From: Cupriavidus basilensis
GTDB lineage: Bacteria; Pseudomonadota; Gammaproteobacteria; Burkholderiales; Burkholderiaceae
Length of the DNA: 64,000 bases
Reading direction: 5' to 3'
NCBI RefSeq assembly: GCF_008801925.2
Contig: NZ_CP062803.1
Coordinates: forward strand, 2,852,001-2,916,000
The translations under genes and the position numbers were made by a program. The notes beneath the pieces are model-generated. The model was given only the letters and a program-made list of their open reading frames with translations, ran no database searches and was not told where the DNA came from. Shown here one piece after another: positions 1-64,000 of this stretch; positions within the stretch are counted from its first letter, which is position 1, and each line of letters opens with the position of its first letter.

Positions 1-1
1 A

Positions 2-838
2 ATGCGCGTCGAGCTGTACGAGAAGGTCAATGCGCTGGGCATCGGCGCGCAAGGCCTGGGCGGCCTGGCTACCGTGCTGGACGTCAAGATCATGGGCTAC
101 CCCACCCACGCTGCCTCCAAGCCGGTCGCGATGATCCCGAACTGCGCGGCCACCCGCCATGTGCACTTCACGCTGGACGGCAGCGGCCCGGCCAAGCTCG
201 AAGCGCCTGACCTGTCGGCCTGGCCGAAGGTCGAGTGGGCACCGAACACCGAGACTTCCAAGCGCGTCGACCTGAACACGCTGACGCCGGCAGAAGTCGC
301 CTCGTGGAAGCCGGGCCAGACCCTGCTGCTCAACGGCAAGATGCTGACCGGCCGCGACGCCGCGCACAAGCGCATCGCCGACATGCTGGCCAAGGGCGAG
401 AAGCTGCCGGTGGACTTCACCAACCGCGTGATCTACTACGTGGGCCCGGTCGATCCGGTGCGCGACGAGGCCGTGGGCCCGGCAGGTCCCACCACCGCCA
501 CCCGCATGGACAAGTTCACCGAGATGATGCTGGCCGAAACCGGCCTGATCTCGATGATCGGCAAGGCCGAGCGCGGCCCGGTGGCGATCGAGGCCATCAA
601 GAAGCACAAGTCTGCCTACCTGATGGCTGTCGGCGGCGCGGCCTACCTGGTGGCCAAGGCTATCCGGCACGCCAAGGTGGTCGGCTTCGAAGACCTGGGC
701 ATGGAAGCCATCTACGAGTTCGACGTCAAGGACATGCCCGTGACGGTGGCCGTGGACAGCGAAGGCACCTCGGTGCACAAGACCGGCCCCGCCGAATGGC
801 AAGCCAAGATCGGCAAGATCCCGGTCGCTGCGCTGTAA
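2..838 (+). CDS. fumarate hydratase class I, C-terminal part (partial)
   Basis: This is the 3' portion of a class I (iron-sulfur, heat-labile) fumarase, which interconverts fumarate and malate in the TCA cycle. The visible 278 residues include the end of the alpha domain (LGIGAQGLGGLATVLDVKIMG) and the whole beta domain, with the typical stretches LNGKMLTGRDAAHKRI, YYVGPVDP and PAGPTTATRMD. The gene enters from the left edge, so the N-terminal cluster-binding part is outside the window. It is followed by a strong terminator. The alternative, an L(+)-tartrate dehydratase pair, is less likely because alpha and beta domains are fused in one chain. Confidence 0.93.
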   Translation: MRVELYEKVNALGIGAQGLGGLATVLDVKIMGYPTHAASKPVAMIPNCAATRHVHFTLDGSGPAKLEAPDLSAWPKVEWAPNTETSKRVDLNTLTPAEVASWKPGQTLLLNGKMLTGRDAAHKRIADMLAKGEKLPVDFTNRVIYYVGPVDPVRDEAVGPAGPTTATRMDKFTEMMLAETGLISMIGKAERGPVAIEAIKKHKSAYLMAVGGAAYLVAKAIRHAKVVGFEDLGMEAIYEFDVKDMPVTVAVDSEGTSVHKTGPAEWQAKIGKIPVAAL

Positions 839-874
839 CACGCGCCACGCCGTGACAGCGATGCTGTGCGCAAA

Positions 875-901
875 AGCCGGGTCATCCGACCCGGCTTTTT
901 G
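875..901 (+). terminator. rho-independent terminator after fumarase
   Basis: AGCCGGGT (875-882) pairs with ACCCGGCT (889-896) around a 6-nt loop and is followed by a run of T. It ends the fumarase transcript just ahead of murI. Confidence 0.88.
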
Positions 902-934
902 CTACCTAAACTCTTGATTGCCTCGATCCTTCCT

Positions 935-1747
935 GTGAACAACGCACCCATCGGCATCTTTGATTCCGGCCTCGGCGGCCTGTCCGTATTGCGCGAAATC
1001 CGCGCCCTGCTCCCGCAGGAGTCGCTGATCTACGTGGCCGACTCGAAGTACGCACCCTATGGCGAGAAGCCAGAGCAATTTGTCGAGGCGCGCACGCTGC
1101 AGGTTTGCGAATGGCTGGTGGCGCAGGGCTGCAAGGCCCTGGTGATCGCCTGCAACACGGCGACCATGCATGCGGTGCAAACGCTGCGCGAAAAGCTGGC
1201 GTTGCCGATCGTCGGCGTCGAGCCTGGCCTGAAACCCGCCGCCGCCGCCAGCCGCAGCAAAGTGGTTGGCGTGCTGGCCACGGGCAACACATTGAAGAGC
1301 GCAAAGTTCGGCCGGCTGCTTGCCTCCCTGGAAGGCGAGAGCCGCTTCCTCTGCGAGGCTGGCGTCGGGCTGGTGCCGCTGATCGAGCAAGGCGATGTGG
1401 ATGGCCCGGCCGTGCGCGAGAAACTCACCACCTACCTGTCGCCCATGCTCGAGGCCGGCGCCGATACGCTGGTACTTGGCTGCACCCATTACCCCTTCCT
1501 GTCGGACACCGTGCGTGAACTGGTGGGCGACCGATTGACGCTGGTCGATACCGGTGACGCGATCGCGCGGCAACTTCGGCGCAAGCTGGCCGAGCACGGC
1601 ATGGCCGCAAACGCCGACGCGGTACCCAACGACCGCTACACCTCGACCAAGGATGCCGCCCATCTGCGTGCCATGGCCGCGGCGCTGCTGCATGTGGACG
1701 CGCCCGCGGAAACCCTGGTGATCGAGCCCGCGCCGGCATTCGACTGA
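935..1747 (+). CDS. murI: glutamate racemase
   Basis: Converts L-glutamate to D-glutamate for peptidoglycan synthesis in the cytoplasm. The N-terminus reads PIGIFDSGLGGLSVLREI, and the two catalytic cysteines lie in ACNTAT and GCTHYPF, both standard for MurI. I chose the GTG at 935, which places the conserved PIGIFDSG five residues from the start and gives 270 aa, the usual size. A TTG at 914 in the same frame is possible, and the open frame extends even further upstream through the terminator hairpin. It is convergent with the AAA ATPase gene on the other strand. Confidence 0.95.
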   Translation: MNNAPIGIFDSGLGGLSVLREIRALLPQESLIYVADSKYAPYGEKPEQFVEARTLQVCEWLVAQGCKALVIACNTATMHAVQTLREKLALPIVGVEPGLKPAAAASRSKVVGVLATGNTLKSAKFGRLLASLEGESRFLCEAGVGLVPLIEQGDVDGPAVREKLTTYLSPMLEAGADTLVLGCTHYPFLSDTVRELVGDRLTLVDTGDAIARQLRRKLAEHGMAANADAVPNDRYTSTKDAAHLRAMAAALLHVDAPAETLVIEPAPAFD

Positions 1748-1768
1748 GGCATCGGCTCCCGCTTCAGG

Positions 1769-4069
1769 TCACTGCAGGAACCCCAGCGGCCGGCGCTGCC
1801 GCACGTCCGGCTTGACGGCATGTTCCTGGCGCAACTGCGCCAGGAACTCGTCTGGCGTCAGCGTCTCGCCGAGCAGCACGCACTGACGCTTGACCGTGGC
1901 AAAGTCGCCCGGCGTCAGGCAATCCATCTTCGCCAGTTCCTCGCGCATGGTGGCGTCCATGCGCCGCGGATCGGCATCCAGCGCTTCCTCGACGAACATC
2001 GCCGTGCGTTGCTCCGGCTTGAGCGGCAGGAAACGGATCTTGAACGAGAAGCGGCGCAGCGCCGCCTCGTCGATCCGCTCGAACAGGTTGGTGGTGCAAA
2101 CGAAGATGCCGTTGAAGCGCTCCATGCCCTGAAGCATCTCGTTGACCTCGGACACCTCGTAATTGCGCACGGCGTTCTGCCGGCTTTGCATGAAGCTGTC
2201 GGCCTCGTCGAGCAACAGGATGGCGCCGTCTTCCTCCGCGCGCGCGAACATCGCCGCGATCTGCTGCTCGGTTTCCCCCACATACTTGCTCATCAGGTCG
2301 GAGGCGCGCCGGATCATCAGCGGCTGCTCGAGCGCGGCCGCGATGTGCTCGGCCAGCGCGGTCTTGCCGGTGCCAGGGGGACCATAGAAACACAAGGTGC
2401 CGCGCTGCCGTGCCTTGAGCGCCTGCACGATCTTGCCGACCTCGTAGCGCGTCTCCAGGTTCAGGTAATCCAGGCGGTAGTGCGTCACCACCGGGCGCCC
2501 TTCCACTTCCGGGCGCAAGCCCATGGCACGGTCGGCATGGTCCAGCTGCCGCAAGATCAGCGCCTCCACCGGCTCGGCCACGCCCGAGCCCGCCAGTTGC
2601 ACGAAGCGCGCGGCCGATTGCACCTGCGCCGGCGTCAAGGTCTTGCGCGCGGCCAGCGATGCGATAAAGGCGTCGCTCACGTCCAGCGTGCCCAGGTGCT
2701 TGCGAATGATGTTCTCGCGCACCAGCGGGGGCGGGATCTTCAGCTCCAGGTGAAACTGGAAACGGCGCAGATAGGCCGGATCGATCTGGCGAATCGAGTT
2801 GGAGATCCAGATCACCGGGACCGGGTTCTGCTCCAATGTCTGGTTGACCCAGGCCTTGCCGTTCACCGAGCCGCGCGGGTCTTCCTGGCCGAACAGGCTG
2901 GTGAGCTCGCGCGCGCTGCCCGGGAACACATCCTCGACTTCATCGAACAGCAAAGCCGTGCGCGGGCGGCCACGCAGGAACGCCTGCGACACCTGCAGCG
3001 AGCGATAGCGATCCTTGCCTGACAAGCTGTTGCCGTCGCGGTCCAGGCAGTCCACTTCGTACAACTCGCAGCCAGCCTCGCGCGCCAGCAGCCGCGCGAA
3101 CTCGGTCTTGCCGGTGCCGGGTGGGCCGTAGATCAACACGTTGACGCCGCAGGCATGCTGCTGCGTGGCGTTGGCCAGCAGTGCCGACAGGTAGCGCGCA
3201 TCGGTCTCGACGTGCGGATAGTCGCCGGTGCCAAGCGTGGGAGCTGCCGCCGGGCGCGTGAACACCGCCATCATCTCGGCTTCGTTCGCGTAGTTGCCCA
3301 GCAGGACATGCAGCAGCCGGTCCGACAGGCGCATCAGGTCGCCCAGGTCGGTCACGCTGTTCTCGGGCAGGGGCTGCTCGATCAGGTTAAGCGTCTCCAG
3401 GCGCGAGCCGGGCCGCAGCGAGGCCGCCACCGCGGCCGGACTTGCGCCGGTCAGGCCGGCGAGGATCTGGAAGGCTTCCTGACTATGCGCCACCTTACAG
3501 TCCACCATCACCGCACGCAGGTCGCGCTTGTATTTTGCGAGCGCCGCATACAGCAACAGCTTGCGCTCGTGCTCGGGCAAATCCAGCACATGGCTGAGCA
3601 TGTCGATGTTACGCACCAGCAGCACGCGCTCGCCATCCAGCCGCGCTGCCAGCGCTGCCGCCGACGCATCGAACACGGCGAACATATCCTTGGCGTGATG
3701 CTTGACGTACTCATCCAGGTAGTAGAACAGCGCGCTCTCGTCGAACGCGCTGTTCCATTGCCCGTGCCGCTCCAGGAATTCTTCGGGCGTGAGGCGCGCC
3801 GCGCCTTTCCAGGCCGGCATATCGGCGCAGCGTGCGGCAAGGAAGCGCTGGACGCGCAACACCACGCCGTACGGCCACACCATCTCCTGTGCGCTGACCG
3901 TCAGGATGTCATTGATATTGCTGCGCAGGTTGAATCTGGGCCCCAGCGAGCACACGACCCGCAGGGCGAACTGGGCGCACATCCAGTCGAGCGCGGAGGT
4001 ACATGGCGAGCCGGTCGCGGCACGCAGGAGGGTCGAGCGGTCGTCTTCGGCGAAACGGGTGAAATCCAT
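1769..4069 (-). CDS. two-domain AAA ATPase, ATP-binding protein of unknown substrate
   Basis: A 766-aa cytoplasmic protein with two AAA modules. The first has Walker A GPPGTGKTE near residue 313 and Walker B LLFDEVED. The second has Walker A GPPGTGKTA near residue 560 and Walker B LLLDEADS, with downstream arginines (LRRF). The N-terminal 300 residues have no motif I recognise. The start at 4069 (MDFTRF) is chosen over an ATG 18 nt upstream because GAGAGGA lies 8 nt before it. The first module resembles the Vps4/FtsH-like AAA group, so a protein-remodelling role is plausible but not shown. No partner gene is adjacent. Confidence 0.85.
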   Translation of the reverse strand: MDFTRFAEDDRSTLLRAATGSPCTSALDWMCAQFALRVVCSLGPRFNLRSNINDILTVSAQEMVWPYGVVLRVQRFLAARCADMPAWKGAARLTPEEFLERHGQWNSAFDESALFYYLDEYVKHHAKDMFAVFDASAAALAARLDGERVLLVRNIDMLSHVLDLPEHERKLLLYAALAKYKRDLRAVMVDCKVAHSQEAFQILAGLTGASPAAVAASLRPGSRLETLNLIEQPLPENSVTDLGDLMRLSDRLLHVLLGNYANEAEMMAVFTRPAAAPTLGTGDYPHVETDARYLSALLANATQQHACGVNVLIYGPPGTGKTEFARLLAREAGCELYEVDCLDRDGNSLSGKDRYRSLQVSQAFLRGRPRTALLFDEVEDVFPGSARELTSLFGQEDPRGSVNGKAWVNQTLEQNPVPVIWISNSIRQIDPAYLRRFQFHLELKIPPPLVRENIIRKHLGTLDVSDAFIASLAARKTLTPAQVQSAARFVQLAGSGVAEPVEALILRQLDHADRAMGLRPEVEGRPVVTHYRLDYLNLETRYEVGKIVQALKARQRGTLCFYGPPGTGKTALAEHIAAALEQPLMIRRASDLMSKYVGETEQQIAAMFARAEEDGAILLLDEADSFMQSRQNAVRNYEVSEVNEMLQGMERFNGIFVCTTNLFERIDEAALRRFSFKIRFLPLKPEQRTAMFVEEALDADPRRMDATMREELAKMDCLTPGDFATVKRQCVLLGETLTPDEFLAQLRQEHAVKPDVRQRRPLGFLQ

Positions 4070-4311
4070 GGCCTGGTCCTCTCGCACGGGGGGCGCCGCG
4101 GCCGGCGCGGCGAAATGCTCGAACGGCTCGATTGGCTCGAATGAATCGTCTTTTTCCTATGCTAGCGCGCTTTGTGGCAGATCGGGCATTGCCGGCAACC
4201 CTGTGCCGTGCGAGAGCGCGCATTTTGTCGCAGCCACGGGAAGGTATCGCCAAATCGGCGTATAAAGACGGCTGCGCGGCAGCGATTCAACGCATCGCAC
4301 AAAATGCCACC

Positions 4312-4335
4312 AAATAAGAATCATTATCGTTTATA
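4312..4335 (+). promoter_or_regulatory. Fur-box-like operator upstream of the tonB cluster
   Basis: AATAAGAATCATTATCGTT carries a full right half-site (ATCATTATC) of the Fur consensus and a degenerate left half. It lies about 70 nt before the small ORF and 190 nt before tonB, in a 334-nt intergenic region that otherwise shows only A/T-rich promoter-like sequence. Iron repression of the tonB-exbB-exbD cluster is the natural reading. Confidence 0.7.
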
Positions 4336-4403
4336 CTGGCAGCCTGACACGCTGCCTCGAGAGCGGCGCTCCCACCGGCATCACTGTTGAAGGAGCGTTT
4401 ATC

Positions 4404-4469
4404 ATGGAATTGCTGCTTAGCTTGCTGGTCGGTTGTGGCATCTCGCTGATCCTGTTCTATCGCAAATAG
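4404..4469 (+). CDS. 21-residue membrane micropeptide leading the tonB cluster
   Basis: A complete ORF of 21 codons (MELLLSLLVGCGISLILFYRK) preceded by AAGGAG at good spacing (4389-4394). The peptide is one hydrophobic helix with a central GCG and a positively charged end, so it would be a single-pass inner-membrane peptide. It lies between the Fur-like site and tonB, 57 nt upstream of tonB and on the same strand, so it is probably cotranscribed and iron-regulated. I do not know a named family for it. It could be a functional accessory peptide or a translated leader. Confidence 0.55.
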   Translation: MELLLSLLVGCGISLILFYRK

Positions 4470-4526
4470 GCCCTATCGCTAATAAAGCCGGCGCCGCGCC
4501 AATTCGCCGACATCTGCTGTTTTCTC

Positions 4527-5183
4527 ATGTTCGATCAACGTTTTTTCAAGATCACGCTTGCCGTCCTGCTGTTCCACGTCGGCCTGCTTTACCTGATCCA
4601 GAGCGGGCTGGGGCGCAAGATCACGGAGGCCGTGATCTCGCCGGAAGTCGTCGCCCGCATCATCCCGCTCGAGCCACCCCAAAAACCCGCCGTCGAGACG
4701 CCAAAGCCCAAACCGGAGACCCCGCCCAAGCAGGTGAAGGTCACCACACCCAAGCCTGCACCGCCGCAACCGCGCCCCACGCCGACGCCGGTGGCATCGC
4801 TGCCGCCTACGCCCAATGCCGTGGAAGCACCGCCCGCGCCACCCGCCCCGCCGGCACCGCCTGCCCCTGCCCCCGAGCCGGCCGCTCCTGTGTCGGCGGC
4901 GCCACGCGCGGTCGGCATTGGGGAGATCCAGTGCAGCCCGCCGCAACCCACCTATCCGTCGCAATCGCGGCGCATGGGTGAAACTGGCAAGGCCGTGGTG
5001 CGTCTGACTACAGACGATACCGGCAAGGTGGTCAAGACCGCGGTCGTGACCTCGAGCGGATCCTCCAGGCTGGACCAAGCCGCCGAGGAGGCGGTGCGAC
5101 GCATGCGCTGCAAGCCCTATCTGGACAACGGTCGTGCCGTGGCGGTTACCGCCCAGCAGCCGATCGGGTTCGAACTCAACTGA
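4527..5183 (+). CDS. tonB: TonB energy-transducing protein
   Basis: Couples the proton-motive force sensed by ExbB-ExbD to outer-membrane TonB-dependent receptors. The 218-aa protein shows an N-terminal membrane anchor (about residues 8-27), a long Pro/Ala/Lys-rich periplasmic spacer (about 50-125, including repeats of PAPP type), and a C-terminal TonB domain with the typical YPSQSRRMGETGKAVVRL start and an SSGSSRLDQAAEEAVR helix. It is followed after 29 nt by exbB. The gene lies downstream of a Fur-like site, which supports a role in iron or heme uptake. Confidence 0.93.
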   Translation: MFDQRFFKITLAVLLFHVGLLYLIQSGLGRKITEAVISPEVVARIIPLEPPQKPAVETPKPKPETPPKQVKVTTPKPAPPQPRPTPTPVASLPPTPNAVEAPPAPPAPPAPPAPAPEPAAPVSAAPRAVGIGEIQCSPPQPTYPSQSRRMGETGKAVVRLTTDDTGKVVKTAVVTSSGSSRLDQAAEEAVRRMRCKPYLDNGRAVAVTAQQPIGFELN

Positions 5184-5212
5184 TTTCAATACCGACCTCA
5201 CCAGGAACCAAC

Positions 5213-5950
5213 ATGCAGGACCTCGGACTTTCTCACCTCTGGACGCAAGGCGATTTCGTCATGCGTGCCACCGCCATCATTCTGCTCATCATGTCGCTGG
5301 CTTCGTGGATCGTGATTCTCACGAAGGCGTGGGACCTCTTCCGGCTGAAGAAGATGGCGCACGGCGCTGAAAAACAGTTCTGGCACTCCGACGATTTCGA
5401 CCACGCCCTCGAAACCCTCGGCAGCAGCGAAGCCAACCCGTTCCGCACGCTGGCCATGACCGGCAAGGAAGCTGCGCAGCACCACCGCGCCAGCCAGCCG
5501 CAGCTGCACGACGTGATGGACATCTCGGACTGGATCACCCGCTCGCTCAAGAGCGCCATCGACGAGGCCGTTGCACGCATGCAATCGGGCCTGGCCGTGC
5601 TGGCGTCCGTCGGCTCCACCGCGCCGTTCGTTGGCCTGTTCGGCACCGTGTGGGGCATCTATCACGCGCTGATCAACATCGGTGCCTCCGGCGTGCCGAC
5701 CATCGACAAGGTGGCAGGCCCGGTGGGCGAGGCACTGATCATGACCGCCTTCGGCCTGGCCGTTGCGATCCCCGCCGTGCTGGGCTACAACGCGCTGACC
5801 CGCGGCAACAAGGGCGTGATCTCGAAACTCAACCGCTTCGCCCACGACCTGCACGCCTACTTCGTCACCGGCGCCCGTGTGCGCCCGACCAGCGCCAGCG
5901 CGCGTGCCACCGATGACAACGGTGTGCGCCTCGCAGTCAAGAATCAGTAA
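5213..5950 (+). CDS. exbB: biopolymer transport protein ExbB
   Basis: Membrane proton-channel component of the TonB complex (MotA/TolQ/ExbB family). It has 245 aa with an N-terminal helix (about residues 16-36), a cytoplasmic loop, and two C-terminal helices holding STAPFVGLFGTVWGI and EALIMTAFGLAVAIPAVLGYN, the conserved signature of the family. It lies between tonB and exbD with short spacers, so the three form an operon. TolQ is the main alternative, and the tonB/exbD neighbours decide for ExbB. Confidence 0.95.
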   Translation: MQDLGLSHLWTQGDFVMRATAIILLIMSLASWIVILTKAWDLFRLKKMAHGAEKQFWHSDDFDHALETLGSSEANPFRTLAMTGKEAAQHHRASQPQLHDVMDISDWITRSLKSAIDEAVARMQSGLAVLASVGSTAPFVGLFGTVWGIYHALINIGASGVPTIDKVAGPVGEALIMTAFGLAVAIPAVLGYNALTRGNKGVISKLNRFAHDLHAYFVTGARVRPTSASARATDDNGVRLAVKNQ

Positions 5951-5979
5951 GGCCGCAGCAAGGCAACAAGGAAGTCATC

Positions 5980-6393
<414 letters not shown>

Positions 6394-6435
6394 TGTTGTT
6401 CGTGCCGTGCGCTTTGGGCCGGCAACGTGGCATCG

Positions 6436-6469
6436 ACAAAAAGGGCACTCCATGGAGTGCCCTTTTTGT
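6436..6469. terminator. 34-bp perfect palindrome, terminator after exbD
   Basis: ACAAAAAGGGCACTCCA is followed directly by its reverse complement. The transcript forms a hairpin with A-rich and U-rich flanks on both strands, so it can terminate in either direction. Confidence 0.85.
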
Positions 6470-6510
6470 TTGCGCTGACCCATCCTGCACGATTGAAAAT
6501 CACTATTGTA

Positions 6511-6530
6511 ATGATAACAATTCTCATTTA
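6511..6530 (+). promoter_or_regulatory. Fur-box-like operator upstream of hemP
   Basis: ATGATAACAATTCTCATTTA resembles the Fur consensus (GATAA-n-AT-n-TCATT). It is about 80 nt before hemP in an A/T-rich pocket of an otherwise GC-rich region, so hemP is probably repressed by Fur-iron. Confidence 0.72.
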
Positions 6531-6610
6531 ATATCTAGCCAACTTGAACCCGGTCGTGACCGCTCGCAGTCCCGCGTAGCCGCCACGGACCACCGGACCG
6601 GAGCCCGCCC

Positions 6611-6943
6611 ATGAGCACCCTGACCCTGCCGCTGTCGCAACCGCATGAAGTCACCCGTCGCCGCCTTTCTCTGCGCCGGGTCGAAGTCAATCCCAACAAG
6701 GCTGCGCAGGCGCGGCGCGAGAGCCCCGCCAGCGCAGCGATCGAATCAATGAAATCTGCTGTAGCTGCCCTGCCCGCCCGGCTCGAAGCGCTGGTGCGCG
6801 ACAGCCTGCCCGCTGCGCCCGCAGGGGATGCGGTGCCCCTGGATTCGTTGATGCGTGGCGCCAACCTGCTGCCGATCCTGCATAACGGCGAGGTCTACAC
6901 GCTGCGCATCACGCGCTATGGCAAGCTGATCCTGACGAAGTGA
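6611..6943 (+). CDS. hemP: HemP-family hemin uptake protein, long form
   Basis: The last 35 residues (SLMRGANLLPILHNGEVY, then TLRITRYGKLILTK) match the HemP family, a small protein needed for hemin uptake or its regulation in several proteobacteria. Typical members are about 60-80 aa. This one is 110 aa because of an N-terminal extension rich in Arg, Ala and Ser. An upstream Fur-like site and the adjacent tonB cluster support an iron/heme role. The start could be at a later ATG (for example MKSAVAAL, about residue 48), which would give a family-sized protein of about 64 aa. Confidence 0.8.
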   Translation: MSTLTLPLSQPHEVTRRRLSLRRVEVNPNKAAQARRESPASAAIESMKSAVAALPARLEALVRDSLPAAPAGDAVPLDSLMRGANLLPILHNGEVYTLRITRYGKLILTK

Positions 6944-7125
6944 CCCGTGCCCGGGCGCGCACGCGCCAGCCCAAGCCATGCAGTGGGAAACCATCGTGGC
7001 AACCATGTAACGCGGTACGGGATTTCGATGCAAGAAGGGCTACCGGAACCGGCAGCCCGATGCCAAAGCCGTCGACAGGCATCAGCATAGGGAGCACAAG
7101 CGATTTGCTCCGCAGTCAGCAGGAG

Positions 7126-7160
7126 GTGCTGGGCAGTGAGCCACGCTCACTGCCCAGCAC
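7126..7160. repeat. 16-bp perfect hairpin between hemP and the GlcG-type gene
   Basis: GTGCTGGGCAGTGAGC (7126-7141) and its exact complement (7145-7160) are separated by only CAC. No T-run follows on either strand. It lies 25 nt past the stop of the leftward GlcG-family gene, so it may act as a transcript 3' end or a barrier between two convergent genes. Confidence 0.6.
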
Positions 7161-7185
7161 GGCCGCCTCTGTTTGCAGGCGAGTA

Positions 7186-7593
7186 TCAGACGCCCAGGGC
7201 GGCGATGCCCGCACGCGCGATCTGCGCGTCTTCGGTCGACTTCACGCCCGACACGCCAACTGCACCCACGACCTGGTCATTGACCACGATAGGCACACCA
7301 CCTTCCAGCATGCCTTGCAGCACCGGCGCGGTCATGAAAGAGTGGCGGCCGTTGTTGATCATGTCTTCGTAAACCTTGGACTCGCGACGGCCCAGCGACG
7401 ACGTGCGCGCCTTTTCGGTGGCGATGTAGCTCGAAATCGGTGCAGCGCCATCCAGGCGTTGCAATGCCAGCAGGTGACCACCGTCGTCCACGATGGCAAT
7501 TGAAACTGCCCATTGGTGATTCTTGGCTTCCAGCTCGGCTGCGGCCAGTACCTTCTTCACATCATCTGCCGTCAGCACGGTTTTTTGCTGCAT
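7186..7593 (-). CDS. GlcG/HbpS family protein
   Basis: The 135-aa product has the family hallmarks AVSIAIVDDGGHLLALQRLDGA, a central KARTSS segment and the C-terminal GGVPIVVNDQVVGAVGVSG. Family members include the heme-binding HbpS and proteins encoded near glycolate or propanediol enzymes; the biochemical role is often unknown. The start at 7593 (MQQKTV) has GAGGAGAG 5 nt upstream. An ORF extension further upstream lacks such a site. Nearness to hemP is suggestive of heme but not proof. Confidence 0.82.
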   Translation of the reverse strand: MQQKTVLTADDVKKVLAAAELEAKNHQWAVSIAIVDDGGHLLALQRLDGAAPISSYIATEKARTSSLGRRESKVYEDMINNGRHSFMTAPVLQGMLEGGVPIVVNDQVVGAVGVSGVKSTEDAQIARAGIAALGV

Positions 7594-7694
7594 ACCACTC
7601 TCCTCGAAGATCATTTCAGTGAGCCGGAAGTATAGCGCCACGGCCCTTGGCATGACCATGCCTCCACTGTCCTGGCACCTGCCCGCAAAAAGCA

Positions 7695-7719
7695 AAAGAC
7701 CCGCTCGAGGCGGGTCTTT
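7695..7719 (-). terminator. terminator of the repeat-protein gene
   Basis: AAAGACCCGC (7695-7704) pairs with GCGGGTCTTT (7710-7719) around a 5-nt loop. On the minus strand it is followed by TGCTTTTTGC. It lies about 70 nt past the stop of the 7790-8047 gene. Confidence 0.75.
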
Positions 7720-7789
7720 CGATGATTCACGGCGTTGCTGGATGCGGACGGCCGAAGCCCTCAGGGCCGCAGGCTAATGTCCGGCAAAC

Positions 7790-8047
7790 TCAGGCTCCGT
7801 CGCTGAACTGGTCGCGGCGATCGCCAACCTTGGCGCCGTCGGTGAACGGATCCACCTTGCGTGCGCCGTCGGTGTACGGGTCAACCTTGCCAAGCTTGGC
7901 GCCATCGGTGTAGGGATCAACCTTGCCGATCTTGGCGCCATCGGTGTAAGGGTCTGCCTTGGCGATACCGGCTGCGAAGGCGGAGGCGGAGAGTGCGGAG
8001 AGGGCGGTCAGGGCTGCGATCGCCACCAGGCTGTTTTTGATCTTCAT
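7790..8047 (-). CDS. small exported protein with five DPYTDGA-type repeats
   Basis: 85 aa. Residues 1 to about 25 form a signal peptide (MKIKNS, hydrophobic Ala/Leu core, AFAAG). The mature part is almost entirely five degenerate copies of (K)VDPYTDGAK(I/L)G: three PYTDGA, one PFTDGA, one QFSDGA. Each unit brings Asp and a hydroxyl residue, which could bind metal. It resembles small periplasmic proteins of Cupriavidus and Burkholderia, possibly of the CopQ type, but I cannot confirm this from memory. The start at 8047 follows GAGGATCC at 7 nt. It has its own terminator. Confidence 0.78.
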   Translation of the reverse strand: MKIKNSLVAIAALTALSALSASAFAAGIAKADPYTDGAKIGKVDPYTDGAKLGKVDPYTDGARKVDPFTDGAKVGDRRDQFSDGA

Positions 8048-8274
8048 GGGCGGATCCTCTTGGGAATTAGGTCGTGCTGGAGGGGCGCTGGATGATGAAG
8101 CATTGCGGAATCTTGTCATCACGGCGTCACTGCAGCAGTATAGGTGGAAACCCTAATAACGATATGAGAGCCGGTTTGACCTGTCTCTTCAAATTTTTTG
8201 ACCCCACTGATAACTATGGAACCTTGTCCGGACTGCCGCCTACAGTGTGCCTCCCAAGGCTGCATCTGAAAAAC

Positions 8275-8299
8275 GAAAGGGCCCCGCAGGGCCCCTTTC
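8275..8299 (-). terminator. terminator of the Tyr/Gly-rich protein gene
   Basis: A GC-rich hairpin (AAAGGGCCC, loop CGCA, GGGCCCCTTT with one bulge) is followed on the minus strand by CGTTTTTC. It is 30 nt past the stop of the 8330-8656 gene. Confidence 0.7.
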
Positions 8300-8329
8300 A
8301 CCAACCTGCGCAAGGCAGGTCGTTCATGC

Positions 8330-8656
8330 TTATCGCCAGTGGCGTCCATGTCCCGGGCCGTAGTAGCCCCGCCCATAATAGCCGCGGCCGTAGTAGCGCG
8401 GGCCGTAATAGCCCGGTCCCGGACCGTAGTAGACCGGAGCCGGCCGCACGATGACGGGCGGCGGGCCATAGTAGACAGGGGCAGGCGCCATGACCACGGG
8501 CGGCGCGGCAATATAGGCTTGCGGCGGATAGTACGCCGGGCCGCCGACCACGACGCCAGGCACCCCGATCGCCACACCAACGCTCACATGGGCCATAGCC
8601 GCACCGGATGCCAGCGCCCCAAGCAAAGCGAGTCCTGCGAGCCACCAACGTTTCAT
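8330..8656 (-). CDS. exported Tyr/Gly/Pro-rich low-complexity protein
   Basis: 108 aa with a clear signal peptide (MKRWWLAGLALLGALASGAAMA). The mature part starts HVSVGVAIGVPGVVVGG and continues with PAPVYYGPP and a C-terminal run of YYGPG/YYGRG units ending GHGRHWR. Such proteins are common in betaproteobacteria as secreted or envelope proteins without known function. The start at 8656 is the first residue of the signal peptide, and an upstream ATG in frame would spoil it. It is a single-gene unit with its own terminator. Confidence 0.78.
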   Translation of the reverse strand: MKRWWLAGLALLGALASGAAMAHVSVGVAIGVPGVVVGGPAYYPPQAYIAAPPVVMAPAPVYYGPPPVIVRPAPVYYGPGPGYYGPRYYGRGYYGRGYYGPGHGRHWR

Positions 8657-8863
8657 GATCCTTGCCTCTTGCAATGCGTTATTCGATAAGAGGTATTGTA
8701 GGTTCCTGGGAAATTGCAGGTGAAACCGAGAACGTTACATTGTTACCAGGAGTAACAACCAGCACATAAACACGTTGCCTCGCCGACTTGGCAGCCTGCG
8801 GCGCAAATCCCGCGCGGAGCTTGCATCACCGCGCCCAACCGACCACAATATCGGGCTTGCCGT

Positions 8864-8950
8864 GCGGCCGTGGAGAAATTGGTAGACTCAGCAGACTTAA
8901 AATCTGCCGCCTTTACGGGCTTACGGGTTCGACCCCCGTCGGCCGCACCA
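8864..8950 (+). tRNA. tRNA-Leu (anticodon UAA)
   Basis: Acceptor arms GCGGCCG and CGGCCGC close the molecule, with discriminator A and encoded CCA. The anticodon loop is CTTAAAA. The T arm reads GGGTTCGACCCC, and a long variable arm is present as expected for a class II tRNA. Confidence 0.97.
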
Positions 8951-8997
8951 GCACCACCCTCCCAGCATCCACGCTCCCCTGCCCCGGCTTTGCGCGC

Positions 8998-10101
8998 TCA
9001 GGCCACCGCCGCACACAACAGCGCGCCACCGCACACCAGGAACACAAACAGCAGGCCTGCCAGCACCAGGGGCTTGCGCCCGGCGCGCAGCAAGGTGCCG
9101 ATGCGGGTGTGTAAGCCAATTGCGAGCATCGCGCAGGCAAGCAGCCAGTTATCGAAGGCAAGCAGGGCGGGCTTCCAGTCCTGGGGCACAAGGCCCGCCG
9201 AATGCACGGCCATCACCGCCACAAAACCCACTGCAAACCAAGGGATCGCCTTCAGGATGGCACCCCACGGACGCCCGCCTGCCCCCTTCTCGCCGTTACC
9301 TTCTTCCTCCAGCCCGATGCCGGCCTTCGGCCACAACGCCAGCACCAGCAACAGCGGGCCCAGCGCCAGCACGCGCACCATCTTGGTCACCACAGCGGCA
9401 TCCGCGGTGGCATCGCTGACCATCTTGCCCGAGGCGATGACCTGTGCCACTTCGTGCAGCGTGGCGCCAGTGTAGATGCCAAATGTGCGCTCGCTGATGG
9501 CAAGGTGCCAGTGCTGCGTGGCCAGCTCAAACAGATAGGGATACAGCAGCATGCCAGCCGTGCCGAACAGCACCACCGTGGCCACGGCCACGGCCGTCTG
9601 GCGGTCGTCGGTGCGCACTACCGAAGCCACCGCGATGGCCGCCGCGGCGCCACATACGGCGCTGCCCGCGCTGACGAGGATGGCTTCCCGGCGGCTTAGT
9701 CCCAGCAGCGAAGAACCGATCCAGATCCCCAGCAGCATGGTCGAGACCAGCATGGCCAGCGGCACCAGCACGCCTGCCAGGCCCAGGTCGGCGATAGCAC
9801 CGAAGGTGAGGCGCAGGCCGTACAACGCCACGCCGAGGCGCAGCAGTTGCTGGCGCGCCAGCTGCATGCCCGGCGCAAGCGGGGTGAGCCAGCGTTGCGG
9901 CAGCGTATTGCCCGCCACCATGCCGGCGAACATGGCCAGCGTCAGCGCACTCATGCCGAGGTGCGAGACCACCGGGTGCGCCGAGAACACCATGGCCAGC
10001 CAGGCGATGAAACCCAGCGGCACCAGCGTCAAGACCCGGGTCGGCCACGAAGGAGGTTCGGTGCCGAGATTGGCAACTGCGGACGATTGAATGGAAGACA
10101 T
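8998..10101 (-). CDS. yeiH: YeiH-family putative sulfate exporter
   Basis: A 367-aa polytopic inner-membrane protein of the UPF0324/PSE family, with about ten hydrophobic segments. The hallmarks are AGMVAGN near residue 55, GVALYGLRLTF, and SAGSAVCGAAAAIAVASV. The E. coli YeiH substrate is uncertain; some members export sulfate or sulfonate-derived products. The start at 10101 (MSSIQSS) is chosen because the frame upstream is the complement of the LysR gene. It is divergent from a LysR regulator, the usual arrangement for this family (YeiE-YeiH). Confidence 0.88.
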   Translation of the reverse strand: MSSIQSSAVANLGTEPPSWPTRVLTLVPLGFIAWLAMVFSAHPVVSHLGMSALTLAMFAGMVAGNTLPQRWLTPLAPGMQLARQQLLRLGVALYGLRLTFGAIADLGLAGVLVPLAMLVSTMLLGIWIGSSLLGLSRREAILVSAGSAVCGAAAAIAVASVVRTDDRQTAVAVATVVLFGTAGMLLYPYLFELATQHWHLAISERTFGIYTGATLHEVAQVIASGKMVSDATADAAVVTKMVRVLALGPLLLVLALWPKAGIGLEEEGNGEKGAGGRPWGAILKAIPWFAVGFVAVMAVHSAGLVPQDWKPALLAFDNWLLACAMLAIGLHTRIGTLLRAGRKPLVLAGLLFVFLVCGGALLCAAVA

Positions 10102-10141
10102 GGCGGGGGTCCTGCCCGTAACGCCGGAGGGCTTCGGGGCG

Positions 10142-10223
10142 CATATTGAATATGTCCGAAGCGTACTTACCAGGCAGAAATCTGTAAAACAGGTAATATC
10201 GTTATACATTACCTGTTTTACAG
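10142..10223. promoter_or_regulatory. operator region with two dyads between yeiH and the LysR gene
   Basis: CATATT-G-AATATG (10142-10154) is followed by a much larger dyad: CTGTAAAACAGGTAAT (10182-10197) and its exact 16-nt complement (10208-10223) flanking a 10-nt spacer. The right arm ends 2 nt before the LysR start codon and would cover its ribosome site. An interrupted dyad here fits LysR-type autoregulation and control of yeiH. An RNA hairpin acting on translation is the alternative. Confidence 0.72.
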
Positions 10224-10225
10224 CT

Positions 10226-11131
10226 ATGATCCATCGCCCTCTCCGCCTGACCCTGCGCCAGCTCTCCGTTTTCGTCGCGGTGGCGCAGCACGGAAGCACC
10301 GTGGCAGCAGCCGATGCGCTGGCCATGTCGCAATCCGCGGTGAGCGCCGCGCTGGCGGATCTGGAGGCCACGCTGGGCGGTGCCCTCTTTGACCGGGTCG
10401 CGCGTCGCCTGAGCATCAATGAGACCGGCCGGCTGTTTTTCCCGCGCGCGCTGTCGCTGCTGGACCAGGCGCAAGAACTCGAGCGCTTCACCGTGCAACC
10501 CGGGGTGCAACTGCGCATTGCCGCCAGCAACACCATCGGCAGCTACATCCTGCCGGGCCTGCTAGCGGGTTTTCGACATGCACAGAGCGGGCCCTGCGCG
10601 CTCGACATGCGCATCGGCAACACGCGCGAGGTCCTGCAAGCGCTGCTGCATTTCGAGGCGGATATCGGGCTGATCGAGGGCACATGCCACGAGCGCGACC
10701 TGCGCAGCGCCCACTGGCGGGACGATGTGATGGTGGTGGTGGTCAGCCCGTCACACCCGCTGGCAAGCGACCCAGGCAATCTGGCCGCCTTGCGCGATGC
10801 CGACTGGGTCGTGCGCGAACCCGGCTCGGGCACGCGCGAGATCATCGAACAACGGCTGGCACCACTGCTGGGCGAATTGCGCTTCGCGCTGGAACTGGGC
10901 AACTCCGAAGCGATCAAGCGTGCCGTGATGAGCGGCTATGGAGTGAGTTGCCTGTCGCTGCAGGTGGTGGAAGACGAATTGCAGCGCGGCACACTGGTGG
11001 CGCTGCGCGATGGCCTGCCCGACGTGGTGAGGCCACTGCACCTCGTGGTTCACCAGGATAAGTACCCTACGCAGGGCCTGCTGGCCTTTACGGAGTATCT
11101 TCGCCGCGATGCCGCTGCGGCCAGCCAGTGA
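10226..11131 (+). CDS. LysR-family transcriptional regulator (YeiE/CbbR-like)
   Basis: 301 aa. The N-terminal winged helix-turn-helix (RLTLRQLSVFVAVAQHGSTV, then MSQSAVSAALADLEATLG) is followed by a periplasmic-binding-like effector domain that includes EPGSGTREIIE, a segment typical of the CysB/CbbR/YeiE group. It is divergent from yeiH and separated from it by a strong dyad, so it probably controls that transporter and itself. The start at 10226 begins MIHRPLRLT; the longer frame upstream would run through the operator. Confidence 0.9.
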   Translation: MIHRPLRLTLRQLSVFVAVAQHGSTVAAADALAMSQSAVSAALADLEATLGGALFDRVARRLSINETGRLFFPRALSLLDQAQELERFTVQPGVQLRIAASNTIGSYILPGLLAGFRHAQSGPCALDMRIGNTREVLQALLHFEADIGLIEGTCHERDLRSAHWRDDVMVVVVSPSHPLASDPGNLAALRDADWVVREPGSGTREIIEQRLAPLLGELRFALELGNSEAIKRAVMSGYGVSCLSLQVVEDELQRGTLVALRDGLPDVVRPLHLVVHQDKYPTQGLLAFTEYLRRDAAAASQ

Positions 11132-11158
11132 GCTGCACAGAGCGCAGCATGCCCGCAC

Positions 11159-12397
11159 TCATGCGGGGTGGGGATCTGCTTCGCCCGCATGCTTGGCGGT
11201 ATAGCGATCGAGCAGGTGGAACAGCAACGGGTTCAGCACGATGGACAGCAGCGCGCCAGCCAGGATCAGGGCGTGGCCCCGCTCAGGCAGGATCTTCAGA
11301 TAAACGCCGAGACCCGCGAGGATGAAGGAAAACTCGCCGATCTGGGCCAGACTGACCGCGATGGTCATGCCGGTACGGGTGGAATGCCCGAACACCCGAA
11401 CGATGCAAAGCGCAGCGAGCGATTTGCCCACCACGATGATGAACAGCGTGGCCAGCACGCCCCAGGGGTCGTTGATCAGCACCATCGGGTTGAACAGCAT
11501 GCCGACCGAAACAAAGAACAGCACGGCGAACGCATCACGCAAGGGCAGCGACTCCTCCGCCGCGCGGTGACTGAACTCCGACTCCGCCAGCACCATGCCG
11601 GCAAAGAATGCACCGAGCGCAAACGACACACCGAACAGCGAGTACGCGCCAAAGGCCACGCCGAGCGCCGTTGCCAACACCGCCAGCCGGAACAGTTCCC
11701 GGCTCCCGGTCCAGACGATGCGCTCCAGCATCCAGGGAATAAAGCGACGACCGATCACCAGCATCACGGCGACGAAGGCGGCCACCTTGCCCAGGGTAGC
11801 GAACACAGCGAACACGATGTCGCCCGAGTCCGGTGCGACCGCGCCTGACGCCGTGGCATCTGTGGACGGCGTGAGCAGGCCCGCCAGCGCCGGCAGCAGC
11901 ACCAGCGTCAGCACCATGGCCAGGTCTTCCACGATCAGCCAGCCCACCGCGATCCGGCCCTGCGGCGACTCCACCAGCTCGCGCTCCTGCAAAGCCTTGA
12001 GCAACACCACGGTGCTAGCCACCGAAAGTGCCAGCCCGAAGACCAGGCCTGGACCCCAATCCCAGCCAAAGCCCCAGGCCGCGCCCATCCCGAGCAAGGT
12101 AGCAATGCCGATCTGTACCACCGCCCCAGGAATGGCGATCGTTTTCACCGCCATCAGGTCTTTGAGCGAGAAATGCAAGCCAACCCCGAACATCAGCAGA
12201 ATCACGCCAAGCTCCGCCAGTTCCGGGGCCAGCGCCTGGTCCGCTGTGTAGCCCGGCGTATATGGGCCGACCACGATGCCCGCGCACAAGTATCCGATCA
12301 GCGGCGGGAGCTTTAGCCGGTTGGCCAGCGCACCCAATATAAACGCCAGGACGAGACCGCCGACGATGGTGCTGATGAGCGGGGTAGCGTGATGCAT
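11159..12397 (-). CDS. CPA2-type monovalent cation/proton antiporter, membrane domain only
   Basis: 412 aa with twelve or so membrane segments of the Na+/H+ exchanger fold (KefB/YbaL-like). Visible signatures are PPLIGYLCAGIVVGP, LLMFGVGLHFSLKDL, GWLIVEDLAMVLTL and SLAQIGEFSFILA. The protein ends soon after the last helix. YbaL and KefB/C carry an additional C-terminal TrkA/RCK nucleotide-binding domain, which is absent here. The start at 12397 (MHHATPLIS) is the normal start of the family. Ion specificity cannot be read from sequence. Confidence 0.87.
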   Translation of the reverse strand: MHHATPLISTIVGGLVLAFILGALANRLKLPPLIGYLCAGIVVGPYTPGYTADQALAPELAELGVILLMFGVGLHFSLKDLMAVKTIAIPGAVVQIGIATLLGMGAAWGFGWDWGPGLVFGLALSVASTVVLLKALQERELVESPQGRIAVGWLIVEDLAMVLTLVLLPALAGLLTPSTDATASGAVAPDSGDIVFAVFATLGKVAAFVAVMLVIGRRFIPWMLERIVWTGSRELFRLAVLATALGVAFGAYSLFGVSFALGAFFAGMVLAESEFSHRAAEESLPLRDAFAVLFFVSVGMLFNPMVLINDPWGVLATLFIIVVGKSLAALCIVRVFGHSTRTGMTIAVSLAQIGEFSFILAGLGVYLKILPERGHALILAGALLSIVLNPLLFHLLDRYTAKHAGEADPHPA

Positions 12398-12785
12398 GCG
12401 TTCTGGGTTCCTCGTGCTTGGCCATGGCGGCGGTGACTGGACAACCCGCCCGCCCCCAGGGACCGTAAGGCGGGGACCACAAAGCGACCTCTGGGCCGCG
12501 CTGCGGCGTTGAATGCCGGACACAGGCCGAGAGGTACCGCACTGATTGAGGGAAAACGGGAACAGGAGTTTTACGGCAGCCTGGAGGCGAAAAGCGCAGC
12601 ATGAGTCCAAGCGGACGACGATGGCACGCTGTTCAGGTCGGATATCCCCTGAACGCCCCGTGAAGACTACAAGATGGAATGTAACACGATCACCACAATG
12701 GCAAAGCGCGGAATCGGGGCAGGATGTGCCCCCATCACCGCAGAAATGCACCGCCGCCCTGCCATCCCGCCGCCCTGAACAAGCC
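12398..12785. other. intergenic region with no recognised feature
   Basis: About 390 nt between the starts of the antiporter gene and the end of the chemoreceptor gene. It must hold the antiporter promoter. I see no ORF, RNA or clear operator in it. Confidence 0.6.
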
Positions 12786-14330
12786 CTAGCGCCCGGCCAG
12801 CTGGAACGTCGCCACGGTTTCGCGCAGCTTGTCGGCCTGCTCTTCCAGCGATTGCGCAGCCGCTGCCGCCTGCTCCACCAAGGCTGCGTTCTGCTGCGTG
12901 ACCTGGTCCATCTGCCCGACGGCCTGGTTGATCTGCTCGATCCCGGTACTCTGCTCGCTCGACGCCGCGGCGATCTCCCCGATGATGTCGGAGACGCGCC
13001 GCACGGCCTGGCGAATCTCGCTCATGGTCTTGCCTGCTCCCTCGGCCTGCGTCGAGCCCTGGCGAACCGTGTCCACCGAGGTGTCGATCAAGTCCTTGAT
13101 CTCCTTCGCCGCGCTGGACGAACGCTGGGCCAGGCTGCGTACCTCACCTGCCACGACCGCAAAGCCGCGGCCCTGCTCGCCGGCGCGTGCCGCCTCTACC
13201 GCCGCATTGAGCGCGAGGATATTGGTCTGGAAGGCGATACCTTCGATCAAGTTCGTGATCTCCGCGATACGAGTGGAACTGGTGCTGATTGCGCCCATGG
13301 TTTCCACCATCTGCTGCACGGCCGTGCTGCCTTGCTCCGCCACCTCGGCGGCATTGTCCGCCAGGCCACTGGCCTGGCGCGCATTGTCGGCATTCTGGCG
13401 TACGGTCGCGGTCAACTCTTCCATGCTGGCGGCAGACTGCTCCAGCGATGCCGCTTGCTGCTCGGTACGCGTGGACAGATCTACGTTGCCCGCCGCAATC
13501 TGGTGGGCGGCCGTGCTGACCGAGTCGGTCGACGAGCGGACTTCACGCAGCGCCGACGCCACGCGCTCGATCAACTGGTTGAAAGCAATCGCCGTGCGCC
13601 CGATCTCATCCTCATGGCACACCAAAGCGCGGCGATCGAGGTCGAGCGACTCGCTCACATAGCGCAGGGTCTGCTCGATCTCGGCCAGGCTGCTGTGAAT
13701 GCGGCGGTAGAGCGAATAGCCGAGTGCTCCGGTGACCAGAAAGCCGCAGGCAATGATTGCCGAGAAGACTGTCAAGGCCAGTCCGTACGCCTTGCCGTTG
13801 GTCGCCACCACTTGCTCGCCCAGACCCGCGTTGTACGCCACGTGCTTGTTGATGACGGTGTGCAGCGCCGAGACCGCGACAAAGAGCGAGCCCCCCATCA
13901 GCATGCCACGCGCACCTTCATCGTCGTTGGCGTTGAAGCGCTCCAGGAAGCGCTCCCGCTCCGCGCGATATTGCCTCGCCGCGGCGCGGTCCGCCTCCAG
14001 CATCTGGCGGTCGGTCTCATCGGAAATATCGCTGCGCTCGTAAGTTGCGACCGTGCTGTCGAAGATCTCGTCCGCCTTCGCCAAACTATTCATGGCGTCC
14101 GAGCGGCTGCCTGCATCCGGCGACAAGGCATAGCGGTAGAGCGACACGCGCATCGTGCTGACGGTATCGCGCAGCTCGCTCAGCATGCGAACGCTGGTGA
14201 GCGTGTTGTCATTGAAGTAGGTAAAACGCTCCTGCGACTCGCGGAGCTGCCAGAGGCCGCCGACTCCGACGGCAAGCAAGGCCAGCAGGGCCAGCGACAA
14301 GGTGGCTAAGAGACGTTGAGTGATGTTCAT
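12786..14330 (-). CDS. methyl-accepting chemotaxis protein, Tsr-like
   Basis: 514 aa. An N-terminal membrane helix (about residues 10-30) leads to a periplasmic four-helix-bundle sensor, a second membrane helix near residues 190-210, a HAMP linker and the long cytoplasmic signalling coiled coil. The hairpin tip contains NLIEGIAFQTNILALNAAVE followed by AARAGEQGRGFAVVAGEVR, the invariant CheA/CheW contact. The C-terminus lacks the NWETF-type CheR pentapeptide. The start at 14330 (MNITQRL) begins directly with the positively charged stub and first helix. The ligand is unknown. Confidence 0.94.
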   Translation of the reverse strand: MNITQRLLATLSLALLALLAVGVGGLWQLRESQERFTYFNDNTLTSVRMLSELRDTVSTMRVSLYRYALSPDAGSRSDAMNSLAKADEIFDSTVATYERSDISDETDRQMLEADRAAARQYRAERERFLERFNANDDEGARGMLMGGSLFVAVSALHTVINKHVAYNAGLGEQVVATNGKAYGLALTVFSAIIACGFLVTGALGYSLYRRIHSSLAEIEQTLRYVSESLDLDRRALVCHEDEIGRTAIAFNQLIERVASALREVRSSTDSVSTAAHQIAAGNVDLSTRTEQQAASLEQSAASMEELTATVRQNADNARQASGLADNAAEVAEQGSTAVQQMVETMGAISTSSTRIAEITNLIEGIAFQTNILALNAAVEAARAGEQGRGFAVVAGEVRSLAQRSSSAAKEIKDLIDTSVDTVRQGSTQAEGAGKTMSEIRQAVRRVSDIIGEIAAASSEQSTGIEQINQAVGQMDQVTQQNAALVEQAAAAAQSLEEQADKLRETVATFQLAGR

Positions 14331-14719
14331 GACGCAATGTCGGCGCGCGCGGGAGCGACGCCGATTCTCCATAGAGGTGGACGATGAAATGACGCCCGTG
14401 GGCAACGGGAACGGGGTCAGGCAGTCTGTTTTGGAAGCGCGCTTGCAACACTCTCGGAATCCGGCGAGCCGTCTTTTGGACGACCCTCATCCGCCTTTAC
14501 GGCAGCCGCCGGCATAGCTGAAGCAGAATTGTGAAATCAAACAAAAATAAGCGACGATATTAGGACTTGTCCTAAAAATCGACGAGGATAAACGACAAAA
14601 ACGAGCCGGGACGCGCAATCTGTCGGAAATTTGAGGGAAAAAAAGAGGGGGAAGGAGGAGGGGAAAGGAGTGGGAAATAGTCGGTGCGGATGGCGCCGGT
14701 GATCGGATCGCCAGAAAGC
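14331..14719. other. intergenic region with no recognised gene
   Basis: Roughly 390 nt between the chemoreceptor start and the tRNA-Cys terminator. It includes an unusually A/T-rich and purine-rich patch (about 14520-14670). I see no supported ORF or RNA gene. Confidence 0.55.
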
Positions 14720-14747
14720 AAAAAGCGCCACCGGTTAGGGTAGCGCT
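14720..14747 (-). terminator. terminator downstream of tRNA-Cys
   Basis: AGCGC and GCGCT flank an inner ACC/GGT stem, with TTTTGCTTTC following on the minus strand. It lies 17 nt beyond the tRNA-Cys 3' end. Confidence 0.6.
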
Positions 14748-14763
14748 AAGTGCTTGAAGATAC

Positions 14764-14837
14764 TGGAGGCGGGGGTCGGAATCGAACCGGCGTACACGGC
14801 TTTGCAGGCCGCTGCATGACCACTCTGCCACCCCGCC
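14764..14837 (-). tRNA. tRNA-Cys (anticodon GCA)
   Basis: 74 nt including encoded CCA. Acceptor GGCGGGG pairs with CCCCGCC, the anticodon loop CTGCAAA carries GCA, and the T arm is CGGTTCGATTCCG. It is on the same strand as the tRNA-Gly gene 104 nt upstream. Confidence 0.97.
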
Positions 14838-14941
14838 GGGTGACGGCTGCTGGATTGTAGCCGCATTTGCCAGACCCTGCCGGGCCGCGCTTGCGCACTA
14901 CCATCACAAACAAAAAGGGAAGCGGTGCTTCCCTTTGGGAT

Positions 14942-15017
14942 TGGAGCGGGAGACGAGGCTCGAACTCGCGACCTCAACCTTGGCAAGGTTGCGCTCTACC
15001 AACTGAGCTACTCCCGC
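14942..15017 (-). tRNA. tRNA-Gly (anticodon GCC)
   Basis: 76 nt including CCA. Acceptor GCGGGAG pairs with CTCCCGC, the anticodon loop is TTGCCAA and the T arm is GAGTTCGAGCCTC. Its 3' end matches 16 of 18 positions of the att core at 15096-15113, but the 3' end points left, away from the ICE, so this copy is not the direct insertion target. Confidence 0.97.
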
Positions 15018-15095
15018 ATTTACTACTTCGACTACTCTGCGTGCCAACCTGGAACCACAAAAAAGCACTGCGGACTTCCAGACTTAACCGAAACC

Positions 15096-15113
15096 TGGAG
15101 CGGGAAACGAGAC
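15096..15113. other. putative ICE attachment core (distal att copy)
   Basis: TGGAGCGGGAAACGAGAC reads, in reverse complement, GTCTCGTTTCCCGCTCCA. I recall this as the 18-bp tRNA-Gly 3' end used by ICEclc-type elements. No tRNA body surrounds it here. It lies exactly at the change from chromosomal genes to ICE genes. The matching copy, fused to an intact tRNA-Gly with the integrase beside it, should be past the right edge. The recall of the core sequence needs checking; the junction position is inferred from gene content. Confidence 0.75.
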
Positions 15114-15941
15114 AGGCACTAGGGCGCTAAATCCTTGTTTCCCAATCACATTCTTCGCCGCCGTGAGCAGCGAAGGCCTGAATTATAGCCTTGTTCTTCG
15201 CCCTCGGCAACAAAACTCATCCAACAACTTCCATCAGCGTCCAAGGACTGCCATTTCATCCCCTGACAACCGACGCAGAATACACGGCTACCAGAGGCCC
15301 GCCCCTGCAACGCCGCTCGACACTCAGGTCTCCTTGCGTCAGGAATGGCATCAGCATCGAACGTTGAGACCGCGCTTGGTTTGATGCCGTGCGCACCACA
15401 GCCCAAGGCTGTTCGTGATGAAGGCCAAGCGGCGAGCAAGGAAAGATGGGGCGCATGTTCACATCACCTGGTCAGCTGGCGACCGTGTGGGAGCGGCGCG
15501 CAACAGCCTCAAACTGGCCACAGCCCAGGATCGCTGGATGCTATGTCGATATATCAGGATGCCAGAACAAGCATCACACGCGCGGTTTTCTCTGCGTCCC
15601 TCTGGACGTTGAGCAACGACTGCGCCCCAGCGCGACTTGTGAAACCGTAGGGATATCAGACCATAGCGAATCGGTCTTGATACGCCTGACGCACCCCATG
15701 ACGCTGGCACCGTGAGCGCCATTGTCGAGCGTGCTTCTTCCTTGTTACTCGACGGGCCGGCAACTGGTCGATTCTTGCACATTGAGCAAGAGAGGGCCAC
15801 CTGTGGCGGATGCCATGATCTCGTCCGCCCACGTTCCGGGGCATTCGTCCCTGGCATCCGCCACAGGCATAACGACACAACAGCCCTTGGCAGGGCGAGA
15901 AAGGAGCCGGTGATGTAGCGCTTCCGAAAGGAGACGAAAAC
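15114..15941. other. ICE end region without a convincing gene
   Basis: About 830 nt between the att core and the first ICE gene. Short open frames exist on both strands but have no ribosome site or recognisable sequence. The one clear structure is a 16-bp perfect inverted repeat described separately. The region may hold the end-proximal DNA needed for excision. Confidence 0.6.
15800..15867. repeat. 16-bp perfect inverted repeat near the ICE end
   Basis: CCTGTGGCGGATGCCA (15800-15815) and its exact complement (15852-15867) flank 36 nt. No T-run follows. It lies about 75 nt upstream of the first ICE gene. Candidate roles are a regulator or recombination-protein site, or an RNA structure. Confidence 0.65.
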
Positions 15942-16688
15942 ATGCACAAGGAGCCACCATTATCAAAGGTGTTCTATCGTCCCATCGAAGCTGCCATACG
16001 GTGGGCTGGGTTGTTGCGGTACAAGGCGTCGATCCTCGCCTCGATCGCATCACCGCGGTGCCTGCCGCAGACATTGGACTGCCCGCGATGGAACGAGTGT
16101 CGGCTGTACTCGGAACGCATCTACGACGGCATCCTCAACTCGGAACTGCCCTTTGGCAAGAACGGGATCACGCTCAATGACCCAGAGTTGGTGAGTTCAC
16201 CCGATCTGACCATCCGCCACGTCGATCTGAAACGCTGGATGCGCACTCACTATCCTGAGCATCGACCCGGATTCCTGTTCAGCCGCAGCGAGCGCATGGC
16301 GCATCCCTCCATCACCCTGGAAACAGGACAGGCAATCCTGCTGGAACGGCAGGCTCTGCAGGCCGCGCTGGACCATAGCCGGCGTGAGATGCGCAAACTT
16401 CAAGCGCAACACGAAGCCTTGCTCAAGCAGTCCGCGGTGCTGTTGGCATCCAAGCAGTGCGCGATCAGTGATCGAGCGGAGACCACGTACCTGAACATCA
16501 TCGGTGGCATGCTGACGCTGATGCTGGGTCAATCCCCATCGGGTGTGCCGTACTCCAGCTTCAAGACGCAGGAGGCAATCGTCACCGCATTGCTCGCCCA
16601 CTATGGCGGCACCATGGGCATCACGGAGCGAACCTTGAACGGCAAGTTCGCCAACGCCAGGAAGAATGTGCGTAGCGCAGCCGCGTGA
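15942..16688 (+). CDS. conserved ICE protein of unknown function, first gene of the element
   Basis: 248 aa, no signal peptide or membrane helix. The N-terminal part (FYRPIEAAIRWAGLL, then LTIRHVDLKRWMRTHYPEHRPGFLF) resembles a family I associate with the end of PAGI-2-like ICEs in Pseudomonas, often with meaningless annotations. The middle (about residues 125-175) is a predicted coiled coil. The C-terminal region (SSFKTQEAIVTALLAHYGG, then GITERTLNGKFANAR) looks like a small helical nucleic-acid-binding domain. The start at 15942 has AAGGAG 9 nt upstream. It occupies the place where ICEclc has regulatory genes, so a regulatory role is plausible but unproven. Confidence 0.7.
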   Translation: MHKEPPLSKVFYRPIEAAIRWAGLLRYKASILASIASPRCLPQTLDCPRWNECRLYSERIYDGILNSELPFGKNGITLNDPELVSSPDLTIRHVDLKRWMRTHYPEHRPGFLFSRSERMAHPSITLETGQAILLERQALQAALDHSRREMRKLQAQHEALLKQSAVLLASKQCAISDRAETTYLNIIGGMLTLMLGQSPSGVPYSSFKTQEAIVTALLAHYGGTMGITERTLNGKFANARKNVRSAAA

Positions 16689-16719
16689 ATTCTTCCATCT
16701 TGTATGTGCAGTCTCGGAG

Positions 16720-16733
16720 ATTGCATTTGCAAT
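16720..16733. promoter_or_regulatory. palindrome upstream of alpA
   Basis: ATTGCA-TT-TGCAAT is a perfect 14-bp palindrome 74 nt before the alpA start, in the only A/T-rich stretch of the intergenic region. It is a candidate operator for AlpA or another ICE regulator. Confidence 0.45.
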
Positions 16734-16806
16734 GTCTTTTTGCAGCCATGTCTATTGAATAGAGGTCACGCCAACAAACGCCACTGAGCGTTCAGGAGTG
16801 ACCGCC

Positions 16807-17019
16807 ATGTCGCAAGTACCTGTACTGCCACCGCACGAGCGCCGCATCCTGCGGCTCGATGAAGTTGAAGCGAAGTCCGGCTTCAAACGCGCCCACATCT
16901 ACAACCTGATGAAGAAGCGCCAGTTTCCACAGGCGTTGCGCCTTGGCGTGCGCGCGGTGGGCTGGGATTCGGTCGAGATCGATCAGTGGATCGCCGAACG
17001 CCTTAACAACCGCACCTGA
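16807..17019 (+). CDS. alpA: AlpA-family DNA-binding regulator
   Basis: 70 aa with the MerR-like helix-turn-helix typical of AlpA: ILRLDEVEAKSGFKRAHIYNLMK, then FPQALRLGVRAVGWDSVEIDQWIAER. AlpA proteins are small activators or excisionase-like factors in phages and ICEs. I use the ATG at 16807, which has AGGAG 9 nt upstream, not the GTG at 16798 inside that site. It heads the parA-parB gene group, the order seen in ICEclc (alpA-parA-shi-parB). Confidence 0.88.
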   Translation: MSQVPVLPPHERRILRLDEVEAKSGFKRAHIYNLMKKRQFPQALRLGVRAVGWDSVEIDQWIAERLNNRT

Positions 17020-17061
17020 CTCGCTCCCCCTCGGACTTCCCATCGCCAAACGGAGAGCGCC

Positions 17062-17937
17062 ATGCAGGTCGTATCCATCATTTCAACGAAAGGTGGCGTC
17101 GGCAAGACGACCACGGCCGCCAACCTCGGCGGGCTCGCCGCGGACGCGGGGCTGCGCGTGCTGCTGCTCGATCTCGACGTGCAGCCCACCTTGTCCTCCT
17201 ACTACGATCTGGCTCACCGCGCGCCCGGCGGCATCTATGAGCTGCTGGCGTTCAACGAGCGCGGTCTCGACCAGCTCGTGTCCCGCACCATCATCGCGGG
17301 CCTGGACCTGGTGCTCTCGAACGACCACCGGGGTGAACTGAACACCTTGCTGCTGCACGCGCCAGACGGGCGCCTGCGGTTGCGCCACCTGCTGCCGGCG
17401 CTGGCGCCGCTCTATGACCTGGTGCTAATCGACACCCAAGGCGCGCGCTCGGTGCTGTTGGAGATGGCGGTGCTCGCCTCCGGCCTGGCGCTGTCACCCG
17501 TGACCCCGGAAATCCTTGCGGCCCGCGAACTGCGGCGCGGCACCATGCAGTTGCTGGAGGACATCGCGCCGTATCGGCACCTTGGCATCGAACCGCCACC
17601 GCTGCACCTACTCATCAATCGTGTCCACCCCGTGTCCGCCAACGCACGCATGATCCAGCAGGCGCTGCACGACCTATTTCAGGATCACACGGGCATCCGC
17701 GTGCTGGGCACCGACGTGCCGGCCATCGAAGCCTATCCGCGCGCTGCAACCCGCGGCATGCCGGTGCATCGCGTCGAGTATCGACAGCCACCAGGCAGAG
17801 TTGCGCCCGCTGCGCTCGACACCATGCGCACGCTCGCCGGCGAACTGTTCCCGCAGTGGCAAGACAGATTCGCCCGCGTGTCCGGCCGTCCTCCACGTTC
17901 TATTGAAACCGGGAGGTCCCGTGGCGAGCGCACATGA
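17062..17937 (+). CDS. parA: ParA-family partition ATPase of the ICE
   Basis: 291 aa. The N-terminus has the deviant Walker A KGGVGKTTTAANL at about residues 10-22, then a LLLDLDVQP switch segment and LVLIDTQGA. These mark the ParA/Soj ATPases that help maintain plasmids and excised ICEs. The coding end overlaps the next gene's GTG start by 17 nt, so the two are translationally linked. In ICEclc, parA acts together with the adjacent small gene shi on growth of transfer-competent cells; transfer of that role to this element is inference. Confidence 0.92.
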   Translation: MQVVSIISTKGGVGKTTTAANLGGLAADAGLRVLLLDLDVQPTLSSYYDLAHRAPGGIYELLAFNERGLDQLVSRTIIAGLDLVLSNDHRGELNTLLLHAPDGRLRLRHLLPALAPLYDLVLIDTQGARSVLLEMAVLASGLALSPVTPEILAARELRRGTMQLLEDIAPYRHLGIEPPPLHLLINRVHPVSANARMIQQALHDLFQDHTGIRVLGTDVPAIEAYPRAATRGMPVHRVEYRQPPGRVAPAALDTMRTLAGELFPQWQDRFARVSGRPPRSIETGRSRGERT

Positions 17938-18181
17938 ACTGTCCCGTGGCCACAAGCGACTGCGCGCCCTGATCGAGTTTGCGGTGAGCGAAGGCTGGCA
18001 CGTCAAACGTACTCGGGGTGGACACCTCAAATTCACCAAGACCGGCTGCGCCGCCATCTACACCAGCTCGACAGCGAGCGATTACCGGGCAGACCTCAAT
18101 GCCCGTGCGCAGATCCGCCGAGCCGAGCGCGAGGCCCGCATGGCCCGGCCCGCCAACGCCGAGGGATGCGGCCATGGCTGA
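17921..18181 (+). CDS. small HicA-like protein between parA and parB (position of ICEclc shi)
   Basis: 86 aa from a GTG at 17921 with GGGAGG 4 nt upstream. No ATG is available in this part of the frame. The core (RLRALIEFAVSEGWHVKR, then TRGGHLKFTKTG and SSTASDYRADLNARAQI) resembles the dsRNA-binding-like HicA toxin fold, including the GGH-x-KF strand with its histidine. No HicB partner is adjacent. It overlaps parA and parB, so all three are probably cotranslated. By position it corresponds to shi of ICEclc. Toxin activity is only an inference. Confidence 0.72.
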   Translation: MASAHELSRGHKRLRALIEFAVSEGWHVKRTRGGHLKFTKTGCAAIYTSSTASDYRADLNARAQIRRAEREARMARPANAEGCGHG

Positions 18182-19838
18182 GATGACCTCCCAGGACATG
18201 GCCGGCAAGCTGCTTGCCGCCGGGTTCGAGCGCAGTGGGCCATCGGCCACGGCTTTGAGTGACCCCATCGCCGACACGCCGATGGTCGTGACGCTGGACC
18301 AGTTGCGGCCCTACGACCACGATCCCCGCAAAAAGCGCAACTCGGCCTACGATGAAATCAAGGCCTCCATCCGCGAGCGCGGCCTGGATGCGGCGCCAGC
18401 CATCACACGCCGTCCTGGCGAGGCGCACTACATCATCCGCAACGGCGGCAACACCAGGCTGGCGATCCTGCGCGAACTCTGGACAGAAACGAAGGACGAG
18501 CGCTTCTTCCGCATATCGTGCCTGTTCCGGCCGTGGCCTGCGCGCGGGGAGATCGTCGCGCTGACCGGGCACCTCGCCGAGAACGAACTGCGTGGCGGCT
18601 TGACGTTCATCGAGCGCGCCCTCGGCGTCGAGAAGGCGCGCGAGTTCTATGAAGCGGAAAGCAGCACGACCTTGAGCCAGTCCGAGCTGGCCCGTCGCTT
18701 GGGCGCCGACGGCTTCCCCGTGCAGCAGTCACACATCAGCCGCATGGCCGATGCGGTGCGCTACCTGCTGCCTGCGATCCCGACCGTGCTGTATGGTGGC
18801 CTCGGTCGCCACCAGGTCGAGCGGCTGTCGGTCATGCGCAAGGCCAGTGAGCGCACGTGGGAGCACTATGCCAAGGGCCGCTCCCTGCCGCTCGACTTCG
18901 ACAGTTTCTTCCAAGAAGTGCTGTCGCAGTTCGATACCCAGGCCGACGAGTTCTCGCCGCAGCGTGTGCAGGACGAGTTGATCGGTCAGATGTCCGAGCT
19001 GCTGGGCATCGACTACGACGTGCTTGCCCTGGACCTGACCGAATCCGAGAGCCGCCACCGCGCCCTGGTCAGCGACCCAACCCCGCCATCGGCGCCGCCG
19101 GCATTGCCTGAGCCTGGGGCCATCGCACGGCCGCCGATTGAACCGGCACCGTCCCCCGCCACAGCAGCACATTCTGCAGGCCACTCTGCCGCCGCGCCGA
19201 CAAGGCCCCAGGACGATGCGGCCCCGCGTGAGGCATCCGCAGCCACCCCTGCGGCAGCGGCTGGCGATCTACTTGACGAGCACATCGTCTCTCCGGCACC
19301 CACGACGCAGCGGCTCCAGTCCATCCAGCGCATGGTCGCCGACCAGTTGGGCGATGCGCTTCCGCCCGACTTCTCGGCCAACGTGCTGCAGTCGATTCCC
19401 GTGCAGGCCGGTGGCCTCTATCCCATCTCGGACATCTGGCATATCGACCCAGGTCTCGACGCACCCGGCCGCCTGCGCGTCCACATCGCGCAGTTCGCGC
19501 GCGAGATCGCGGGCGAGGTCGACCTGGACGCGTGTGTCGAGGATCGTTCAGATGGCATCGGGTTCGCGTGTCGTGCCCCGACCCAGGTTTCGTCGCCGCT
19601 CGCACGTGCCGTGCTCGCGCTGCTGGTTTCCCTGGCCGGTCAGCAGTCGGCCGACGTGGGCTTGGACGGCGGGCACTTCGTCACCGACCTGCCAGCGCTG
19701 TTGCACGGCCAAGGCCAACGTCATGCCGACGGGGCCCGGCGATTGAGCGACACCGCGCTGGTCAAGCTGTTTCGTCTGCTGCGGCTGGCCCGGCGCCTGC
19801 TGGATCTGGAAGCCGGCGCTCTCGGTCCTGGGACCTGA
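18174..19838 (+). CDS. parB: ParB-family protein of PFGI-1-class ICEs
   Basis: 554 aa. The N-terminal ParB/Sulfiredoxin-type nuclease-like fold holds LDQLRPYDHDPRKKRN and HYIIRNGGNTRLAILREL (in place of the usual GERR box). A helix-turn-helix region follows (LSQSELARRLGADGFPVQQSHISRM). Residues from about 300 to 360 are a Pro/Ala-rich linker, and the C-terminal part begins near LQSIQRMVADQLGDALP. The ATG at 18174 overlaps the preceding gene by 8 nt and has GAGGGA at 7 nt. It probably binds a centromere-like site on the element with ParA. Confidence 0.9.
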   Translation: MAEMTSQDMAGKLLAAGFERSGPSATALSDPIADTPMVVTLDQLRPYDHDPRKKRNSAYDEIKASIRERGLDAAPAITRRPGEAHYIIRNGGNTRLAILRELWTETKDERFFRISCLFRPWPARGEIVALTGHLAENELRGGLTFIERALGVEKAREFYEAESSTTLSQSELARRLGADGFPVQQSHISRMADAVRYLLPAIPTVLYGGLGRHQVERLSVMRKASERTWEHYAKGRSLPLDFDSFFQEVLSQFDTQADEFSPQRVQDELIGQMSELLGIDYDVLALDLTESESRHRALVSDPTPPSAPPALPEPGAIARPPIEPAPSPATAAHSAGHSAAAPTRPQDDAAPREASAATPAAAAGDLLDEHIVSPAPTTQRLQSIQRMVADQLGDALPPDFSANVLQSIPVQAGGLYPISDIWHIDPGLDAPGRLRVHIAQFAREIAGEVDLDACVEDRSDGIGFACRAPTQVSSPLARAVLALLVSLAGQQSADVGLDGGHFVTDLPALLHGQGQRHADGARRLSDTALVKLFRLLRLARRLLDLEAGALGPGT

Positions 19839-19853
19839 GCGAGGGAGGCCCGC

Positions 19854-20414
19854 ATGTCCGCACCTAACCCACTCAACCAGGCCGTCATCGCGCAGGCGCT
19901 CTACGATCTGCGCAACGGGCAACTGCGCCGCTGCAAGGCGATGGGATTCGGTGAGGAAGAATTGGATGCGCTCAAGCATCCGGCGCTGATCAGCGTACTG
20001 GCCAATGCCAGCGTCTCGTGGTGCTCTGTCTCGGTGAACCGGGAAGTGCTCCGGCGATTGCTCAAACAGGCGCAGGACGTGGAGAAGGAGATCGCCACCG
20101 TCGATCGCATGTTGCGCCTGGGGGCCAGTACGGAAATGGCGAGCCGTTTTTATGGGCTGACGCACCAGGAAGTCGCGCTACGGCGTGAAGTTCTCGGCCT
20201 GCCCAAACGCAAGGGGCGCCATCCGGTTCTGGACGAGGAGCAGGACACCGAGCTGTGGCGACGCTGGAAGGCCGTGACCAGCAGCAGGAATGTCGAGCTG
20301 GAGGATGAGACCTCGGTTCTTGATGCGGCAATGGACCTCGCCGAAGGCATGGAACTGCCGCTGTCGGTGGTCTGGGCTGCGATCAAGAACTGGATCGATC
20401 AGGGATTGGGTTGA
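19854..20414 (+). CDS. DUF2857 family protein (STY4526 type; position of ICEclc bisD)
   Basis: 186 aa, soluble, helical. The segment NQAVIAQALYDLRNGQLRRCKAMGFGEEEL and the later LGASTEMASRFYGLTHQEVALRREVLGLP are typical of DUF2857. The latter looks like a helix-turn-helix of the FlhC/ParB kind. It follows parB by 15 nt and precedes the STY4528-type gene by 3 nt. In ICEclc the genes at this place encode the BisD-BisC activator that switches on transfer. I assign that role by position only. Confidence 0.8.
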   Translation: MSAPNPLNQAVIAQALYDLRNGQLRRCKAMGFGEEELDALKHPALISVLANASVSWCSVSVNREVLRRLLKQAQDVEKEIATVDRMLRLGASTEMASRFYGLTHQEVALRREVLGLPKRKGRHPVLDEEQDTELWRRWKAVTSSRNVELEDETSVLDAAMDLAEGMELPLSVVWAAIKNWIDQGLG

Positions 20415-20417
20415 GTC

Positions 20418-21668
20418 ATGGCCGTGGACGACGCTGCACCACGAGCACCACGCCAAGGCCCGGTCGCCCTCGCTGATCTGTTCGACAGCGCGCTGAAAGA
20501 CCTTGCACCGAAACCTCGCCCGCCCGCGTCCGCGCCAGCTCCCGCATCCGCAACATCTCCTGTCTCCGCAACCGGCGACGGTTTTCTGTTCAGCGGCAAT
20601 CGGCACGAGAGCGTGCCGCGACGGCTGTTCCTGGACCGACGCCTGACGCCGCTGGAACGCAATGCCTGGCAAGTCTTTCGGATGATGCTCAACGAGGATG
20701 GGGTCACGGCGTTTCCGACGTATGAGCAACTTCGCCCGTGGCTCGCGTCAATGCCCTGCGCCGGACAGGCCTCTCACGAGACCGTGGCACGGGCGCTGAC
20801 GCTGTTGCGCCTGACTCGCTGGTTGAGTCTCGTGCGCCGCAGGCGTGACCCCAAGACCGGGCGCATCCTCGGCAACCTCTACGTCCTGCACGATGAGCCC
20901 CTGACGCCTTTCGAGGCGATGCAGCTCGACCCGGACTACTTGGAGCTCGTCAGCCAAGCCCTGGGCCATTCGGCCAAGGCCGTCCAGGTCGTGGGCTTGC
21001 ACACCCTCAAGGAAATCGCCGAAGACCCGTTGTTGTCTGGCCGCACGTTGCCCTCGCGGCTGCAGGTCCTTGCCGAACGCCTCGCGAGCCAGGGCATTGG
21101 GTCGCAGGAGAGTTATCCACAGAAGGATAGGGTTCACGATTCCGAAGAAGGGGCGCCGAGCCTTCTTCGGAATTCTGATGACCCCTCTTCGGATTCCGAA
21201 GCAGGGCCGAAACCCGCGTCAGACGGCGCTCTTCGGAATCCGAAGCAGGACCGTACTGTACGTAGTAGTCGTATGAATGAAGTACGTACTACCGCGCGTG
21301 AGCGTGGGCAGGCGCGTGCGATGCCAGGAGTTCGCCTGCCTGATCGCTTTCTCGGCTTGAAGGAAGAGCAGCAGGCCGCCGCCATCGTGGCATTGCAGCA
21401 GGTCGATGCTCCGCTACGCCAGGCCGTGCTGGACGAATGGGCGGATCGCTGTCGCGGCAGCACCATCCGCAACCCGGCAGGCTACCTGTTCGGCATCATC
21501 CAGCGCGCCATCCGTGGCGAGTTCAACGCCTGGGCCAAGCAAGCCGGGTCAGCACCGCCACCTGCCCCTGCACGAGATGCACCGCCTGAACCACCGCGCA
21601 ATGTGGTTCCACCCGAGGTGGCCCGGCAGCACATTGACCGGCTGCGCGACCTTCTGCGCAGTAGCTGA
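20418..21668 (+). CDS. STY4528-family ICE protein, possible replication or activator protein
   Basis: 416 aa. The N-terminal region has an Ala/Pro linker and then RRLFLDRRLTPLERNAWQVFRMML and SHETVARALTLLRLTRWLSLVRRRRD, a winged-helix-like DNA-binding part as in plasmid replication initiators. Residues about 230-295 form a low-complexity polar linker. The C-terminal domain includes LPDRFLGLKEEQQAAAIVALQQV, then NPAGYLFGIIQRAIRGEFNAW. STY4528-type proteins are called pathogenicity-island replication proteins in some annotations. By position the gene may also correspond to bisC. The linker is encoded by DNA with a DnaA-box match and repeated palindromes. Confidence 0.78.
   Translation: MAVDDAAPRAPRQGPVALADLFDSALKDLAPKPRPPASAPAPASATSPVSATGDGFLFSGNRHESVPRRLFLDRRLTPLERNAWQVFRMMLNEDGVTAFPTYEQLRPWLASMPCAGQASHETVARALTLLRLTRWLSLVRRRRDPKTGRILGNLYVLHDEPLTPFEAMQLDPDYLELVSQALGHSAKAVQVVGLHTLKEIAEDPLLSGRTLPSRLQVLAERLASQGIGSQESYPQKDRVHDSEEGAPSLLRNSDDPSSDSEAGPKPASDGALRNPKQDRTVRSSRMNEVRTTARERGQARAMPGVRLPDRFLGLKEEQQAAAIVALQQVDAPLRQAVLDEWADRCRGSTIRNPAGYLFGIIQRAIRGEFNAWAKQAGSAPPPAPARDAPPEPPRNVVPPEVARQHIDRLRDLLRSS
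21113..21245. other. putative origin-like repeat cluster inside the STY4528-type gene
   Basis: TTATCCACA at 21113-21121 is an exact match to the strong DnaA box. A hairpin follows: ATTCCGAAGAAGG (21139-21151), a 9-nt loop, and the exact complement (21161-21173). Then come two near-identical palindromes, CTTCGGATTCCGAAG (21187-21201) and CTTCGGAATCCGAAG (21231-21245), 44 bp apart and both inside a longer shared sequence ending GCAGG. All four sites share the CTTCGGAAT half. The array falls in a non-conserved linker of the protein. This looks like an iteron-type origin, but function is inferred. Confidence 0.55.
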
Positions 21669-21719
21669 GCGCGACGAGCGACAAGGGCGTGAAGCAGACG
21701 TCGATGGCCGTCAGTAGAG

Positions 21720-21882
21720 CTATCCCCAGGGGATAGATGTACTACAAGCTGTAACGCCGACAGGCACGGCATGGCACTTCGGTCCAGGGGGGCCGTAATG
21801 GCGTCGGTTGCATGAGCGCACGCACCATTTGCGCGAGCAGCGCTCCATGGCTTTCGATGGAGCTATCCCCTGGGGATAGCTC
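21720..21882. promoter_or_regulatory. two TATCCCC-GGGGATA palindromes upstream of PFL_4669
   Basis: CTATCCCCAGGGGATAG at 21720-21736 and a 23-bp perfect palindrome at 21860-21882 with core CTATCCCC-T-GGGGATAG lie in the 331-nt gap after the STY4528-type gene, centres 143 bp apart. A further inverted pair GCTCCAT/ATGGAGC (21842-21863) overlaps the second. The same core recurs before topB at 23883. These are probable operator sites for an ICE regulator. The gap has no gene. Confidence 0.65.
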
Positions 21883-21999
21883 GTGTCACAGGCCACCGCT
21901 GCCACGACAACCGGGTCCCGGTTCATTTCGGTTTGTTGACTGACTGCCTTCCGTTGCGTGCCGATCCTGACCGCTCCTTTTCCCAAGCGAGCGGACGCC

Positions 22000-22788
22000 A
22001 TGGCAACCAACGAACCTCTGCAACTCAATCTCGGCTCTTTGCGCAGCGCGATGTCGCTGACGCTTCACACCCACCACGCCTCGCGCATCTGGCATGGCCG
22101 CGCCGCCGCCGAGGGGCGACCCGGCATCGTCGGCCTGAACGGCTACATCGCCGTGATGAACAAGATGAAGCGCGGCTCGGAGCAGGACGACCCGTACAGC
22201 GACTGGTGGATGTTGCGCATCGAGGAAAAGCTCGACCAGACCAGGACCACGTTGCAATCGCTGCGCGAGCAGGTTGACCAGGCACTGGCCGGCGTGCCTG
22301 CGGCGTTGAGCCTGGGTGAGAACCTCAACGTGCAGCCGGTGAAGCTCCCCTTGTTCGTGAACGCGCAGCTCGGCTTTGCCGCCGTCTATCTGCTGGCCGA
22401 CTACGACGACATCGCCCGCAAGCTGATCCTCGCCCACCACACCGCGCTGATCGATCGCTCGACGTTGGAGCGCTGGCTCAACGAAGGTGCCCACGCGCTG
22501 CGCAGCCTGTTCAGCCTGGCCCAGCAATACCGCTACTCGGGCTGCACCCGCGACGACTTCGCGGCCAAGAACGCCGCAGCTCGGGCAGCATTGGAGAAGT
22601 TCGGCGAACTGCCGCAGGACGTGCTCGAAGGCATGCGCCGCTCGAAGTTTGCGCCGCCCGTCGTGCGCCGTGGTCTGCAACAGCGTGGTGATAGCGCTGC
22701 CGCAGCCGCATCTCCCACCGACGAAGGCGCTGCCGCCGATTCGGCCGAGGCCAAGTCCACAGCCGCCGGCGAGGACGAACCGGCATGA
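22000..22788 (+). CDS. PFL_4669-family ICE protein (TIGR03761)
   Basis: 262 aa, soluble. Sequence such as SLTLHTHHASRIWHGRAAAEGRPGI and LPLFVNAQLGFAAVYLLADYD is characteristic of the PFL_4669 family, found at this place in PFGI-1-class ICEs. A C-terminal Ala/Glu-rich tail follows. Function is unknown; a role in element replication or regulation is commonly supposed. The ATG at 22000 is used because the longer frame upstream (from 21958) starts in the intergenic operator region. The stop overlaps the next ATG by 4 nt (ATGA). Confidence 0.85.
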   Translation: MATNEPLQLNLGSLRSAMSLTLHTHHASRIWHGRAAAEGRPGIVGLNGYIAVMNKMKRGSEQDDPYSDWWMLRIEEKLDQTRTTLQSLREQVDQALAGVPAALSLGENLNVQPVKLPLFVNAQLGFAAVYLLADYDDIARKLILAHHTALIDRSTLERWLNEGAHALRSLFSLAQQYRYSGCTRDDFAAKNAAARAALEKFGELPQDVLEGMRRSKFAPPVVRRGLQQRGDSAAAAASPTDEGAAADSAEAKSTAAGEDEPA

Positions 22789-23312
22789 GCGACCCGAACC
22801 GCGAACCGCGCTACTTCCGTCGTCTGGAACAGCCAGCCTTCATGCGGCTGGAACACGCGGCCTCTCTAAAAGGCCTTTTAAAGCCTTTTAAAGGTAAAGG
22901 GGACTTCGAGGCCTGGGCCAGCCAGTGCTTCGCCATGCGCGACGAGTTGATTGCCCTGGCGCAGCGACAGGTGCTGCCACAGGCGTGCGGGCATCCCTTC
23001 CACCTGCTTCCCGTCGAGCTGGCCCAGCAGACCACTGGCGCAGGCACGACCTTTCTTCGCTGGCGCAAGCACGATCGATCGGCCATGGGCGTGGCGTTGT
23101 GGCAGGAGCTGATGGCGAGCCCCAGCACGCCGGTCAACCTGCTGCACGACCTGCACGAGATCGAACTGCAGCGCGTCATGCTGAACATGCAGATCAGCCT
23201 GCTGCACACCCTGGGCAGGCAAGCACAGGAATGCGCCAGCAAGGCCGCGCAGGCGGACAACACCTACCTGCGCCGGCTCGCGTCCGTTCCTGCCGCAGTG
23301 CGCGATCGGTGA
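22785..23312 (+). CDS. DUF3158 family ICE protein
   Basis: 175 aa, helical, soluble. Residues such as YFRRLEQPAFMRLEHAASLKG and GTTFLRWRKHDRSAMGVALWQELM are typical of DUF3158. It lies between PFL_4669 and ssb and is translationally coupled to the former. By position it may correspond to inrR of ICEclc, a gene needed for full integrase expression, though I cannot prove the match. Codons 28-39 use CTA, TTA, CCT, TTT, AAA and GGT, very unlike the rest of the gene (see findings). Confidence 0.8.
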   Translation: MSDPNREPRYFRRLEQPAFMRLEHAASLKGLLKPFKGKGDFEAWASQCFAMRDELIALAQRQVLPQACGHPFHLLPVELAQQTTGAGTTFLRWRKHDRSAMGVALWQELMASPSTPVNLLHDLHEIELQRVMLNMQISLLHTLGRQAQECASKAAQADNTYLRRLASVPAAVRDR

Positions 23313-23385
23313 TTGCGCCTGCCATCCGAGCACGCGCCCGAGCCCAACGAGGCACGGGTATTTCAACCACCACGGAGATTCCAAC

Positions 23386-23826
23386 ATGAGCACACAATTC
23401 ATCGGCGAGGGCAACATCGGATCGCCTCCCGAGTACCGCGAATTCCCCAATGGCAACGACGATCCTCGCCGGTTGCTCCGGCTGAACGTGTACTTCGACA
23501 ACCCCGTCCCCACCAAGGGCGGCGAGTTCGAGGACCGCGGCGGCTTCTGGGCGCCGGTGGAACTCTGGCACCACGACGCCGACCGCTGGCAGCAGCTCTA
23601 CCAGAAGGGCATGCGGGTGCTGGTCGTCGGCCGCATGGAGCGCGACCCCTGGACGGACAACGAAGATCAGCCGCGTGAGACTTGGCAGGTCAACGCGCGC
23701 AGTGTCGGCATCCTGCCGTACCGCATCGAGTCTGTGGCCCTCAGCCCGAAGCCACAGGAGGCAGAGCCGAAGCCCCAGGCCACCCAGGAATCGACGGCGC
23801 CGAAAGAGACCAAGCGCAGGAAGTGA
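23386..23826 (+). CDS. ssb: ICE-encoded single-stranded DNA-binding protein
   Basis: 146 aa. The OB-fold strands read FIGEGNIGSPPEYREFPNG, LLRLNVYFDNPV, APVELWHHDADRWQQLYQKGMRVLVVGRMER and RETWQVNARSVGILPYRIESV, matching the divergent SSB group of PFGI-1-class ICEs. A Lys/Pro/Glu-rich tail follows, without the DIPF tip of chromosomal SSB. It probably coats single strands during transfer or replication of the element. A clear AGGAG-like site (GGAGATT) lies upstream of the start. The next gene is preceded by a palindromic operator. Confidence 0.88.
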   Translation: MSTQFIGEGNIGSPPEYREFPNGNDDPRRLLRLNVYFDNPVPTKGGEFEDRGGFWAPVELWHHDADRWQQLYQKGMRVLVVGRMERDPWTDNEDQPRETWQVNARSVGILPYRIESVALSPKPQEAEPKPQATQESTAPKETKRRK

Positions 23827-23882
23827 TCGGGCATGGAGGGCGGCTGCCGCAGTGCTTCGCCGCCCTCCATGCGCTGCGAATT

Positions 23883-23897
23883 ATCCCCAGGGGATAG
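23883..23897. promoter_or_regulatory. third TATCCCC-GGGGATA palindrome, upstream of topB
   Basis: TATCCCCAGGGGATA lies 213 nt before the topB start and shares its core with the two sites at 21720 and 21860. It is in a 283-nt spacer with no other gene. Confidence 0.6.
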
Positions 23898-24109
23898 CTC
23901 CACCAACGTCCACCGAGTTCCACGCGCGCTCCCGGAAATCGCGGCTCTCGGCCCGCACACTTCCGGCCACGCACCTTCCCCGCACTCGCCATTTCATCGG
24001 CGTGAAAGCGGTCGCTGCCGCATGCGGCTTGTTTGCTGCTGCCAGGGGCTGCGCTCGGCATCCTCGATCCCAGCAACTCCATGAACAACAGGAATCGGGA
24101 TGGACGGAT

Positions 24110-26140
24110 ATGCGGCTGTTCTTGTGCGAGAAGCCCTCCCAGGGCAAAGACATTGGCCGGATTCTCGGCGCCACGCAGCGCGGTGAAGGCTGCCTCAACG
24201 GTTCCGGCGTCACGGTCACCTGGTGCATCGGCCATCTCGTGGAGGCGGCGCCGCCCGAGGCCTACGACGAGCAGCTCAAACGATGGTCCGTTGAGCAGTT
24301 GCCCATCATTCCCCAGCACTGGCGGGTCGAGGTCAAACCGAAGACCGCCACGCAATTCAAGGTCGTCAAGGCGCTCTTGGCGAAGGCGACTCACCTGGTT
24401 ATCGCCACCGATGCCGACCGCGAGGGCGAATTGATCGCCCGCGAGATCGTGGAGCTTTGCGGCTACCGCGGCCCCATCGAACGCCTGTGGCTGTCGGCGC
24501 TCAACGATGCGTCCATTCGGGCGGCACTGGGCAAGCTGCGGCCTTCGGCCGAGACGCTTTCGATGTACCACTCGGCGCTGGCGCGCTCCCGTGCGGATTG
24601 GCTCGTGGGCATGAACCTGAGCCGGCTGTTCACGGTGCTGGGGCGACAGGCGGGTTACGACGGCGTGCTGTCGGTCGGCCGCGTACAGACCCCGACGCTC
24701 AAGCTCGTTGTGGACCGCGACCGCGAGATCGCGCGCTTCGTGTCCGTACCATACTGGGCCATCGCCGTGTCCCTGTTCGCAGGCGGTTCGACTTTCGCCG
24801 CGCAATGGGTTCCACCCGATGCGTGCACCGACGACGCAGGCCGCTGCCTGCGGCAGCCGGTCGCACAGCAGACCATGCAGCAGATCCGCGCTGCGGGCAG
24901 TGCCCACGTCGTGTCGGTGGAGACTGAGCGTGTCCGCGAAGGCCCGCCGCTGCCGTTCGACCTGGGCACCTTGCAGGAAGTGTGTTCCAAGCAGCTTGGG
25001 CTGGACGTGCAGGAAACCTTGGAGATTGCCCAAGCCCTGTACGAGACGCACAAGGCCACGACGTACCCCCGCTCGGACTCCGGCTACCTGCCCGAGAGCA
25101 TGTTTGCCGAAGTGCCCACCGTTCTCGACAGCCTGCTCAAGACCGATCCCTCGCTGCGCTCGATCATGGGCCAGCTCGACCGCTCGCAGCGCTCGCGCGC
25201 CTGGAACGATGGCAAGGTCACGGCGCACCACGGCATCATCCCGACGCTCGAACCGGCGAAGCTCTCCGCCATGAGCGAGAAGGAACTGGCCGTGTACAGG
25301 CTCATCCGGTCGCATTACCTGGCGCAGTTCCTCCCTCACCACGAGTTCGACCGCACTGTGGCCAAGTTTTCGTGCGGGGGGCAGAACCTGGCGGCCACGG
25401 GCAAGCAGGTTGTCATCCCGGGTTGGCGCCAGGTGCTCGCCGAGCCGCAGGCCGAAGACGGTGATGGCGAGGGCGATACTGCGGTCCGCGCCCAGGTGCT
25501 GCCCGCGCTGCCGAAACTGTATGAGGGCCTGGCATGCCAGGTGGCCGACGTCGATCTCAAGGCACTCAAGACGCTGCCGCCCAAACCGTACACGCAAGGC
25601 GAGTTGGTCAAGTCCATGAAAGGCGTCGCCAAGCTGGTGTCCGATCCCCGCCTGAAGCAGAAGCTCAAGGATACGGTTGGCATCGGCACCGAAGCGACGC
25701 GGGCCAACATCATCGGCGGCCTGATCGCTCGCGGCTACCTCGTGAAGAAGGGGCGCGCCATCCGCGCCTCGGATGCGGCTTTCACTTTGATCGATGCCGT
25801 GCCTGCGGCGATTGCCGACCCTGGCACCACCGCCGTCTGGGAACAGGCGCTCGACATGATCGAGGCCGGACAGCTCACCCTGGACGTGTTCATCGGCAAG
25901 CAGGCCGCGTGGATTTCGCAGTTGATTGCGCAGTACGGCAGCGCCTCCCTGTCCATCAAGGTTCCCCAAGGGCCGGCATGCCCGCAGTGCGGCGCACCCA
26001 CGCGCCAGCGCAGCGGCAAGAGCGGCCCGTTCTGGTCGTGCAGCCGCTACCCGGACTGCAAAGGCACGCTGCCAGTCGAATCCGGCAGCTCCAAGCGCGG
26101 CGCCTCGCGCCCGCGCCGTAGCGGCCGCAAAGGCTCCTGA
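24110..26140 (+). CDS. topB: DNA topoisomerase III
   Basis: 676 aa, type IA topoisomerase. The N-terminal TOPRIM domain starts MRLFLCEKPSQGKDI and contains ATDADREGELI. The catalytic tyrosine is in TTYPRSDSGYLPE near residue 318. Toward the end, IGTEATRANII is a family signature, and a zinc ribbon (CPQCG with CSRYPDCKG) lies near residue 623. The ATG at 24110 is the true start because the frame upstream crosses the intergenic operator. ICE-borne topB copies probably resolve intermediates during excision or replication. Confidence 0.95.
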   Translation: MRLFLCEKPSQGKDIGRILGATQRGEGCLNGSGVTVTWCIGHLVEAAPPEAYDEQLKRWSVEQLPIIPQHWRVEVKPKTATQFKVVKALLAKATHLVIATDADREGELIAREIVELCGYRGPIERLWLSALNDASIRAALGKLRPSAETLSMYHSALARSRADWLVGMNLSRLFTVLGRQAGYDGVLSVGRVQTPTLKLVVDRDREIARFVSVPYWAIAVSLFAGGSTFAAQWVPPDACTDDAGRCLRQPVAQQTMQQIRAAGSAHVVSVETERVREGPPLPFDLGTLQEVCSKQLGLDVQETLEIAQALYETHKATTYPRSDSGYLPESMFAEVPTVLDSLLKTDPSLRSIMGQLDRSQRSRAWNDGKVTAHHGIIPTLEPAKLSAMSEKELAVYRLIRSHYLAQFLPHHEFDRTVAKFSCGGQNLAATGKQVVIPGWRQVLAEPQAEDGDGEGDTAVRAQVLPALPKLYEGLACQVADVDLKALKTLPPKPYTQGELVKSMKGVAKLVSDPRLKQKLKDTVGIGTEATRANIIGGLIARGYLVKKGRAIRASDAAFTLIDAVPAAIADPGTTAVWEQALDMIEAGQLTLDVFIGKQAAWISQLIAQYGSASLSIKVPQGPACPQCGAPTRQRSGKSGPFWSCSRYPDCKGTLPVESGSSKRGASRPRRSGRKGS

Positions 26141-26863
26141 CCGCCCCCGTTCCCCGTGAGCCGTGCCCGCCTTCGGCGGCGTGGCCCCTGTCCCGCACTC
26201 CGCCGCATGCCCTGCGGGACGCCCAGCGCGCAACGCCTTCTTGATCCGTGTGCGCGTCCCGCCCAGCCGTCCCCGGCCGCGGGACCTGAAGGTAGCTTCT
26301 CTGCGAGCCGCACCACGCGCGTTCTGTTGATCTGCGTTTCTTCCGCCCTCTGCGAAGGGTCTCCCGGTGGCTTGCCAGGCTGCACGAGCCACCGGGAGAC
26401 CCTTCGTGGTCAGCGGTAATCGGTGCCGGTGCCCGCCGGTGCAAAAACGGGCTCCCTTTGTGCGCGGATGTGCGCCAGACGATGCCGGCCCCAGCCACGA
26501 CATGGGCCGGGTGTGATTGCTTGATGAGCAGACGGTTCTAGCGACGACCGGGCCTGCCAATCAGCCCACGGGTGGTTCCTCTTTTCTCCCGAGCCGAAGG
26601 CCGTTGGGCCTTCGGCGCCATTCTCCTGCCCATCAACGTCCCGGCCCGGCCATTGGCCTGGGCCACACGAACAGGAGAGACGACATGCACCCTCAACCTT
26701 GCGCACCGCTGCTGTACGGCAGACGGAGGTCGAGAACGGCATGCCCGCCTATCGCGCGGCCATCGCCAATGGTACGCTCGGCTGCAGCCGAGGCCGTAGC
26801 CCAAAGGCTGGACTACCTCTTTTGCAGAGGTAAACCTCGGGATGAACTGGGCGAAAACATGCC
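26141..26863. other. gap between topB and the metal module, with a hairpin and a possible gene remnant
   Basis: 723 nt. At 26593-26616 there is a perfect 10-bp hairpin (GCCGAAGGCC, loop GTTG, GGCCTTCGGC). It is followed by AGGAGAG and an ATG at 26685. That is the hairpin, ribosome site, start layout seen before many genes at 33-49 kb, but no convincing protein continues. A short frame ending VENGMPAYRAAIANGTLG just before 26823 may be the residue of a gene cut by arrival of the metal module. The rest shows nothing I recognise. Confidence 0.4.
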
Positions 26864-27499
26864 TTATGTGCCCGCCTTACGGCGAGCTGTTTCCGATGCT
26901 TCGCGCAGGATTTCCCGCCCCCCATTCGCTGCGATTGCGGCCACGATGACGCCCAGCACCAGATCCGGGATGTTCGACCCGAACCCCATCACCAGCACCC
27001 CGGACAGCACAATCGCACCATTGACGATGGAGTCGTTGCTGGTAAAGATCGCTGACGCCTTGAAGTTCACATCTTCCCCGCGATGGCGGCGCAGTAGTCT
27101 GAGGCACACTAGGTTCAAAGCCGCGTTCAGCGCGGCCATGGCCATCATGGCTGGGCCGACAGGCTCTTCCCCTCCAGCGAAGCGGCGTAGGACTTCCAAC
27201 AGCAGCAGCGCGGCCAGGCCGATTAGCAAGAAACCCGACAAGCGGGCCGCGCCCACCTTGACCGTTGCCGCACGACCGACGGCATACAGGCTAACCGCAT
27301 AGACCGACGCATCGGCGAGGTTGTCCAACCCGGCGCCCATCAGCGCCGTAGAGCCAGCCCAGATGCCAAGGGCAATGCCGGCGGCGGACTGCGTCAGGTT
27401 GATCAGCAACACAGTCAGAAGAATCTTTCGGTCCTTCGCATCGCTCGCATCTAGGCGGCCCAACTCGTCGTTTTCGTGATTTCTGTGGTTTTCAGCCAT
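26864..27499 (-). CDS. CDF-family cation transporter lacking the C-terminal domain
   Basis: 211 aa, about six membrane helices. Helix 2 contains DNLADASVYAVSLYAVG (the DxxxD metal site of cation diffusion facilitators) and helix 5 has SNDSIVNGAIVLSG. CDF proteins export Zn, Cd, Co or similar ions by proton exchange. The cytoplasmic C-terminal domain of about 80 residues found in CzcD or ZitB is missing; such short CDFs exist. A MerR-type promoter with a 19-bp spacer lies directly upstream. The start at 27499 has GGAAGG 11 nt before it. Confidence 0.82.
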   Translation of the reverse strand: MAENHRNHENDELGRLDASDAKDRKILLTVLLINLTQSAAGIALGIWAGSTALMGAGLDNLADASVYAVSLYAVGRAATVKVGAARLSGFLLIGLAALLLLEVLRRFAGGEEPVGPAMMAMAALNAALNLVCLRLLRRHRGEDVNFKASAIFTSNDSIVNGAIVLSGVLVMGFGSNIPDLVLGVIVAAIAANGGREILREASETARRKAGT

Positions 27500-27523
27500 G
27501 CATTGTTCCTTCCAAATCGATGG

Positions 27524-27554
27524 ATGCTGAAGCCTGTAGCGGCTGGAGAGTCAA
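27524..27554 (-). promoter_or_regulatory. MerR-type promoter of the CDF gene
   Basis: On the minus strand TTGACT (27554-27549) and CAGCAT (27529-27524) are 19 bp apart. This overlong spacer is the mark of promoters activated by MerR-family metal sensors. CadR, encoded at 28575-28973, is the nearest candidate. Confidence 0.55.
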
Positions 27555-27598
27555 GGCGCAGATGCAACGAACTTGCCACAGGGTCTTCCCGGACGCCC

Positions 27599-27629
27599 TT
27601 GACTCTACCGTAGCTAGAAGGTTTTCCAA
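27599..27629 (+). promoter_or_regulatory. MerR-type promoter facing the decayed desaturase gene
   Basis: TTGACT (27599-27604) and TTCCAA (27624-27629) have a 19-bp spacer with the dyad ACTCTA-n-TAGAAGGT, similar to the cadA operator (ACTCTA-n-TAGAGGT). It now drives only a pseudogene. Confidence 0.6.
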
Positions 27630-27656
27630 TCCAGTCAGAGCTTTAGGACAGAACAG

Positions 27657-28120
27657 ATGAGCACCAATGCGCCCCCTTCATTGCGACTGTCATCCGGTAT
27701 GGCTGCTATCCACTGATCCGTGGCGCCACTGCGGTTGTGCTCTTCGGCGAGCTCGCGACCGGCCGGCCGTCTTTTCCGACGGAGCTACTCACAGTGATCG
27801 TCGCGCTCGCTTGTGCCGCCTTGCTAGAGGGCGGGCGGCCTTTCCACTCCCCGTTGAGCCAGTAGCGGCGTTCCAAGCTGTGGTTGGCCGTCGGCGCATG
27901 GCTCGGCTTCTTGGTCGTGCATCTGGCCTTCCAGCACTCCAATCTGGGATACCGGGTCGGGCCGTTGGGATTGTTGATCGGGGTGGCTGAAGCCCATCGC
28001 TGGCATCACAAGCGTGAGCACGAAGACGCCCAAGTCAACTACGGCGATTTCTGGATGCCCGGGGGCCACTTGTTCAGCGCTTTCCGGTCGCAAAAGCACA
28101 CGCTGGGCGCCAAAGAGTGA
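27657..28120 (+). pseudogene. decayed sterol desaturase/fatty acid hydroxylase-like gene
   Basis: The start (MSTNAPPSLRLSSGMAAI), a hydrophobic middle in a shifted frame (IRGATAVVLFGELATG, then LLTVIVALACAALLEG) and the C-terminal part (AVGAWLGFLVVHLAFQHSNLG, then EAHRWHHKREHEDAQVNYGDFW) lie in different frames with stops between. RWHHKREHE is a histidine box of the membrane desaturase superfamily. The middle histidine boxes are missing, so there is also an internal deletion. Intact relatives occur next to metal-efflux genes in Cupriavidus-type clusters, from memory. Confidence 0.65.
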
Positions 28121-28132
28121 CACTCAAGAAAG

Positions 28133-28560
28133 ATGGACTTTCCAATGGACTACGGCCCGCAGCTTGTCTATCCCTTCCGGAGCCGGCCAGCAGCGGCAAA
28201 CGCTTGCGCTGCTGGCTATACGATCTTGCCCACGTCGCATTCTTGCGCGAGTCGGGCCTTGCGGCTTCTTGCGAAGCGATCGCGAGTTGCGTGGCGTGCC
28301 CATGAGTCGGGCCGCGTCGTGGCGCACTGCTACCTTGGCCTGCACCTGCACCTGCGCAGCCACGCCGCGATGCTCGGTCTGGCCTGGAGAACCCGTAAGG
28401 TGGCGGAGATTGCGGCGCGCAGGTCGTCCGGCTCGCGCTGGCTCCTGTGGGCCACGCCCTCGGTCGCACGCCGTCTCAAAACGTCAGAATCGCGCGCTTT
28501 CGCATGATGGAGCGCGGCACGTGGCTCTCAGAACTGGACCCGATCACTTCCAGCACCGAT
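28133..28560 (+). pseudogene. possible decayed DUF3703-type gene
   Basis: Pieces in different frames read LHLHLRSHAAMLGLAWRTRKVAEI, then VRLALAPVGHALGRTPSQNV and FRMMERGTWLSELDPI. Joined, they resemble the small DUF3703 proteins found near heavy-metal genes (a helix with HxxxH-like spacing, then a GRTP-GN segment). No single frame encodes the whole protein, so at least one frameshift is present. The assignment is tentative. Confidence 0.4.
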
Positions 28561-28574
28561 GACACGCTCGAGCT

Positions 28575-28973
28575 TCAGGCGGGCTCGGCCAAGCTGTTGA
28601 GAATGCCGCACTCGCGCGAGGTTCGGGCGCTATCGCAGGAGCGTCGCAGATCCATTAACTCGCGCTCCAAGGCGCGCAATTCCTTCATCTTGGTCCGCAC
28701 TTGCGCGATATGAGCGTCGACCAGCGCGTTCACCTCGCCGCAGCCCAACTCTGGCCGATCCCGTAAGTTCAGCAGTTGACGGATCTCATCCAGCGTCATG
28801 TCCTTCGCCCGGCAGCGGCGGATGAACAGCAAGCGCTGCAAATGGACTTCGTCATAGAGCCTGAAGTTGCCCTCGCTACGTGCAGGCTCGGGCAGCAAGC
28901 CTTCTGACTCGTAAAAGCGCACGGTCTGCACCAAGCAATCTGCCTTCTTGCCCAGTTCACCGATCCGCATCAT
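28575..28973 (-). CDS. cadR: MerR-family Cd/Pb-responsive regulator (CadR/PbrR type)
   Basis: 132 aa. The N-terminal helix-turn-helix (MRIGELGKKADCLVQTVRFYESEGLLPEP) is followed by the dimerisation helix and three cysteines at residues 78, 113 and 122, the pattern that binds Cd or Pb in CadR and PbrR. The C-terminus is short and lacks the His-rich tail of P. putida CadR. It is divergent from the ATPase gene, with a MerR-type operator in the 91-nt space between the start codons. Whether it senses lead or cadmium best cannot be decided from sequence. Confidence 0.9.
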   Translation of the reverse strand: MMRIGELGKKADCLVQTVRFYESEGLLPEPARSEGNFRLYDEVHLQRLLFIRRCRAKDMTLDEIRQLLNLRDRPELGCGEVNALVDAHIAQVRTKMKELRALERELMDLRRSCDSARTSRECGILNSLAEPA

Positions 28974-28993
28974 GGTTGCTTCCTATAAAAAAC

Positions 28994-29024
28994 TTGACTC
29001 TATATCTACTAGAGGTTTTCTAAT
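28994..29024 (+). promoter_or_regulatory. MerR-type operator-promoter of cadA
   Basis: TTGACT (28994-28999) and TCTAAT (29019-29024) are separated by 19 bp holding the dyad ACTCTA-TATCTAC-TAGAGGT. The predicted transcript starts near 29031, which excludes ATG codons at 28948, 29023 and 29026 as starts of the ATPase. Confidence 0.85.
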
Positions 29025-29064
29025 GATGGCATCCGGGGAAAACCTTGTCAATGAAGAGCGATCT

Positions 29065-31977
29065 ATGAACAAAGAACCTTCCAGCCCATGCGCCTGCTCC
29101 GGCGGCAATGGCCAACAGACGGCGTGCGCCAGTGAGCAGGCCAGCACTGAAACCACCGTTTTCCACGTGAGCAACATGGATTGCCGCAATGAGGAAGCAC
29201 TGGTGCGGCGAACGCTGGAGGGCATGCCCGGTGTCGAGCGGCTCCTGTTCGATCTTCCGCAGCGTTTGTTGACCATTTCGCACCGCGAAGTCTCGGCCGA
29301 TGCCTTGGAGCAAGCGCTGAATTCGGTGGGCATGAAGGCTCAGGCTGTCCGAGACGCCGCCGTGTCGACCACCTACCGCATCGAGAACATGGACTGCCCG
29401 AGCGAGGAGAAACTCATCCGCTCGCACCTCGGGGCAGTCGAGGGAATTCAGGACCTCGACTTCGACCTCGCTGAGCGCACCCTGTCGGTGAAACACCTCG
29501 CTCAGGCACGCGCGCAGATGGAGCAGGTCCTGGCCTCGATCGGCATGCGCGCCAAGGAGCAGACCTTCGGCCACACGGGGCCGATCGAAGCCGCGGCTGT
29601 GATCCCATCCTCGGCCCTGCAGCAGCAACCAACCGCTGCCGTTTCCGCGCCGCCGATCGGCGAGCGGGTGACGTACCGGATCGAGAACATGGATTGCCCG
29701 ACGGAAGAAGCGCTGATCCGCGACCGGCTGGGCAAGCTGCCGGGTGTGACCGCGCTCGACTTCAATCTGATGCAGCGTGTGCTGGGAGTCCAGCACACGC
29801 TGGCGACCTCAGCGCCGATCGAGAAGGCGCTTGCTTCCATTGGAATGCAGGCTGCGCGGCAGGACATGCAGACAGCCACCACGGTACTTCGCATCGCGAA
29901 GATGGACTGTCCGACCGAGGAAAGTCTGATCCGCGGCAAGCTGCAAGGCATGCCGGGCGTGCAGGGAATGGATTTCAACCTGATGCAGCGCACGCTCACG
30001 GTTCGGCACACACCCGACGCGATCAAGCCGGCAGTCGAAGCCATCGAATCGCTGGGCATGGAAGCCGAGGTCCAGAGGACTGATGAGCCGCGCGATGCCC
30101 CGGTGGCCGCGCACAAGACCAATTGGTGGCCGATGGCGGTTTCGGGCGTTGCGGCGGTGGCCGCCGAAGGCGTGTACTGGGTCAACGACGGCAATCATTG
30201 GGCCGTGATCGTGCTGGCACTGGTTTCGATCTTCACCGGCGGCCTCAGCACCTACAAGAAGGGCTGGATCGCGCTGAAGAACCTCAACCTGAACATGAAC
30301 GCCCTGATGGCCATCGCGGTCACCGGCGGCATGGCGATCGGCCACTGGCCGGAGGCCGCCATGGTCATGTTCCTGTTCGCGTTGGCGGAAGTGATCGAGG
30401 CGAAGTCGCTGGACCGCGCCCGCAACGCCATTCGGGGGCTGATGGACTTGGCGCCCGAGACCGCGACCGTGCGGCAGGCCGATGGCTCATGGACAGAGCT
30501 GCCGGCCAAGGAGGTCGCAAAGGGCGCGGTGGTCCGCGTGCGTCCTGGCGAGCGCATCGCACTGGACGGCCTGATCACCTCGGGTCGATCGGCCATCAAC
30601 CAGGCGCCCATCACCGGCGAGAGCCTGCCCGTCGAGAAGGCCGAAGGTGACCAGGTCTTCGCCGGAACCATCAATGAGACCGGCTCTTTCGAATACAAGG
30701 TGACCGCAGGCGCCAGCGACTCGACGCTCGCGCGCATCATCCATGCCGTGGAGTCCGCGCAGGGCAGCCGTGCGCCCACGCAGCGCTTCGTCGACCAGTT
30801 CGCCCGCGTCTACACGCCGGCGGTGTTCGCGGTGTCCGTGCTGGTTGCCGTCGTGCCGCCGCTCGCCTTCGGCGGCGCATGGTTTGACTGGGTCTACAAG
30901 GCCCTGGTACTGCTGGTGATCGCCTGCCCCTGCGCTCTGGTCATCTCCACGCCGGTCACCATCGTCAGCGGCTTGGCCGCTGCCGCCCGACGCGGCATCC
31001 TGATCAAGGGTGGCGTCTACCTGGAGGGCGGGCGCAAGCTCAAGGCGTTGGCCCTGGACAAGACCGGCACACTCACACATGGCAAGCCCGAGCAGACCGA
31101 CTTCGTGCCGCTGATCGGCGAGGCGCAGGAAGTTGCCGCCTGGGCCGCAAGCCTCGCGGCACGCTCGGACCATCCTGTGTCTCAGGCCATCGCCCGCAAG
31201 GCGAACCGTGACGGCATCGCGCTGCACGAGGTCGACGACTTCGCGGCGCTGCCTGGCCGCGGCGTGCGCGGCCGCGTCGCCGGGCGCATGTTGCACATGG
31301 GCAACCACAGGCTCGCCCAGGAGCTGGGCCTGAGCGAAGCGACGCTCCAGGCTCGGCTGGAGACCCTGGAGCGCCAAGGCAAGACAGCGATCCTGCTGAT
31401 GGACGATGCGACCGTGCTCGGCATTTTTGCAGTGGCCGACACCGTGAAGGAAACCAGCCGTGAGGCGGTGGCCGACCTGCAGGCGCTGGGTGTGCGCACG
31501 CTGATGCTGACGGGGGACAACCAGCACACGGCCGCGGCCATCGCTGCCCAGGTCGGAATCTCTGAAGCCCGTGGTGACCAACTGCCCGAAGACAAGCTCA
31601 AGACCATCGAAAGCCTGGTCGGCGGCGAGGGCCAGGTGGGCATGGTGGGCGACGGCATCAACGATTCGCCCGCGCTCGCCCGTGCCGACATCGGCTTCGC
31701 CATGGGCGCGGCCGGCACCGACACCGCGATCGAAACAGCCGACGTCGCCCTGATGGACGACGACCTGCGCAAGATCCCCGCCTTCATCCGGCTGTCGCGT
31801 AGCACTGCGGCGATCCTCACGCAGAACATCGTTCTGGCCCTTGGCATCAAGGCGGTGTTCCTTGCGTTGACGTTCACAGGGCATGCCACCATGTGGATGG
31901 CTGTGTTCGCTGACATGGGGGCAAGTCTTTTGGTTGTCGTCAATGGGCTGCGCCTCCTGAAGTTCAAGGCGGCATGA
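29065..31977 (+). CDS. cadA: P1B-type heavy-metal ATPase with four N-terminal HMA domains (CadA/PbrA type)
   Basis: 970 aa. Four ferredoxin-like metal-binding domains come first, each with an MDC-x-x-EE motif (cysteines 40, 111, 211 and 282) in place of the CxxC of copper pumps. A short Cys-rich leader (CAC at 9-11, C21) precedes them. The pump core has the CPC motif in VIACPCALVIS near residue 622, DKTGTLT near 665 and GDGINDSPAL, all standard for Zn/Cd/Pb export. Most relatives have one or two such domains. The start at 29065 lies downstream of the predicted transcript start and has a GAAGAG site. Confidence 0.92.
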   Translation: MNKEPSSPCACSGGNGQQTACASEQASTETTVFHVSNMDCRNEEALVRRTLEGMPGVERLLFDLPQRLLTISHREVSADALEQALNSVGMKAQAVRDAAVSTTYRIENMDCPSEEKLIRSHLGAVEGIQDLDFDLAERTLSVKHLAQARAQMEQVLASIGMRAKEQTFGHTGPIEAAAVIPSSALQQQPTAAVSAPPIGERVTYRIENMDCPTEEALIRDRLGKLPGVTALDFNLMQRVLGVQHTLATSAPIEKALASIGMQAARQDMQTATTVLRIAKMDCPTEESLIRGKLQGMPGVQGMDFNLMQRTLTVRHTPDAIKPAVEAIESLGMEAEVQRTDEPRDAPVAAHKTNWWPMAVSGVAAVAAEGVYWVNDGNHWAVIVLALVSIFTGGLSTYKKGWIALKNLNLNMNALMAIAVTGGMAIGHWPEAAMVMFLFALAEVIEAKSLDRARNAIRGLMDLAPETATVRQADGSWTELPAKEVAKGAVVRVRPGERIALDGLITSGRSAINQAPITGESLPVEKAEGDQVFAGTINETGSFEYKVTAGASDSTLARIIHAVESAQGSRAPTQRFVDQFARVYTPAVFAVSVLVAVVPPLAFGGAWFDWVYKALVLLVIACPCALVISTPVTIVSGLAAAARRGILIKGGVYLEGGRKLKALALDKTGTLTHGKPEQTDFVPLIGEAQEVAAWAASLAARSDHPVSQAIARKANRDGIALHEVDDFAALPGRGVRGRVAGRMLHMGNHRLAQELGLSEATLQARLETLERQGKTAILLMDDATVLGIFAVADTVKETSREAVADLQALGVRTLMLTGDNQHTAAAIAAQVGISEARGDQLPEDKLKTIESLVGGEGQVGMVGDGINDSPALARADIGFAMGAAGTDTAIETADVALMDDDLRKIPAFIRLSRSTAAILTQNIVLALGIKAVFLALTFTGHATMWMAVFADMGASLLVVVNGLRLLKFKAA

Positions 31978-31980
31978 ACA

Positions 31981-32481
31981 ATGGATGAACCATCTCTTCG
32001 CAAGACGCAGTGGTACTCACTCGCGATCGTTATATTCGCCGGCGATCAGGCAGCTAAGAGCTACATTGACGCGACAACTCCCTTGGGTTGGTCGCACGAG
32101 GTGGCGTCATTCTTCAACCTAGTTCACGCTCTCAATCCCGGCGCGGCGTTCAGCTTCCTTGCTGGCGCGGGCGGCTGGCAGCGGTGGTTTTTTCTGGCGA
32201 TCGCGTTCGCAATATCGGCATGGCTCGCATGGCTGCTCTCCCGGCCGCTGCGCAAAACGGAAGGCCTTTCGTACAGCCTCATTCTGGGCGGCGCATTGGG
32301 CAACGCGTTCGACCGCGCCACGCGCGGGCACGTTATCGACTACATCGACTTTCACCTGCACGGCTGGCACTGGCCCGCCTTCAACATCGCTGACATGGCC
32401 ATCGTGGGCGGGGCGATCGCGCTGGTGGCCCAGTCGTTCATGAGCGTGGAGAACCCGGCCGCCACAAAGGAGTCCCAGTGA
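31981..32481 (+). CDS. lspA: signal peptidase II homologue of the PbrC type
   Basis: 166 aa with four membrane helices and the LspA signatures LNPGAAFS, GGALGNAFDR and FNIADM; the two catalytic aspartates are in the last two. A chromosomal LspA matures lipoproteins. Copies placed directly after a CadA/PbrA pump, here 3 nt downstream, are the PbrC type, which in C. metallidurans lead resistance works with the pump. Cotranscription from the cadA promoter is likely. Confidence 0.9.
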   Translation: MDEPSLRKTQWYSLAIVIFAGDQAAKSYIDATTPLGWSHEVASFFNLVHALNPGAAFSFLAGAGGWQRWFFLAIAFAISAWLAWLLSRPLRKTEGLSYSLILGGALGNAFDRATRGHVIDYIDFHLHGWHWPAFNIADMAIVGGAIALVAQSFMSVENPAATKESQ

Positions 32482-32506
32482 CATTGGGACGATCCGGAAA
32501 TTCGCA

Positions 32507-32665
32507 ATGCACACGGTGCAGGACACCAATCTGAAGAGAACGGCCCCCAGCATGAGCGGCCGCGGCTTGGCCCTCATGCTAGCGCCCACCGCCGCTTTTG
32601 CTGCAACGCCCTGTTGCGATGGCGGCGATTGCTGCAACGACGTCGCAATGCCTTGCTGTGAATAA
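32507..32665 (+). CDS. 52-residue Cys-rich exported peptide at the end of the cadA operon
   Basis: The ORF from ATG 32507 contains a hydrophobic stretch (LALMLAPTAAFAA) ending in an AFA-A cleavage-like site, then CCDGGDCCNDVAMPCCE, i.e. three CC pairs in 15 residues. A shorter start at MSGRG (codon 16) gives a better signal peptide. It lies 25 nt past lspA. A periplasmic metal-binding peptide (Pb or Cd) is the obvious idea; I know no named family. Confidence 0.6.
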   Translation: MHTVQDTNLKRTAPSMSGRGLALMLAPTAAFAATPCCDGGDCCNDVAMPCCE

Positions 32666-32817
32666 ACAGCACGCAAGCCAGTTGACCTGGCAATTATGAA
32701 AGTCCATCACGGCGATGCTGGCCTTTTTCGTTCCAATGAGCCGTCACGGAGAGGTGATGATGAAGCTATGCCGGGATCCTGCAAGCTTTAGGACGGTCTT
32801 CTTTACCGCATAGCGAT

Positions 32818-33129
32818 ATGCTGATGTCACCCGTTCGCCTCGCCTGGCAAGTACAAGTAGTTCGTCGCGGTTTTCTGGCCGTGTCCGCCCGCTTCGCTGG
32901 CCCTTTTGCCCCAAACAAGCGCAATCATGCCTGCGTTACCACCAAAGTTCGCCCCCGCCAGTTGCTGTTCCTAAAGGGCATCAAGCTCAACGCCATCGCC
33001 GACCGGCCAGCGTATTTCGCATCGCTGCGTGCCCGTCGGGGCCAGCCCATCGTCATCCTCGCAGAGCTGGGACCGGACGAGGCATTCGCCCTGTGGAAGC
33101 AGCATGTACTGGGCGACAGGCCTCGCTGA
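32818..33129 (+). CDS. hypothetical protein, N-terminus uncertain
   Basis: The last 55 residues (RPRQLLFLKGIKLNAIADRPAYFASLRARRGQPIVILAELGPDEAFALWKQHVLGD; shown here in part as a composition guide) look like genuine coding sequence. Upstream residues do not. A different frame has an ATG at 32929 reading MPALPPKFAP that runs into a stop, so a one-base change may have separated the true start from the body. A strong terminator follows. I do not recognise the family. It is the first ICE backbone gene after the cadmium module. Confidence 0.4.
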   Translation: MLMSPVRLAWQVQVVRRGFLAVSARFAGPFAPNKRNHACVTTKVRPRQLLFLKGIKLNAIADRPAYFASLRARRGQPIVILAELGPDEAFALWKQHVLGDRPR

Positions 33130-33154
33130 CCCAGTTTCGCCTCATCCTCCTGAC

Positions 33155-33186
33155 AGCCCCGCACTTATTGCGGGGCTTTCTTTTTT
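33155..33186 (+). terminator. rho-independent terminator
   Basis: AGCCCCGCA (33155-33163), loop CTTAT, TGCGGGGCT (33169-33177), then TTCTTTTTT. It closes the 32818 gene. Confidence 0.88.
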
Positions 33187-33466
33187 CCGCGTTCGCCAAT
33201 CGGGGCTGTTGCAAATGCCGATTTCCGGCTGACGCGGCTCGCCTCGCGCATGAAGCTGCCCGCATGTGTCGCTGATTCGTCAGCACCATGCCAGCAGCCA
33301 GAGTTTCCAGGCTGCCGCGGATTCTTTCCGCGCTACCCGCCAGTCCGCCATCGCATCGAGTCTGCGGACGCGCGTCACCCGTGACGCCGATGCTTTTTTC
33401 TCAACCGCGTGCGGGAGCTGCCATCCCGTGAGGGACGAGGCCCCGCTTTTTCCAAGGAGCCCATCC

Positions 33467-33679
33467 ATGTCCCAGCAAGCCTCTTTCGGCCAGTTGGCCT
33501 TGATCCATTGCGGCAAGTTCCTGCCGCTCGAAATCCTGCATAGCGCCGCCGGCCACTACATCGGCACGCGCGATACAGAAGGTCCCGTTTCGCGGGAATC
33601 CTGCCAGTACTTCCGCAGCTATGCCGCGGCTCAACGTGCCCTCGAAAGAGGCGGCTGGTCCCAGCTCGCCACACCCTGA
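33467..33679 (+). CDS. 70-aa ICE hypothetical protein
   Basis: MSQQASFGQLALIHCGKFLP start, with AAGGAG 7 nt upstream. The body (EILHSAAGHYIGTRDTEGPVSRES, then YFRSYAAAQRALERGGW) is soluble and basic to neutral. The pattern of a glyoxal-like GTRD and a C-terminal helix recurs in small plasmid and ICE proteins without known function. It starts the long co-oriented gene block and is followed after 21 nt by the next gene. The ~280 nt before it holds no other gene. Confidence 0.65.
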   Translation: MSQQASFGQLALIHCGKFLPLEILHSAAGHYIGTRDTEGPVSRESCQYFRSYAAAQRALERGGWSQLATP

Positions 33680-33700
33680 TCCAACTGGAGGAACCACGTC

Positions 33701-34093
33701 ATGAACCAGCTTTTGCCCCAGGAAGTCGTCGATCAGATCATGCGGGAAGAGCAGCATTTCGCCGCCGCGCCCCAAGCCTTCTTCGAGGTCTGGAAGCGCG
33801 GCGTCGAGATCGCAGGCCCGCAATGGTTTGGCGACGGCACGCGCGAAGGCCTGAACCAGGCAAAGAGCAAGTGGGATCTGCGTCCCGACATGCTGCGTGC
33901 CAACGACGCACTCGGCGTCCTGAGCAGCGGGGAACGCATGTTCCTGTCCGCCATGTTCAGCTTCTACAACGCGCGCGAGGGCGGTGCCATGCTCAAGCGC
34001 TGCCACTTCCAAGGACTGTCGGACTTCGATGGTCTCGATCTGCAACGTCGCCAGGTGATCGCCGACCTGCTGCTGAACTACAGCGGTTGGTGA
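33701..34093 (+). CDS. 130-aa ICE hypothetical protein
   Basis: Soluble, helical. Motif-like stretches are EVVDQIMREEQHFAAAPQAFFEVWKRG and LSSGERMFLSAMFSFYNAREGGAMLKR. It has a GGAGG ribosome site (CTGGAGGAACC) before ATG 33701. No cysteine cluster, membrane helix or recognised domain. It sits in the PAGI-2-type backbone between topB and the DUF3577 gene. Function unknown. Confidence 0.7.
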   Translation: MNQLLPQEVVDQIMREEQHFAAAPQAFFEVWKRGVEIAGPQWFGDGTREGLNQAKSKWDLRPDMLRANDALGVLSSGERMFLSAMFSFYNAREGGAMLKRCHFQGLSDFDGLDLQRRQVIADLLLNYSGW

Positions 34094-34138
34094 GCCGGTC
34101 CCTGGCACACCTTCATCACTGCGTTCACGGGACCCCAT

Positions 34139-34173
34139 GAGGGACATGCGCCTCGTTCGAGGCCATGTCCCTC
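34139..34173 (+). repeat. intercistronic hairpin
   Basis: GAGGGACATG and CATGTCCCTC enclose an inner GCCTC/GAGGC stem with loop GTTC. It is followed by GCGTTTTC. It lies in a 182-nt spacer ahead of the 34276 gene and may terminate or protect the transcript. Confidence 0.65.
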
Positions 34174-34275
34174 GCGTTTTCTCCCCGCCCAGCGCCATCC
34201 GGCATCAGGCGGTTTCCCCTGCGGATGCCATCGTCCGCAAGGGCTGGCTCCGTTCATTCATCGAAAGGAGCCTTC

Positions 34276-34962
34276 ATGGCCAACAACTACTACGAAGCCA
34301 CCGGCGTTCTCGTGCTCGACCGTGTGACGCCCGTCATCCAGGCGCTGTTCGGCGCCTTCGCGCTGGACGAGAGCCACCCCGGCAACGGGCAGGCCTACAT
34401 CGCCCAGATCGCCGAGACCACCAATCCGCAATGGCCGGACGTGCTCGATGGCCTGGAAGACCTGGCCACGCAACTCGGTATTCCGATGCCGGACGACGAA
34501 GGGCTGTCGATCCCGCCGCTGCTCGAACTGCTCGCCGTGCACTTCCGTGCCGATGAGGACGAAGAGCTGGGGAACTTGATCGACCGTCATTCGTTCGAGG
34601 ACACCGCCGATCTCGACGCATTGTTTCTGATCGCCACCCGGTTCGATGACGGGCACCACCTGACCGCCATCCAGTTCGAGGGCTGCTGGTACTGCAGCAA
34701 GCCGCGGCTGTTCGAGTTCGGCGGCAACGGCTGCTACCTGAGCCGCGAGGTCCGCTTCATCAGCTCCTCCTCCCAGGCCCTCCAGCTCGGCGACCAATTG
34801 CGCAAGACCATTGTGGCCGCCGACATCGAAGAGGCTTCGGCCCTGATCGCGCTGGAGACCATCAATCTGCTGGCGGGCGTCAGCGACGAGCCATTCCGCA
34901 TGAATTTGCGCCGGCGCGTCGCCGAGCGATTGGCCCAAACGCCAACGATCAGCGTCACCTGA
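34276..34962 (+). CDS. 228-aa ICE hypothetical protein
   Basis: Starts MANNYYEATGVLVLDRVTPV after AAAGGAG. Acidic, soluble. A central segment IQFEGCWYCSKPRLFEFGGNG carries CxxC, and RFISSSSQALQLGDQLR precedes a C-terminal helical part. I do not recognise a named domain. The spacing and hairpin-ribosome-site-start layout match its neighbours. Its place in the conserved block of PFGI-1-class ICEs suggests a conjugation accessory role, which is inference. Confidence 0.7.
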   Translation: MANNYYEATGVLVLDRVTPVIQALFGAFALDESHPGNGQAYIAQIAETTNPQWPDVLDGLEDLATQLGIPMPDDEGLSIPPLLELLAVHFRADEDEELGNLIDRHSFEDTADLDALFLIATRFDDGHHLTAIQFEGCWYCSKPRLFEFGGNGCYLSREVRFISSSSQALQLGDQLRKTIVAADIEEASALIALETINLLAGVSDEPFRMNLRRRVAERLAQTPTISVT

Positions 34963-34983
34963 CGCTGTTTCCTTTCTTTCCAC

Positions 34984-35006
34984 CCACCGGGGTCAATTCC
35001 CGGTGG
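34984..35006 (+). repeat. intercistronic hairpin
   Basis: CCACCGGG and CCCGGTGG with a 7-nt loop, 39 nt before the start of the 35046 gene. Confidence 0.65.
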
Positions 35007-35045
35007 CGGGGATTTGCTCCATCATTATTCTGTTGGAGAAATCCC

Positions 35046-35783
35046 ATGTCCCAGAATCCCAATCCCTTTCTACGCGGCTACTGGAATCTGAAAATCGTCC
35101 GCACGCTGTCCATCAGCTACGAGGACGGAAGCCCGCATGTTTGGCGAAACATCCACCCGAGCCAGCAGCACCTCTGCGACGCGGCGCTGGTTTCTTCTCC
35201 TTGCATCATCACCAGCGACTTCGCGGTGGTCAGGACTGGCACCGAACCTGTCGGCGCCGCACTGATCGCCGAATGCGACGCGGCTGAAGGGGGCAGCGGC
35301 GAAGGCATGGTGGGTGCCGTGGTGTACGCGATCCACGGCGACGACTTCGACGGCCGCCCCGTCCACATTGGCGACACCTATTCGGCCGAGGCCGCACGGG
35401 AAGTCGTGCAGCGGTTGAGCTTCGAGACCGGCTACTACAGCCGGTGCTGGGAAATCAGCAGCGCGCACATCAGCCGCGAAACCGGCCAGTACCTGGCCAA
35501 CCTGGCTGACCTCGCGACGCCGGAGGCCTTTTTGTTCATCGCGTTCCGGATTCCCTACAGCCCGGCGATCGGCGTCAAGCTGATCTCCACGCCCTGGACG
35601 GACCAGCACCTGCAGGACGTCGAGGGGATCGCCGCCGAGCAGCTTCGGCAGGAGCACCGCAGCAAGGGCATGCCGGACGAGCTGGCACAGATCCTTGAAC
35701 TGGCCGGCCAGGCCGACGTGCGCATCCTCATCCTCGATGCCGACGCACCCGTGTTGCCGGGCCTATCGCTGGCCGGCGAATAG
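35046..35783 (+). CDS. 245-aa ICE hypothetical protein (DUF5983-like)
   Basis: Soluble, acidic. The region VRTLSISYEDGSPHVWRNIH, IITSDFAVVRTG and the later YSAEAAREVVQRLSFETGYYSRCWEIS suggest the DUF5983 group, often linked with ICE and plasmid backbones; I give that name with caution. GWTDQ-like and LDADAPVLPGL segments close the protein. The start ATG 35046 follows GGAGAAATCCC. Unknown function; the neighbours are all uncharacterised backbone genes. Confidence 0.65.
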   Translation: MSQNPNPFLRGYWNLKIVRTLSISYEDGSPHVWRNIHPSQQHLCDAALVSSPCIITSDFAVVRTGTEPVGAALIAECDAAEGGSGEGMVGAVVYAIHGDDFDGRPVHIGDTYSAEAAREVVQRLSFETGYYSRCWEISSAHISRETGQYLANLADLATPEAFLFIAFRIPYSPAIGVKLISTPWTDQHLQDVEGIAAEQLRQEHRSKGMPDELAQILELAGQADVRILILDADAPVLPGLSLAGE

Positions 35784-35823
35784 CTGCCACACACATCCCC
35801 GGCCTTCCTTGTCCTCACCGCAT

Positions 35824-35858
35824 GCCGGCCCGGTCTCCCGCCAGAGAGCCGGGCCGGC
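35824..35858 (+). repeat. intercistronic hairpin
   Basis: GCCGGCCCGG-TCTC pairs with GAGA-G-CCGGGCCGGC (one bulged G). It ends 22 nt before the 35881 start codon and overlaps nothing else. Confidence 0.68.
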
Positions 35859-35880
35859 GCACTTTCACAGGAGCGATCCC

Positions 35881-36159
35881 ATGTTCCCCGACCTCATCAC
35901 ACCCGCATCCGACTTCGAGCACCAACTCGGAGCCTGCGTCAACGCCATGAGCCAGGAAGATGCCATCGGCCAGATCCTGGTATTCGAGCGCATGAGCGGC
36001 ACGCTGCACATGCGCCATATCGCCAGCGCCGACCTGGTGGACACCGACGTGGACGACTACGAAATGGTCGTCTTCGACGGTGGCAACACAAGCGGCGACA
36101 CGTGGAAACACGTGTTCTTTCCGCGTCAGCGCGAGCACTACTTCGTGTACCAAGCCTGA
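35881..36159 (+). CDS. 92-aa ICE hypothetical protein
   Basis: Starts MFPDLITPASDFEHQLGACV after CAGGAG. Acidic and soluble, with ILVFERMSGTLHMRHIASADLVDTD followed by DDYEMVVFDGGNTSGDTW. No named domain recognised. It is enclosed by a strong hairpin upstream and a terminator downstream, so it can behave as its own transcription unit. Function unknown. Confidence 0.68.
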   Translation: MFPDLITPASDFEHQLGACVNAMSQEDAIGQILVFERMSGTLHMRHIASADLVDTDVDDYEMVVFDGGNTSGDTWKHVFFPRQREHYFVYQA

Positions 36160-36166
36160 TTCCTCC

Positions 36167-36191
36167 AGCCCCTTTCGAGGGGCTTTTTCTT
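36167..36191 (+). terminator. rho-independent terminator
   Basis: AGCCCC, loop TTTCGA, GGGGCT, then TTTTTCTT. It lies 8 nt past the stop of the 35881 gene. Confidence 0.85.
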
Positions 36192-36447
36192 GCCCGCAGC
36201 ACAGGAAAACGGTTGTGGTGCGGTGCCGTTTCCTGCGGGCAGGCAGACCGCCCCAGGGCCATGCTTGCCCCATGTTCGTCGGCGTTGCCGGCACATGCCC
36301 AGGCAGTCGAGACCTTCGAGGCTGCAAGCGCGGGAAACCGTGCTGGTCGTTTCTTCCTACGGACCTACCGCGTCCATCCACGCCACCCACAAGGGACCTC
36401 TCCCTTGCGGGCGGGGAATCCCTTGTTTTTCCTCAAGGAGTTTCCCC
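36192..36447 (+). other. spacer with two hairpins, no gene
   Basis: 256 nt. GCCCGCAG (36192-36199) pairs with CTGCGGGC (36233-36240), with further pairing of AAACGG to CCGTTT inside. A second hairpin, CAAGGGA-CCTC-TCCCTTG (36390-36407), lies 41 nt before the next start codon. No ORF is supported here. Confidence 0.55.
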
Positions 36448-37272
36448 ATGGATCGTTCCCTCATCAAATCCATGATGCCTTCGCTGGTCGCAGGCCATGT
36501 GCCCCGCAACGTGCGGTCGTTCAAGTACCGCGTGTTCGATGATCAGCCGCTGTCCTCAACGCTGGGCTTCGCCATCGACCCCCAACCCTTCGACGGCAAG
36601 GTGGTCGCCGCGACCGACGATGCCATCGTCGTCAAGCTCAAGCCTTCCGAGTTCGCGGTGCTCGATCCCAGCCTGGTGACCACGGTTCCTGCCGAAGGCG
36701 CCAAGGTGCATGTCCAACCCTATGCCCGTCGTCGCTTCGACGGACTGCGCGCGGACACGCCGGAGGTCATCACCGAGGAGACTTCGGACGGCACGCCGTA
36801 CACCATCACGAGGCACATCCTCGGCTCGGCGCCGGCCAAGCTGCCCATTCCCACGCCGCAGTGCATGGAGTTGGGCCAGCTCATCGAGCAGTTGGAGGAG
36901 ATGCCGGCCCCCGATCGCTTCCGGCGCATCACCCACATGCTGGTGGATGCCGGTGCCCGCGACTTCACCTGGGTCGATCCCACGCCCTCCAAGATCATCG
37001 AGACCCCGCCGGCGATCAGCTTCACGGTCTCGACCGCGAAGTTCGAGGGCCGGGTGACGATCCTCTACGACCGCGGCGGAGACACCTACGTGGTGGAACT
37101 GCACCGTCAGAACGGTGAATCGGTCGAACTGGTCGATCGGCACGACGAGGTGTATTTCGACATGCTCGGCGAAGTGCTGGAGAGGCTCATCGACGACGGG
37201 CGCTGGCGCCAGATCGACGTGAGCATCCTCGACGCGAAAGCGGCCCGCAAGCGCCAGGCCGTCCCGGCATGA
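36448..37272 (+). CDS. 274-aa ICE hypothetical protein
   Basis: Starts MDRSLIKSMMPSLVAGHVP after AAGGAG. The N-terminal half is beta-rich (VRSFKYRVFDDQPLSSTLGFAID, then DDAIVVKLKPSEFAVLDPSL), the C-terminal half mixed. KFEGRVTILYDRGGDTYVVELHR and EVLERLIDDGRWRQIDVSIL are notable. I recall similar proteins next to DUF3085 and DUF3577 genes in PAGI-2-like elements, all uncharacterised. It directly precedes the gene broken by the mercury transposon. Confidence 0.7.
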   Translation: MDRSLIKSMMPSLVAGHVPRNVRSFKYRVFDDQPLSSTLGFAIDPQPFDGKVVAATDDAIVVKLKPSEFAVLDPSLVTTVPAEGAKVHVQPYARRRFDGLRADTPEVITEETSDGTPYTITRHILGSAPAKLPIPTPQCMELGQLIEQLEEMPAPDRFRRITHMLVDAGARDFTWVDPTPSKIIETPPAISFTVSTAKFEGRVTILYDRGGDTYVVELHRQNGESVELVDRHDEVYFDMLGEVLERLIDDGRWRQIDVSILDAKAARKRQAVPA

Positions 37273-37356
37273 CGCCCCGCAGCGAAACCGGGCGGTCCTG
37301 CGGCTGACCCGAGGCATCCGCCACGGCGTTCCAGCCGTTCCGGCCGCGTGCACTAC

Positions 37357-37385
37357 AGGCCCTTCATCCCATCGGATGGAGGCCT
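37357..37385 (+). repeat. intercistronic hairpin before the DUF3085 gene
   Basis: AGGCC and GGCCT enclose an inner CATCC/GGATG stem with loop CATC; TTTCTC follows. It ends 31 nt before ATG 37417. Confidence 0.6.
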
Positions 37386-37473
37386 TTCTCATTCTTCCAC
37401 ACAGGAGATTTCATCCATGTCACTGCGATTCAAAGGCGCTGACCTGCGCCCCGTGCTGACCGAAGCCATCGCC

Positions 37474-37478
37474 AATCA
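37474..37478. repeat. left target-site duplication (AATCA)
   Basis: Five bases directly before the left inverted repeat, repeated at 41412-41416 after the right one. Tn3-family elements make 5-bp duplications. Confidence 0.9.
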
Positions 37479-37533
37479 GGGGTCGTCTCAGAAAACGGAA
37501 AAAAATCGTACGCTAAGAGCCGAAGTGGGCCCT

Positions 37534-37941
37534 TTAGCAGCAATGCAAAGCTGCGATCAACGGGCAGGAAACATTGCCATGGTGCGCGTTGCACTCTCTC
37601 ACTAGCGTCGACAGGGCCTCTTCCATCCGCGTGAGGTCCGCCATGCGTGCGCGCACATCGGCCAGCCGGTGAGCAGCCAGTTCGGCCGCCTCGCTGCAAT
37701 GGGTGCCGTCCTCCAGTTTCAGGAGCTGGCCGACTTCATCCAGGCTGAATCCCAGGCGCTGGGCTGACTTCACGAACTTCACCCGCGCCACGTCCGCCTG
37801 CCCGTAGCGGCGGATGCGACCGTAGGGCCGCTCCGGCTGGGGTAGCAAGCCCTTGAGCTGATAGAAGCGGATCGTCTCCACGTTGACCCGGGCTGCCTTG
37901 GCGAAGGCCCCGATGGTCAGATTCTCTTGAGCGTTCTCCAT
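37534..37941 (-). CDS. merR: mercury-responsive regulator MerR
   Basis: 135 aa. The helix-turn-helix ([27 protein letters not shown]) is followed by the dimer helix, and cysteines at 82, 117 and 126 are at the same positions as the Hg(II)-binding residues of the Tn501/Tn21 proteins. It represses and, with mercury, activates the divergent merTPA promoter. The C-terminus after residue 130 is short and ends LHCC, unlike the longer Tn501 tail. It is divergent from merT. Confidence 0.93.
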
Positions 37942-37946
37942 GGCGC

Positions 37947-37977
37947 TTGACTCCGTAGTTGACTACGGAAGTAACGT
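37947..37977 (+). promoter_or_regulatory. mer operator-promoter
   Basis: TTGACT (37947-37952) and TAACGT (37972-37977) with a 19-bp spacer holding the dyad CCGTAG-TTGA-CTACGG. This is the classic MerR-activated promoter. Confidence 0.9.
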
Positions 37978-38012
37978 TACAGCATCAAGCGAAGTCCCGG
38001 AAGGAGAACCTT

Positions 38013-38363
38013 ATGTCGGAACCCAAGAACGGCTGCGGCGCACTGGCGACCGGCGGCGTCGCGGCCGTCCTCGCCTCGGCCTGCTGCCTCGGCCCCCTTG
38101 TCCTGGTCGCGCTCGGCTTCTCTGGCGCGTGGATCGGCAACCTGACCGTGCTGGAGCCGTATCGGCCGATCTTCATCGGCGCAGCGCTCATCGCGCTGTT
38201 CTTCGCCTGGCGCAGCATCTTCCGACCAGCCCATGCCTGCAAGCCCGGCGACGTTTGCGCCGTGCCCCAAGTGCGGACTGCCTACAAGGTGATCTTCTGG
38301 ATCGTGGCCGCCCTGGTTCTGGTTGCCCTCGCGTTTCCCTACGTCCTGCCGCTGTTCTACTGA
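38013..38363 (+). CDS. merT: mercuric ion inner-membrane transporter MerT
   Basis: 116 aa with three membrane helices. The vicinal cysteines of helix 1 are in LASACCLGPLVLVALG, and the second pair is CKPGDVC in the cytoplasmic loop. It imports Hg(II) for reduction by MerA. The ATG at 38013 (MSEPKNG) has AAGGAG 7 nt upstream. An in-frame start further up at 37959 would lie inside the promoter and is rejected. Confidence 0.93.
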   Translation: MSEPKNGCGALATGGVAAVLASACCLGPLVLVALGFSGAWIGNLTVLEPYRPIFIGAALIALFFAWRSIFRPAHACKPGDVCAVPQVRTAYKVIFWIVAALVLVALAFPYVLPLFY

Positions 38364-38375
38364 AAGGAGATCACC

Positions 38376-40362
<1,987 letters not shown>

Positions 40363-40380
40363 GGAAAAGGGAGGTGTTCG

Positions 40381-41378
40381 ATGAACGCCTACAGCCGCGC
40401 CAACCGCCGCATCTACGCGGCCTTGTCCGATCCCCTGTCGGCCACCCACCGGCACCGCCTCGACGATCTGCTCAAGCGCCACGACAACGGCAAGACGACC
40501 TGGCTGGCCTGGCTGCGCCAGTCGCCCGTCAAGCCGAACTCGCGCCACATACTCGAACACATCGAGCGCCTCAAAGCCTGGCAGGCGCTCGACCTGCCTT
40601 CCGGCATCGAGCGGTCGGTGCACCAGAACCGCCTGCTCAAGATCGCCCGCGAAGGCGGCCAGATGACGCCCGCCGATCTGGCCAAGTTCGAGGCACAGCG
40701 CCGCTACGCGACCCTGGTGCGCTCGCCATCGAGGGCATGGCCACCGTCACCGACGAAATCATCGACCTGCACGACCGCATCCTGGGCAAGCTGTTCAACG
40801 CTGCCAAGCACAAGCATCAGCAGCAGTTCCAGGCGTCCGGCAAGGCGATCAACGCCAAGGTGCGGCTGGCCACCTCGATCAAGCAGGGCACGGTGACGGC
40901 CTCGCTGATGCTCAGGAAACTCGGCAGCTACCCGCGCCAGAACGGCCTGGCCGTGGCGCTGCGCGAGCTGGGCCGCATCGAGCGAACGCTGTTCATCCTG
41001 GACTGGCTGCAAAGCGTCGAGCTGCGCCGCCGCGTGCATGCCGGACTGAACAAGGGCGAAGCCCGCAACGCGCTAGCCCGCGCCGTGTTCTTCAACCGGC
41101 TGGGCGAAATCCGCGACCGCAGTTTCGAGCAGCAGCGCTACCGGGCCAGCGGCCTCAACCTGGTGACGGCGGCCATAGTGTTGTGGAACACGGTCTATCT
41201 GGAACGGGCCTCAAACGCCTTACGCGGTCACGGCCAGACTGTCGATGACGCCCTGTTGCAGTACCTGTCGCCGCTGGGCTGGGAGCACATCAACCTGACC
41301 GGCGATTACCTCTGGCGCAGCAGCGCCAAGATCGGCGCGGGCAAGTTCAGGCCGCTACGACCGCTGCAACCGGCTTAG
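40381..41378 (+). pseudogene. internally deleted, frameshifted Tn3-family transposase (tnpA) remnant
   Basis: Three defects show on comparison with the Tn21/Tn501 transposase as I recall it. The first 200 or so residues are absent (homology begins [14 protein letters not shown]). One G is missing near 40718 (CTGGTGCGCTC for an expected CTGGTGGCGCTC), which shifts the frame. At about 40863-40870 the sequence jumps from KAINAKVRL to [15 protein letters not shown], removing some 500 codons with the catalytic DDE residues. The junction falls in a short CGGCTG-like match, suggesting microhomology deletion. The C-terminal end ([16 protein letters not shown]) is intact and overlaps the right inverted repeat. 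Confidence 0.88.
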
Positions 41379-41411
41379 CGTACGATTTTTTCCGTTTTCT
41401 GAGACGTCCCC

Positions 41412-41416
41412 AATCA
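41412..41416. repeat. right target-site duplication (AATCA)
   Basis: Matches the five bases at 37474-37478 on the other side of the transposon. Confidence 0.9.
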
Positions 41417-41727
41417 GTGCCGCATTGTCCTGGTCAAGGATCAGGGCGTGTACTTCCTCGCCGAGCGTGGGGAGCGTCGCCCGGATGGGCGCCAGGCACT
41501 GCTCGCCTACGCCGTCGGATGCAACCCGGACACCGACCCGTTCGATGACTGGTGGCACCTCGCCGGCCGCGAGCTGGGCGGCGATGACTTCGCGGAGTAT
41601 TTCGACCCGAAGGACGGCCTGTTCACGCGCCTCCAGCACTCGGCGGACGATCTCGTGCTTTCCGCCACCGCCACGCACCTGTCCTTAGCAGTGGTGCCTC
41701 CCGCCTGACGCGGCAACCGCCTCGCAG

Positions 41728-41752
41728 CCCCCGCATCGGGGGCCTTCTTTTG
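41728..41752 (+). terminator. terminator after the DUF3085 gene
   Basis: GCCCCCG, loop CAT, CGGGGGC, then CTTCTTTTG. It lies 20 nt past the DUF3085 stop. Confidence 0.8.
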
Positions 41753-41849
41753 TTCGCACCGCCGCCATCGCCGCGCGTGCGCGTTTGTCTCCAGCCGCCG
41801 AGGCACGCCCCGCCGGCCACAACGCCGGCATGCCACCGGAGACAACCGC

Positions 41850-42300
41850 ATGAACACGCCATCGACCTCGCCGAGGCTGCACCTCCTACCGGTGTCGCTG
41901 CGCACGGCCAATGCATTCGTTCTGTCGCACCATCGCCACCACCGCCCGGTCCAGGGCGCGAAGTTCGCCCTGGCCGTCACGCTGAGCGACAGCGACCTGA
42001 TCCACGGCGTGGCCATTGTCGGCCGCCCGGTCGCGCGGCACCTGGACGCTGGAAGTCACGCGGCTGTGCACCGACGGCACACCCAGCGCCTGCAGCAAGC
42101 TCTACGGCGCGGCCTGGCAGGCGGCAAGGGCGCTGGGCTACATACGCCTGCTCACCTACACCATGCCCGACGAAGGTGGCGCCAGCCTGCGCGCCGCCGG
42201 CTGGCGGCTGATCGGCGCGCGCGGTGGCGGCGCCTGGAGCCGTCCCGGCCGTCCGCGCGCCGATACCCCCGAGCACCTGCGCGGCGCCAAGTGCCTGTGA
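41850..42300 (+). pseudogene. XF1762-family gene broken by a small deletion
   Basis: The first part (MNTPSTSPRLHLLPVSLRTA, then GAKFALAVTLSDSDLIHGVAIVG) and the second part (TLEVTRLCTDGTPSACSKLYGA and on to DTPEHLRGAKCL) belong to one XF1762-type protein but lie in different frames, meeting near 42045. I recall the usual linking sequence as RHLDDGWTLEV. The DNA here (CACCTGGACGCTGGAAG) fits loss of 11 bp between two copies of CTGGAC. Family members are found in ICEs and phages, function unknown, with a GNAT-like look. Confidence 0.7.
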
Positions 42301-42610
42301 CAGGCGCCGGGTGGCGCGGACAAAGGGAAGCGCCCGGGTGCCGATTGATTGCTGCCGCGCGCGCGAGGCCCCGCCATGCTGGCCCCATGCCTGCTGACGT
42401 CGTCAGCGACATGCCAGGCAACCATCGGTCTTCGAGGTTGCGGCGCAGTTCCCACTGCGTGACCGAGCCAGCTCGCACCGCATCCTTCCGCGAGCGGCCA
42501 CCAGCCTCTGGTGGCGGATGCTTTCGCCTTATCAACCCACCGCGGGGTCACGCACCTTCCCCGCATGCGTGGGCCGGTGTGTCTCCGCTTCATCCCAATG
42601 GAGATTCACC
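42301..42610. other. spacer with two hairpins, no gene
   Basis: 310 nt. GCCACCAG-CCT-CTGGTGGC (42497-42515) and GCGGGG/CCCCGC (42542-42564) lie 96 and 47 nt before the DUF3577 start. No ORF is supported. Confidence 0.6.
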
Positions 42611-43516
42611 ATGAACACCACGTCCAACGAGAAATCGTATTTCGACCTCCACACCTCGGGCATCGGCTACATCCAGCGTGTCCGTGAAGTGCCCGTCCGG
42701 GGCGGCCGCCGTGCGCAGCCTTTCCTGGCATGCACCATCGCCGCGCTGGTCGGCCCCGCCCGGGACCCCAGCTACCGCTACTTCGACGTCAAGGTCTCGG
42801 GTGCCGAGGCCAAGAAGCTCGTTCAGCGCTACATCGGCGTTGACGATCCCAAGCAGCGCCCGCTGGTGCGCTTTCGCCTCGGTGACCTGTGGGGCGATGT
42901 GTACATCCGCGACAAGGGTGAGCAGAAGGGTCAGGCCGCCGCGTCCCTCAAGGCGCGACTGCTCAAGGCCGAACTGATCGACCGGGCCGAACTGGCTTCG
43001 ATCGAGCAGCACGAGTTGATCACCCGCGGCATCGGCTATCTCAATCGTGTGAAGGACGTCACCCCAAAAGCTGGCGACTCGTTCCTCTCTTGCACCGTCG
43101 CGGCACTGGCCGGGCCTGTCGATGAACCGGAGTATCGGTACTTCGACACCATCGTCGCCACCCCGGAAGCCGAGCACCTGGTTCGCCGGTGCGTTCAGGC
43201 CGTCGAGGGTGACCGCAAGGTGCTGATCGCCTTCCGTCTGAACGACATGAAGATCGATCCGTACATCCGCACCAAGGGTGAGCACGCCGGGGAACCGGCC
43301 GCCAGCCTGGAATCGACGCTGGTCCACATCGGTCTCATCAAGATCGACGGCACCCAGGTCTATCCGACGAGCCAGGCGCAAGCCGAGGCGCCGCCGGCCG
43401 AAGACGCATCCGCGTCCGAAGCCGACGATGCCATCGACACGGCCACCGAGCCCGCCGAGCGCGAGCCCGAGGCGCAAGTCCAGGAGCAGGAGCCGGCATT
43501 GGCTGCTTCGTTCTGA
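42611..43516 (+). CDS. DUF3577 protein (STY4534 family) with two tandem domains
   Basis: 301 aa. Two copies of the DUF3577 domain are visible. Residues 15-120 start IGYIQRVREVPVRGG and include SYRYFDVKVSGAEAKKLVQR. Residues 138-245 start IGYLNRVKDVTPKAGD and include EYRYFDTIVATPEAEHLVRR. An acidic Glu/Ala tail of about 45 residues follows. STY4534 proteins are called ICE replication proteins in some annotations. The start at 42611 follows GGAGATTCACC. A longer upstream frame would cross the hairpin spacer. Confidence 0.85.
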   Translation: MNTTSNEKSYFDLHTSGIGYIQRVREVPVRGGRRAQPFLACTIAALVGPARDPSYRYFDVKVSGAEAKKLVQRYIGVDDPKQRPLVRFRLGDLWGDVYIRDKGEQKGQAAASLKARLLKAELIDRAELASIEQHELITRGIGYLNRVKDVTPKAGDSFLSCTVAALAGPVDEPEYRYFDTIVATPEAEHLVRRCVQAVEGDRKVLIAFRLNDMKIDPYIRTKGEHAGEPAASLESTLVHIGLIKIDGTQVYPTSQAQAEAPPAEDASASEADDAIDTATEPAEREPEAQVQEQEPALAASF

Positions 43517-43609
43517 TCCGGCACGGCCTCTCACGGGGCCTTGTCGCTTTTCCTCCCCACGTACGCCGCGTCCCCAGGACGCGTGCTTGCGCATTTCATC
43601 CCCCGAGTT

Positions 43610-43633
43610 CCGCGTGGTCTCACGGCCACGCGG
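43610..43633 (+). repeat. intercistronic hairpin
   Basis: CCGCGTGG and CCACGCGG with an 8-nt loop, 28 nt before the DUF932 start. Confidence 0.65.
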
Positions 43634-43661
43634 TTGTCGAATTTCTCAAAGGAGATCAGCC

Positions 43662-44489
43662 ATGTCTCTGGTATCCCGCTTTGCTCCGCAATCCCCGATC
43701 CTGCGCTCTGATCGCCCACTCTCGGACGACCGCATTCGTGCCGTCGTTCCGTCGATCTTCGCCGACGCTCCACATGGGAGCCGGTCCGATCGGTATGCCT
43801 ACATACCGACCTCGACCGTGCTGACCAAGCTGCGCCAGGAGGGCTTCGAGCCCTTCATGGTGTGTCAGACGCGCGTGCGCAACGAAGACCGGCGCGAGTA
43901 CACGAAGCACCTCATCCGACTTCGCCATGCAAGCCAGATCAACGGCGACGAGGCGAACGAGATCATCCTGCTCAACAGCCATGACGGCACGAGCAGCTAT
44001 CAGATGCTCGCCGGCATGTTCCGGTTCGTCTGCCACAACGGCCTGGTTTGCGGTGACACCACCGCAGACATCCGCGTTCCCCACAAGGGCGACGTGGCCA
44101 GCCAGGTGATCGAAGGTGCCTACGGAGTCCTCGAAGGTTTCGAGCGCGTGCAGAACGCGCGCGATGCGATGCGCACCATCACCCTCGATGAGGGCGAAGC
44201 GGAGGTCTTTGCGAACTCTGCGCTCGCACTCAAGTACGACGATCCGGCCAAGTCCACGCCTGTCACCGAGAGCCAACTGCTGGCCCCTCGGCGATGGGAC
44301 GACCGCAAGAACGACCTGTGGGCCGTCTTCAACCGCGTCCAGGAGAACCTAGTCAAAGGGGGCCTGAACGGACGCACGGCCAACGGCCGCAATCAGCGCA
44401 CCCGTCCGGTGCAAGGCATCGACCAGAACCTGCGCCTGAACCGGGCGTTGTGGCTGCTGGCCGAAGGCATGCGCCAGCTCAAGGCGTGA
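43662..44489 (+). CDS. DUF932 domain protein
   Basis: 275 aa. DUF932 signatures: RYAYIPTSTVLTKLRQEGFEPF, YTKHLIRLRH, NEIILLNSHDGTSSYQMLAGMFRFVCHNGLVCG, then the C-terminal LNRALWLLAEGMRQL. The family is common on plasmids, phages and ICEs and is remotely linked to phage/plasmid-like DNA-binding or recombination accessory proteins; its activity is unknown. The start has AAAGGAG 9 nt upstream. It lies between the DUF3577 and DUF3275 genes, the normal order in PFGI-1-class elements. Confidence 0.88.
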   Translation: MSLVSRFAPQSPILRSDRPLSDDRIRAVVPSIFADAPHGSRSDRYAYIPTSTVLTKLRQEGFEPFMVCQTRVRNEDRREYTKHLIRLRHASQINGDEANEIILLNSHDGTSSYQMLAGMFRFVCHNGLVCGDTTADIRVPHKGDVASQVIEGAYGVLEGFERVQNARDAMRTITLDEGEAEVFANSALALKYDDPAKSTPVTESQLLAPRRWDDRKNDLWAVFNRVQENLVKGGLNGRTANGRNQRTRPVQGIDQNLRLNRALWLLAEGMRQLKA

Positions 44490-44500
44490 TGCCACGCGGA

Positions 44501-44521
44501 CCTCGCCCACCTCGGGCGAGG
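44501..44521 (+). repeat. intercistronic hairpin
   Basis: CCTCGCCC and GGGCGAGG with a 5-nt loop, 12 nt after the DUF932 stop and 62 nt before the DUF3275 start. Confidence 0.65.
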
Positions 44522-44583
44522 CCATTTCCTCTCATCCACCGGGTGCCGTCGGCGGCCCGTCATTCATCATCAGGAGAACCATC

Positions 44584-45273
44584 ATGGCAACCCCATCGGC
44601 TTCCGAGAAATCTGTTGCGCCCATCGTCGTCCCCGGCCAGCTCACGCTGCGTACCATCCGCGGCAAGAACGGCCCGTTCACGGTTGGCCGCCTCGCGACG
44701 CACCTCGGTACTTTCGAGGTCAAAGACCCGGAGCTGGAGCAGTACCCCGAAGGCAAGTACGACGGGGAATTCATCATCAGGTACATCTTCCCGAAGTCCT
44801 ATCCGGTCGGCGGCGGCATGCGGTTCGAGATCCGTGCCAGCCTCGACGGCATGACGCTCAACGGCATCGACAAACTCAGCCGCGACGAAGCCCGCAGCTT
44901 CGCCACCCAGGACGTCGATCCGCTCGATGAAGAGCAAGGGGCGCAGCCTGCGGCAACGCCGGCCAAGCCCACCAAAGCGTCCAGGCCCGCCAAGCCCGCA
45001 CCCGTGCAGGCGTCCGCGGACCCGCTGGTCGATACCACGCCCTTCGGCGTGGATGCGCCACCGCCTGCTACGGCCGCTGCCCCCGGCAGCACCGAAGACG
45101 GTGACGCCGCGCTCTTCGGCCTGCTGTGGCCGCTGGGCGAGTCCGTGAAACTGGATTCGACCATCGACCGCCGCACCCTGCGCGCGCAGATCGCCCGCCT
45201 GGGCGAGCTGGGCTACGCGCTGGACTTCAAGACGCAGGAGTGGAGCCGCCAGGCCGAACCAAAACCTGCGTGA
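44584..45273 (+). CDS. DUF3275 family protein
   Basis: 229 aa. The N-terminal domain (QLTLRTIRGKNGPFTVGRLATHLGTFEVKDPELEQYPEGKYDGEF; motif ends near residue 60) leads to IIRYIFPKSYPVGGGMRFEIRASLDGMTL, typical of DUF3275. A Pro/Ala-rich linker (about 105-165) joins a C-terminal helical part (LLWPLGESVKLDSTIDRRTLRAQI). The protein is conserved in PAGI-2/SPI-7-type ICEs and has no known activity; an OB-like DNA-binding fold is conceivable. Ribosome site AGGAG precedes ATG 44584. Confidence 0.85.
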   Translation: MATPSASEKSVAPIVVPGQLTLRTIRGKNGPFTVGRLATHLGTFEVKDPELEQYPEGKYDGEFIIRYIFPKSYPVGGGMRFEIRASLDGMTLNGIDKLSRDEARSFATQDVDPLDEEQGAQPAATPAKPTKASRPAKPAPVQASADPLVDTTPFGVDAPPPATAAAPGSTEDGDAALFGLLWPLGESVKLDSTIDRRTLRAQIARLGELGYALDFKTQEWSRQAEPKPA

Positions 45274-45367
45274 TCGCAGACGCCGCATGCGCGGTGTTCT
45301 TCATCCACCCGCCGGGGTTCCTTTCCCATGCGGGGGAGGCCCTGGCCATTTTCTGGAGGTCTCCATC

Positions 45368-45709
45368 ATGTCCACCATCGCTTGCGATACCCCGCGTTCA
45401 ACGCTGGATGAACCCGCGTGGCGGGACCTTTGCAAAGCGGCCGCCGCACACGCCCAGCGCGGTTGCGGCTTGTCCTACGACCACTACGTGACGCTCTTCA
45501 GTTCGGCGATCGACGCACAGGCCAATCGTTTGCCGGATGAGCAACGTGCTCAGGCTCTCGAAATCGCGGCCCAGGAATGGGACTACGCAACACCTGCCGA
45601 ACGGCAGGAAACCCAGGACTGGAATGCGGAGCATGGCTATTGCTCGCACGGGATCGAGTTCGGCTACTGCCCGGCCGGTTGTGATCGAGACGATGACGAC
45701 TGGGATTGA
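45368..45709 (+). CDS. 113-aa ICE hypothetical protein with a C-terminal Cys cluster
   Basis: Starts MSTIACDTPRSTLDEPAW after TGGAGG. Helical N-terminal two-thirds, then EHGYCSHGIEFGYCPAGCDRDDDDWD, where C-x6-7-C-x3-C could bind zinc. Acidic end. No named domain recognised. It has a spacer of about 95 nt before it with long-range complementarity (CCGCATG at 45283 and CATGCGG at 45327). Confidence 0.66.
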   Translation: MSTIACDTPRSTLDEPAWRDLCKAAAAHAQRGCGLSYDHYVTLFSSAIDAQANRLPDEQRAQALEIAAQEWDYATPAERQETQDWNAEHGYCSHGIEFGYCPAGCDRDDDDWD

Positions 45710-45753
45710 GGGCGACGCATAGGTTCCTTCGCCGCAGATGCGGCATTCCATCA

Positions 45754-45779
45754 CCCGCTGGGGGTTCTTCCCCACGGGG
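45754..45779 (+). repeat. intercistronic hairpin
   Basis: CCCG-CT-GGGG pairs with CCCC-A-CGGG around GTTCTT, 34 nt before the 45814 start. Confidence 0.55.
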
Positions 45780-45813
45780 AGGCCTTCAGCTCAACTTTTC
45801 GAGGAGGCCTCTC

Positions 45814-46221
45814 ATGGGCTGGTATTTCTCAAACCAATCGCGGTCCGAACTGATCGCGGAACTGATCGCACCGCAAGAGACCGAGCGCGCCAGCGTCAAG
45901 GTCATCGCTCACACCCTGCGCGGCAACGTGCTGTGGTCCGTCGCCGAAGTGACCGCCAAGGTCGAAGGCGTGCATCGTGATCTCGCACCGGGCCAGTCCC
46001 TGCGCTACATCCGCTGCGATCTGCTTGAACGAAGCGGCGGCCAGTGGGGCTACAAGTCCTTGGACGAGTCCATGCACCCGTACTACTACACGTGCCCGCT
46101 GTCCTATCTGGACCTCGCACCGGAGCAGTCCGCCGACTGGCGTGCAGGCGTTCGCGCCTACCACGCCCGGCGGCGCACACCCACGGCATCCGCGGCATCC
46201 GCCGCGGCGTCGATGGCCTGA
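45814..46221 (+). CDS. DUF6927-type ICE protein
   Basis: 135 aa. MGWYFSNQSRSELIAELIAP is the typical start, followed by IAHTLRGNVLWSVAEVTAK, RYIRCDLLERSGGQWGYKSLDES and YYYTCPLSYLDLAP. These mark a family often found in plasmid and ICE backbones, for which I use the label DUF6927 with moderate certainty. Soluble, unknown function. Ribosome site GGAGG. The next gene follows after 16 nt. Confidence 0.75.
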   Translation: MGWYFSNQSRSELIAELIAPQETERASVKVIAHTLRGNVLWSVAEVTAKVEGVHRDLAPGQSLRYIRCDLLERSGGQWGYKSLDESMHPYYYTCPLSYLDLAPEQSADWRAGVRAYHARRRTPTASAASAAASMA

Positions 46222-46237
46222 GCCAGGAGGAACCGAC

Positions 46238-46498
46238 ATGGACCCGATCCTGGCAACGCTTCCGCCCTCGTTGCTGGCACTCGTTGAAGGGAGTTTGTCC
46301 AACGACGAAGTGTCCTCCGACGAGGAAATGCTGGCGTACTTCATCGACAACGGCCTCACCGAGGACCAGGCACGGCAGGCACTGACCTACCGCGACCAGT
46401 ACCTCAACAACATCTACCTGGAAGGCTTCACGCCGATCACTTCGGCGGACGAGCCGCTTCACTTCAACCCGCACACCCGGCAGTTCGAGCCGGACTGA
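46238..46498 (+). CDS. 86-aa acidic ICE hypothetical protein
   Basis: MDPILATLPPSLLALVEGSL start with CCAGGAGG upstream. Very acidic, with DEEMLAYFIDNGLTEDQARQALTYRDQYL suggesting a helical pair. No named domain recognised. It is one of only a few genes in this block without its own upstream hairpin; only 16 nt separate it from the DUF6927-type gene, so the two are probably translated together. Confidence 0.65.
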   Translation: MDPILATLPPSLLALVEGSLSNDEVSSDEEMLAYFIDNGLTEDQARQALTYRDQYLNNIYLEGFTPITSADEPLHFNPHTRQFEPD

Positions 46499-46516
46499 GC
46501 GGTTTTCTTCCACCCC

Positions 46517-46537
46517 CTGGGGCAGTACTTGCCCCAG
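46517..46537 (+). repeat. intercistronic hairpin
   Basis: CTGGGGCA and TGCCCCAG with a 5-nt loop, 37 nt before the 46575 start. Confidence 0.7.
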
Positions 46538-46574
46538 CGGGCGGTGCTGTTCCCGTTCATCCGAGGACACCACC

Positions 46575-47222
46575 ATGCCCGCAAACACTTCTTCCACGCT
46601 GTACCGCATCGACGAATGCCCGGACGTGATGGCCGACGCCTGCGTCGGCGATGACCAGGGCAACCTGATCTTCCTGTCCATCTGGGCGCGGGACACCGCC
46701 GTCCAGCAGTTCCTCGCTCGCCTGACCCTCGGGCGCGACGAGCAGGGACTGGACCAGTTCCACGTCATCACCGACCAGGGCGGCAGCGTCCCGGTATTCA
46801 TCGGCAACGTCGATCGCCTGGAAAAGCGCATCACGCGCGCGTACCGGCGGACGCTGTTCGGCTCGCTGTCCAACGTGTGGCTGTTCGACCGGCGCTGCGT
46901 CAAGCCCGACAAGGCCAACGCCAGCGCATTGGCACTGCTGCCACGCGACAGCGCCCACAGGCTTGACCGCCTGTGGATGCTGGTGCGGGACACCTGCCCG
47001 TTGCCGCTGCTCGATCACTGGCGCGAGACCGTGCTGGAACTGCTGCAAACCCGCGAGATGCTGGCCCGCCTTCCGTTCGCCCTCGGGCCGCTGGAAGGCC
47101 ATCGGCTCGCCATCGACGTGCCGGCGCTGACCCTGGCGCTCGGCTCCCTGATCCGCAGCGACGCGCTCACCGCCTATCCGTATCCGGCCAAGATTTGGAC
47201 GCCGGAAGCGGTAGCGGCTTGA
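46575..47222 (+). CDS. 215-aa ICE hypothetical protein
   Basis: Starts MPANTSSTLYRIDECPDVMA. Mixed fold with NVDRLEKRITRAYRRTLFGSL and HRLDRLWMLVRDTCPLPLLDHWRETVLELL, soluble. I recognise it as one of the uncharacterised backbone proteins that sit before the methyltransferase gene in PFGI-1-class ICEs, with no named domain. The start ATG follows GAGGACACCACC. Function unknown. Confidence 0.68.
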   Translation: MPANTSSTLYRIDECPDVMADACVGDDQGNLIFLSIWARDTAVQQFLARLTLGRDEQGLDQFHVITDQGGSVPVFIGNVDRLEKRITRAYRRTLFGSLSNVWLFDRRCVKPDKANASALALLPRDSAHRLDRLWMLVRDTCPLPLLDHWRETVLELLQTREMLARLPFALGPLEGHRLAIDVPALTLALGSLIRSDALTAYPYPAKIWTPEAVAA

Positions 47223-47286
47223 CCCACCCTCGGAGGCACGCCTTGGCGTACTTCCGTGTTTCATCCCCGCCAACCAGGAGACTTCC

Positions 47287-48396
47287 ATGGCCCTCATGTT
47301 CCCGCGGCTCGCCCGCAATTTCGTCAAGAACGGATATTTCCCGACCGACGAACCCACGCTCGAAAGAGCGCTCAACGCACTGATGCCCAGCGACGGGCCG
47401 ATGTGCATCCTCGATCCCTGCGCCGGCGAAGGCGTGGCGATCGCCGAAGCCGCCCATGCCCTCGGGCGCGAGCAGGCAAAGGCGTTCGCCGTCGAGTTCG
47501 ACGCGGAGCGGGCGCGCCATGCCCGCGGCCTGGTCGATCACTGCCTGCACGCGGACCTGATGGACACGATGGTCTCCAAGCAGTCCTTCGGGCTGCTCTG
47601 GCTCAACCCGCCGTATGGGGACCTGTCCAAGGACGTCAACGGCAACATCGGCTATCAGGGCCAGGGCCGTGCCCGCCTTGAAAAGCTGTTCTACCAGCGC
47701 ACGCTCTCGCTGCTGCAATACGGCGGCGTGCTGGTTTTCATCGTCCCCGGCTACGTGCTCGACGCGGAGTTGGTCGGCTGGCTGACGCGCCACTACACGG
47801 ACCTGCGCATCTACCGAGCGGTGGAGACGCAGTTCAAGCAGGTGGTGATCTTCGGACGCCGGGTGCGCCAGCGCGAGCAGGTGCCCGATGGCGTCAAGGC
47901 CGTGCGCAATCTGCTGTTGCAGGTAGGGCAAGGCGAAGTCGAAGCCGAGGAACTGCCGAGCGAGTGGCCGTTCCTGCCGTACATCGTCCCCGCCAGCCCG
48001 GCCGAGCCAGAGCATTTCTTCCGCGTGACGATGGAGCCCGAGCAGTTCGCCGATGAGGTTGGCAGGCTGCAAGGCTTGTGGCCATCGCAGGACACGCACC
48101 TGGGGGCTGCGCAGCAATCGCTGCGTCCACCGGCGCGGGCCTTGTCCCGCTGGCATCTCGCCCTGGCTCTGGCCGCGGGTGCGATCTCGGGGGTTGTGCG
48201 CTCCAAGACCGGGCGCGTGCTCGTCGTCAAAGGTGACACCCACAAGGACAAGACGCTCCAGCGGGAGTTCACCGAACGCGAAGACGGCTCCATCGCCGAG
48301 ACCCGCATCCTCACCGACAAGTTCGTTCCCGTCATCCGCGCGTGGGACATGACACCTGGCTCCGCGACACGGGGCGAGGTGTTGACCATTCGCTGA
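47287..48396 (+). CDS. putative N6-adenine-type methyltransferase (DUF6094-like)
   Basis: 369 aa. Motif I is DPCAGEG at residues 43-49 and the catalytic motif is NPPYGD at 107-112, the order of class I N6-adenine DNA methyltransferases. The C-terminal half (from about 250) has no motif I recognise. No restriction endonuclease gene is adjacent. The protein could mark element DNA against host restriction during transfer or act on another substrate. The start at 47287 has CAGGAG at 7 nt. An SNF2-like helicase lies two small genes downstream. Confidence 0.82.
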   Translation: MALMFPRLARNFVKNGYFPTDEPTLERALNALMPSDGPMCILDPCAGEGVAIAEAAHALGREQAKAFAVEFDAERARHARGLVDHCLHADLMDTMVSKQSFGLLWLNPPYGDLSKDVNGNIGYQGQGRARLEKLFYQRTLSLLQYGGVLVFIVPGYVLDAELVGWLTRHYTDLRIYRAVETQFKQVVIFGRRVRQREQVPDGVKAVRNLLLQVGQGEVEAEELPSEWPFLPYIVPASPAEPEHFFRVTMEPEQFADEVGRLQGLWPSQDTHLGAAQQSLRPPARALSRWHLALALAAGAISGVVRSKTGRVLVVKGDTHKDKTLQREFTEREDGSIAETRILTDKFVPVIRAWDMTPGSATRGEVLTIR

Positions 48397-48446
48397 TCCA
48401 CCGGACGCGCTGCCGTCCTGCTGTACCAACTCGAAGGAGAAACACC

Positions 48447-48767
48447 ATGATCCCCAATCCGTTCAAGCGGCCTGCGCCGCACAAGCAACCGTTGTTCGCA
48501 CCGAGTACGTTGAAGTTGAGCGAGAAGGTGCATTGGCTGGCCCGGCGAGGCCTGATCGACCCCTTGGCCTATGTCCAGCGCCATGTGCGCGGGGACTGGG
48601 GCGAGATCGATGAGGCCACACGCCAAGCCAACGACGTGGCGATCCAACAGGACAACCTAATGATCTCGCAGTTCAGGATCACGCCGGACCTGGCGCTGAT
48701 CGTCAAGACCAGCGAGGACCACCAGACCACGGTGGTCCAGCTTCCCGAAGAGCGGGACCTGATCTGA
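48447..48767 (+). CDS. 106-aa ICE hypothetical protein with an HVRGDWG motif
   Basis: MIPNPFKRPAPHKQPLFAPS start after GAAGGAG. The middle (IDPLAYVQRHVRGDWGEIDEATRQAND) and the end (LIVKTSEDHQTTVVQLPEE) match the same parts of the 48857 protein, so the two are paralogues. Similar proteins on plasmids are sometimes mislabelled as restriction-modification subunits. Small, soluble, unknown function. Confidence 0.72.
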   Translation: MIPNPFKRPAPHKQPLFAPSTLKLSEKVHWLARRGLIDPLAYVQRHVRGDWGEIDEATRQANDVAIQQDNLMISQFRITPDLALIVKTSEDHQTTVVQLPEERDLI

Positions 48768-48799
48768 GGCCCCACATCGTCATCCTCATCCACCTGACG

Positions 48800-48833
48800 G
48801 AGCCACTTCACTCCGGCAGGGGTGTCGTGGCTC
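48800..48833 (+). repeat. intercistronic hairpin
   Basis: GAGCCAC and GTGGCTC around a 20-nt loop, 23 nt before the 48857 start. Confidence 0.5.
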
Positions 48834-48856
48834 AATGACTCATCAAGGAGGAGCCC

Positions 48857-49162
48857 ATGGCATCGCATCGCATCGAAACCTACTGCCAGCGGCTGGCGTT
48901 CCCCATCGGGGCGCTCATCTTCAGCAGAGGTGTAGACCGCCTGGTCCGCGCGGGTCGCCTGGACCCGATCCCGTACTTCAGGCGCCACACCCGTGGCGAC
49001 TGGGGCGACGTCAACATCCAGCAATGGCAGACGAACAGCAGCGCGCTTCAATCGGGCGCGTCGCTGGAATCGCACTACGTGATCCATCCGGGGCTCGCCA
49101 TTCGCATCGTCACCGATTCGCAGCGCTGCGCAACCGTCATCGTGCTTCCGTCCGAAGACTGA
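48857..49162 (+). CDS. 101-aa ICE hypothetical protein, paralogue of the 48447 product
   Basis: MASHRIETYCQRLAFPIGAL start after AAGGAGG. LDPIPYFRRHTRGDWGDVNIQQWQTNS and LAIRIVTDSQRCATVIVLPSED line up with the preceding protein: both have R-H-x-R-G-D-W-G and end in a T-V/I-V/I-x-L-P strand. The pair probably arose by tandem duplication. Function unknown. Confidence 0.72.
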   Translation: MASHRIETYCQRLAFPIGALIFSRGVDRLVRAGRLDPIPYFRRHTRGDWGDVNIQQWQTNSSALQSGASLESHYVIHPGLAIRIVTDSQRCATVIVLPSED

Positions 49163-49231
49163 GCACGGTTCACCTGCGGGCCGCCCAGGCCAGCACCTTC
49201 AACCACCCTCAGCCACGCGTCGATTCTCTTC

Positions 49232-49269
49232 CCACCACGGGGCATGCCATTGCCCCGCTGGGGGTGGTG
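49232..49269 (+). repeat. intercistronic hairpin
   Basis: CACCAC/GTGGTG outer stem and GGGGCA/TGCCCC inner stem with a 6-nt loop, 29 nt before the helicase start. Confidence 0.68.
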
Positions 49270-49298
49270 CATGCCCCATTTTTCTTTGGAGCATCACC

Positions 49299-51578
49299 AT
49301 GTCCCTCGATCTCGAAACCACTGCCGCTGAATCCGCGCCCGTACAGGGCGAACTGCTCGACGCGGAATCTTCCCCTCTGACCCTGAGCCTTCAGGATTTT
49401 GTCGGCGAGTTCGGCGACGAACTACTCGACGCCCTCAACAGCGCTAATCCGCCGGTCTATACCGGCCAACCGCAGGCGCACCGGCAACTGGTGGTCGCCA
49501 GCCTCAAGCGCAAGCTGTTCCCAGCCCAGGCCGAAGTCGTCCACGCCGCCGCCGAGCTGCTGATCGACCGTGGCGAACGTGCTGCGATCGTCAATGGCGA
49601 GATGGGCTGCGGCAAGACGACCGTCGGCATTGCCACGGCCGCCGTGCTCAACGCCGAAGGCTATCGCCGCACTCTGGTGCTGTCGCCGCCCCACCTGGTT
49701 TACAAGTGGCGGCGCGAGATCCAGGAGACGGTGGCCGGTGCCAAGGTGTGGGTACTCAACGGGCCGGATACGCTCGTCAAGCTCATCAAGCTGCGCGAGC
49801 AGTTGGGCGTGCAGCCCACGGGCCAGGAGTTCTTCGTCCTGGGGCGCGTCAGGATGCGGATGGGCTTTCACTGGAAGCCTGTCTTCACCACGCGGCGCAC
49901 CCGCCACGGCGACGTGGCGGCCTGCCCGGACTGCGGCACGGTCATCACCGACCTCGACGGCGAGCCGGTCAACCCGATCGCGCTCCAAGCCGAGGAGTGC
50001 CGCAGGAAGTGCGGCCACTGCGCCGCGCCCCTGTGGACACTGATCCGCCCGCGCAGTCTGTCCGGCAGCGACCAGTCCTCGGCCGTGCTCAAAGCCTTAA
50101 AGCGCATACCGACCATCGGAGAGGTCACCGCGCAGAAGCTGATGCAAAAGTTCGGTGACGGGTTCCTGGCGTCGATGCTCGGCGACAACATCCATGAGTT
50201 CATCAACCTCATGGATGGCAACGGCGAGCTGGTGTTTTCCGACCGTCAGGCCACGCGCATGGAACGTGCGATGGCCAACATGGAGTTCGGCTTTGGCGAG
50301 GGCGGCTATCAGCCGTCCGAGTTCATCAAACGCTACCTGCCGCAAGGCACGTTCGACCTGCTCATCGCCAATGAGGCACATGAGTACAAGAACGGGGGCA
50401 GTGCCCAGGGCCAGGCCATGGGCGTGCTGGCGGCGAAGGCTCGCAAGACCTTGCTGCTGACCGGCACGTTGATGGGCGGCTACGGGGACGACCTGTTCCA
50501 CCTGCTGTTCCGAGCCCTTCCGGGGCGGATGATCGAAGACGGCTACCGCCCGACCACGAGCGGCAGCATGACCTCGGCTGCGATGGCGTTCATGCGCGAT
50601 CACGGGGTGTTGAAGGACATCTACTCCGAGAGCACCGGCACGGCGCACAAGACGGCCAAGGGCACCAAGGTATCGGTGCGCACGGTCAAGGCCCCGGGGT
50701 TTGGCCCCAAGGGCGTGCTGCGCTGCATCCTGCCGTTCACGATCTTTCTCAAGCTCAAGGACATCGGTGGCAACGTCCTGCCGCCGTATGACGAGGAGTT
50801 CCGTGAAGTCGCGATGGACACGGCGCAAGCCGCGGCCTACCGCGATCTGGCGGGTCGGCTGACCGCGGAGCTGAAACAGGCTCTGGCGCGACGCGATACG
50901 ACCTTGCTGGGTGTGGTCCTCAACGTGCTGCTGGCCTGGCCGGATTGCTGCTTCCGGTCGGAGACCGTGGTGCATCCGCGCACGCGCAACACCTTGGCGT
51001 TTGTCCCGGCTCAGTTCAACGAGTTCGAGATCAGCCCCAAGGAGCGTGAGCTGATCGACATCTGCAAAGCGGAGAAGGCGCAGGGCCGCAAGGTTCTGGC
51101 CTACACGGTCTATACCGGCACGCGGGACACCACGTCGCGCCTGAAGGTGCTGCTGGAGCAAGAAGGCTTCAAGGTGGCGGTGCTGCGCGCAAGCGTGGAT
51201 GCCAGCCGCCGCGAAGACTGGATCGCTGAGCAACTGGATCGTGGCATCGACGTGCTCATCACCAATCCCGAGCTGGTCAAGACGGGATTGGACTTGCTGG
51301 AGTTTCCGACGATCGTGTTCATGCAGTCGGGCTACAACGTGTACTCGCTCCAGCAGGCGGCACGCCGCTCCTGGCGCATCGGGCAGAAGTTGCCGGTGCG
51401 CGTGATCTACCTCGGCTACGCCGGTTCTTCGCAGATGACCTGCCTGGAACTGATGGCCAAGAAGATCATGGTCTCGCAGTCCACCTCGGGCGACGTGCCC
51501 GAATCGGGGCTGGATGTCCTGAACCAGGATGGTGATTCCGTCGAGGTCGCACTGGCCCGGCAACTGGTCGCCGCCTGA
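49299..51578 (+). CDS. SNF2/DEAD-like superfamily 2 helicase with an inserted zinc-binding region
   Basis: 759 aa. Walker A GEMGCGKTT at residues 100-108; motif II is NEAH near 357 where DEAH/DEAD is normal; motif III-like LLLTGTLMGG; and motif VI QAARRSWRIGQ near 685. Between motifs I and II lies a region with CPDCG (about 207) and CGHCAAP (about 238) that probably binds zinc, plus a helix-hairpin-helix-like ALKRIPTIGEVTAQKL. Loss of the first motif II aspartate may lower ATP hydrolysis. The gene ends at a strong terminator. It probably translocates on DNA in element replication or protection. Confidence 0.85.
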   Translation: MSLDLETTAAESAPVQGELLDAESSPLTLSLQDFVGEFGDELLDALNSANPPVYTGQPQAHRQLVVASLKRKLFPAQAEVVHAAAELLIDRGERAAIVNGEMGCGKTTVGIATAAVLNAEGYRRTLVLSPPHLVYKWRREIQETVAGAKVWVLNGPDTLVKLIKLREQLGVQPTGQEFFVLGRVRMRMGFHWKPVFTTRRTRHGDVAACPDCGTVITDLDGEPVNPIALQAEECRRKCGHCAAPLWTLIRPRSLSGSDQSSAVLKALKRIPTIGEVTAQKLMQKFGDGFLASMLGDNIHEFINLMDGNGELVFSDRQATRMERAMANMEFGFGEGGYQPSEFIKRYLPQGTFDLLIANEAHEYKNGGSAQGQAMGVLAAKARKTLLLTGTLMGGYGDDLFHLLFRALPGRMIEDGYRPTTSGSMTSAAMAFMRDHGVLKDIYSESTGTAHKTAKGTKVSVRTVKAPGFGPKGVLRCILPFTIFLKLKDIGGNVLPPYDEEFREVAMDTAQAAAYRDLAGRLTAELKQALARRDTTLLGVVLNVLLAWPDCCFRSETVVHPRTRNTLAFVPAQFNEFEISPKERELIDICKAEKAQGRKVLAYTVYTGTRDTTSRLKVLLEQEGFKVAVLRASVDASRREDWIAEQLDRGIDVLITNPELVKTGLDLLEFPTIVFMQSGYNVYSLQQAARRSWRIGQKLPVRVIYLGYAGSSQMTCLELMAKKIMVSQSTSGDVPESGLDVLNQDGDSVEVALARQLVAA

Positions 51579-51590
51579 ACTTCACGCAAT

Positions 51591-51622
51591 GCCGACGACC
51601 GAGAGGTCGTCGGCTCTTTTTT
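51591..51622 (+). terminator. terminator after the helicase gene
   Basis: GCCGACGACC, loop GAGA, GGTCGTCGGC, then TCTTTTTTC. It separates the helicase gene from the convergent ars operon. Confidence 0.92.
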
Positions 51623-51637
51623 CAGCGCCTCGCAGCG

Positions 51638-52360
51638 TCAAATTGCACCTTGCCGTACACGCCTGGACAGTGATTCAGCGCTTTCCTTGCGCTCGCTGTA
51701 ACGATCCACCAGATACGGCGCCACGTCGCGCGTGAGCAGCGTGAACTTCATCAGTTCTTCCATCACGTCCACCACGCGGTCGTAGTAGGCCGAGGGCTTC
51801 ATGCGTCCGGCCTCGTCGAACTCCTGGTACGCCTTGGCGACCGAGGACTGGTTCGGGATGGTCAGCATCCGCATCCAGCGGCCCAGCACGCGCATCTGGT
51901 TGACGGCGTTGAACGACTGCGAGCCGCCCGATACCTGCATCACCGCCAGCGTCTTGCCCTGGGTCGGGCGCACCGCGCCGACCGACAGCGGAATCCAGTC
52001 GATTTGGGTCTTCATCAGGCCGGTCATCGCGCCGTGGCGCTCCGGCGAACTCCACACCATGCCCTCGGCCCATTGCACCAGTTCGTGCAGTTCCTTGACC
52101 TTCGGGTGATCGGCCGGCGCATCGTCCACCAGAGGCAGCCCGGACGGATTGAACAATCGGGTCTCGCCGCCCAGCGCCCGCAAGATGCGTGCGGCTTCTT
52201 CGGCTGCGAGGCGGCTGAACGAGCGTTCGCGCAGCGAACCATAGAGCAGCAGGAAGCGCGGCGCGTGCGTGGCCCGTGCCGGCGCGAACAGATGTTCGGT
52301 GTCCGGTTGCTGGAACAGCGCCGTGTCGATGTTCGGCAGGTCGAGACGAGATTCAGACAC
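51638..52360 (-). CDS. arsH: NADPH-dependent FMN reductase ArsH
   Basis: 240 aa, flavodoxin-like. The FMN loop is [23 protein letters not shown], and [18 protein letters not shown] and [18 protein letters not shown] are ArsH signatures. ArsH oxidises trivalent organoarsenicals and protects against redox stress. It overlaps arsC by 8 nt and is the last gene of the operon, convergent with the ICE helicase gene. Confidence 0.94.
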
Positions 52361-52775
52361 GGCGGCCGTCCTGATCGACCACCGGCTCGCCGTCTTCCTT
52401 GTTGAACGCGCCGCGCTGCGGCTGCGGCAGCAGGTCGAGCACGGCTTCCGAAGGCCGGCACAGGCGCGTGCCTAGCGGCGTGACCACGATAGGCCGGTTG
52501 ATGAGGATGGGATGCTGGAGCATGAAGCCGATCAGGTCGTCGTCGCTCCACTTCGGGTTGCCCAGGTCGAGGTCGGCATAGGGCGTGCCTTTCTCGCGCA
52601 GCACGTCTCGCACCGGCACGCCCATCGCCGCGATCAGCGCCTGGAGCGTGTCGCGGTCGGGCGGCGTTTTCAGGTACTCGATGATGGTCGGTTCCTCGCC
52701 GCTGTTGCGGATCAGGCCCAGCACGTTGCGCGAGGTGCCGCAGGCTGGGTTGTGGTAGATCGTGATGGTGCTCAT
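52353..52775 (-). CDS. arsC: glutaredoxin-coupled arsenate reductase ArsC
   Basis: 140 aa, ArsC/Spx family. The catalytic cysteine is in [13 protein letters not shown], and the arginine triad region contains [16 protein letters not shown]. Reduces arsenate to arsenite for export by the adjacent Acr3. The ATG at 52775 ([10 protein letters not shown]) is the usual start; the open frame continues upstream into acr3. A second, unrelated arsenate reductase is in the same operon. Confidence 0.95.
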
Positions 52776-52791
52776 GGATGCCTCTTGGAGG

Positions 52792-53868
52792 TTACGAAGT
52801 GGTCGCGCGGCGTTCGTACCAGCCGCGTGAGCGATTGACCACGCGCACCACCAGCAGCATGACCGGCACCTCGATGAGCACGCCGACCACTGTTGCGAGT
52901 GCTGCGCCGGAATGGAAGCCGAACAGGCTGATGGCGGCGGCCACGGCCAGCTCGAAGAAGTTGCTGGCACCAATCAACGCGGATGGCCCAGCGACGCAGT
53001 GCTTTTCGCCCACCTGGCGGTTGAGCCAGTACGCCAGACCGGAATTGAAGAACACCTGGATCAGGATCGGCACCGCCAGCATGGCGATCACCAGCGGCTG
53101 CCGGATGATGGCCTCGCCCTGGAAGGCGAACAGCAGCACCAGCGTCAGCAACAGCGCGGCGATGGACAATGGGCCGATGCGTTCCAGTGCCCTGTCGAAC
53201 ACGGCCTGCCCCTTGCGCAGCAGCGCCCGGCGCCAGAGCTGGGCCAGGATGACCGGAATGACGATGTACAAACCCACCGACACCAGCAAGGTGTCCCACG
53301 GCACCGTGATCGACGACAGGCCCAGCAGCAGGCCGACGATGGGTGCGAAGGCGAACACCATGATGGTGTCGTTCAAGGCCACTTGCGACAGCGTAAATAC
53401 CGGATCACCGCCAGTCAGCCGACTCCAAACGAAAACCATTGCGGTACACGGTGCAGCAGCCAGCAGGATCAGGCCGGCGATATAGCTGTCGAGCTGATCG
53501 GCGGGCAGCCAGTCGGCAAAGACGTGGCGGATGAAGATCCACGCCAGCAACGCCATTGAGAACGGCTTGACGGCCCAATTGATGAACAGCGTGACCCCCA
53601 TGCCCCGCCAATGCTGGCGCACCTGGCCAAGCGCGGCGAAGTCCACCTTCAGCAGCATGGGGATGATCATTACCCAGATCAGCAGGCCGACCGGCAGGTT
53701 GACCTTGGCAATCTCCATGCGGCCGATGGCCTGGAATGGGGCGGGCGCGAACTGGCCCAGAGCGATCCCCGCGATGATGCACACCGCCACCCATAGCGTC
53801 AGGTAACGCTCAAAGCCGCTCATGGCGGAGTTTGCTGGCGCGGGGCCGGCAGTATCGGTTGCGCTCAT
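52792..53868 (-). CDS. acr3: arsenite efflux permease Acr3
   Basis: 358 aa with ten membrane helices. LLAAAPCTAMVFVWSRLTGGDP contains the conserved cysteine of the Acr3 family, and ALNDTIMVFAFAPI and GASNFFELAVAAA are further marks. It is often called arsB but is not the ArsB family. It exports arsenite with proton exchange at the inner membrane. The start ATG 53868 (MSATDTAG) lies 10 nt after the preceding gene's stop. Confidence 0.94.
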   Translation of the reverse strand: MSATDTAGPAPANSAMSGFERYLTLWVAVCIIAGIALGQFAPAPFQAIGRMEIAKVNLPVGLLIWVMIIPMLLKVDFAALGQVRQHWRGMGVTLFINWAVKPFSMALLAWIFIRHVFADWLPADQLDSYIAGLILLAAAPCTAMVFVWSRLTGGDPVFTLSQVALNDTIMVFAFAPIVGLLLGLSSITVPWDTLLVSVGLYIVIPVILAQLWRRALLRKGQAVFDRALERIGPLSIAALLLTLVLLFAFQGEAIIRQPLVIAMLAVPILIQVFFNSGLAYWLNRQVGEKHCVAGPSALIGASNFFELAVAAAISLFGFHSGAALATVVGVLIEVPVMLLVVRVVNRSRGWYERRATTS

Positions 53869-53878
53869 CGGGCGGGCC

Positions 53879-54373
53879 TCACTGGCGGCCGATGTCGCGC
53901 AGTTCACGCTGCAACGACATGGCATCGAGACTCTTGATCGGAAGCGACAGGAACAACTCGATACGTCGGCGCAGCGTCATGGCGGTATCGAAGAACGCCT
54001 TGCTTTGTCGTTCCAGGGTGCCTTCCACGGCTGCCGGGTCAGGCACGCCCCAATGCGCCGACACCGGCTTGCCCGGCCACAGCGGACACGCCTCGCCGGC
54101 TGCGTTGTCGCAGACGGTGAAGATGAAATCGAACACCGGCGCATCGGGCTTCACGAACTCGTCCCAGCTCTTGCTGCGGTAGCCCGTTGTCGGAAGGTGC
54201 AGCCGCTCCAGCGTGGCGAGTGCCAGCGGGTGAACTTCGCCTTTCGGATGGCTACCTGCCGACCAGGCGTGAAACCGCCCTTGGCCCATGTCGTTGAGGA
54301 TGCCTTCGGCGAGGATGGAGCGGGCCGAATTGCCCGTACAGATGAACAAGGCGTTGTAAGTGGTATCGGTCAT
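53879..54373 (-). CDS. arsC: low-molecular-weight phosphatase-type arsenate reductase
   Basis: 164 aa. The P-loop CTGNSAR (CX5R) after ALFI is at residues 11-17, followed by GRFHAWSAGSHPKGEVHPLA and a FTVCDNAAGEACPLWPG segment, as in thioredoxin-coupled ArsC or ArsI-type reductases. The start at 54373 (MTDTTYN) is chosen over an upstream ATG overlapping arsR. With the other arsC it gives the operon two routes for arsenate reduction. Confidence 0.92.
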   Translation of the reverse strand: MTDTTYNALFICTGNSARSILAEGILNDMGQGRFHAWSAGSHPKGEVHPLALATLERLHLPTTGYRSKSWDEFVKPDAPVFDFIFTVCDNAAGEACPLWPGKPVSAHWGVPDPAAVEGTLERQSKAFFDTAMTLRRRIELFLSLPIKSLDAMSLQRELRDIGRQ

Positions 54374-54375
54374 GG

Positions 54376-54696
54376 TCAGCAGCAGGTCTTGGATGGAGAA
54401 ACCTCGCATACGCCACCTTGGCAGCAATGCTCGGTCAGGTAACCGATCAGACCGTCCATGCGGCCGTACTCGGCGCGATAAATCAGGTTGCGGCCCTGCT
54501 GCTCGATGCTGACGAGGCCAGCATGGGCCAGTTCCTTCAAGTGGAAGGACAAGGTGTTGCGGGCCACGTCGAGCTGGTCAGCTAGCGTGCTCGGCGTCAG
54601 TCCGCCCGGGCCAGCAACGACCAAGGCGCGGAACACGCGCAGGCGCTGGGTGTGAGCCAGGGCGTTTAAGGCGGAAATGGCTTGATCCTCTTTCAT
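54376..54696 (-). CDS. arsR: arsenic-responsive repressor ArsR
   Basis: 106 aa, winged helix. DNA-recognition helix TLADQLDVARNTLSFHLKEL. Cysteines cluster near the C-terminus (EHCCQGGVCEVSPSKTCC), the arrangement of ArsR types that bind As(III) at the C-terminal end rather than in the alpha-3 ELCVCDL site. The ATG at 54696 (MKEDQA) has AAAGAGG just inside; an extra six codons upstream are possible. First gene of the operon. Confidence 0.92.
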   Translation of the reverse strand: MKEDQAISALNALAHTQRLRVFRALVVAGPGGLTPSTLADQLDVARNTLSFHLKELAHAGLVSIEQQGRNLIYRAEYGRMDGLIGYLTEHCCQGGVCEVSPSKTCC

Positions 54697-54697
54697 G

Positions 54698-54723
54698 ATT
54701 CGATAATACAACATTTATAGAAT
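54698..54723 (-). promoter_or_regulatory. ars promoter/operator region
   Basis: ATTCGATAATAC on one side and GTATT-like and TATAGAAT elements on the other form an imperfect A/T-rich dyad (ATTC at 54698 and GAAT at 54720) immediately before arsR, in otherwise GC-rich DNA. It is the probable ArsR site. Confidence 0.55.
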
Positions 54724-54864
54724 TAATGTGCAAACCACAGTTGGATTTGCGGGTTGCGCTATGTGTTGGACTGCAAAAGCGGGCACCCCCCAGTTCGCAT
54801 TTCTGACTGACCGCGCAGCCGCGCGCAGCCAAGGTATCGGCATCGCAACAGAAGAGCCGATGCC

Positions 54865-55431
54865 ATGCCTGCAATCCATGTATCCCGGTGTCTGGTCGGT
54901 ACCAGCCTCCTGGCCGCAGCCTTGGCCAGCGGCTGCGCGACCACGCCACCGCCGCTGGCCGCCAGCACCGTCGAGGACGTCCCACCCGCGCCCGAGGCTG
55001 CACCGCCCGAGTTCATTCCCGTCGTGCGCTATGGCCGCTACACCCTGGTGGAGCTGGCGCCGATGGCGGCGCAGCGCGATCTGCTGGTGCAGACCATCGA
55101 CGTGTCCATGCCCGAGGAGGTCCGCGCCACGGTCGGCGACGGGCTGCGGCATGTGCTCAAACGCAGCGGCTACCAGCTTTGCGAGACCCCGCATGCGGTG
55201 ATCGAGCTGTACGCGCTGCCGCTGCCGGCGGCGCACTTGCATCTCGGCCCCATGACCTTGCGCGATGCACTGCTCACCCTGGCCGGTCCGGCTTGGGAAC
55301 TGCACGCCGATGACCGGACGCGGCAGGTCTGCTTCGAGCGGCCTGGTCGCGACACCGGTGCCGAGCCGGTGTCCGAGCCGCCTGCTGCCGAGGCCGTGCA
55401 GACGTTCCCCTTTGCGGGAGGCCAGCCATGA
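54865..55431 (+). CDS. PilL N-domain type ICE lipoprotein
   Basis: 188 aa. A lipoprotein-type signal (LVGTSLLAAALASGCATT, lipobox ASGC) leads to a periplasmic part: FIPVVRYGRYTLVELAPMAAQRDLL and LRHVLKRSGYQLCETP, characteristic of the PilL N-domain/TIGR03748 proteins that open the transfer region of PFGI-1-class ICEs. The similarity to DNA-uptake secretin N-domains suggests an outer-membrane-near role. It overlaps the next gene by 4 nt. Confidence 0.83.
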   Translation: MPAIHVSRCLVGTSLLAAALASGCATTPPPLAASTVEDVPPAPEAAPPEFIPVVRYGRYTLVELAPMAAQRDLLVQTIDVSMPEEVRATVGDGLRHVLKRSGYQLCETPHAVIELYALPLPAAHLHLGPMTLRDALLTLAGPAWELHADDRTRQVCFERPGRDTGAEPVSEPPAAEAVQTFPFAGGQP

Positions 55432-56072
55432 ACGCGGCACAGCCGCTCCGGCGCCCGACCGCCGCCGTGGTGTTGCAAAGCCTGCTCTGGCTTTGGCTGC
55501 TGGGTCTCAGTGTCTTCGCGATCCTGGGCCACCAGACGATGACCGATCAGGCCGACCAGCAGCAGCTCGATGTCCGGTTGCAGCGCCTCGAAGCCCAGGT
55601 GACCGGGCTGGCCGAGACCACGCGGGCCTTGCAGCAGCAGCCCGCAGCCGCCACCGCCGCAGGCCTGCAAGACGCTCGGCAGGCAATGGAGGCGCGCATC
55701 GTTCAAGCCGAACAGGCGCTGGGTGGCTATGCCACCGCCGAGGACGTTCAGGCGCTGCGTACCGAAGTCGAGCAGATCAAGGTGCGCCAAGCGACTGCGC
55801 GTGCAGCGGCGCCTACCCAGCGGCGCACCCCGAGCCAACCGGCCACCGCCAAGTCCGAACCGCCGCCGCTGCCATTTCGTGTCGTCGGCGCTGAGCTGCG
55901 CGCGGGTCAGCGCAGCGTGTCCGTCGCCCCGAGTGCCGGAGATTTCACGCCCGATCAGCTCCAGGTGCTGCTGCCGGGTGATGCGCTGGGTCCGTGGCGC
56001 CTGCAGGCGATCGAGGGCACTGCCGCGGTGTTCCAGGCCGGCGACCAGACCCGTCGCGTGGCGATTCCTTGA
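55428..56072 (+). CDS. ICE inner-membrane coiled-coil protein
   Basis: 214 aa. One membrane helix (about residues 12-34: VVLQSLLWLWLLGLSVFAILG) and then a long coiled coil (DQQQLDVRLQRLEAQVTGL and onwards). The C-terminal beta-domain begins near PFRVVGAELRAGQRSVSV and ends VFQAGDQTRRVAIP. It is a bitopic periplasmic protein, resembling PilP/TcpC-like pilus assembly factors of ICEs. It overlaps its upstream neighbour by ATGA. Confidence 0.7.
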   Translation: MNAAQPLRRPTAAVVLQSLLWLWLLGLSVFAILGHQTMTDQADQQQLDVRLQRLEAQVTGLAETTRALQQQPAAATAAGLQDARQAMEARIVQAEQALGGYATAEDVQALRTEVEQIKVRQATARAAAPTQRRTPSQPATAKSEPPPLPFRVVGAELRAGQRSVSVAPSAGDFTPDQLQVLLPGDALGPWRLQAIEGTAAVFQAGDQTRRVAIP

Positions 56073-56086
56073 CCGGAGCCCACCAC

Positions 56087-56812
56087 ATGAAGCCGTCGAT
56101 CATCCTGTACGCGTTCCTGCTGGGCTCCATGCAGTTGCCCGCCTGGGCGCAGCAGCCCGCCACGACCCCCGCCCGCAATGCGCAGAGCCAGGAGCGCCCG
56201 CTGGCCGCCCGCATCCTGGACGACCGGGTGGCAGGCGAATGGGGCCTGCAACCGCAGGAATGGGCGCGCTATCGCGACTTGATGGATGGGCCGCTGGGCA
56301 TCTACTCGCCAAATCTGGACCCGCTGTCCGCCCTGGGCATCGAGGCGCGCACCGACGAAGAACGGCGGCGCTACGCAGAGCTGCAGGTGCAAGTCGAAGC
56401 GCGCCGCGTGGAGAAGCTGCTCGCGTACCAGCGCGCCTACGACGAGGCCTGGCAGCGCCTGAACCCCGGCATGCAGCGGGTGAACCTGTCTGACGAGAGG
56501 CCAGGCGCCGCCGCTGCGCGGGGCAGCGGTCGCACGGCAGTGTTCATCAAGGACGGCTGCGCGGCTTGCGGGCAACTCGTCCAACGCCTGCAATCCTCGG
56601 GTGCCGAGTTCGACCTTTACATGGTCGGCAGCCGCCAGGACGATGCGCGCATCCGCGACTGGGCCAAGCGCGCCCAGATCGACCCGGCCCGGGTGCGCAG
56701 CGGCGGCATCACGCTCAACCACGACGGCGGCCGCTGGCTGTCGCTGAGCCTGCCCGGCGATTTGCCTGCGGTTGTGCGCGAAGTGAACGGCCAATGGCAA
56801 CGCCAGCCGTAA
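56087..56812 (+). CDS. TIGR03759-family ICE protein with a thioredoxin-like CxxC
   Basis: 241 aa. Signal peptide (MKPSIILYAFLLGSMQLPAWA). The segment ERPLAARILDDRVAGEWGLQPQEWARYRDLMDGPLG is the family start, and FIKDGCAACGQLVQRL near residue 155 holds a CxxC redox motif of thioredoxin type. Likely a periplasmic thiol protein for pilus or secretion assembly. The ATG at 56087 begins the signal peptide. Confidence 0.88.
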   Translation: MKPSIILYAFLLGSMQLPAWAQQPATTPARNAQSQERPLAARILDDRVAGEWGLQPQEWARYRDLMDGPLGIYSPNLDPLSALGIEARTDEERRRYAELQVQVEARRVEKLLAYQRAYDEAWQRLNPGMQRVNLSDERPGAAAARGSGRTAVFIKDGCAACGQLVQRLQSSGAEFDLYMVGSRQDDARIRDWAKRAQIDPARVRSGGITLNHDGGRWLSLSLPGDLPAVVREVNGQWQRQP

Positions 56813-57384
56813 CGGCGCTGCTGCGCGCACTGGCGCTCACTGCGGGCCTGTTCGCCTGCGCCGCCCATGCCCAGGAGGTTCCGCCACCGGCCTACCAGCT
56901 TGCCGCACAGCGCGCGGGCATTCCCTCGACGGTGCTCTACGCCGTGGCCTTGCAGGAGAGCGGCATGCGACGCAATGGACGCATCGTCCCATGGCCGTGG
57001 ACCCTGAATGTCGCCGGCCAGTCGCGGCGCTTCGCCACCCGTGCCGATGCCTGCGCCGGTTTGCAGCAGGCGATGCGATCTACGCCACCCACGCGCATCG
57101 ACGCGGGCCTGGGCCAGATCAACCTGGGCTACCACCCGCACCGCTACACCCATGCCTGCGACTTGTTGGACCCGTACCGCAATCTCGCCAGCGCCGCCGA
57201 GATCCTCAAGGAGCAGTACACCCCCGGTGAAGACTGGCTGCTGGCCATGGGCCGCTACCACCGGCCCGCGGGCGGTGAGCCTGCCGCCCGCTATCGACGC
57301 AGCGTATCCCGACACCTCGCCCGCGTGCAGGGCACGCACTCAATCGCCACGGCGCGAGCCGTGCGTCAGGAGTCGACCCCATGA
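56794..57384 (+). CDS. lytic transglycosylase of the ICE transfer system
   Basis: 196 aa with signal peptide (ending AHAQ near residue 27). SLT-like fold: catalytic Glu in ALQESGMRRNG near residue 55, AGLGQINLGYHPHR, and DPYRNLASAAEILKEQY. It opens peptidoglycan for the conjugation channel. It overlaps the preceding gene by 19 nt and the next by 4 nt. Confidence 0.9.
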   Translation: MATPAVTALLRALALTAGLFACAAHAQEVPPPAYQLAAQRAGIPSTVLYAVALQESGMRRNGRIVPWPWTLNVAGQSRRFATRADACAGLQQAMRSTPPTRIDAGLGQINLGYHPHRYTHACDLLDPYRNLASAAEILKEQYTPGEDWLLAMGRYHRPAGGEPAARYRRSVSRHLARVQGTHSIATARAVRQESTP

Positions 57385-57920
57385 CGAAACCGCTCTGGAC
57401 CCTGCGGGGCCTGCTCGCGCTGCTGGCGGCGCTGCCGTTGGTCGCGCATGCCGCCGAACCGCTGATCGTGGTCGAGGACCGCGGCGGCGCGTCGGCGCTG
57501 CCGTACTACGAAGCGCTTAACCTGCAGCCACGCGCCAACAGCGCGTTGCGGCCTCCCATTCCGACGCCGCAGATTCCCGCCACCCCCGCTGACGAGGCAG
57601 CGATGCTGCCGGTACGCAGCGCGAAGCTGATGCCCGGCTTCGTCGCGCGGCGCGTGATCGAGGCACCGGGCCTGCGGCCTTTCGTGGTCATCGGCGACGA
57701 TGAGACCTCGCAAGCCTGGCTGCGCCGTCACGCGGCGTCGCTGCACGACCGCGGCGCGGTCGGCCTGGTGGTCAATGTCGAGACCGCGCAGGCTTTGGCG
57801 CGGTTGCGCGCACTGGCGCCTGGCGTGCCGATGGCCCCCGTGGCCGGCGATGATCTGGCCGAACGCCTGGGCCTGCGGCACTACCCGGCGCTGATCACGG
57901 CGACCGGCATCGAGCAATGA
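57381..57920 (+). CDS. TIGR03765-family ICE protein
   Basis: 179 aa, signal peptide to about residue 25 (LPLVAHAAEP). Family-typical PLIVVEDRGGASALPYYEALNLQ, PVRSAKLMPGFVARRV and ALITATGIEQ. Periplasmic, function unknown; always near traD and the transglycosylase in PFGI-1-class ICEs. Confidence 0.88.
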   Translation: MTKPLWTLRGLLALLAALPLVAHAAEPLIVVEDRGGASALPYYEALNLQPRANSALRPPIPTPQIPATPADEAAMLPVRSAKLMPGFVARRVIEAPGLRPFVVIGDDETSQAWLRRHAASLHDRGAVGLVVNVETAQALARLRALAPGVPMAPVAGDDLAERLGLRHYPALITATGIEQ

Positions 57921-57924
57921 GGCC

Positions 57925-60114
57925 ATGTCGGGGAAACAGCCCGTCGAAGTCCTGTTGCGCCCAGCGGTGGAGCTATACACCGTCGCGGCATGTGCGGGCG
58001 CCGCGTTTCTGTCCCTGGTGGCCCCGTGGTCGCTCGCGCTGAGCCCAGCCATGGGCGTCGGTGCCGCACTGGCGTTCGGCGCCTATGGCGCGATCCGCTA
58101 CCGCGATGCGCGGGTGATCCTGCGCTACCGCCGCAACATCCGGCGCCTGCCGCGCTACGTGATGACGAGCAGGGACGTGCCGGTCAGCCAGCAGCGCCTG
58201 TTCGTGGGGCGCGGTTTCCTGTGGGAACAGAAGCACACCCACAGGCTGATGCAGACGTACCGGCCGGAATTTCGCCGCTACGTCGAGCCAACACCGGCAT
58301 ACCGGCTGGCGCGACGCCTGGAGGAGCGGCTGGAGTTCGCACCGTTTCCACTGTCTCGCCTCGTACGGCTCACGGGCTGGGATGTGTCATTCAACCCCGT
58401 GCGGCCACTGCCACCGGTAGGCGGCCTGCCGCGATTGCACGGCATCGAACCCGACGAGGTCGACGTCAGCCTGCCACTGGGTGAGCGCGTCGGCCATTCG
58501 CTGGTGCTGGGCACCACGCGCGTGGGGAAGACGCGGCTGGCCGAGTTGTTCGTCACCCAGGACATCCGTCGCACGAATGCAGACGGTGAGCATGAGGTCG
58601 TGATCGTCATCGACCCCAAGGGCGACGCGGATCTCTTGAAACGCATGTACGTCGAAGCCAAGCGAGCGGGTCGCGAGGGCGAGTTCTACGTCTTTCACCT
58701 CGGCTGGCCCGAGTTCTCTGCACGCTACAACGCGGTGGGGCGCTTCGGACGCATCAGTGAAGTCGCCACGCGCATTGCCGGGCAACTCTCCGGCGAGGGC
58801 AACAGTGCAGCGTTCCGCGAGTTCGCATGGCGCTTCGTCAACATCATTGCGCGCGCATTGGTGGAACTGGGGCAGCGCCCGGACTACATGCTGATCCAGC
58901 GGCACGTAATCAACATCGACGCGCTGTTCATGGAGTACGCCCAACACTACTTCGCCAAGACCGAGCCCAAGACCTGGGAGGTGATCGTCCAGATCGAGGC
59001 CAAGCTCAACGAGAAGAACATCCCAAGGAACATGATCGGGCGCGAGAAGCGTGTGGTGGCGCTGGAGCAATACCTCTCCCAGGCGCGCAACTACGACCCT
59101 GTGCTCGATGGCCTGCGCTCGGCGGTGCGCTACGACAAGACCTACTTCGACAAGATCGTTGCATCGCTGCTGCCGCTGCTGGAAAAGCTCACCAGCGGCA
59201 AGATCGCCCAACTCCTGGCGCCGAATTACTCCGACCTGTCTGACGCGCGCCCGATCTTCGACTGGATGCAAGTCATCAGGAAGCGCGCCGTGGTCTATGT
59301 CGGCCTGGATGCGCTGTCGGATGCTGAAGTCGCCGCGGCGGTCGGCAACTCCATGTTCTCCGACCTGGTGTCGGTAGCCGGGCACATCTACAAGCACGGG
59401 ATCGACGACGGCCTGCCGGGTGCCTCGGCTGGCACGCGCATTCCCATCAACGTCCATGCCGACGAGTTCAACGAACTGATGGGCGACGAGTTCATCCCCC
59501 TTATCAACAAGGGCGGCGGTGCCGGGCTGCAGGTGACCGCGTATACGCAGACGCTCTCGGACATCGAGGCCCGCATCGGCAACCGCGCGAAGGCCGGCCA
59601 GGTGATCGGCAACTTCAACAACCTGTTCATGCTGCGGGTTCGGGAAACCGCCACCGCGGAATTGTTGACCCGTCAATTGCCCAAGGTGGAGGTCTATACC
59701 ACCACCATCGTCTCCGGCGCGACCGATGCCTCGGACATCCGCGGGACGACGGACTTCACCAGCAACACGCAAGACCGCATCAGCATGTCGAGCGTGCCGA
59801 TGATCGAGCCATCCCACGTCGTCGGCCTGCCCAAAGGCCAATGCTTCGCGCTGCTGCAGGGTGGTCAGCTCTGGAAGGTCCGGATGCCACTGCCAGCGCC
59901 TGACCCCGATGAAGTGATGCCGGCGGACTTGCAGCAACTGGCTGGGTACATGCGTCAGAGCTACAGCGAGGCCACGCAATGGTGGGAGTTCACCAGTTCC
60001 CCAGCCTTGCAGGAGGCTGCCTTGCCCGACGACCTGCTGGATGACGCCGCTCCGGCCAAGCCTGACGCGGTGGCCACCGGCGCCGACGACAGCACCGGCG
60101 AGGCCGCACCATGA
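57925..60114 (+). CDS. traD: type IV coupling protein TraD
   Basis: 729 aa. Two N-terminal membrane helices (about 12-60) and a large cytoplasmic ATPase. Walker A is LGTTRVGKTRLAEL near residue 190 and the Walker B region is HADEFNELMGDEF near 509. It connects the relaxosome to the secretion channel during conjugation. The C-terminus is acidic and Ala-rich. It overlaps the next gene by 4 nt. Confidence 0.94.
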   Translation: MSGKQPVEVLLRPAVELYTVAACAGAAFLSLVAPWSLALSPAMGVGAALAFGAYGAIRYRDARVILRYRRNIRRLPRYVMTSRDVPVSQQRLFVGRGFLWEQKHTHRLMQTYRPEFRRYVEPTPAYRLARRLEERLEFAPFPLSRLVRLTGWDVSFNPVRPLPPVGGLPRLHGIEPDEVDVSLPLGERVGHSLVLGTTRVGKTRLAELFVTQDIRRTNADGEHEVVIVIDPKGDADLLKRMYVEAKRAGREGEFYVFHLGWPEFSARYNAVGRFGRISEVATRIAGQLSGEGNSAAFREFAWRFVNIIARALVELGQRPDYMLIQRHVINIDALFMEYAQHYFAKTEPKTWEVIVQIEAKLNEKNIPRNMIGREKRVVALEQYLSQARNYDPVLDGLRSAVRYDKTYFDKIVASLLPLLEKLTSGKIAQLLAPNYSDLSDARPIFDWMQVIRKRAVVYVGLDALSDAEVAAAVGNSMFSDLVSVAGHIYKHGIDDGLPGASAGTRIPINVHADEFNELMGDEFIPLINKGGGAGLQVTAYTQTLSDIEARIGNRAKAGQVIGNFNNLFMLRVRETATAELLTRQLPKVEVYTTTIVSGATDASDIRGTTDFTSNTQDRISMSSVPMIEPSHVVGLPKGQCFALLQGGQLWKVRMPLPAPDPDEVMPADLQQLAGYMRQSYSEATQWWEFTSSPALQEAALPDDLLDDAAPAKPDAVATGADDSTGEAAP

Positions 60115-60860
60115 AGGATGCCGCCTCGACCGCGCAGCGGGAGCAGAACCAGCGCCAGGGGCTGATCGTCGGCACCATCACCTTGCCGTTCAGGCTGCTC
60201 GGGGTGCTGATCGGTTCGCTGCTGTTCTCGATCGTGGTGGAGTGCGTCGGCATGCACCTGTTCTGGAAGGACCAGGGCTGGCGCCACTCCCAGCAGATGC
60301 TGCAGTACGAACTCGGGCACCTGTCGAACCACTTCACGCGCAGCGTGGTGGTGCAGGAGCCCGGGCGCACGGCGCACGAGCTGGTGGATACCGGGTACGG
60401 GTGGGTGTTCGTGCGCTCGGGGTTGCTGGAGCGCATGAGCCAGACCGCCGAGCGCGCCCGTGCGCCCAGCCGCGAGCCGACGCGCAACTTCCGCTATTAC
60501 ATCAGCCAGGCCTATGTCTGGGCCGAGAGCTACCTGATCGCCGCGGCCTTCACGACGCTCACGTTCCTCGTGCGCCTGCTGGTCCTGGTGCTCACGCTGC
60601 CGCTGATCCTCACTGCGGCATTCGTCGGCCTGATCGACGGCCTGGTGCGGCGGGACGTGCGGCGGTTCGGCGCGGGCCGGGAATCCGGCTTCATCTACCA
60701 CCGCGCGAAAGCGAGCCTGATGCCGCTGGCCGTGCTGCCCTGGATCACCTACCTCGCGCTGCCGATCTCGGTGCATCCGCTGCTGATCCTGCTGCCCAGC
60801 GCAGCCTTGCTGGGACTGGCCGTGAGCCTGACCGCGGGCAGCTTCAAAAAGTACCTCTAG
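60111..60860 (+). CDS. TIGR03747-family ICE membrane protein
   Basis: 249 aa, about four membrane helices (near 20-45, 150-175, 205-245). QREQNQRQGLIVGTITLPFRLLG at the start and FRYYISQAYVWAESYLIAAAFTT are typical. It is translated together with traD and probably belongs to the inner-membrane part of the transfer apparatus. Confidence 0.88.
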   Translation: MKDAASTAQREQNQRQGLIVGTITLPFRLLGVLIGSLLFSIVVECVGMHLFWKDQGWRHSQQMLQYELGHLSNHFTRSVVVQEPGRTAHELVDTGYGWVFVRSGLLERMSQTAERARAPSREPTRNFRYYISQAYVWAESYLIAAAFTTLTFLVRLLVLVLTLPLILTAAFVGLIDGLVRRDVRRFGAGRESGFIYHRAKASLMPLAVLPWITYLALPISVHPLLILLPSAALLGLAVSLTAGSFKKYL

Positions 60861-60958
60861 GCCATCAATCCGGTCGCTTCCGGGTTCCTATTGTTTGCGG
60901 CCTGAAACAGCCCTGATCTCCACGATCAACCCATTGCTGATCACACAGGAATGGCGCG

Positions 60959-61342
60959 ATGTTGGCTTCGATCTGGCTGCGCGCCGCGCATCGCGGCGTG
61001 CCCACTTTTCTCGTGACGGCCCTCGTGCTGGGCCGGTCCCCGATGGCCTTGGCCGAGTCCCCGGCGCAGCGCCAGGAGTTGGTCGCCGCGCTGCGCCAGC
61101 TCGACGCGCTGGAACGCACCGTCGCGGACAGCGCCGCGCATACCCCCATCACACCGGGCGAGCGCTACCACTTCGATTACCCGCGGCTCCAGGCTGACTT
61201 GGCGCGCGTGCGCGCCGGCATCCAATTTCACCTGACGCCATCGCGCGCTCAACCGCGCGCCCCCTCCGAACTGGCCGGCGAATACCGCACCGAACGGGCG
61301 ACCGAGCCGCTGCCGGCGACGACTGCGGAGGGCAAGCAATGA
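60959..61342 (+). CDS. RAQPRD-family ICE protein
   Basis: 127 aa, N-terminal hydrophobic signal (FLVTALVLGRSPMALAE). The family signature appears as SRAQPRAPSELAGEYR near residue 95, preceded by YHFDYPRLQADLARVRAGI. Periplasmic, function unknown. It overlaps the next gene by ATGA. The 98-nt spacer before it holds only its own ribosome site region. Confidence 0.9.
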   Translation: MLASIWLRAAHRGVPTFLVTALVLGRSPMALAESPAQRQELVAALRQLDALERTVADSAAHTPITPGERYHFDYPRLQADLARVRAGIQFHLTPSRAQPRAPSELAGEYRTERATEPLPATTAEGKQ

Positions 61343-61572
61343 ACGGCGCCCAGGTCTCGGCATTTCAAGCCAACAGCGGTATCGCGCCTTCCGCGATGGC
61401 GACCGTTCTGGTCGGCGTCGTGTTCGCGGTCCTGCTCGTGTGGGGCGTCTGGGCCATCCGAACGGCCTACGTGGGGTGGTCCGAGAGCCGCCTCAACCAG
61501 CGCCAGTTCCTCGGCGTCTGCATCCGCTTCGTCGCGATGTACCTCGTCCTGAGTTTCTTCCTTCTGTCCTGA
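61339..61572 (+). CDS. TIGR03758-family ICE membrane protein
   Basis: 77 aa with two membrane helices (FQANSGIAPSAMATVLVGVV start; AMYLVLSFFLLS end). Small, conserved in PFGI-1-class transfer regions, probably analogous to TraL/VirB3-like inner-membrane components, by position and topology only. Confidence 0.87.
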   Translation: MNGAQVSAFQANSGIAPSAMATVLVGVVFAVLLVWGVWAIRTAYVGWSESRLNQRQFLGVCIRFVAMYLVLSFFLLS

Positions 61573-61588
61573 CCTGAAAGGCCCGACC

Positions 61589-61948
61589 ATGCACAACCGC
61601 AACCTCACTTCCCGTTTTGCCCAGCGCGCCGCCGTGGCCCTGGGCGCCGCCGCGCTGCCGGCGCTGTCGTTCGCGCAAGGTCTGCCGCAATTGGAGAACC
61701 CCACGCGCGGCACCGGCAACGGCATCATGGAGACGATCCGCAACTACGGCTACGACATCATCATGCTCGTGGCCCTGCTGGTGGTGGCGTCGATGTTCAT
61801 CGGCGTCTGCTACCACGCCTACGGGACCTACGCGGAGATCCACACCGGCCGCAAGACGTGGGGCCAGTTCGGCCTCACGGTCGCTATCGGCGCCGTGCTG
61901 CTTGTGATCGGCATCTGGCTGCTCACCGAAGCCACCGGCATCCTGTAA
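61589..61948 (+). CDS. TIGR03745-family ICE pilin-like membrane protein
   Basis: 119 aa: signal peptide ending SFAQ near residue 31, then GNGIMETIRNYGYDIIMLVALLVVA and a second helix AIGAVLLVIGIWLLTEATGIL. This two-helix layout is that of VirB2/TrbC-type major pilins. Confidence 0.88.
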   Translation: MHNRNLTSRFAQRAAVALGAAALPALSFAQGLPQLENPTRGTGNGIMETIRNYGYDIIMLVALLVVASMFIGVCYHAYGTYAEIHTGRKTWGQFGLTVAIGAVLLVIGIWLLTEATGIL

Positions 61949-61959
61949 GCGAGGCCGGT

Positions 61960-62358
61960 ATGTCCGAGCAGCAGCACGTCCGTGCGGACGGAACGGTCAC
62001 CTTCCTTCCGCACCGGCTCAACCGCCATCCCGTTGTGGTGCGCGGCCTCACCGCTGACGAACTCTGGATTTGCTGCGGCCTGTCCGGTGCCGCCGGCCTG
62101 CTGGTCGGCGCGCCGCTGTCCTGGGTGTTCCGCACGATCGCGCTGGCGCCGACCTTCGTCGTCCTGGGCGTGGCGCTCGGCGTCTTCATCGGCGGCGGCA
62201 TCCTGCGCCGCCTCAAGCGTGGGCGTCCCGACACCTGGCTGTATCGGCAACTGCAATGGCGCATCGCCACGCGCCATCCGCTGATGGCCGGCTGGGTGGG
62301 TGGCCATGTGCTGATCTCGCGCTCGGGCTTCTGGTCCACCCGCAGGAGCATGCGATGA
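61960..62358 (+). CDS. TIGR03750-family ICE conjugal transfer protein
   Basis: 132 aa, two membrane helices (about 45-65 and 70-90). FLPHRLNRHPVVVRGLTADEL and DTWLYRQLQWRIATRHPLM match the family, comparable with TraE/VirB3-type proteins. The ATG at 61960 follows GAGG; its stop overlaps the next start. Confidence 0.88.
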   Translation: MSEQQHVRADGTVTFLPHRLNRHPVVVRGLTADELWICCGLSGAAGLLVGAPLSWVFRTIALAPTFVVLGVALGVFIGGGILRRLKRGRPDTWLYRQLQWRIATRHPLMAGWVGGHVLISRSGFWSTRRSMR

Positions 62359-63047
62359 GCCGCTTCAAAAACGAGATCACCCACCTGCAGGCGCACATCA
62401 AGACCTTGCGGCTGGCCGCGGGCGCGCTGGTCGTCGTCGCCCTGGTCATGGGCGGCGGCTGGTGGAGCGCGCCGCGCGACCTGACCATCCACGTCCCGCC
62501 CGACCTGCGCTCTGGCAGTACCCGCAAGTGGTGGGAAGTGCCGCCCGAATCGGTCTATGCGTTCACGTTCTACGTGTTCCAGACGCTGAACCGCTGGCCA
62601 ACCAATGGCGAGGAAGACTACTCGCGCAACCTCCACACGCTCTCGCCGTACCTTACCCCGTCCTGCCAGGCCTTCCTGCGCGCGGACTACGACTACCGCC
62701 GTTCCACGGGCGAGCTGCGCCAGCGCGTGCGCGGGATTTATGAGATCCCCGGCCGCGGCTACGGCGACGACCCCACGGCGCGCGTGCGCGTGGTCTCCGA
62801 CCGCGACTGGGTGGTGACGCTCGACATCACCGCCGACGAGTACTACGGCGCCGAGCAGGTCAAGCGCGCGCTCGTGCGCTACCCGGTGAAGGTCACGCGG
62901 GTGGACGTCGATCCCGCCCGCAACCCCTTCGGCCTGGCGCTGGACTGCTACGACGGCGCGCCCCAGCGCATCAGCGCACCGGAGCCGACTCGCCCGGCAC
63001 CTGGCGGCCTGTCTCCGCAAGCGCCCCAAGGAGGAAACACCCCATGA
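62355..63047 (+). CDS. TIGR03746-family ICE protein
   Basis: 230 aa. One N-terminal membrane helix (AAGALVVVALVMGGGWW) and a periplasmic NTF2/VirB8-like domain (RKWWEVPPESVYAFTFYVFQTL, RWPTNGEEDYSRNLHTLSPYL). Analogous to VirB8/TraE in the core channel. Ends in a Pro-rich tail, overlapping the next gene by 4 nt. Confidence 0.9.
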   Translation: MSRFKNEITHLQAHIKTLRLAAGALVVVALVMGGGWWSAPRDLTIHVPPDLRSGSTRKWWEVPPESVYAFTFYVFQTLNRWPTNGEEDYSRNLHTLSPYLTPSCQAFLRADYDYRRSTGELRQRVRGIYEIPGRGYGDDPTARVRVVSDRDWVVTLDITADEYYGAEQVKRALVRYPVKVTRVDVDPARNPFGLALDCYDGAPQRISAPEPTRPAPGGLSPQAPQGGNTP

Positions 63048-63961
63048 AGCATCCTGTACTCGTGCTGCTGGGGCTGCTGGCCGTGGCCGCGGCACCCGTC
63101 TCCCATGCTGTGGAGATTCTGCGGTGGGAACGCATGCCGCTGGCGGTGCCGCTGAAGGTCGGCCAGGAGCGCATCGTGTTCATCGACCGGAACGTCCGCG
63201 TGGGCGTGCCCGCAGGCGTGGGCGAACGCCTGCGCGTGCAGAGCGCAGGTGGCGCGGTGTACCTGCGCGCCAGCGAGCCGATCGAGCCCACGCGGCTGCA
63301 ATTGCAGGACGCCGACACGGGCGCGCTGATCCTGCTCGACATTGCGGCCGAGCCGCCCAAAGACGGCGAAGCCGAGCTGGAGCCGGTGCGCATCGTCGAG
63401 GGCAGCAGCACCCCTGCGCGCTACGGCGATCAGCCAGGCGGTGCCGATGAGGCCCCGGCACGCGCCCAGGACCAAGCAGGTACGCGGGCGACCCGGCGCG
63501 AAACCCCGGTTCCGGTCGTCCTGACGCGCTTCGCCGCGCAGAACCTCTACGCGCCGCTGCGCACTGTGGAGTCGCTGCCTGGCGTCATGCGGGTGAACCT
63601 GCGCCGTGACCTCGACCTGGACACACTGATGCCAACGCTGCCCGTGCGCGCGGTCGCACTCGCGTCGTGGCGCCTGGAGGACCAGTGGGTCACTGCCGTG
63701 CGCCTGACCAACAGCAGCAGCGGCTGGGTCACGCTCGACCCGCGCGTGCTGCAAGGCGATTTCCTCACCGCCACCTTCCAGCACGAAGCGCTCGGACCGC
63801 GCGGGACGCCCGAGGACACGACCGTCCTGTACCTGGTGACGCGCGGGCACGGCCTCGCGCAATCGCTGCTGCCGGCGATCCACCGCTTCGACCCGGCCGT
63901 GCATCTGCCGCAGCGGGAAGCTGAAGCCGACGATGGCAAGGAGGCCCGCCATGCGCAGTAA
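63044..63961 (+). CDS. TIGR03749-family ICE protein
   Basis: 305 aa with signal peptide (VLLGLLAVAAAPVSHAVE). Periplasmic beta-rich domain: ILRWERMPLAVPLKVGQERIVFIDRNVRVGVP and LPVRAVALASWRLEDQWVTAVRLTNSS. Comparable with TraK/VirB9-type secretion proteins. It overlaps the next start by 11 nt. Confidence 0.9.
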   Translation: MKHPVLVLLGLLAVAAAPVSHAVEILRWERMPLAVPLKVGQERIVFIDRNVRVGVPAGVGERLRVQSAGGAVYLRASEPIEPTRLQLQDADTGALILLDIAAEPPKDGEAELEPVRIVEGSSTPARYGDQPGGADEAPARAQDQAGTRATRRETPVPVVLTRFAAQNLYAPLRTVESLPGVMRVNLRRDLDLDTLMPTLPVRAVALASWRLEDQWVTAVRLTNSSSGWVTLDPRVLQGDFLTATFQHEALGPRGTPEDTTVLYLVTRGHGLAQSLLPAIHRFDPAVHLPQREAEADDGKEARHAQ

Positions 63962-64000
63962 CGGCTTGCTCAAGTGGCTGATGATCCCGGTCGCCTTGCT
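63951..64000 (+). CDS. start of the TIGR03752-family ICE protein (partial)
   Basis: ATG 63951 after GGAGG (AAGGAGGCCCGCC). The visible residues MRSNGLLKWLMIPVAL show a positively charged start and the beginning of a membrane helix, the usual opening of the TraB/VirB10-like TIGR03752 protein that follows TIGR03749. The rest is past the edge. Confidence 0.8.
   Translation, partial: MRSNGLLKWLMIPVAL

Follow-up and report, generated by a model that had tools for sequence, protein, structure and literature searches.

Elements of the ICEclc and pKLC102 types spread catabolic, metal and drug traits; the replication of their excised forms is unsettled. A relaxase-dependent mode of excised-element replication has been reported, which, as far as the available part of that report goes, leaves room for another mechanism (PMC6561031). 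The 64 kb stretch of Cupriavidus basilensis DNA analysed here (the window) contains an ICEclc-type element, and one of its genes, of the STY4528 family, carries an array of repeats (Table 1). Is this array an origin of replication? A preliminary description had proposed an undescribed autonomous origin for excised ICEclc-type elements. As a candidate, the origin remains the best reading: the array, taken from 21111 to 21293, probably forms the core of a theta-type origin which lies inside the gene for the very initiator that acts on it (probability about 0.62). The word "undescribed" has to be qualified, as a putative oriV with the same palindrome core appears in the available part of a report on PFGI-1 (PMC2647930).

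The gene row at 17-26 kb encodes ParA, ParB (TIGR03764), DUF2857, STY4528, PFL_4669/AcaB, DUF3158, SSB and topoisomerase III; conjugation genes (TraD and TIGR03749) lie to the right of it. The ParB-family gene ends 0.6 kb upstream of STY4528. The ICEclc counterparts of the ParB-family, DUF2857 and PFL_4669/AcaB genes are probably bisD, bisC and inrR, respectively. The ICEclc gene numbers 98147, 97571, 96323 and 95213 presumably fit the ends of the ParB, DUF2857, STY4528 and PFL_4669 genes of the window, and because of this fit the ParB protein is probably BisD. The number 97571 appears in print as UR97571. Metal cargo is found further along: a P-type ATPase with HMA domains (28948-31977) and a mercury(II) reductase (38674-40362). 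There is also a match to part of a Tn3-type transposase domain (40350-41378). A perfect 20-bp inverted repeat with a 14-nt loop lies 3' of the topoisomerase gene (26353-26406) and is possibly a terminator.

Table 1. Coordinates of the features in the window
Feature	Position	Strand	Remark
tRNA-Gly	14942-15017		
ParA-family ATPase gene	17062-17937	+	
ParB-family gene, TIGR03764	18018-19838	+	candidate alternative reader of the palindromes
DUF2857 gene	19854-20414	+	
STY4528-family gene, 416 aa	20418-21668	+	NF040582
DnaA-box match TTATCCACA	21113-21121	+	sole exact copy in the window
Site 1, degenerate palindrome	21133-21147	+	right half TCCGAAG intact at 21141-21147
13-bp perfect hairpin, 9-nt loop	21139-21173	+	arms 21139-21151 and 21161-21173; formed by sites 1 and 2
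Site 2, degenerate palindrome	21165-21179	+	left half CTTCGGA intact at 21165-21171
Site 3, perfect palindrome CTTCGGATTCCGAAG	21187-21201	+	reads S-S-D-S-E-A
Site 4, perfect palindrome CTTCGGAATCCGAAG	21231-21245	+	different frame, reads L-R-N-P-K
AT-rich dyad GTACTGTACGTAGTAG...GAAGTACGTACTACC	21252-21293	+	candidate DNA unwinding element
Second-class palindrome CTATCCCCAGGGGATAG	21720-21736	+	intergenic, 5' of the PFL_4669 gene
Second-class palindrome, other copy CTATCCCCTGGGGATAG	21863-21879	+	
PFL_4669/AcaB-family gene	21958-22788	+	
Single-stranded DNA-binding protein gene	23386-23826	+	same module as STY4528
Topoisomerase III open frame	23675-26140	+	family match from residue 146, about 24110

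The exact DnaA box, the 13-bp hairpin and the two palindromes 44 bp apart were all found where the preliminary description had placed them. The DnaA box is by itself unremarkable, since with one mismatch allowed TTATCCACA has four matches in the window against 3.7 expected. The hairpin sits in a longer inverted repeat (18 nt, 89%). Sites 3 and 4, whose palindrome is CTTCGGAWTCCGAAG (within 21187-21245; 44 bp from start to start), are the only matches to the 15-bp palindrome in 64 kb, with up to two mismatches allowed; none of 100 shuffles yielded two such palindromes, even with two mismatches. Site 1 is 54 bp from site 3, as in pKLC102-type genes. The STY4528 gene contains seven TTCGGA/TCCGAA half-sites, six of them in the array, where synonymous codon shuffling gives an expectation of 1.4 (p = 0.005). 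The most repeated 8-mer of the gene reaches p = 0.035-0.045, and a stricter test for two similar 15-mer palindromes is borderline for the window gene alone (p = 0.05). A generic count of dyads gave too much noise where genes are GC-rich and was dropped; its place was taken by the tests on 8-mers, half-sites and 15-mers.

The features first listed stand, and the conserved DNA reaches beyond them to about 21293, through an AT-rich GTAC dyad which was missing from the list. This dyad lies directly 3' of the palindromes and consists of GTACGTA or GTAGTAGTA arms flanking an AT-rich core. Its GC fraction is 0.43, compared with 0.57 in the preceding array and 0.66-0.67 in the remainder of the gene. 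Compared with synonymous shuffles, the arms are in excess at p ≤ 0.01 in 26 of 47 lineages. Forty-two lineages have the dyad, and in 32 of them the GC minimum of the whole gene falls within 40 nt of it (3.7 expected). The dyad is also found in orphan STY4528 genes, with arms at p ≤ 0.03 in four of six. A DnaA-trio reading of the GTAGTA arms, after the accessible part of PMC8287927, was considered and is not claimed, as many lineages have GTACGTA instead.

Close relatives were taken from the best 80 of 285 loci; additionally, 18 of 300 genomes of the order gave matches. Codons were compared among 54 distinct STY4528 genes (at least 59% identity), and synonymous differences were counted in 23 genes picked for diversity. 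The codons of the elements (TCC GAA, CTT CGG AAT, CCG AAG and GTA CGT) are almost frozen across the 54 genes. Over codons 232-292 the synonymous differences amount to 9.5%, compared with 37.8% in the rest of the gene; when the gene is scanned in 61-codon windows, the five with the fewest such differences (0.090-0.095, against a median of 0.359 for all windows) all cover the array. The DnaA box TTATCCACA is present within the gene in 79 of the best 80 of 285 loci and in 52 of the 54 distinct genes. The half of site 1, TTCCGAAGA, is found at some place in the gene in 44 of the 54, and the half of site 2, CTTCGGAA, in all 54; the LLRN codons at site 2 are near-invariant. Two full palindromes occur in 33 of the 54 genes and at least one in 52, so in some branches one palindrome decays to a half-site. 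The alignment of relatives had been set beforehand as a refutation test, and the repeats persist in close relatives with the intact gene. The linker had been called non-conserved; this is wrong at the protein level: near-invariance of the DNA makes the amino acids which the elements encode near-invariant too. The array is kept at the DNA level, beyond what coding requires.

Distant STY4528 genes, including that of pKLC102, have two to five palindromes of other classes at the equivalent place. The STY4528 proteins of pKLC102, Pantoea, Klebsiella, Citrobacter, Salmonella pSGI4 and a Serratia plasmid have 30-41% identity to the window protein (32-34% for Citrobacter, Salmonella pSGI4 and Serratia in a second comparison). 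At the equivalent place, these plasmid genes have three or four palindromes which follow the pattern GTTCGGNNNCCGAAC, in some cases with a mismatch, spaced 44-54-44, 54-45-44, 45-44 or 33-33-45 bp. Haemophilus ICEHin1056 has GTTCCANNNNGGAAC-like sites; TTCAAAATTTGAA, GTGCAAATTTTGCAC, GTAAAGAATCTTAAC and other classes are found in other lineages. Among genes at p ≤ 0.05 (STY4528 outside the orphan clade, plus O-like genes), 53 of 75 spacings are 44 (21 times), 33 (12), 45 (11) or 54 bp (9), values which lie close to multiples of 11. Two or more similar palindromes exceed synonymous shuffles (p ≤ 0.05) in 26 of 41 full-length genes outside the orphan clade, a set which includes G452 and G506 (ParB not found) and one phage-labelled contig outside the ParB search. 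None of the 6 orphan genes shows this excess, and 3 of 6 O-like genes do; these six O-like genes were chosen from 34 candidates after their results were seen. The test misses several lineages of class TTCAAA with imperfect sites, as well as G452, G539, G630, G544, G314, G646 and G855.

In 15 plasmid loci and 80 ICEclc-type loci (the best 80 of 285), the palindromes occur solely inside STY4528. The G855 locus (L249) is an exception to the intragenic rule: GGTTCAGNCTGAACC is found there at 3020, 3703 and 5402, inside STY4528 and also to both sides of it, between ParB and DUF2857 and toward PFL_4669. No palindromes of these classes were found in L243-L246, which have ParB without a full STY4528 nearby. 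In the plasmid collection, 33 records match the STY4528 protein, two of them over at least 80% of its length. The array travels with the gene across distant lineages.

The window protein scores 411.3 bits against the NF040582 profile (curated cut-off 130) and belongs to the STY4528 family. An AlphaFold2 model built with 68 sequences predicts a winged helix at about residues 55-205, a disordered linker at 228-300 and a helical C-domain at about 300-375; the array corresponds to codons 232-292, within the predicted disordered segment. The modelled layout of DNA-binding domain, linker and helical C-domain, with the array in the linker DNA, is that of an initiator with an embedded origin. The predicted structure gave matches to a primosomal DnaB and RepA/Rep initiators, so that a fold shared with DnaD/DnaB or RepA initiators is a candidate. 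The predicted fold resembles initiators with intragenic origins; Foldseek gave no good match in the PDB or viral libraries. Sequence matches are faint: PHROG 391 ("replication initiation O-like") matches below significance (E 0.028), and RP-C_C matches 14 of 68 STY4528 proteins (best E 0.054). RepA_N (PF06970) and Phage_rep_O (PF04492) are both absent from the 19 families which match any of the 68 members at E ≤ 1. Some proteins which share just the C-domain match replication-initiation PHROGs and bear arrays (L095, L096, L098 and L130). Of these loci, L096 (1018-2016), L098 (1099-2037) and L130 (1189-2505) hold initiator-like genes with the STY4528 C-domain and intragenic arrays of their own; GTA-type arms come after the arrays in some of them.

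Three points make an origin the best reading: constraint on the DNA exceeds that of coding, gene and array are inherited together, and the predicted fold resembles that of initiators with intragenic origins. DNA-level conservation, architecture, spacing, co-inheritance with the gene and the AT-rich minimum were computed here; what we infer is that the initiator binds and melts the DNA, that the helicase is loaded and that the excised element replicates. The winged-helix domain of STY4528 would bind the phased palindromes as iterons, and an initiator complex would assemble on one face of the helix and melt the AT-rich GTAC dyad just downstream. In the lineage of the window, DnaA at the conserved box may assist the melting. 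The DnaD/DnaB-like C-domain would then recruit the replicative helicase, with the SSB and topoisomerase III of the element acting behind it. Origin DNA could be tolerated as coding DNA because it encodes merely a flexible linker between two domains.

Comparable arrangements are described in the accessible parts of reports on other replicons. RepA_N initiators of the pSK41 type resemble what is proposed for STY4528 in having a box-binding N-domain, boxes in the middle of the gene, a linker made from origin DNA and a helical C-domain, and their DnaD-like folds may be a further likeness (PMC5703833). There is no detectable sequence relation between the two, and STY4528 differs in its palindromic boxes, in the GTA-type AT-rich dyad behind them and in belonging to Gram-negative ICEs. 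In phage lambda O, likewise, iterons and an AT-rich region lie centrally within the initiator gene (PMC7466680); the spacing and sequence of the sites differ, and STY4528 is found on ICEs with their own SSB and topoisomerase. In repABC replicons the origin also lies in the initiator gene, at an AT-rich stretch of repC; unlike the STY4528 array, repC is described there as having no iterons or DnaA boxes (PMC3155836). The putative oriV of PFGI-1, proposed in 2009, is about 1,100 bp long and contains four perfect 23-bp palindromes with the core TTCGGAATCCGAA immediately 5' of PFL_4669; PFGI-1 was said to encode no Rep protein (PMC2647930). That proposal was sequence-based and made for another branch; its available text is silent on a location in the initiator gene and on ICEclc-type elements. 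For Haemophilus islands, an oriV was proposed in the replication module and, in the excerpt available, called consistent with that of the larger family (PMC2258188). The core TTCGGAATCCGAA is present near STY4528/PFL_4669 in the window, and the annotated record of pKLC102 has four palindromes inside STY4528 coding DNA.

Antar et al. are said to have described, in 2025, bisS boxes of the ParB-like clamp BisD. The palindromes could be such boxes, that is, parS-like loading sites of a ParB-like CTP clamp encoded just upstream; BisD would load at the array, slide along the element and switch on transfer promoters, and any share in an origin would be limited to the AT-rich dyad and the DnaA box. 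This is the main rival to the origin reading, though we consider it unlikely. Like bisS/parS sites, the array has several palindromes near a ParB-family gene, and ParB is usually present: a TIGR03764 ParB was found in 26 of 32 and in 15 of 15 records searched. In G855, GGTTCAGNCTGAACC also lies between ParB and DUF2857. The strongest evidence for a ParB site is the absence of palindromes in ParB-less orphans. Six STY4528 genes, the orphans, have no ParB nearby, lack the palindromes and keep the AT-rich dyad; they come from G142, G278, G072 and G265 (genomes in which ParB was not found) and, as a second copy, from G237 (no ParB within the 14.5 kb around it). The two orphan genes whose surroundings were examined (L240 7090-9777 and L241 5063-7721) stand beside a phage-type integrase, with no ParB, SSB or topoisomerase matches in 14.5-15 kb, and are perhaps minimal integrative elements. 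Unlike bisS/parS sites, the array lies inside an initiator gene (its palindromes are confined to STY4528 in the plasmid and ICEclc-type loci counted above), and arrays also occur in genomes where a TIGR03764 ParB was not found. In G506, an 87% complete draft in which ParB was not found, there is still a repeated 8-mer (p = 0.005), and three O-like genes with arrays (L095, L096 and L098) come from genomes in which TIGR03764 ParB was not found; the search of O-like genomes gave 0 of 9, with no control matched and with G367, the source of L130, outside it. Sites set regularly at multiples of about 11 bp would suit a cooperative initiator complex. The recognition helix of ParB hardly varies (SHIS[RK]M) among the window, pKLC102, G837, G1036 and G933 despite their different palindromes; ParB gave no sequence match to solved structures. 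In STY4528, E121 at the start of the recognition helix tracks the CC palindrome class (15 of 15 against 1 of 19, in lineages which are not independent). E121 persists in all six orphan genes without palindromes, other columns of both proteins score equally high, and it is outscored by one ParB column that lies off the helix-turn-helix and by STY4528 columns that are not part of the recognition helix. Mutual information between palindrome class and protein columns is confounded by descent and was kept as a hint only. The reading as initiator sites is ahead of the reading as clamp sites, yet the question is not settled. Doubtful is a single cassette with two readers, in which STY4528 would use the palindromes as iterons and BisD would load on the same palindromes; replication, partition and the switching on of transfer would be coupled, and palindrome, initiator and clamp would co-diversify while the GTA dyad stayed fixed.

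The true vegetative origin might instead be the repeats of the intergenic region that follows STY4528 (in pKLC102 types repeats of 57 bp, in the window the CTATCCCCWGGGGATAG palindromes), with the intragenic array as a control or incompatibility element; the odds of this appear low. Fifteen copies at a 57-bp period lie between STY4528 and PFL_4669 in the P. aeruginosa plasmid L104 (6233-7273), and 36-37-bp arrays are found 3' of STY4528 in L105 and G933. Mavrodi et al. put the intergenic stretch within the putative oriV of PFGI-1, according to the available part of their paper (PMC2647930). G583 has a 44-51-bp array between STY4528 and PFL_4669, TGTTGCCANTGGCAACA. Against an intergenic origin, these arrays vary in type by lineage and are short in the window (two palindromes), and a promoter for the gene that follows should also be housed there. 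Among the lineages examined, the intragenic array is the commoner of the two. The CTATCCCCWGGGGATAG palindromes are possibly promoter operators. They have three matches in the window (up to three mismatches) against 0.08 expected; the third, with one mismatch, lies at 23881-23897, before the start of the topoisomerase domain. The best 80 of 285 loci hold 156 degenerate matches, of which 109 fall within 600 nt 3' of STY4528; 21 of the 80 loci have none. A role in RNA, through attenuation or an mRNA structure, is very improbable, and so is the idea that the repeats simply follow from the coding demands of a repetitive linker. As part of the gene the array would be transcribed, and its palindromes could form RNA hairpins; palindromes of different sequence with equal spacing favour DNA binding. 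Coding constraint alone, which the preliminary description had already discounted, is rejected by the codon conservation, the strong synonymous constraint (9.5% against 37.8%) and the use of one 15-mer in two frames (SSDSEA and LRNPK) with a fixed spacing in base pairs.

Among the matches listed from the CC-licensed literature, no title places an origin inside the STY4528 gene. Within that literature, in the parts available, the family-wide intragenic location, the DNA-level constraint and the regular spacing are new, and so are the AT-rich dyad, the replacement of one palindrome class by another, and the resemblance to initiators which carry an origin in their gene. If the palindromes are bisS, the finding is still of use: for much of the family it would locate the loading sites of the clamp in an array that is conserved and regular in its spacing. 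If one cassette does have two readers, a single site would link post-excision replication, partition and transfer-gene activation of ICEclc-type elements; over the family, initiator and clamp would change in step with the palindrome sequence, and the AT-rich GTA dyad would stay a fixed melting element. If the array is an origin, a conserved initiator-plus-origin cassette of about 1.25 kb would be a plasmid-like theta replicon for these elements. It would help to explain their free-plasmid relatives, and palindrome class could then be used for typing and for tests of incompatibility. A putative origin inside the initiator gene makes the question of how these elements are copied after excision directly testable.
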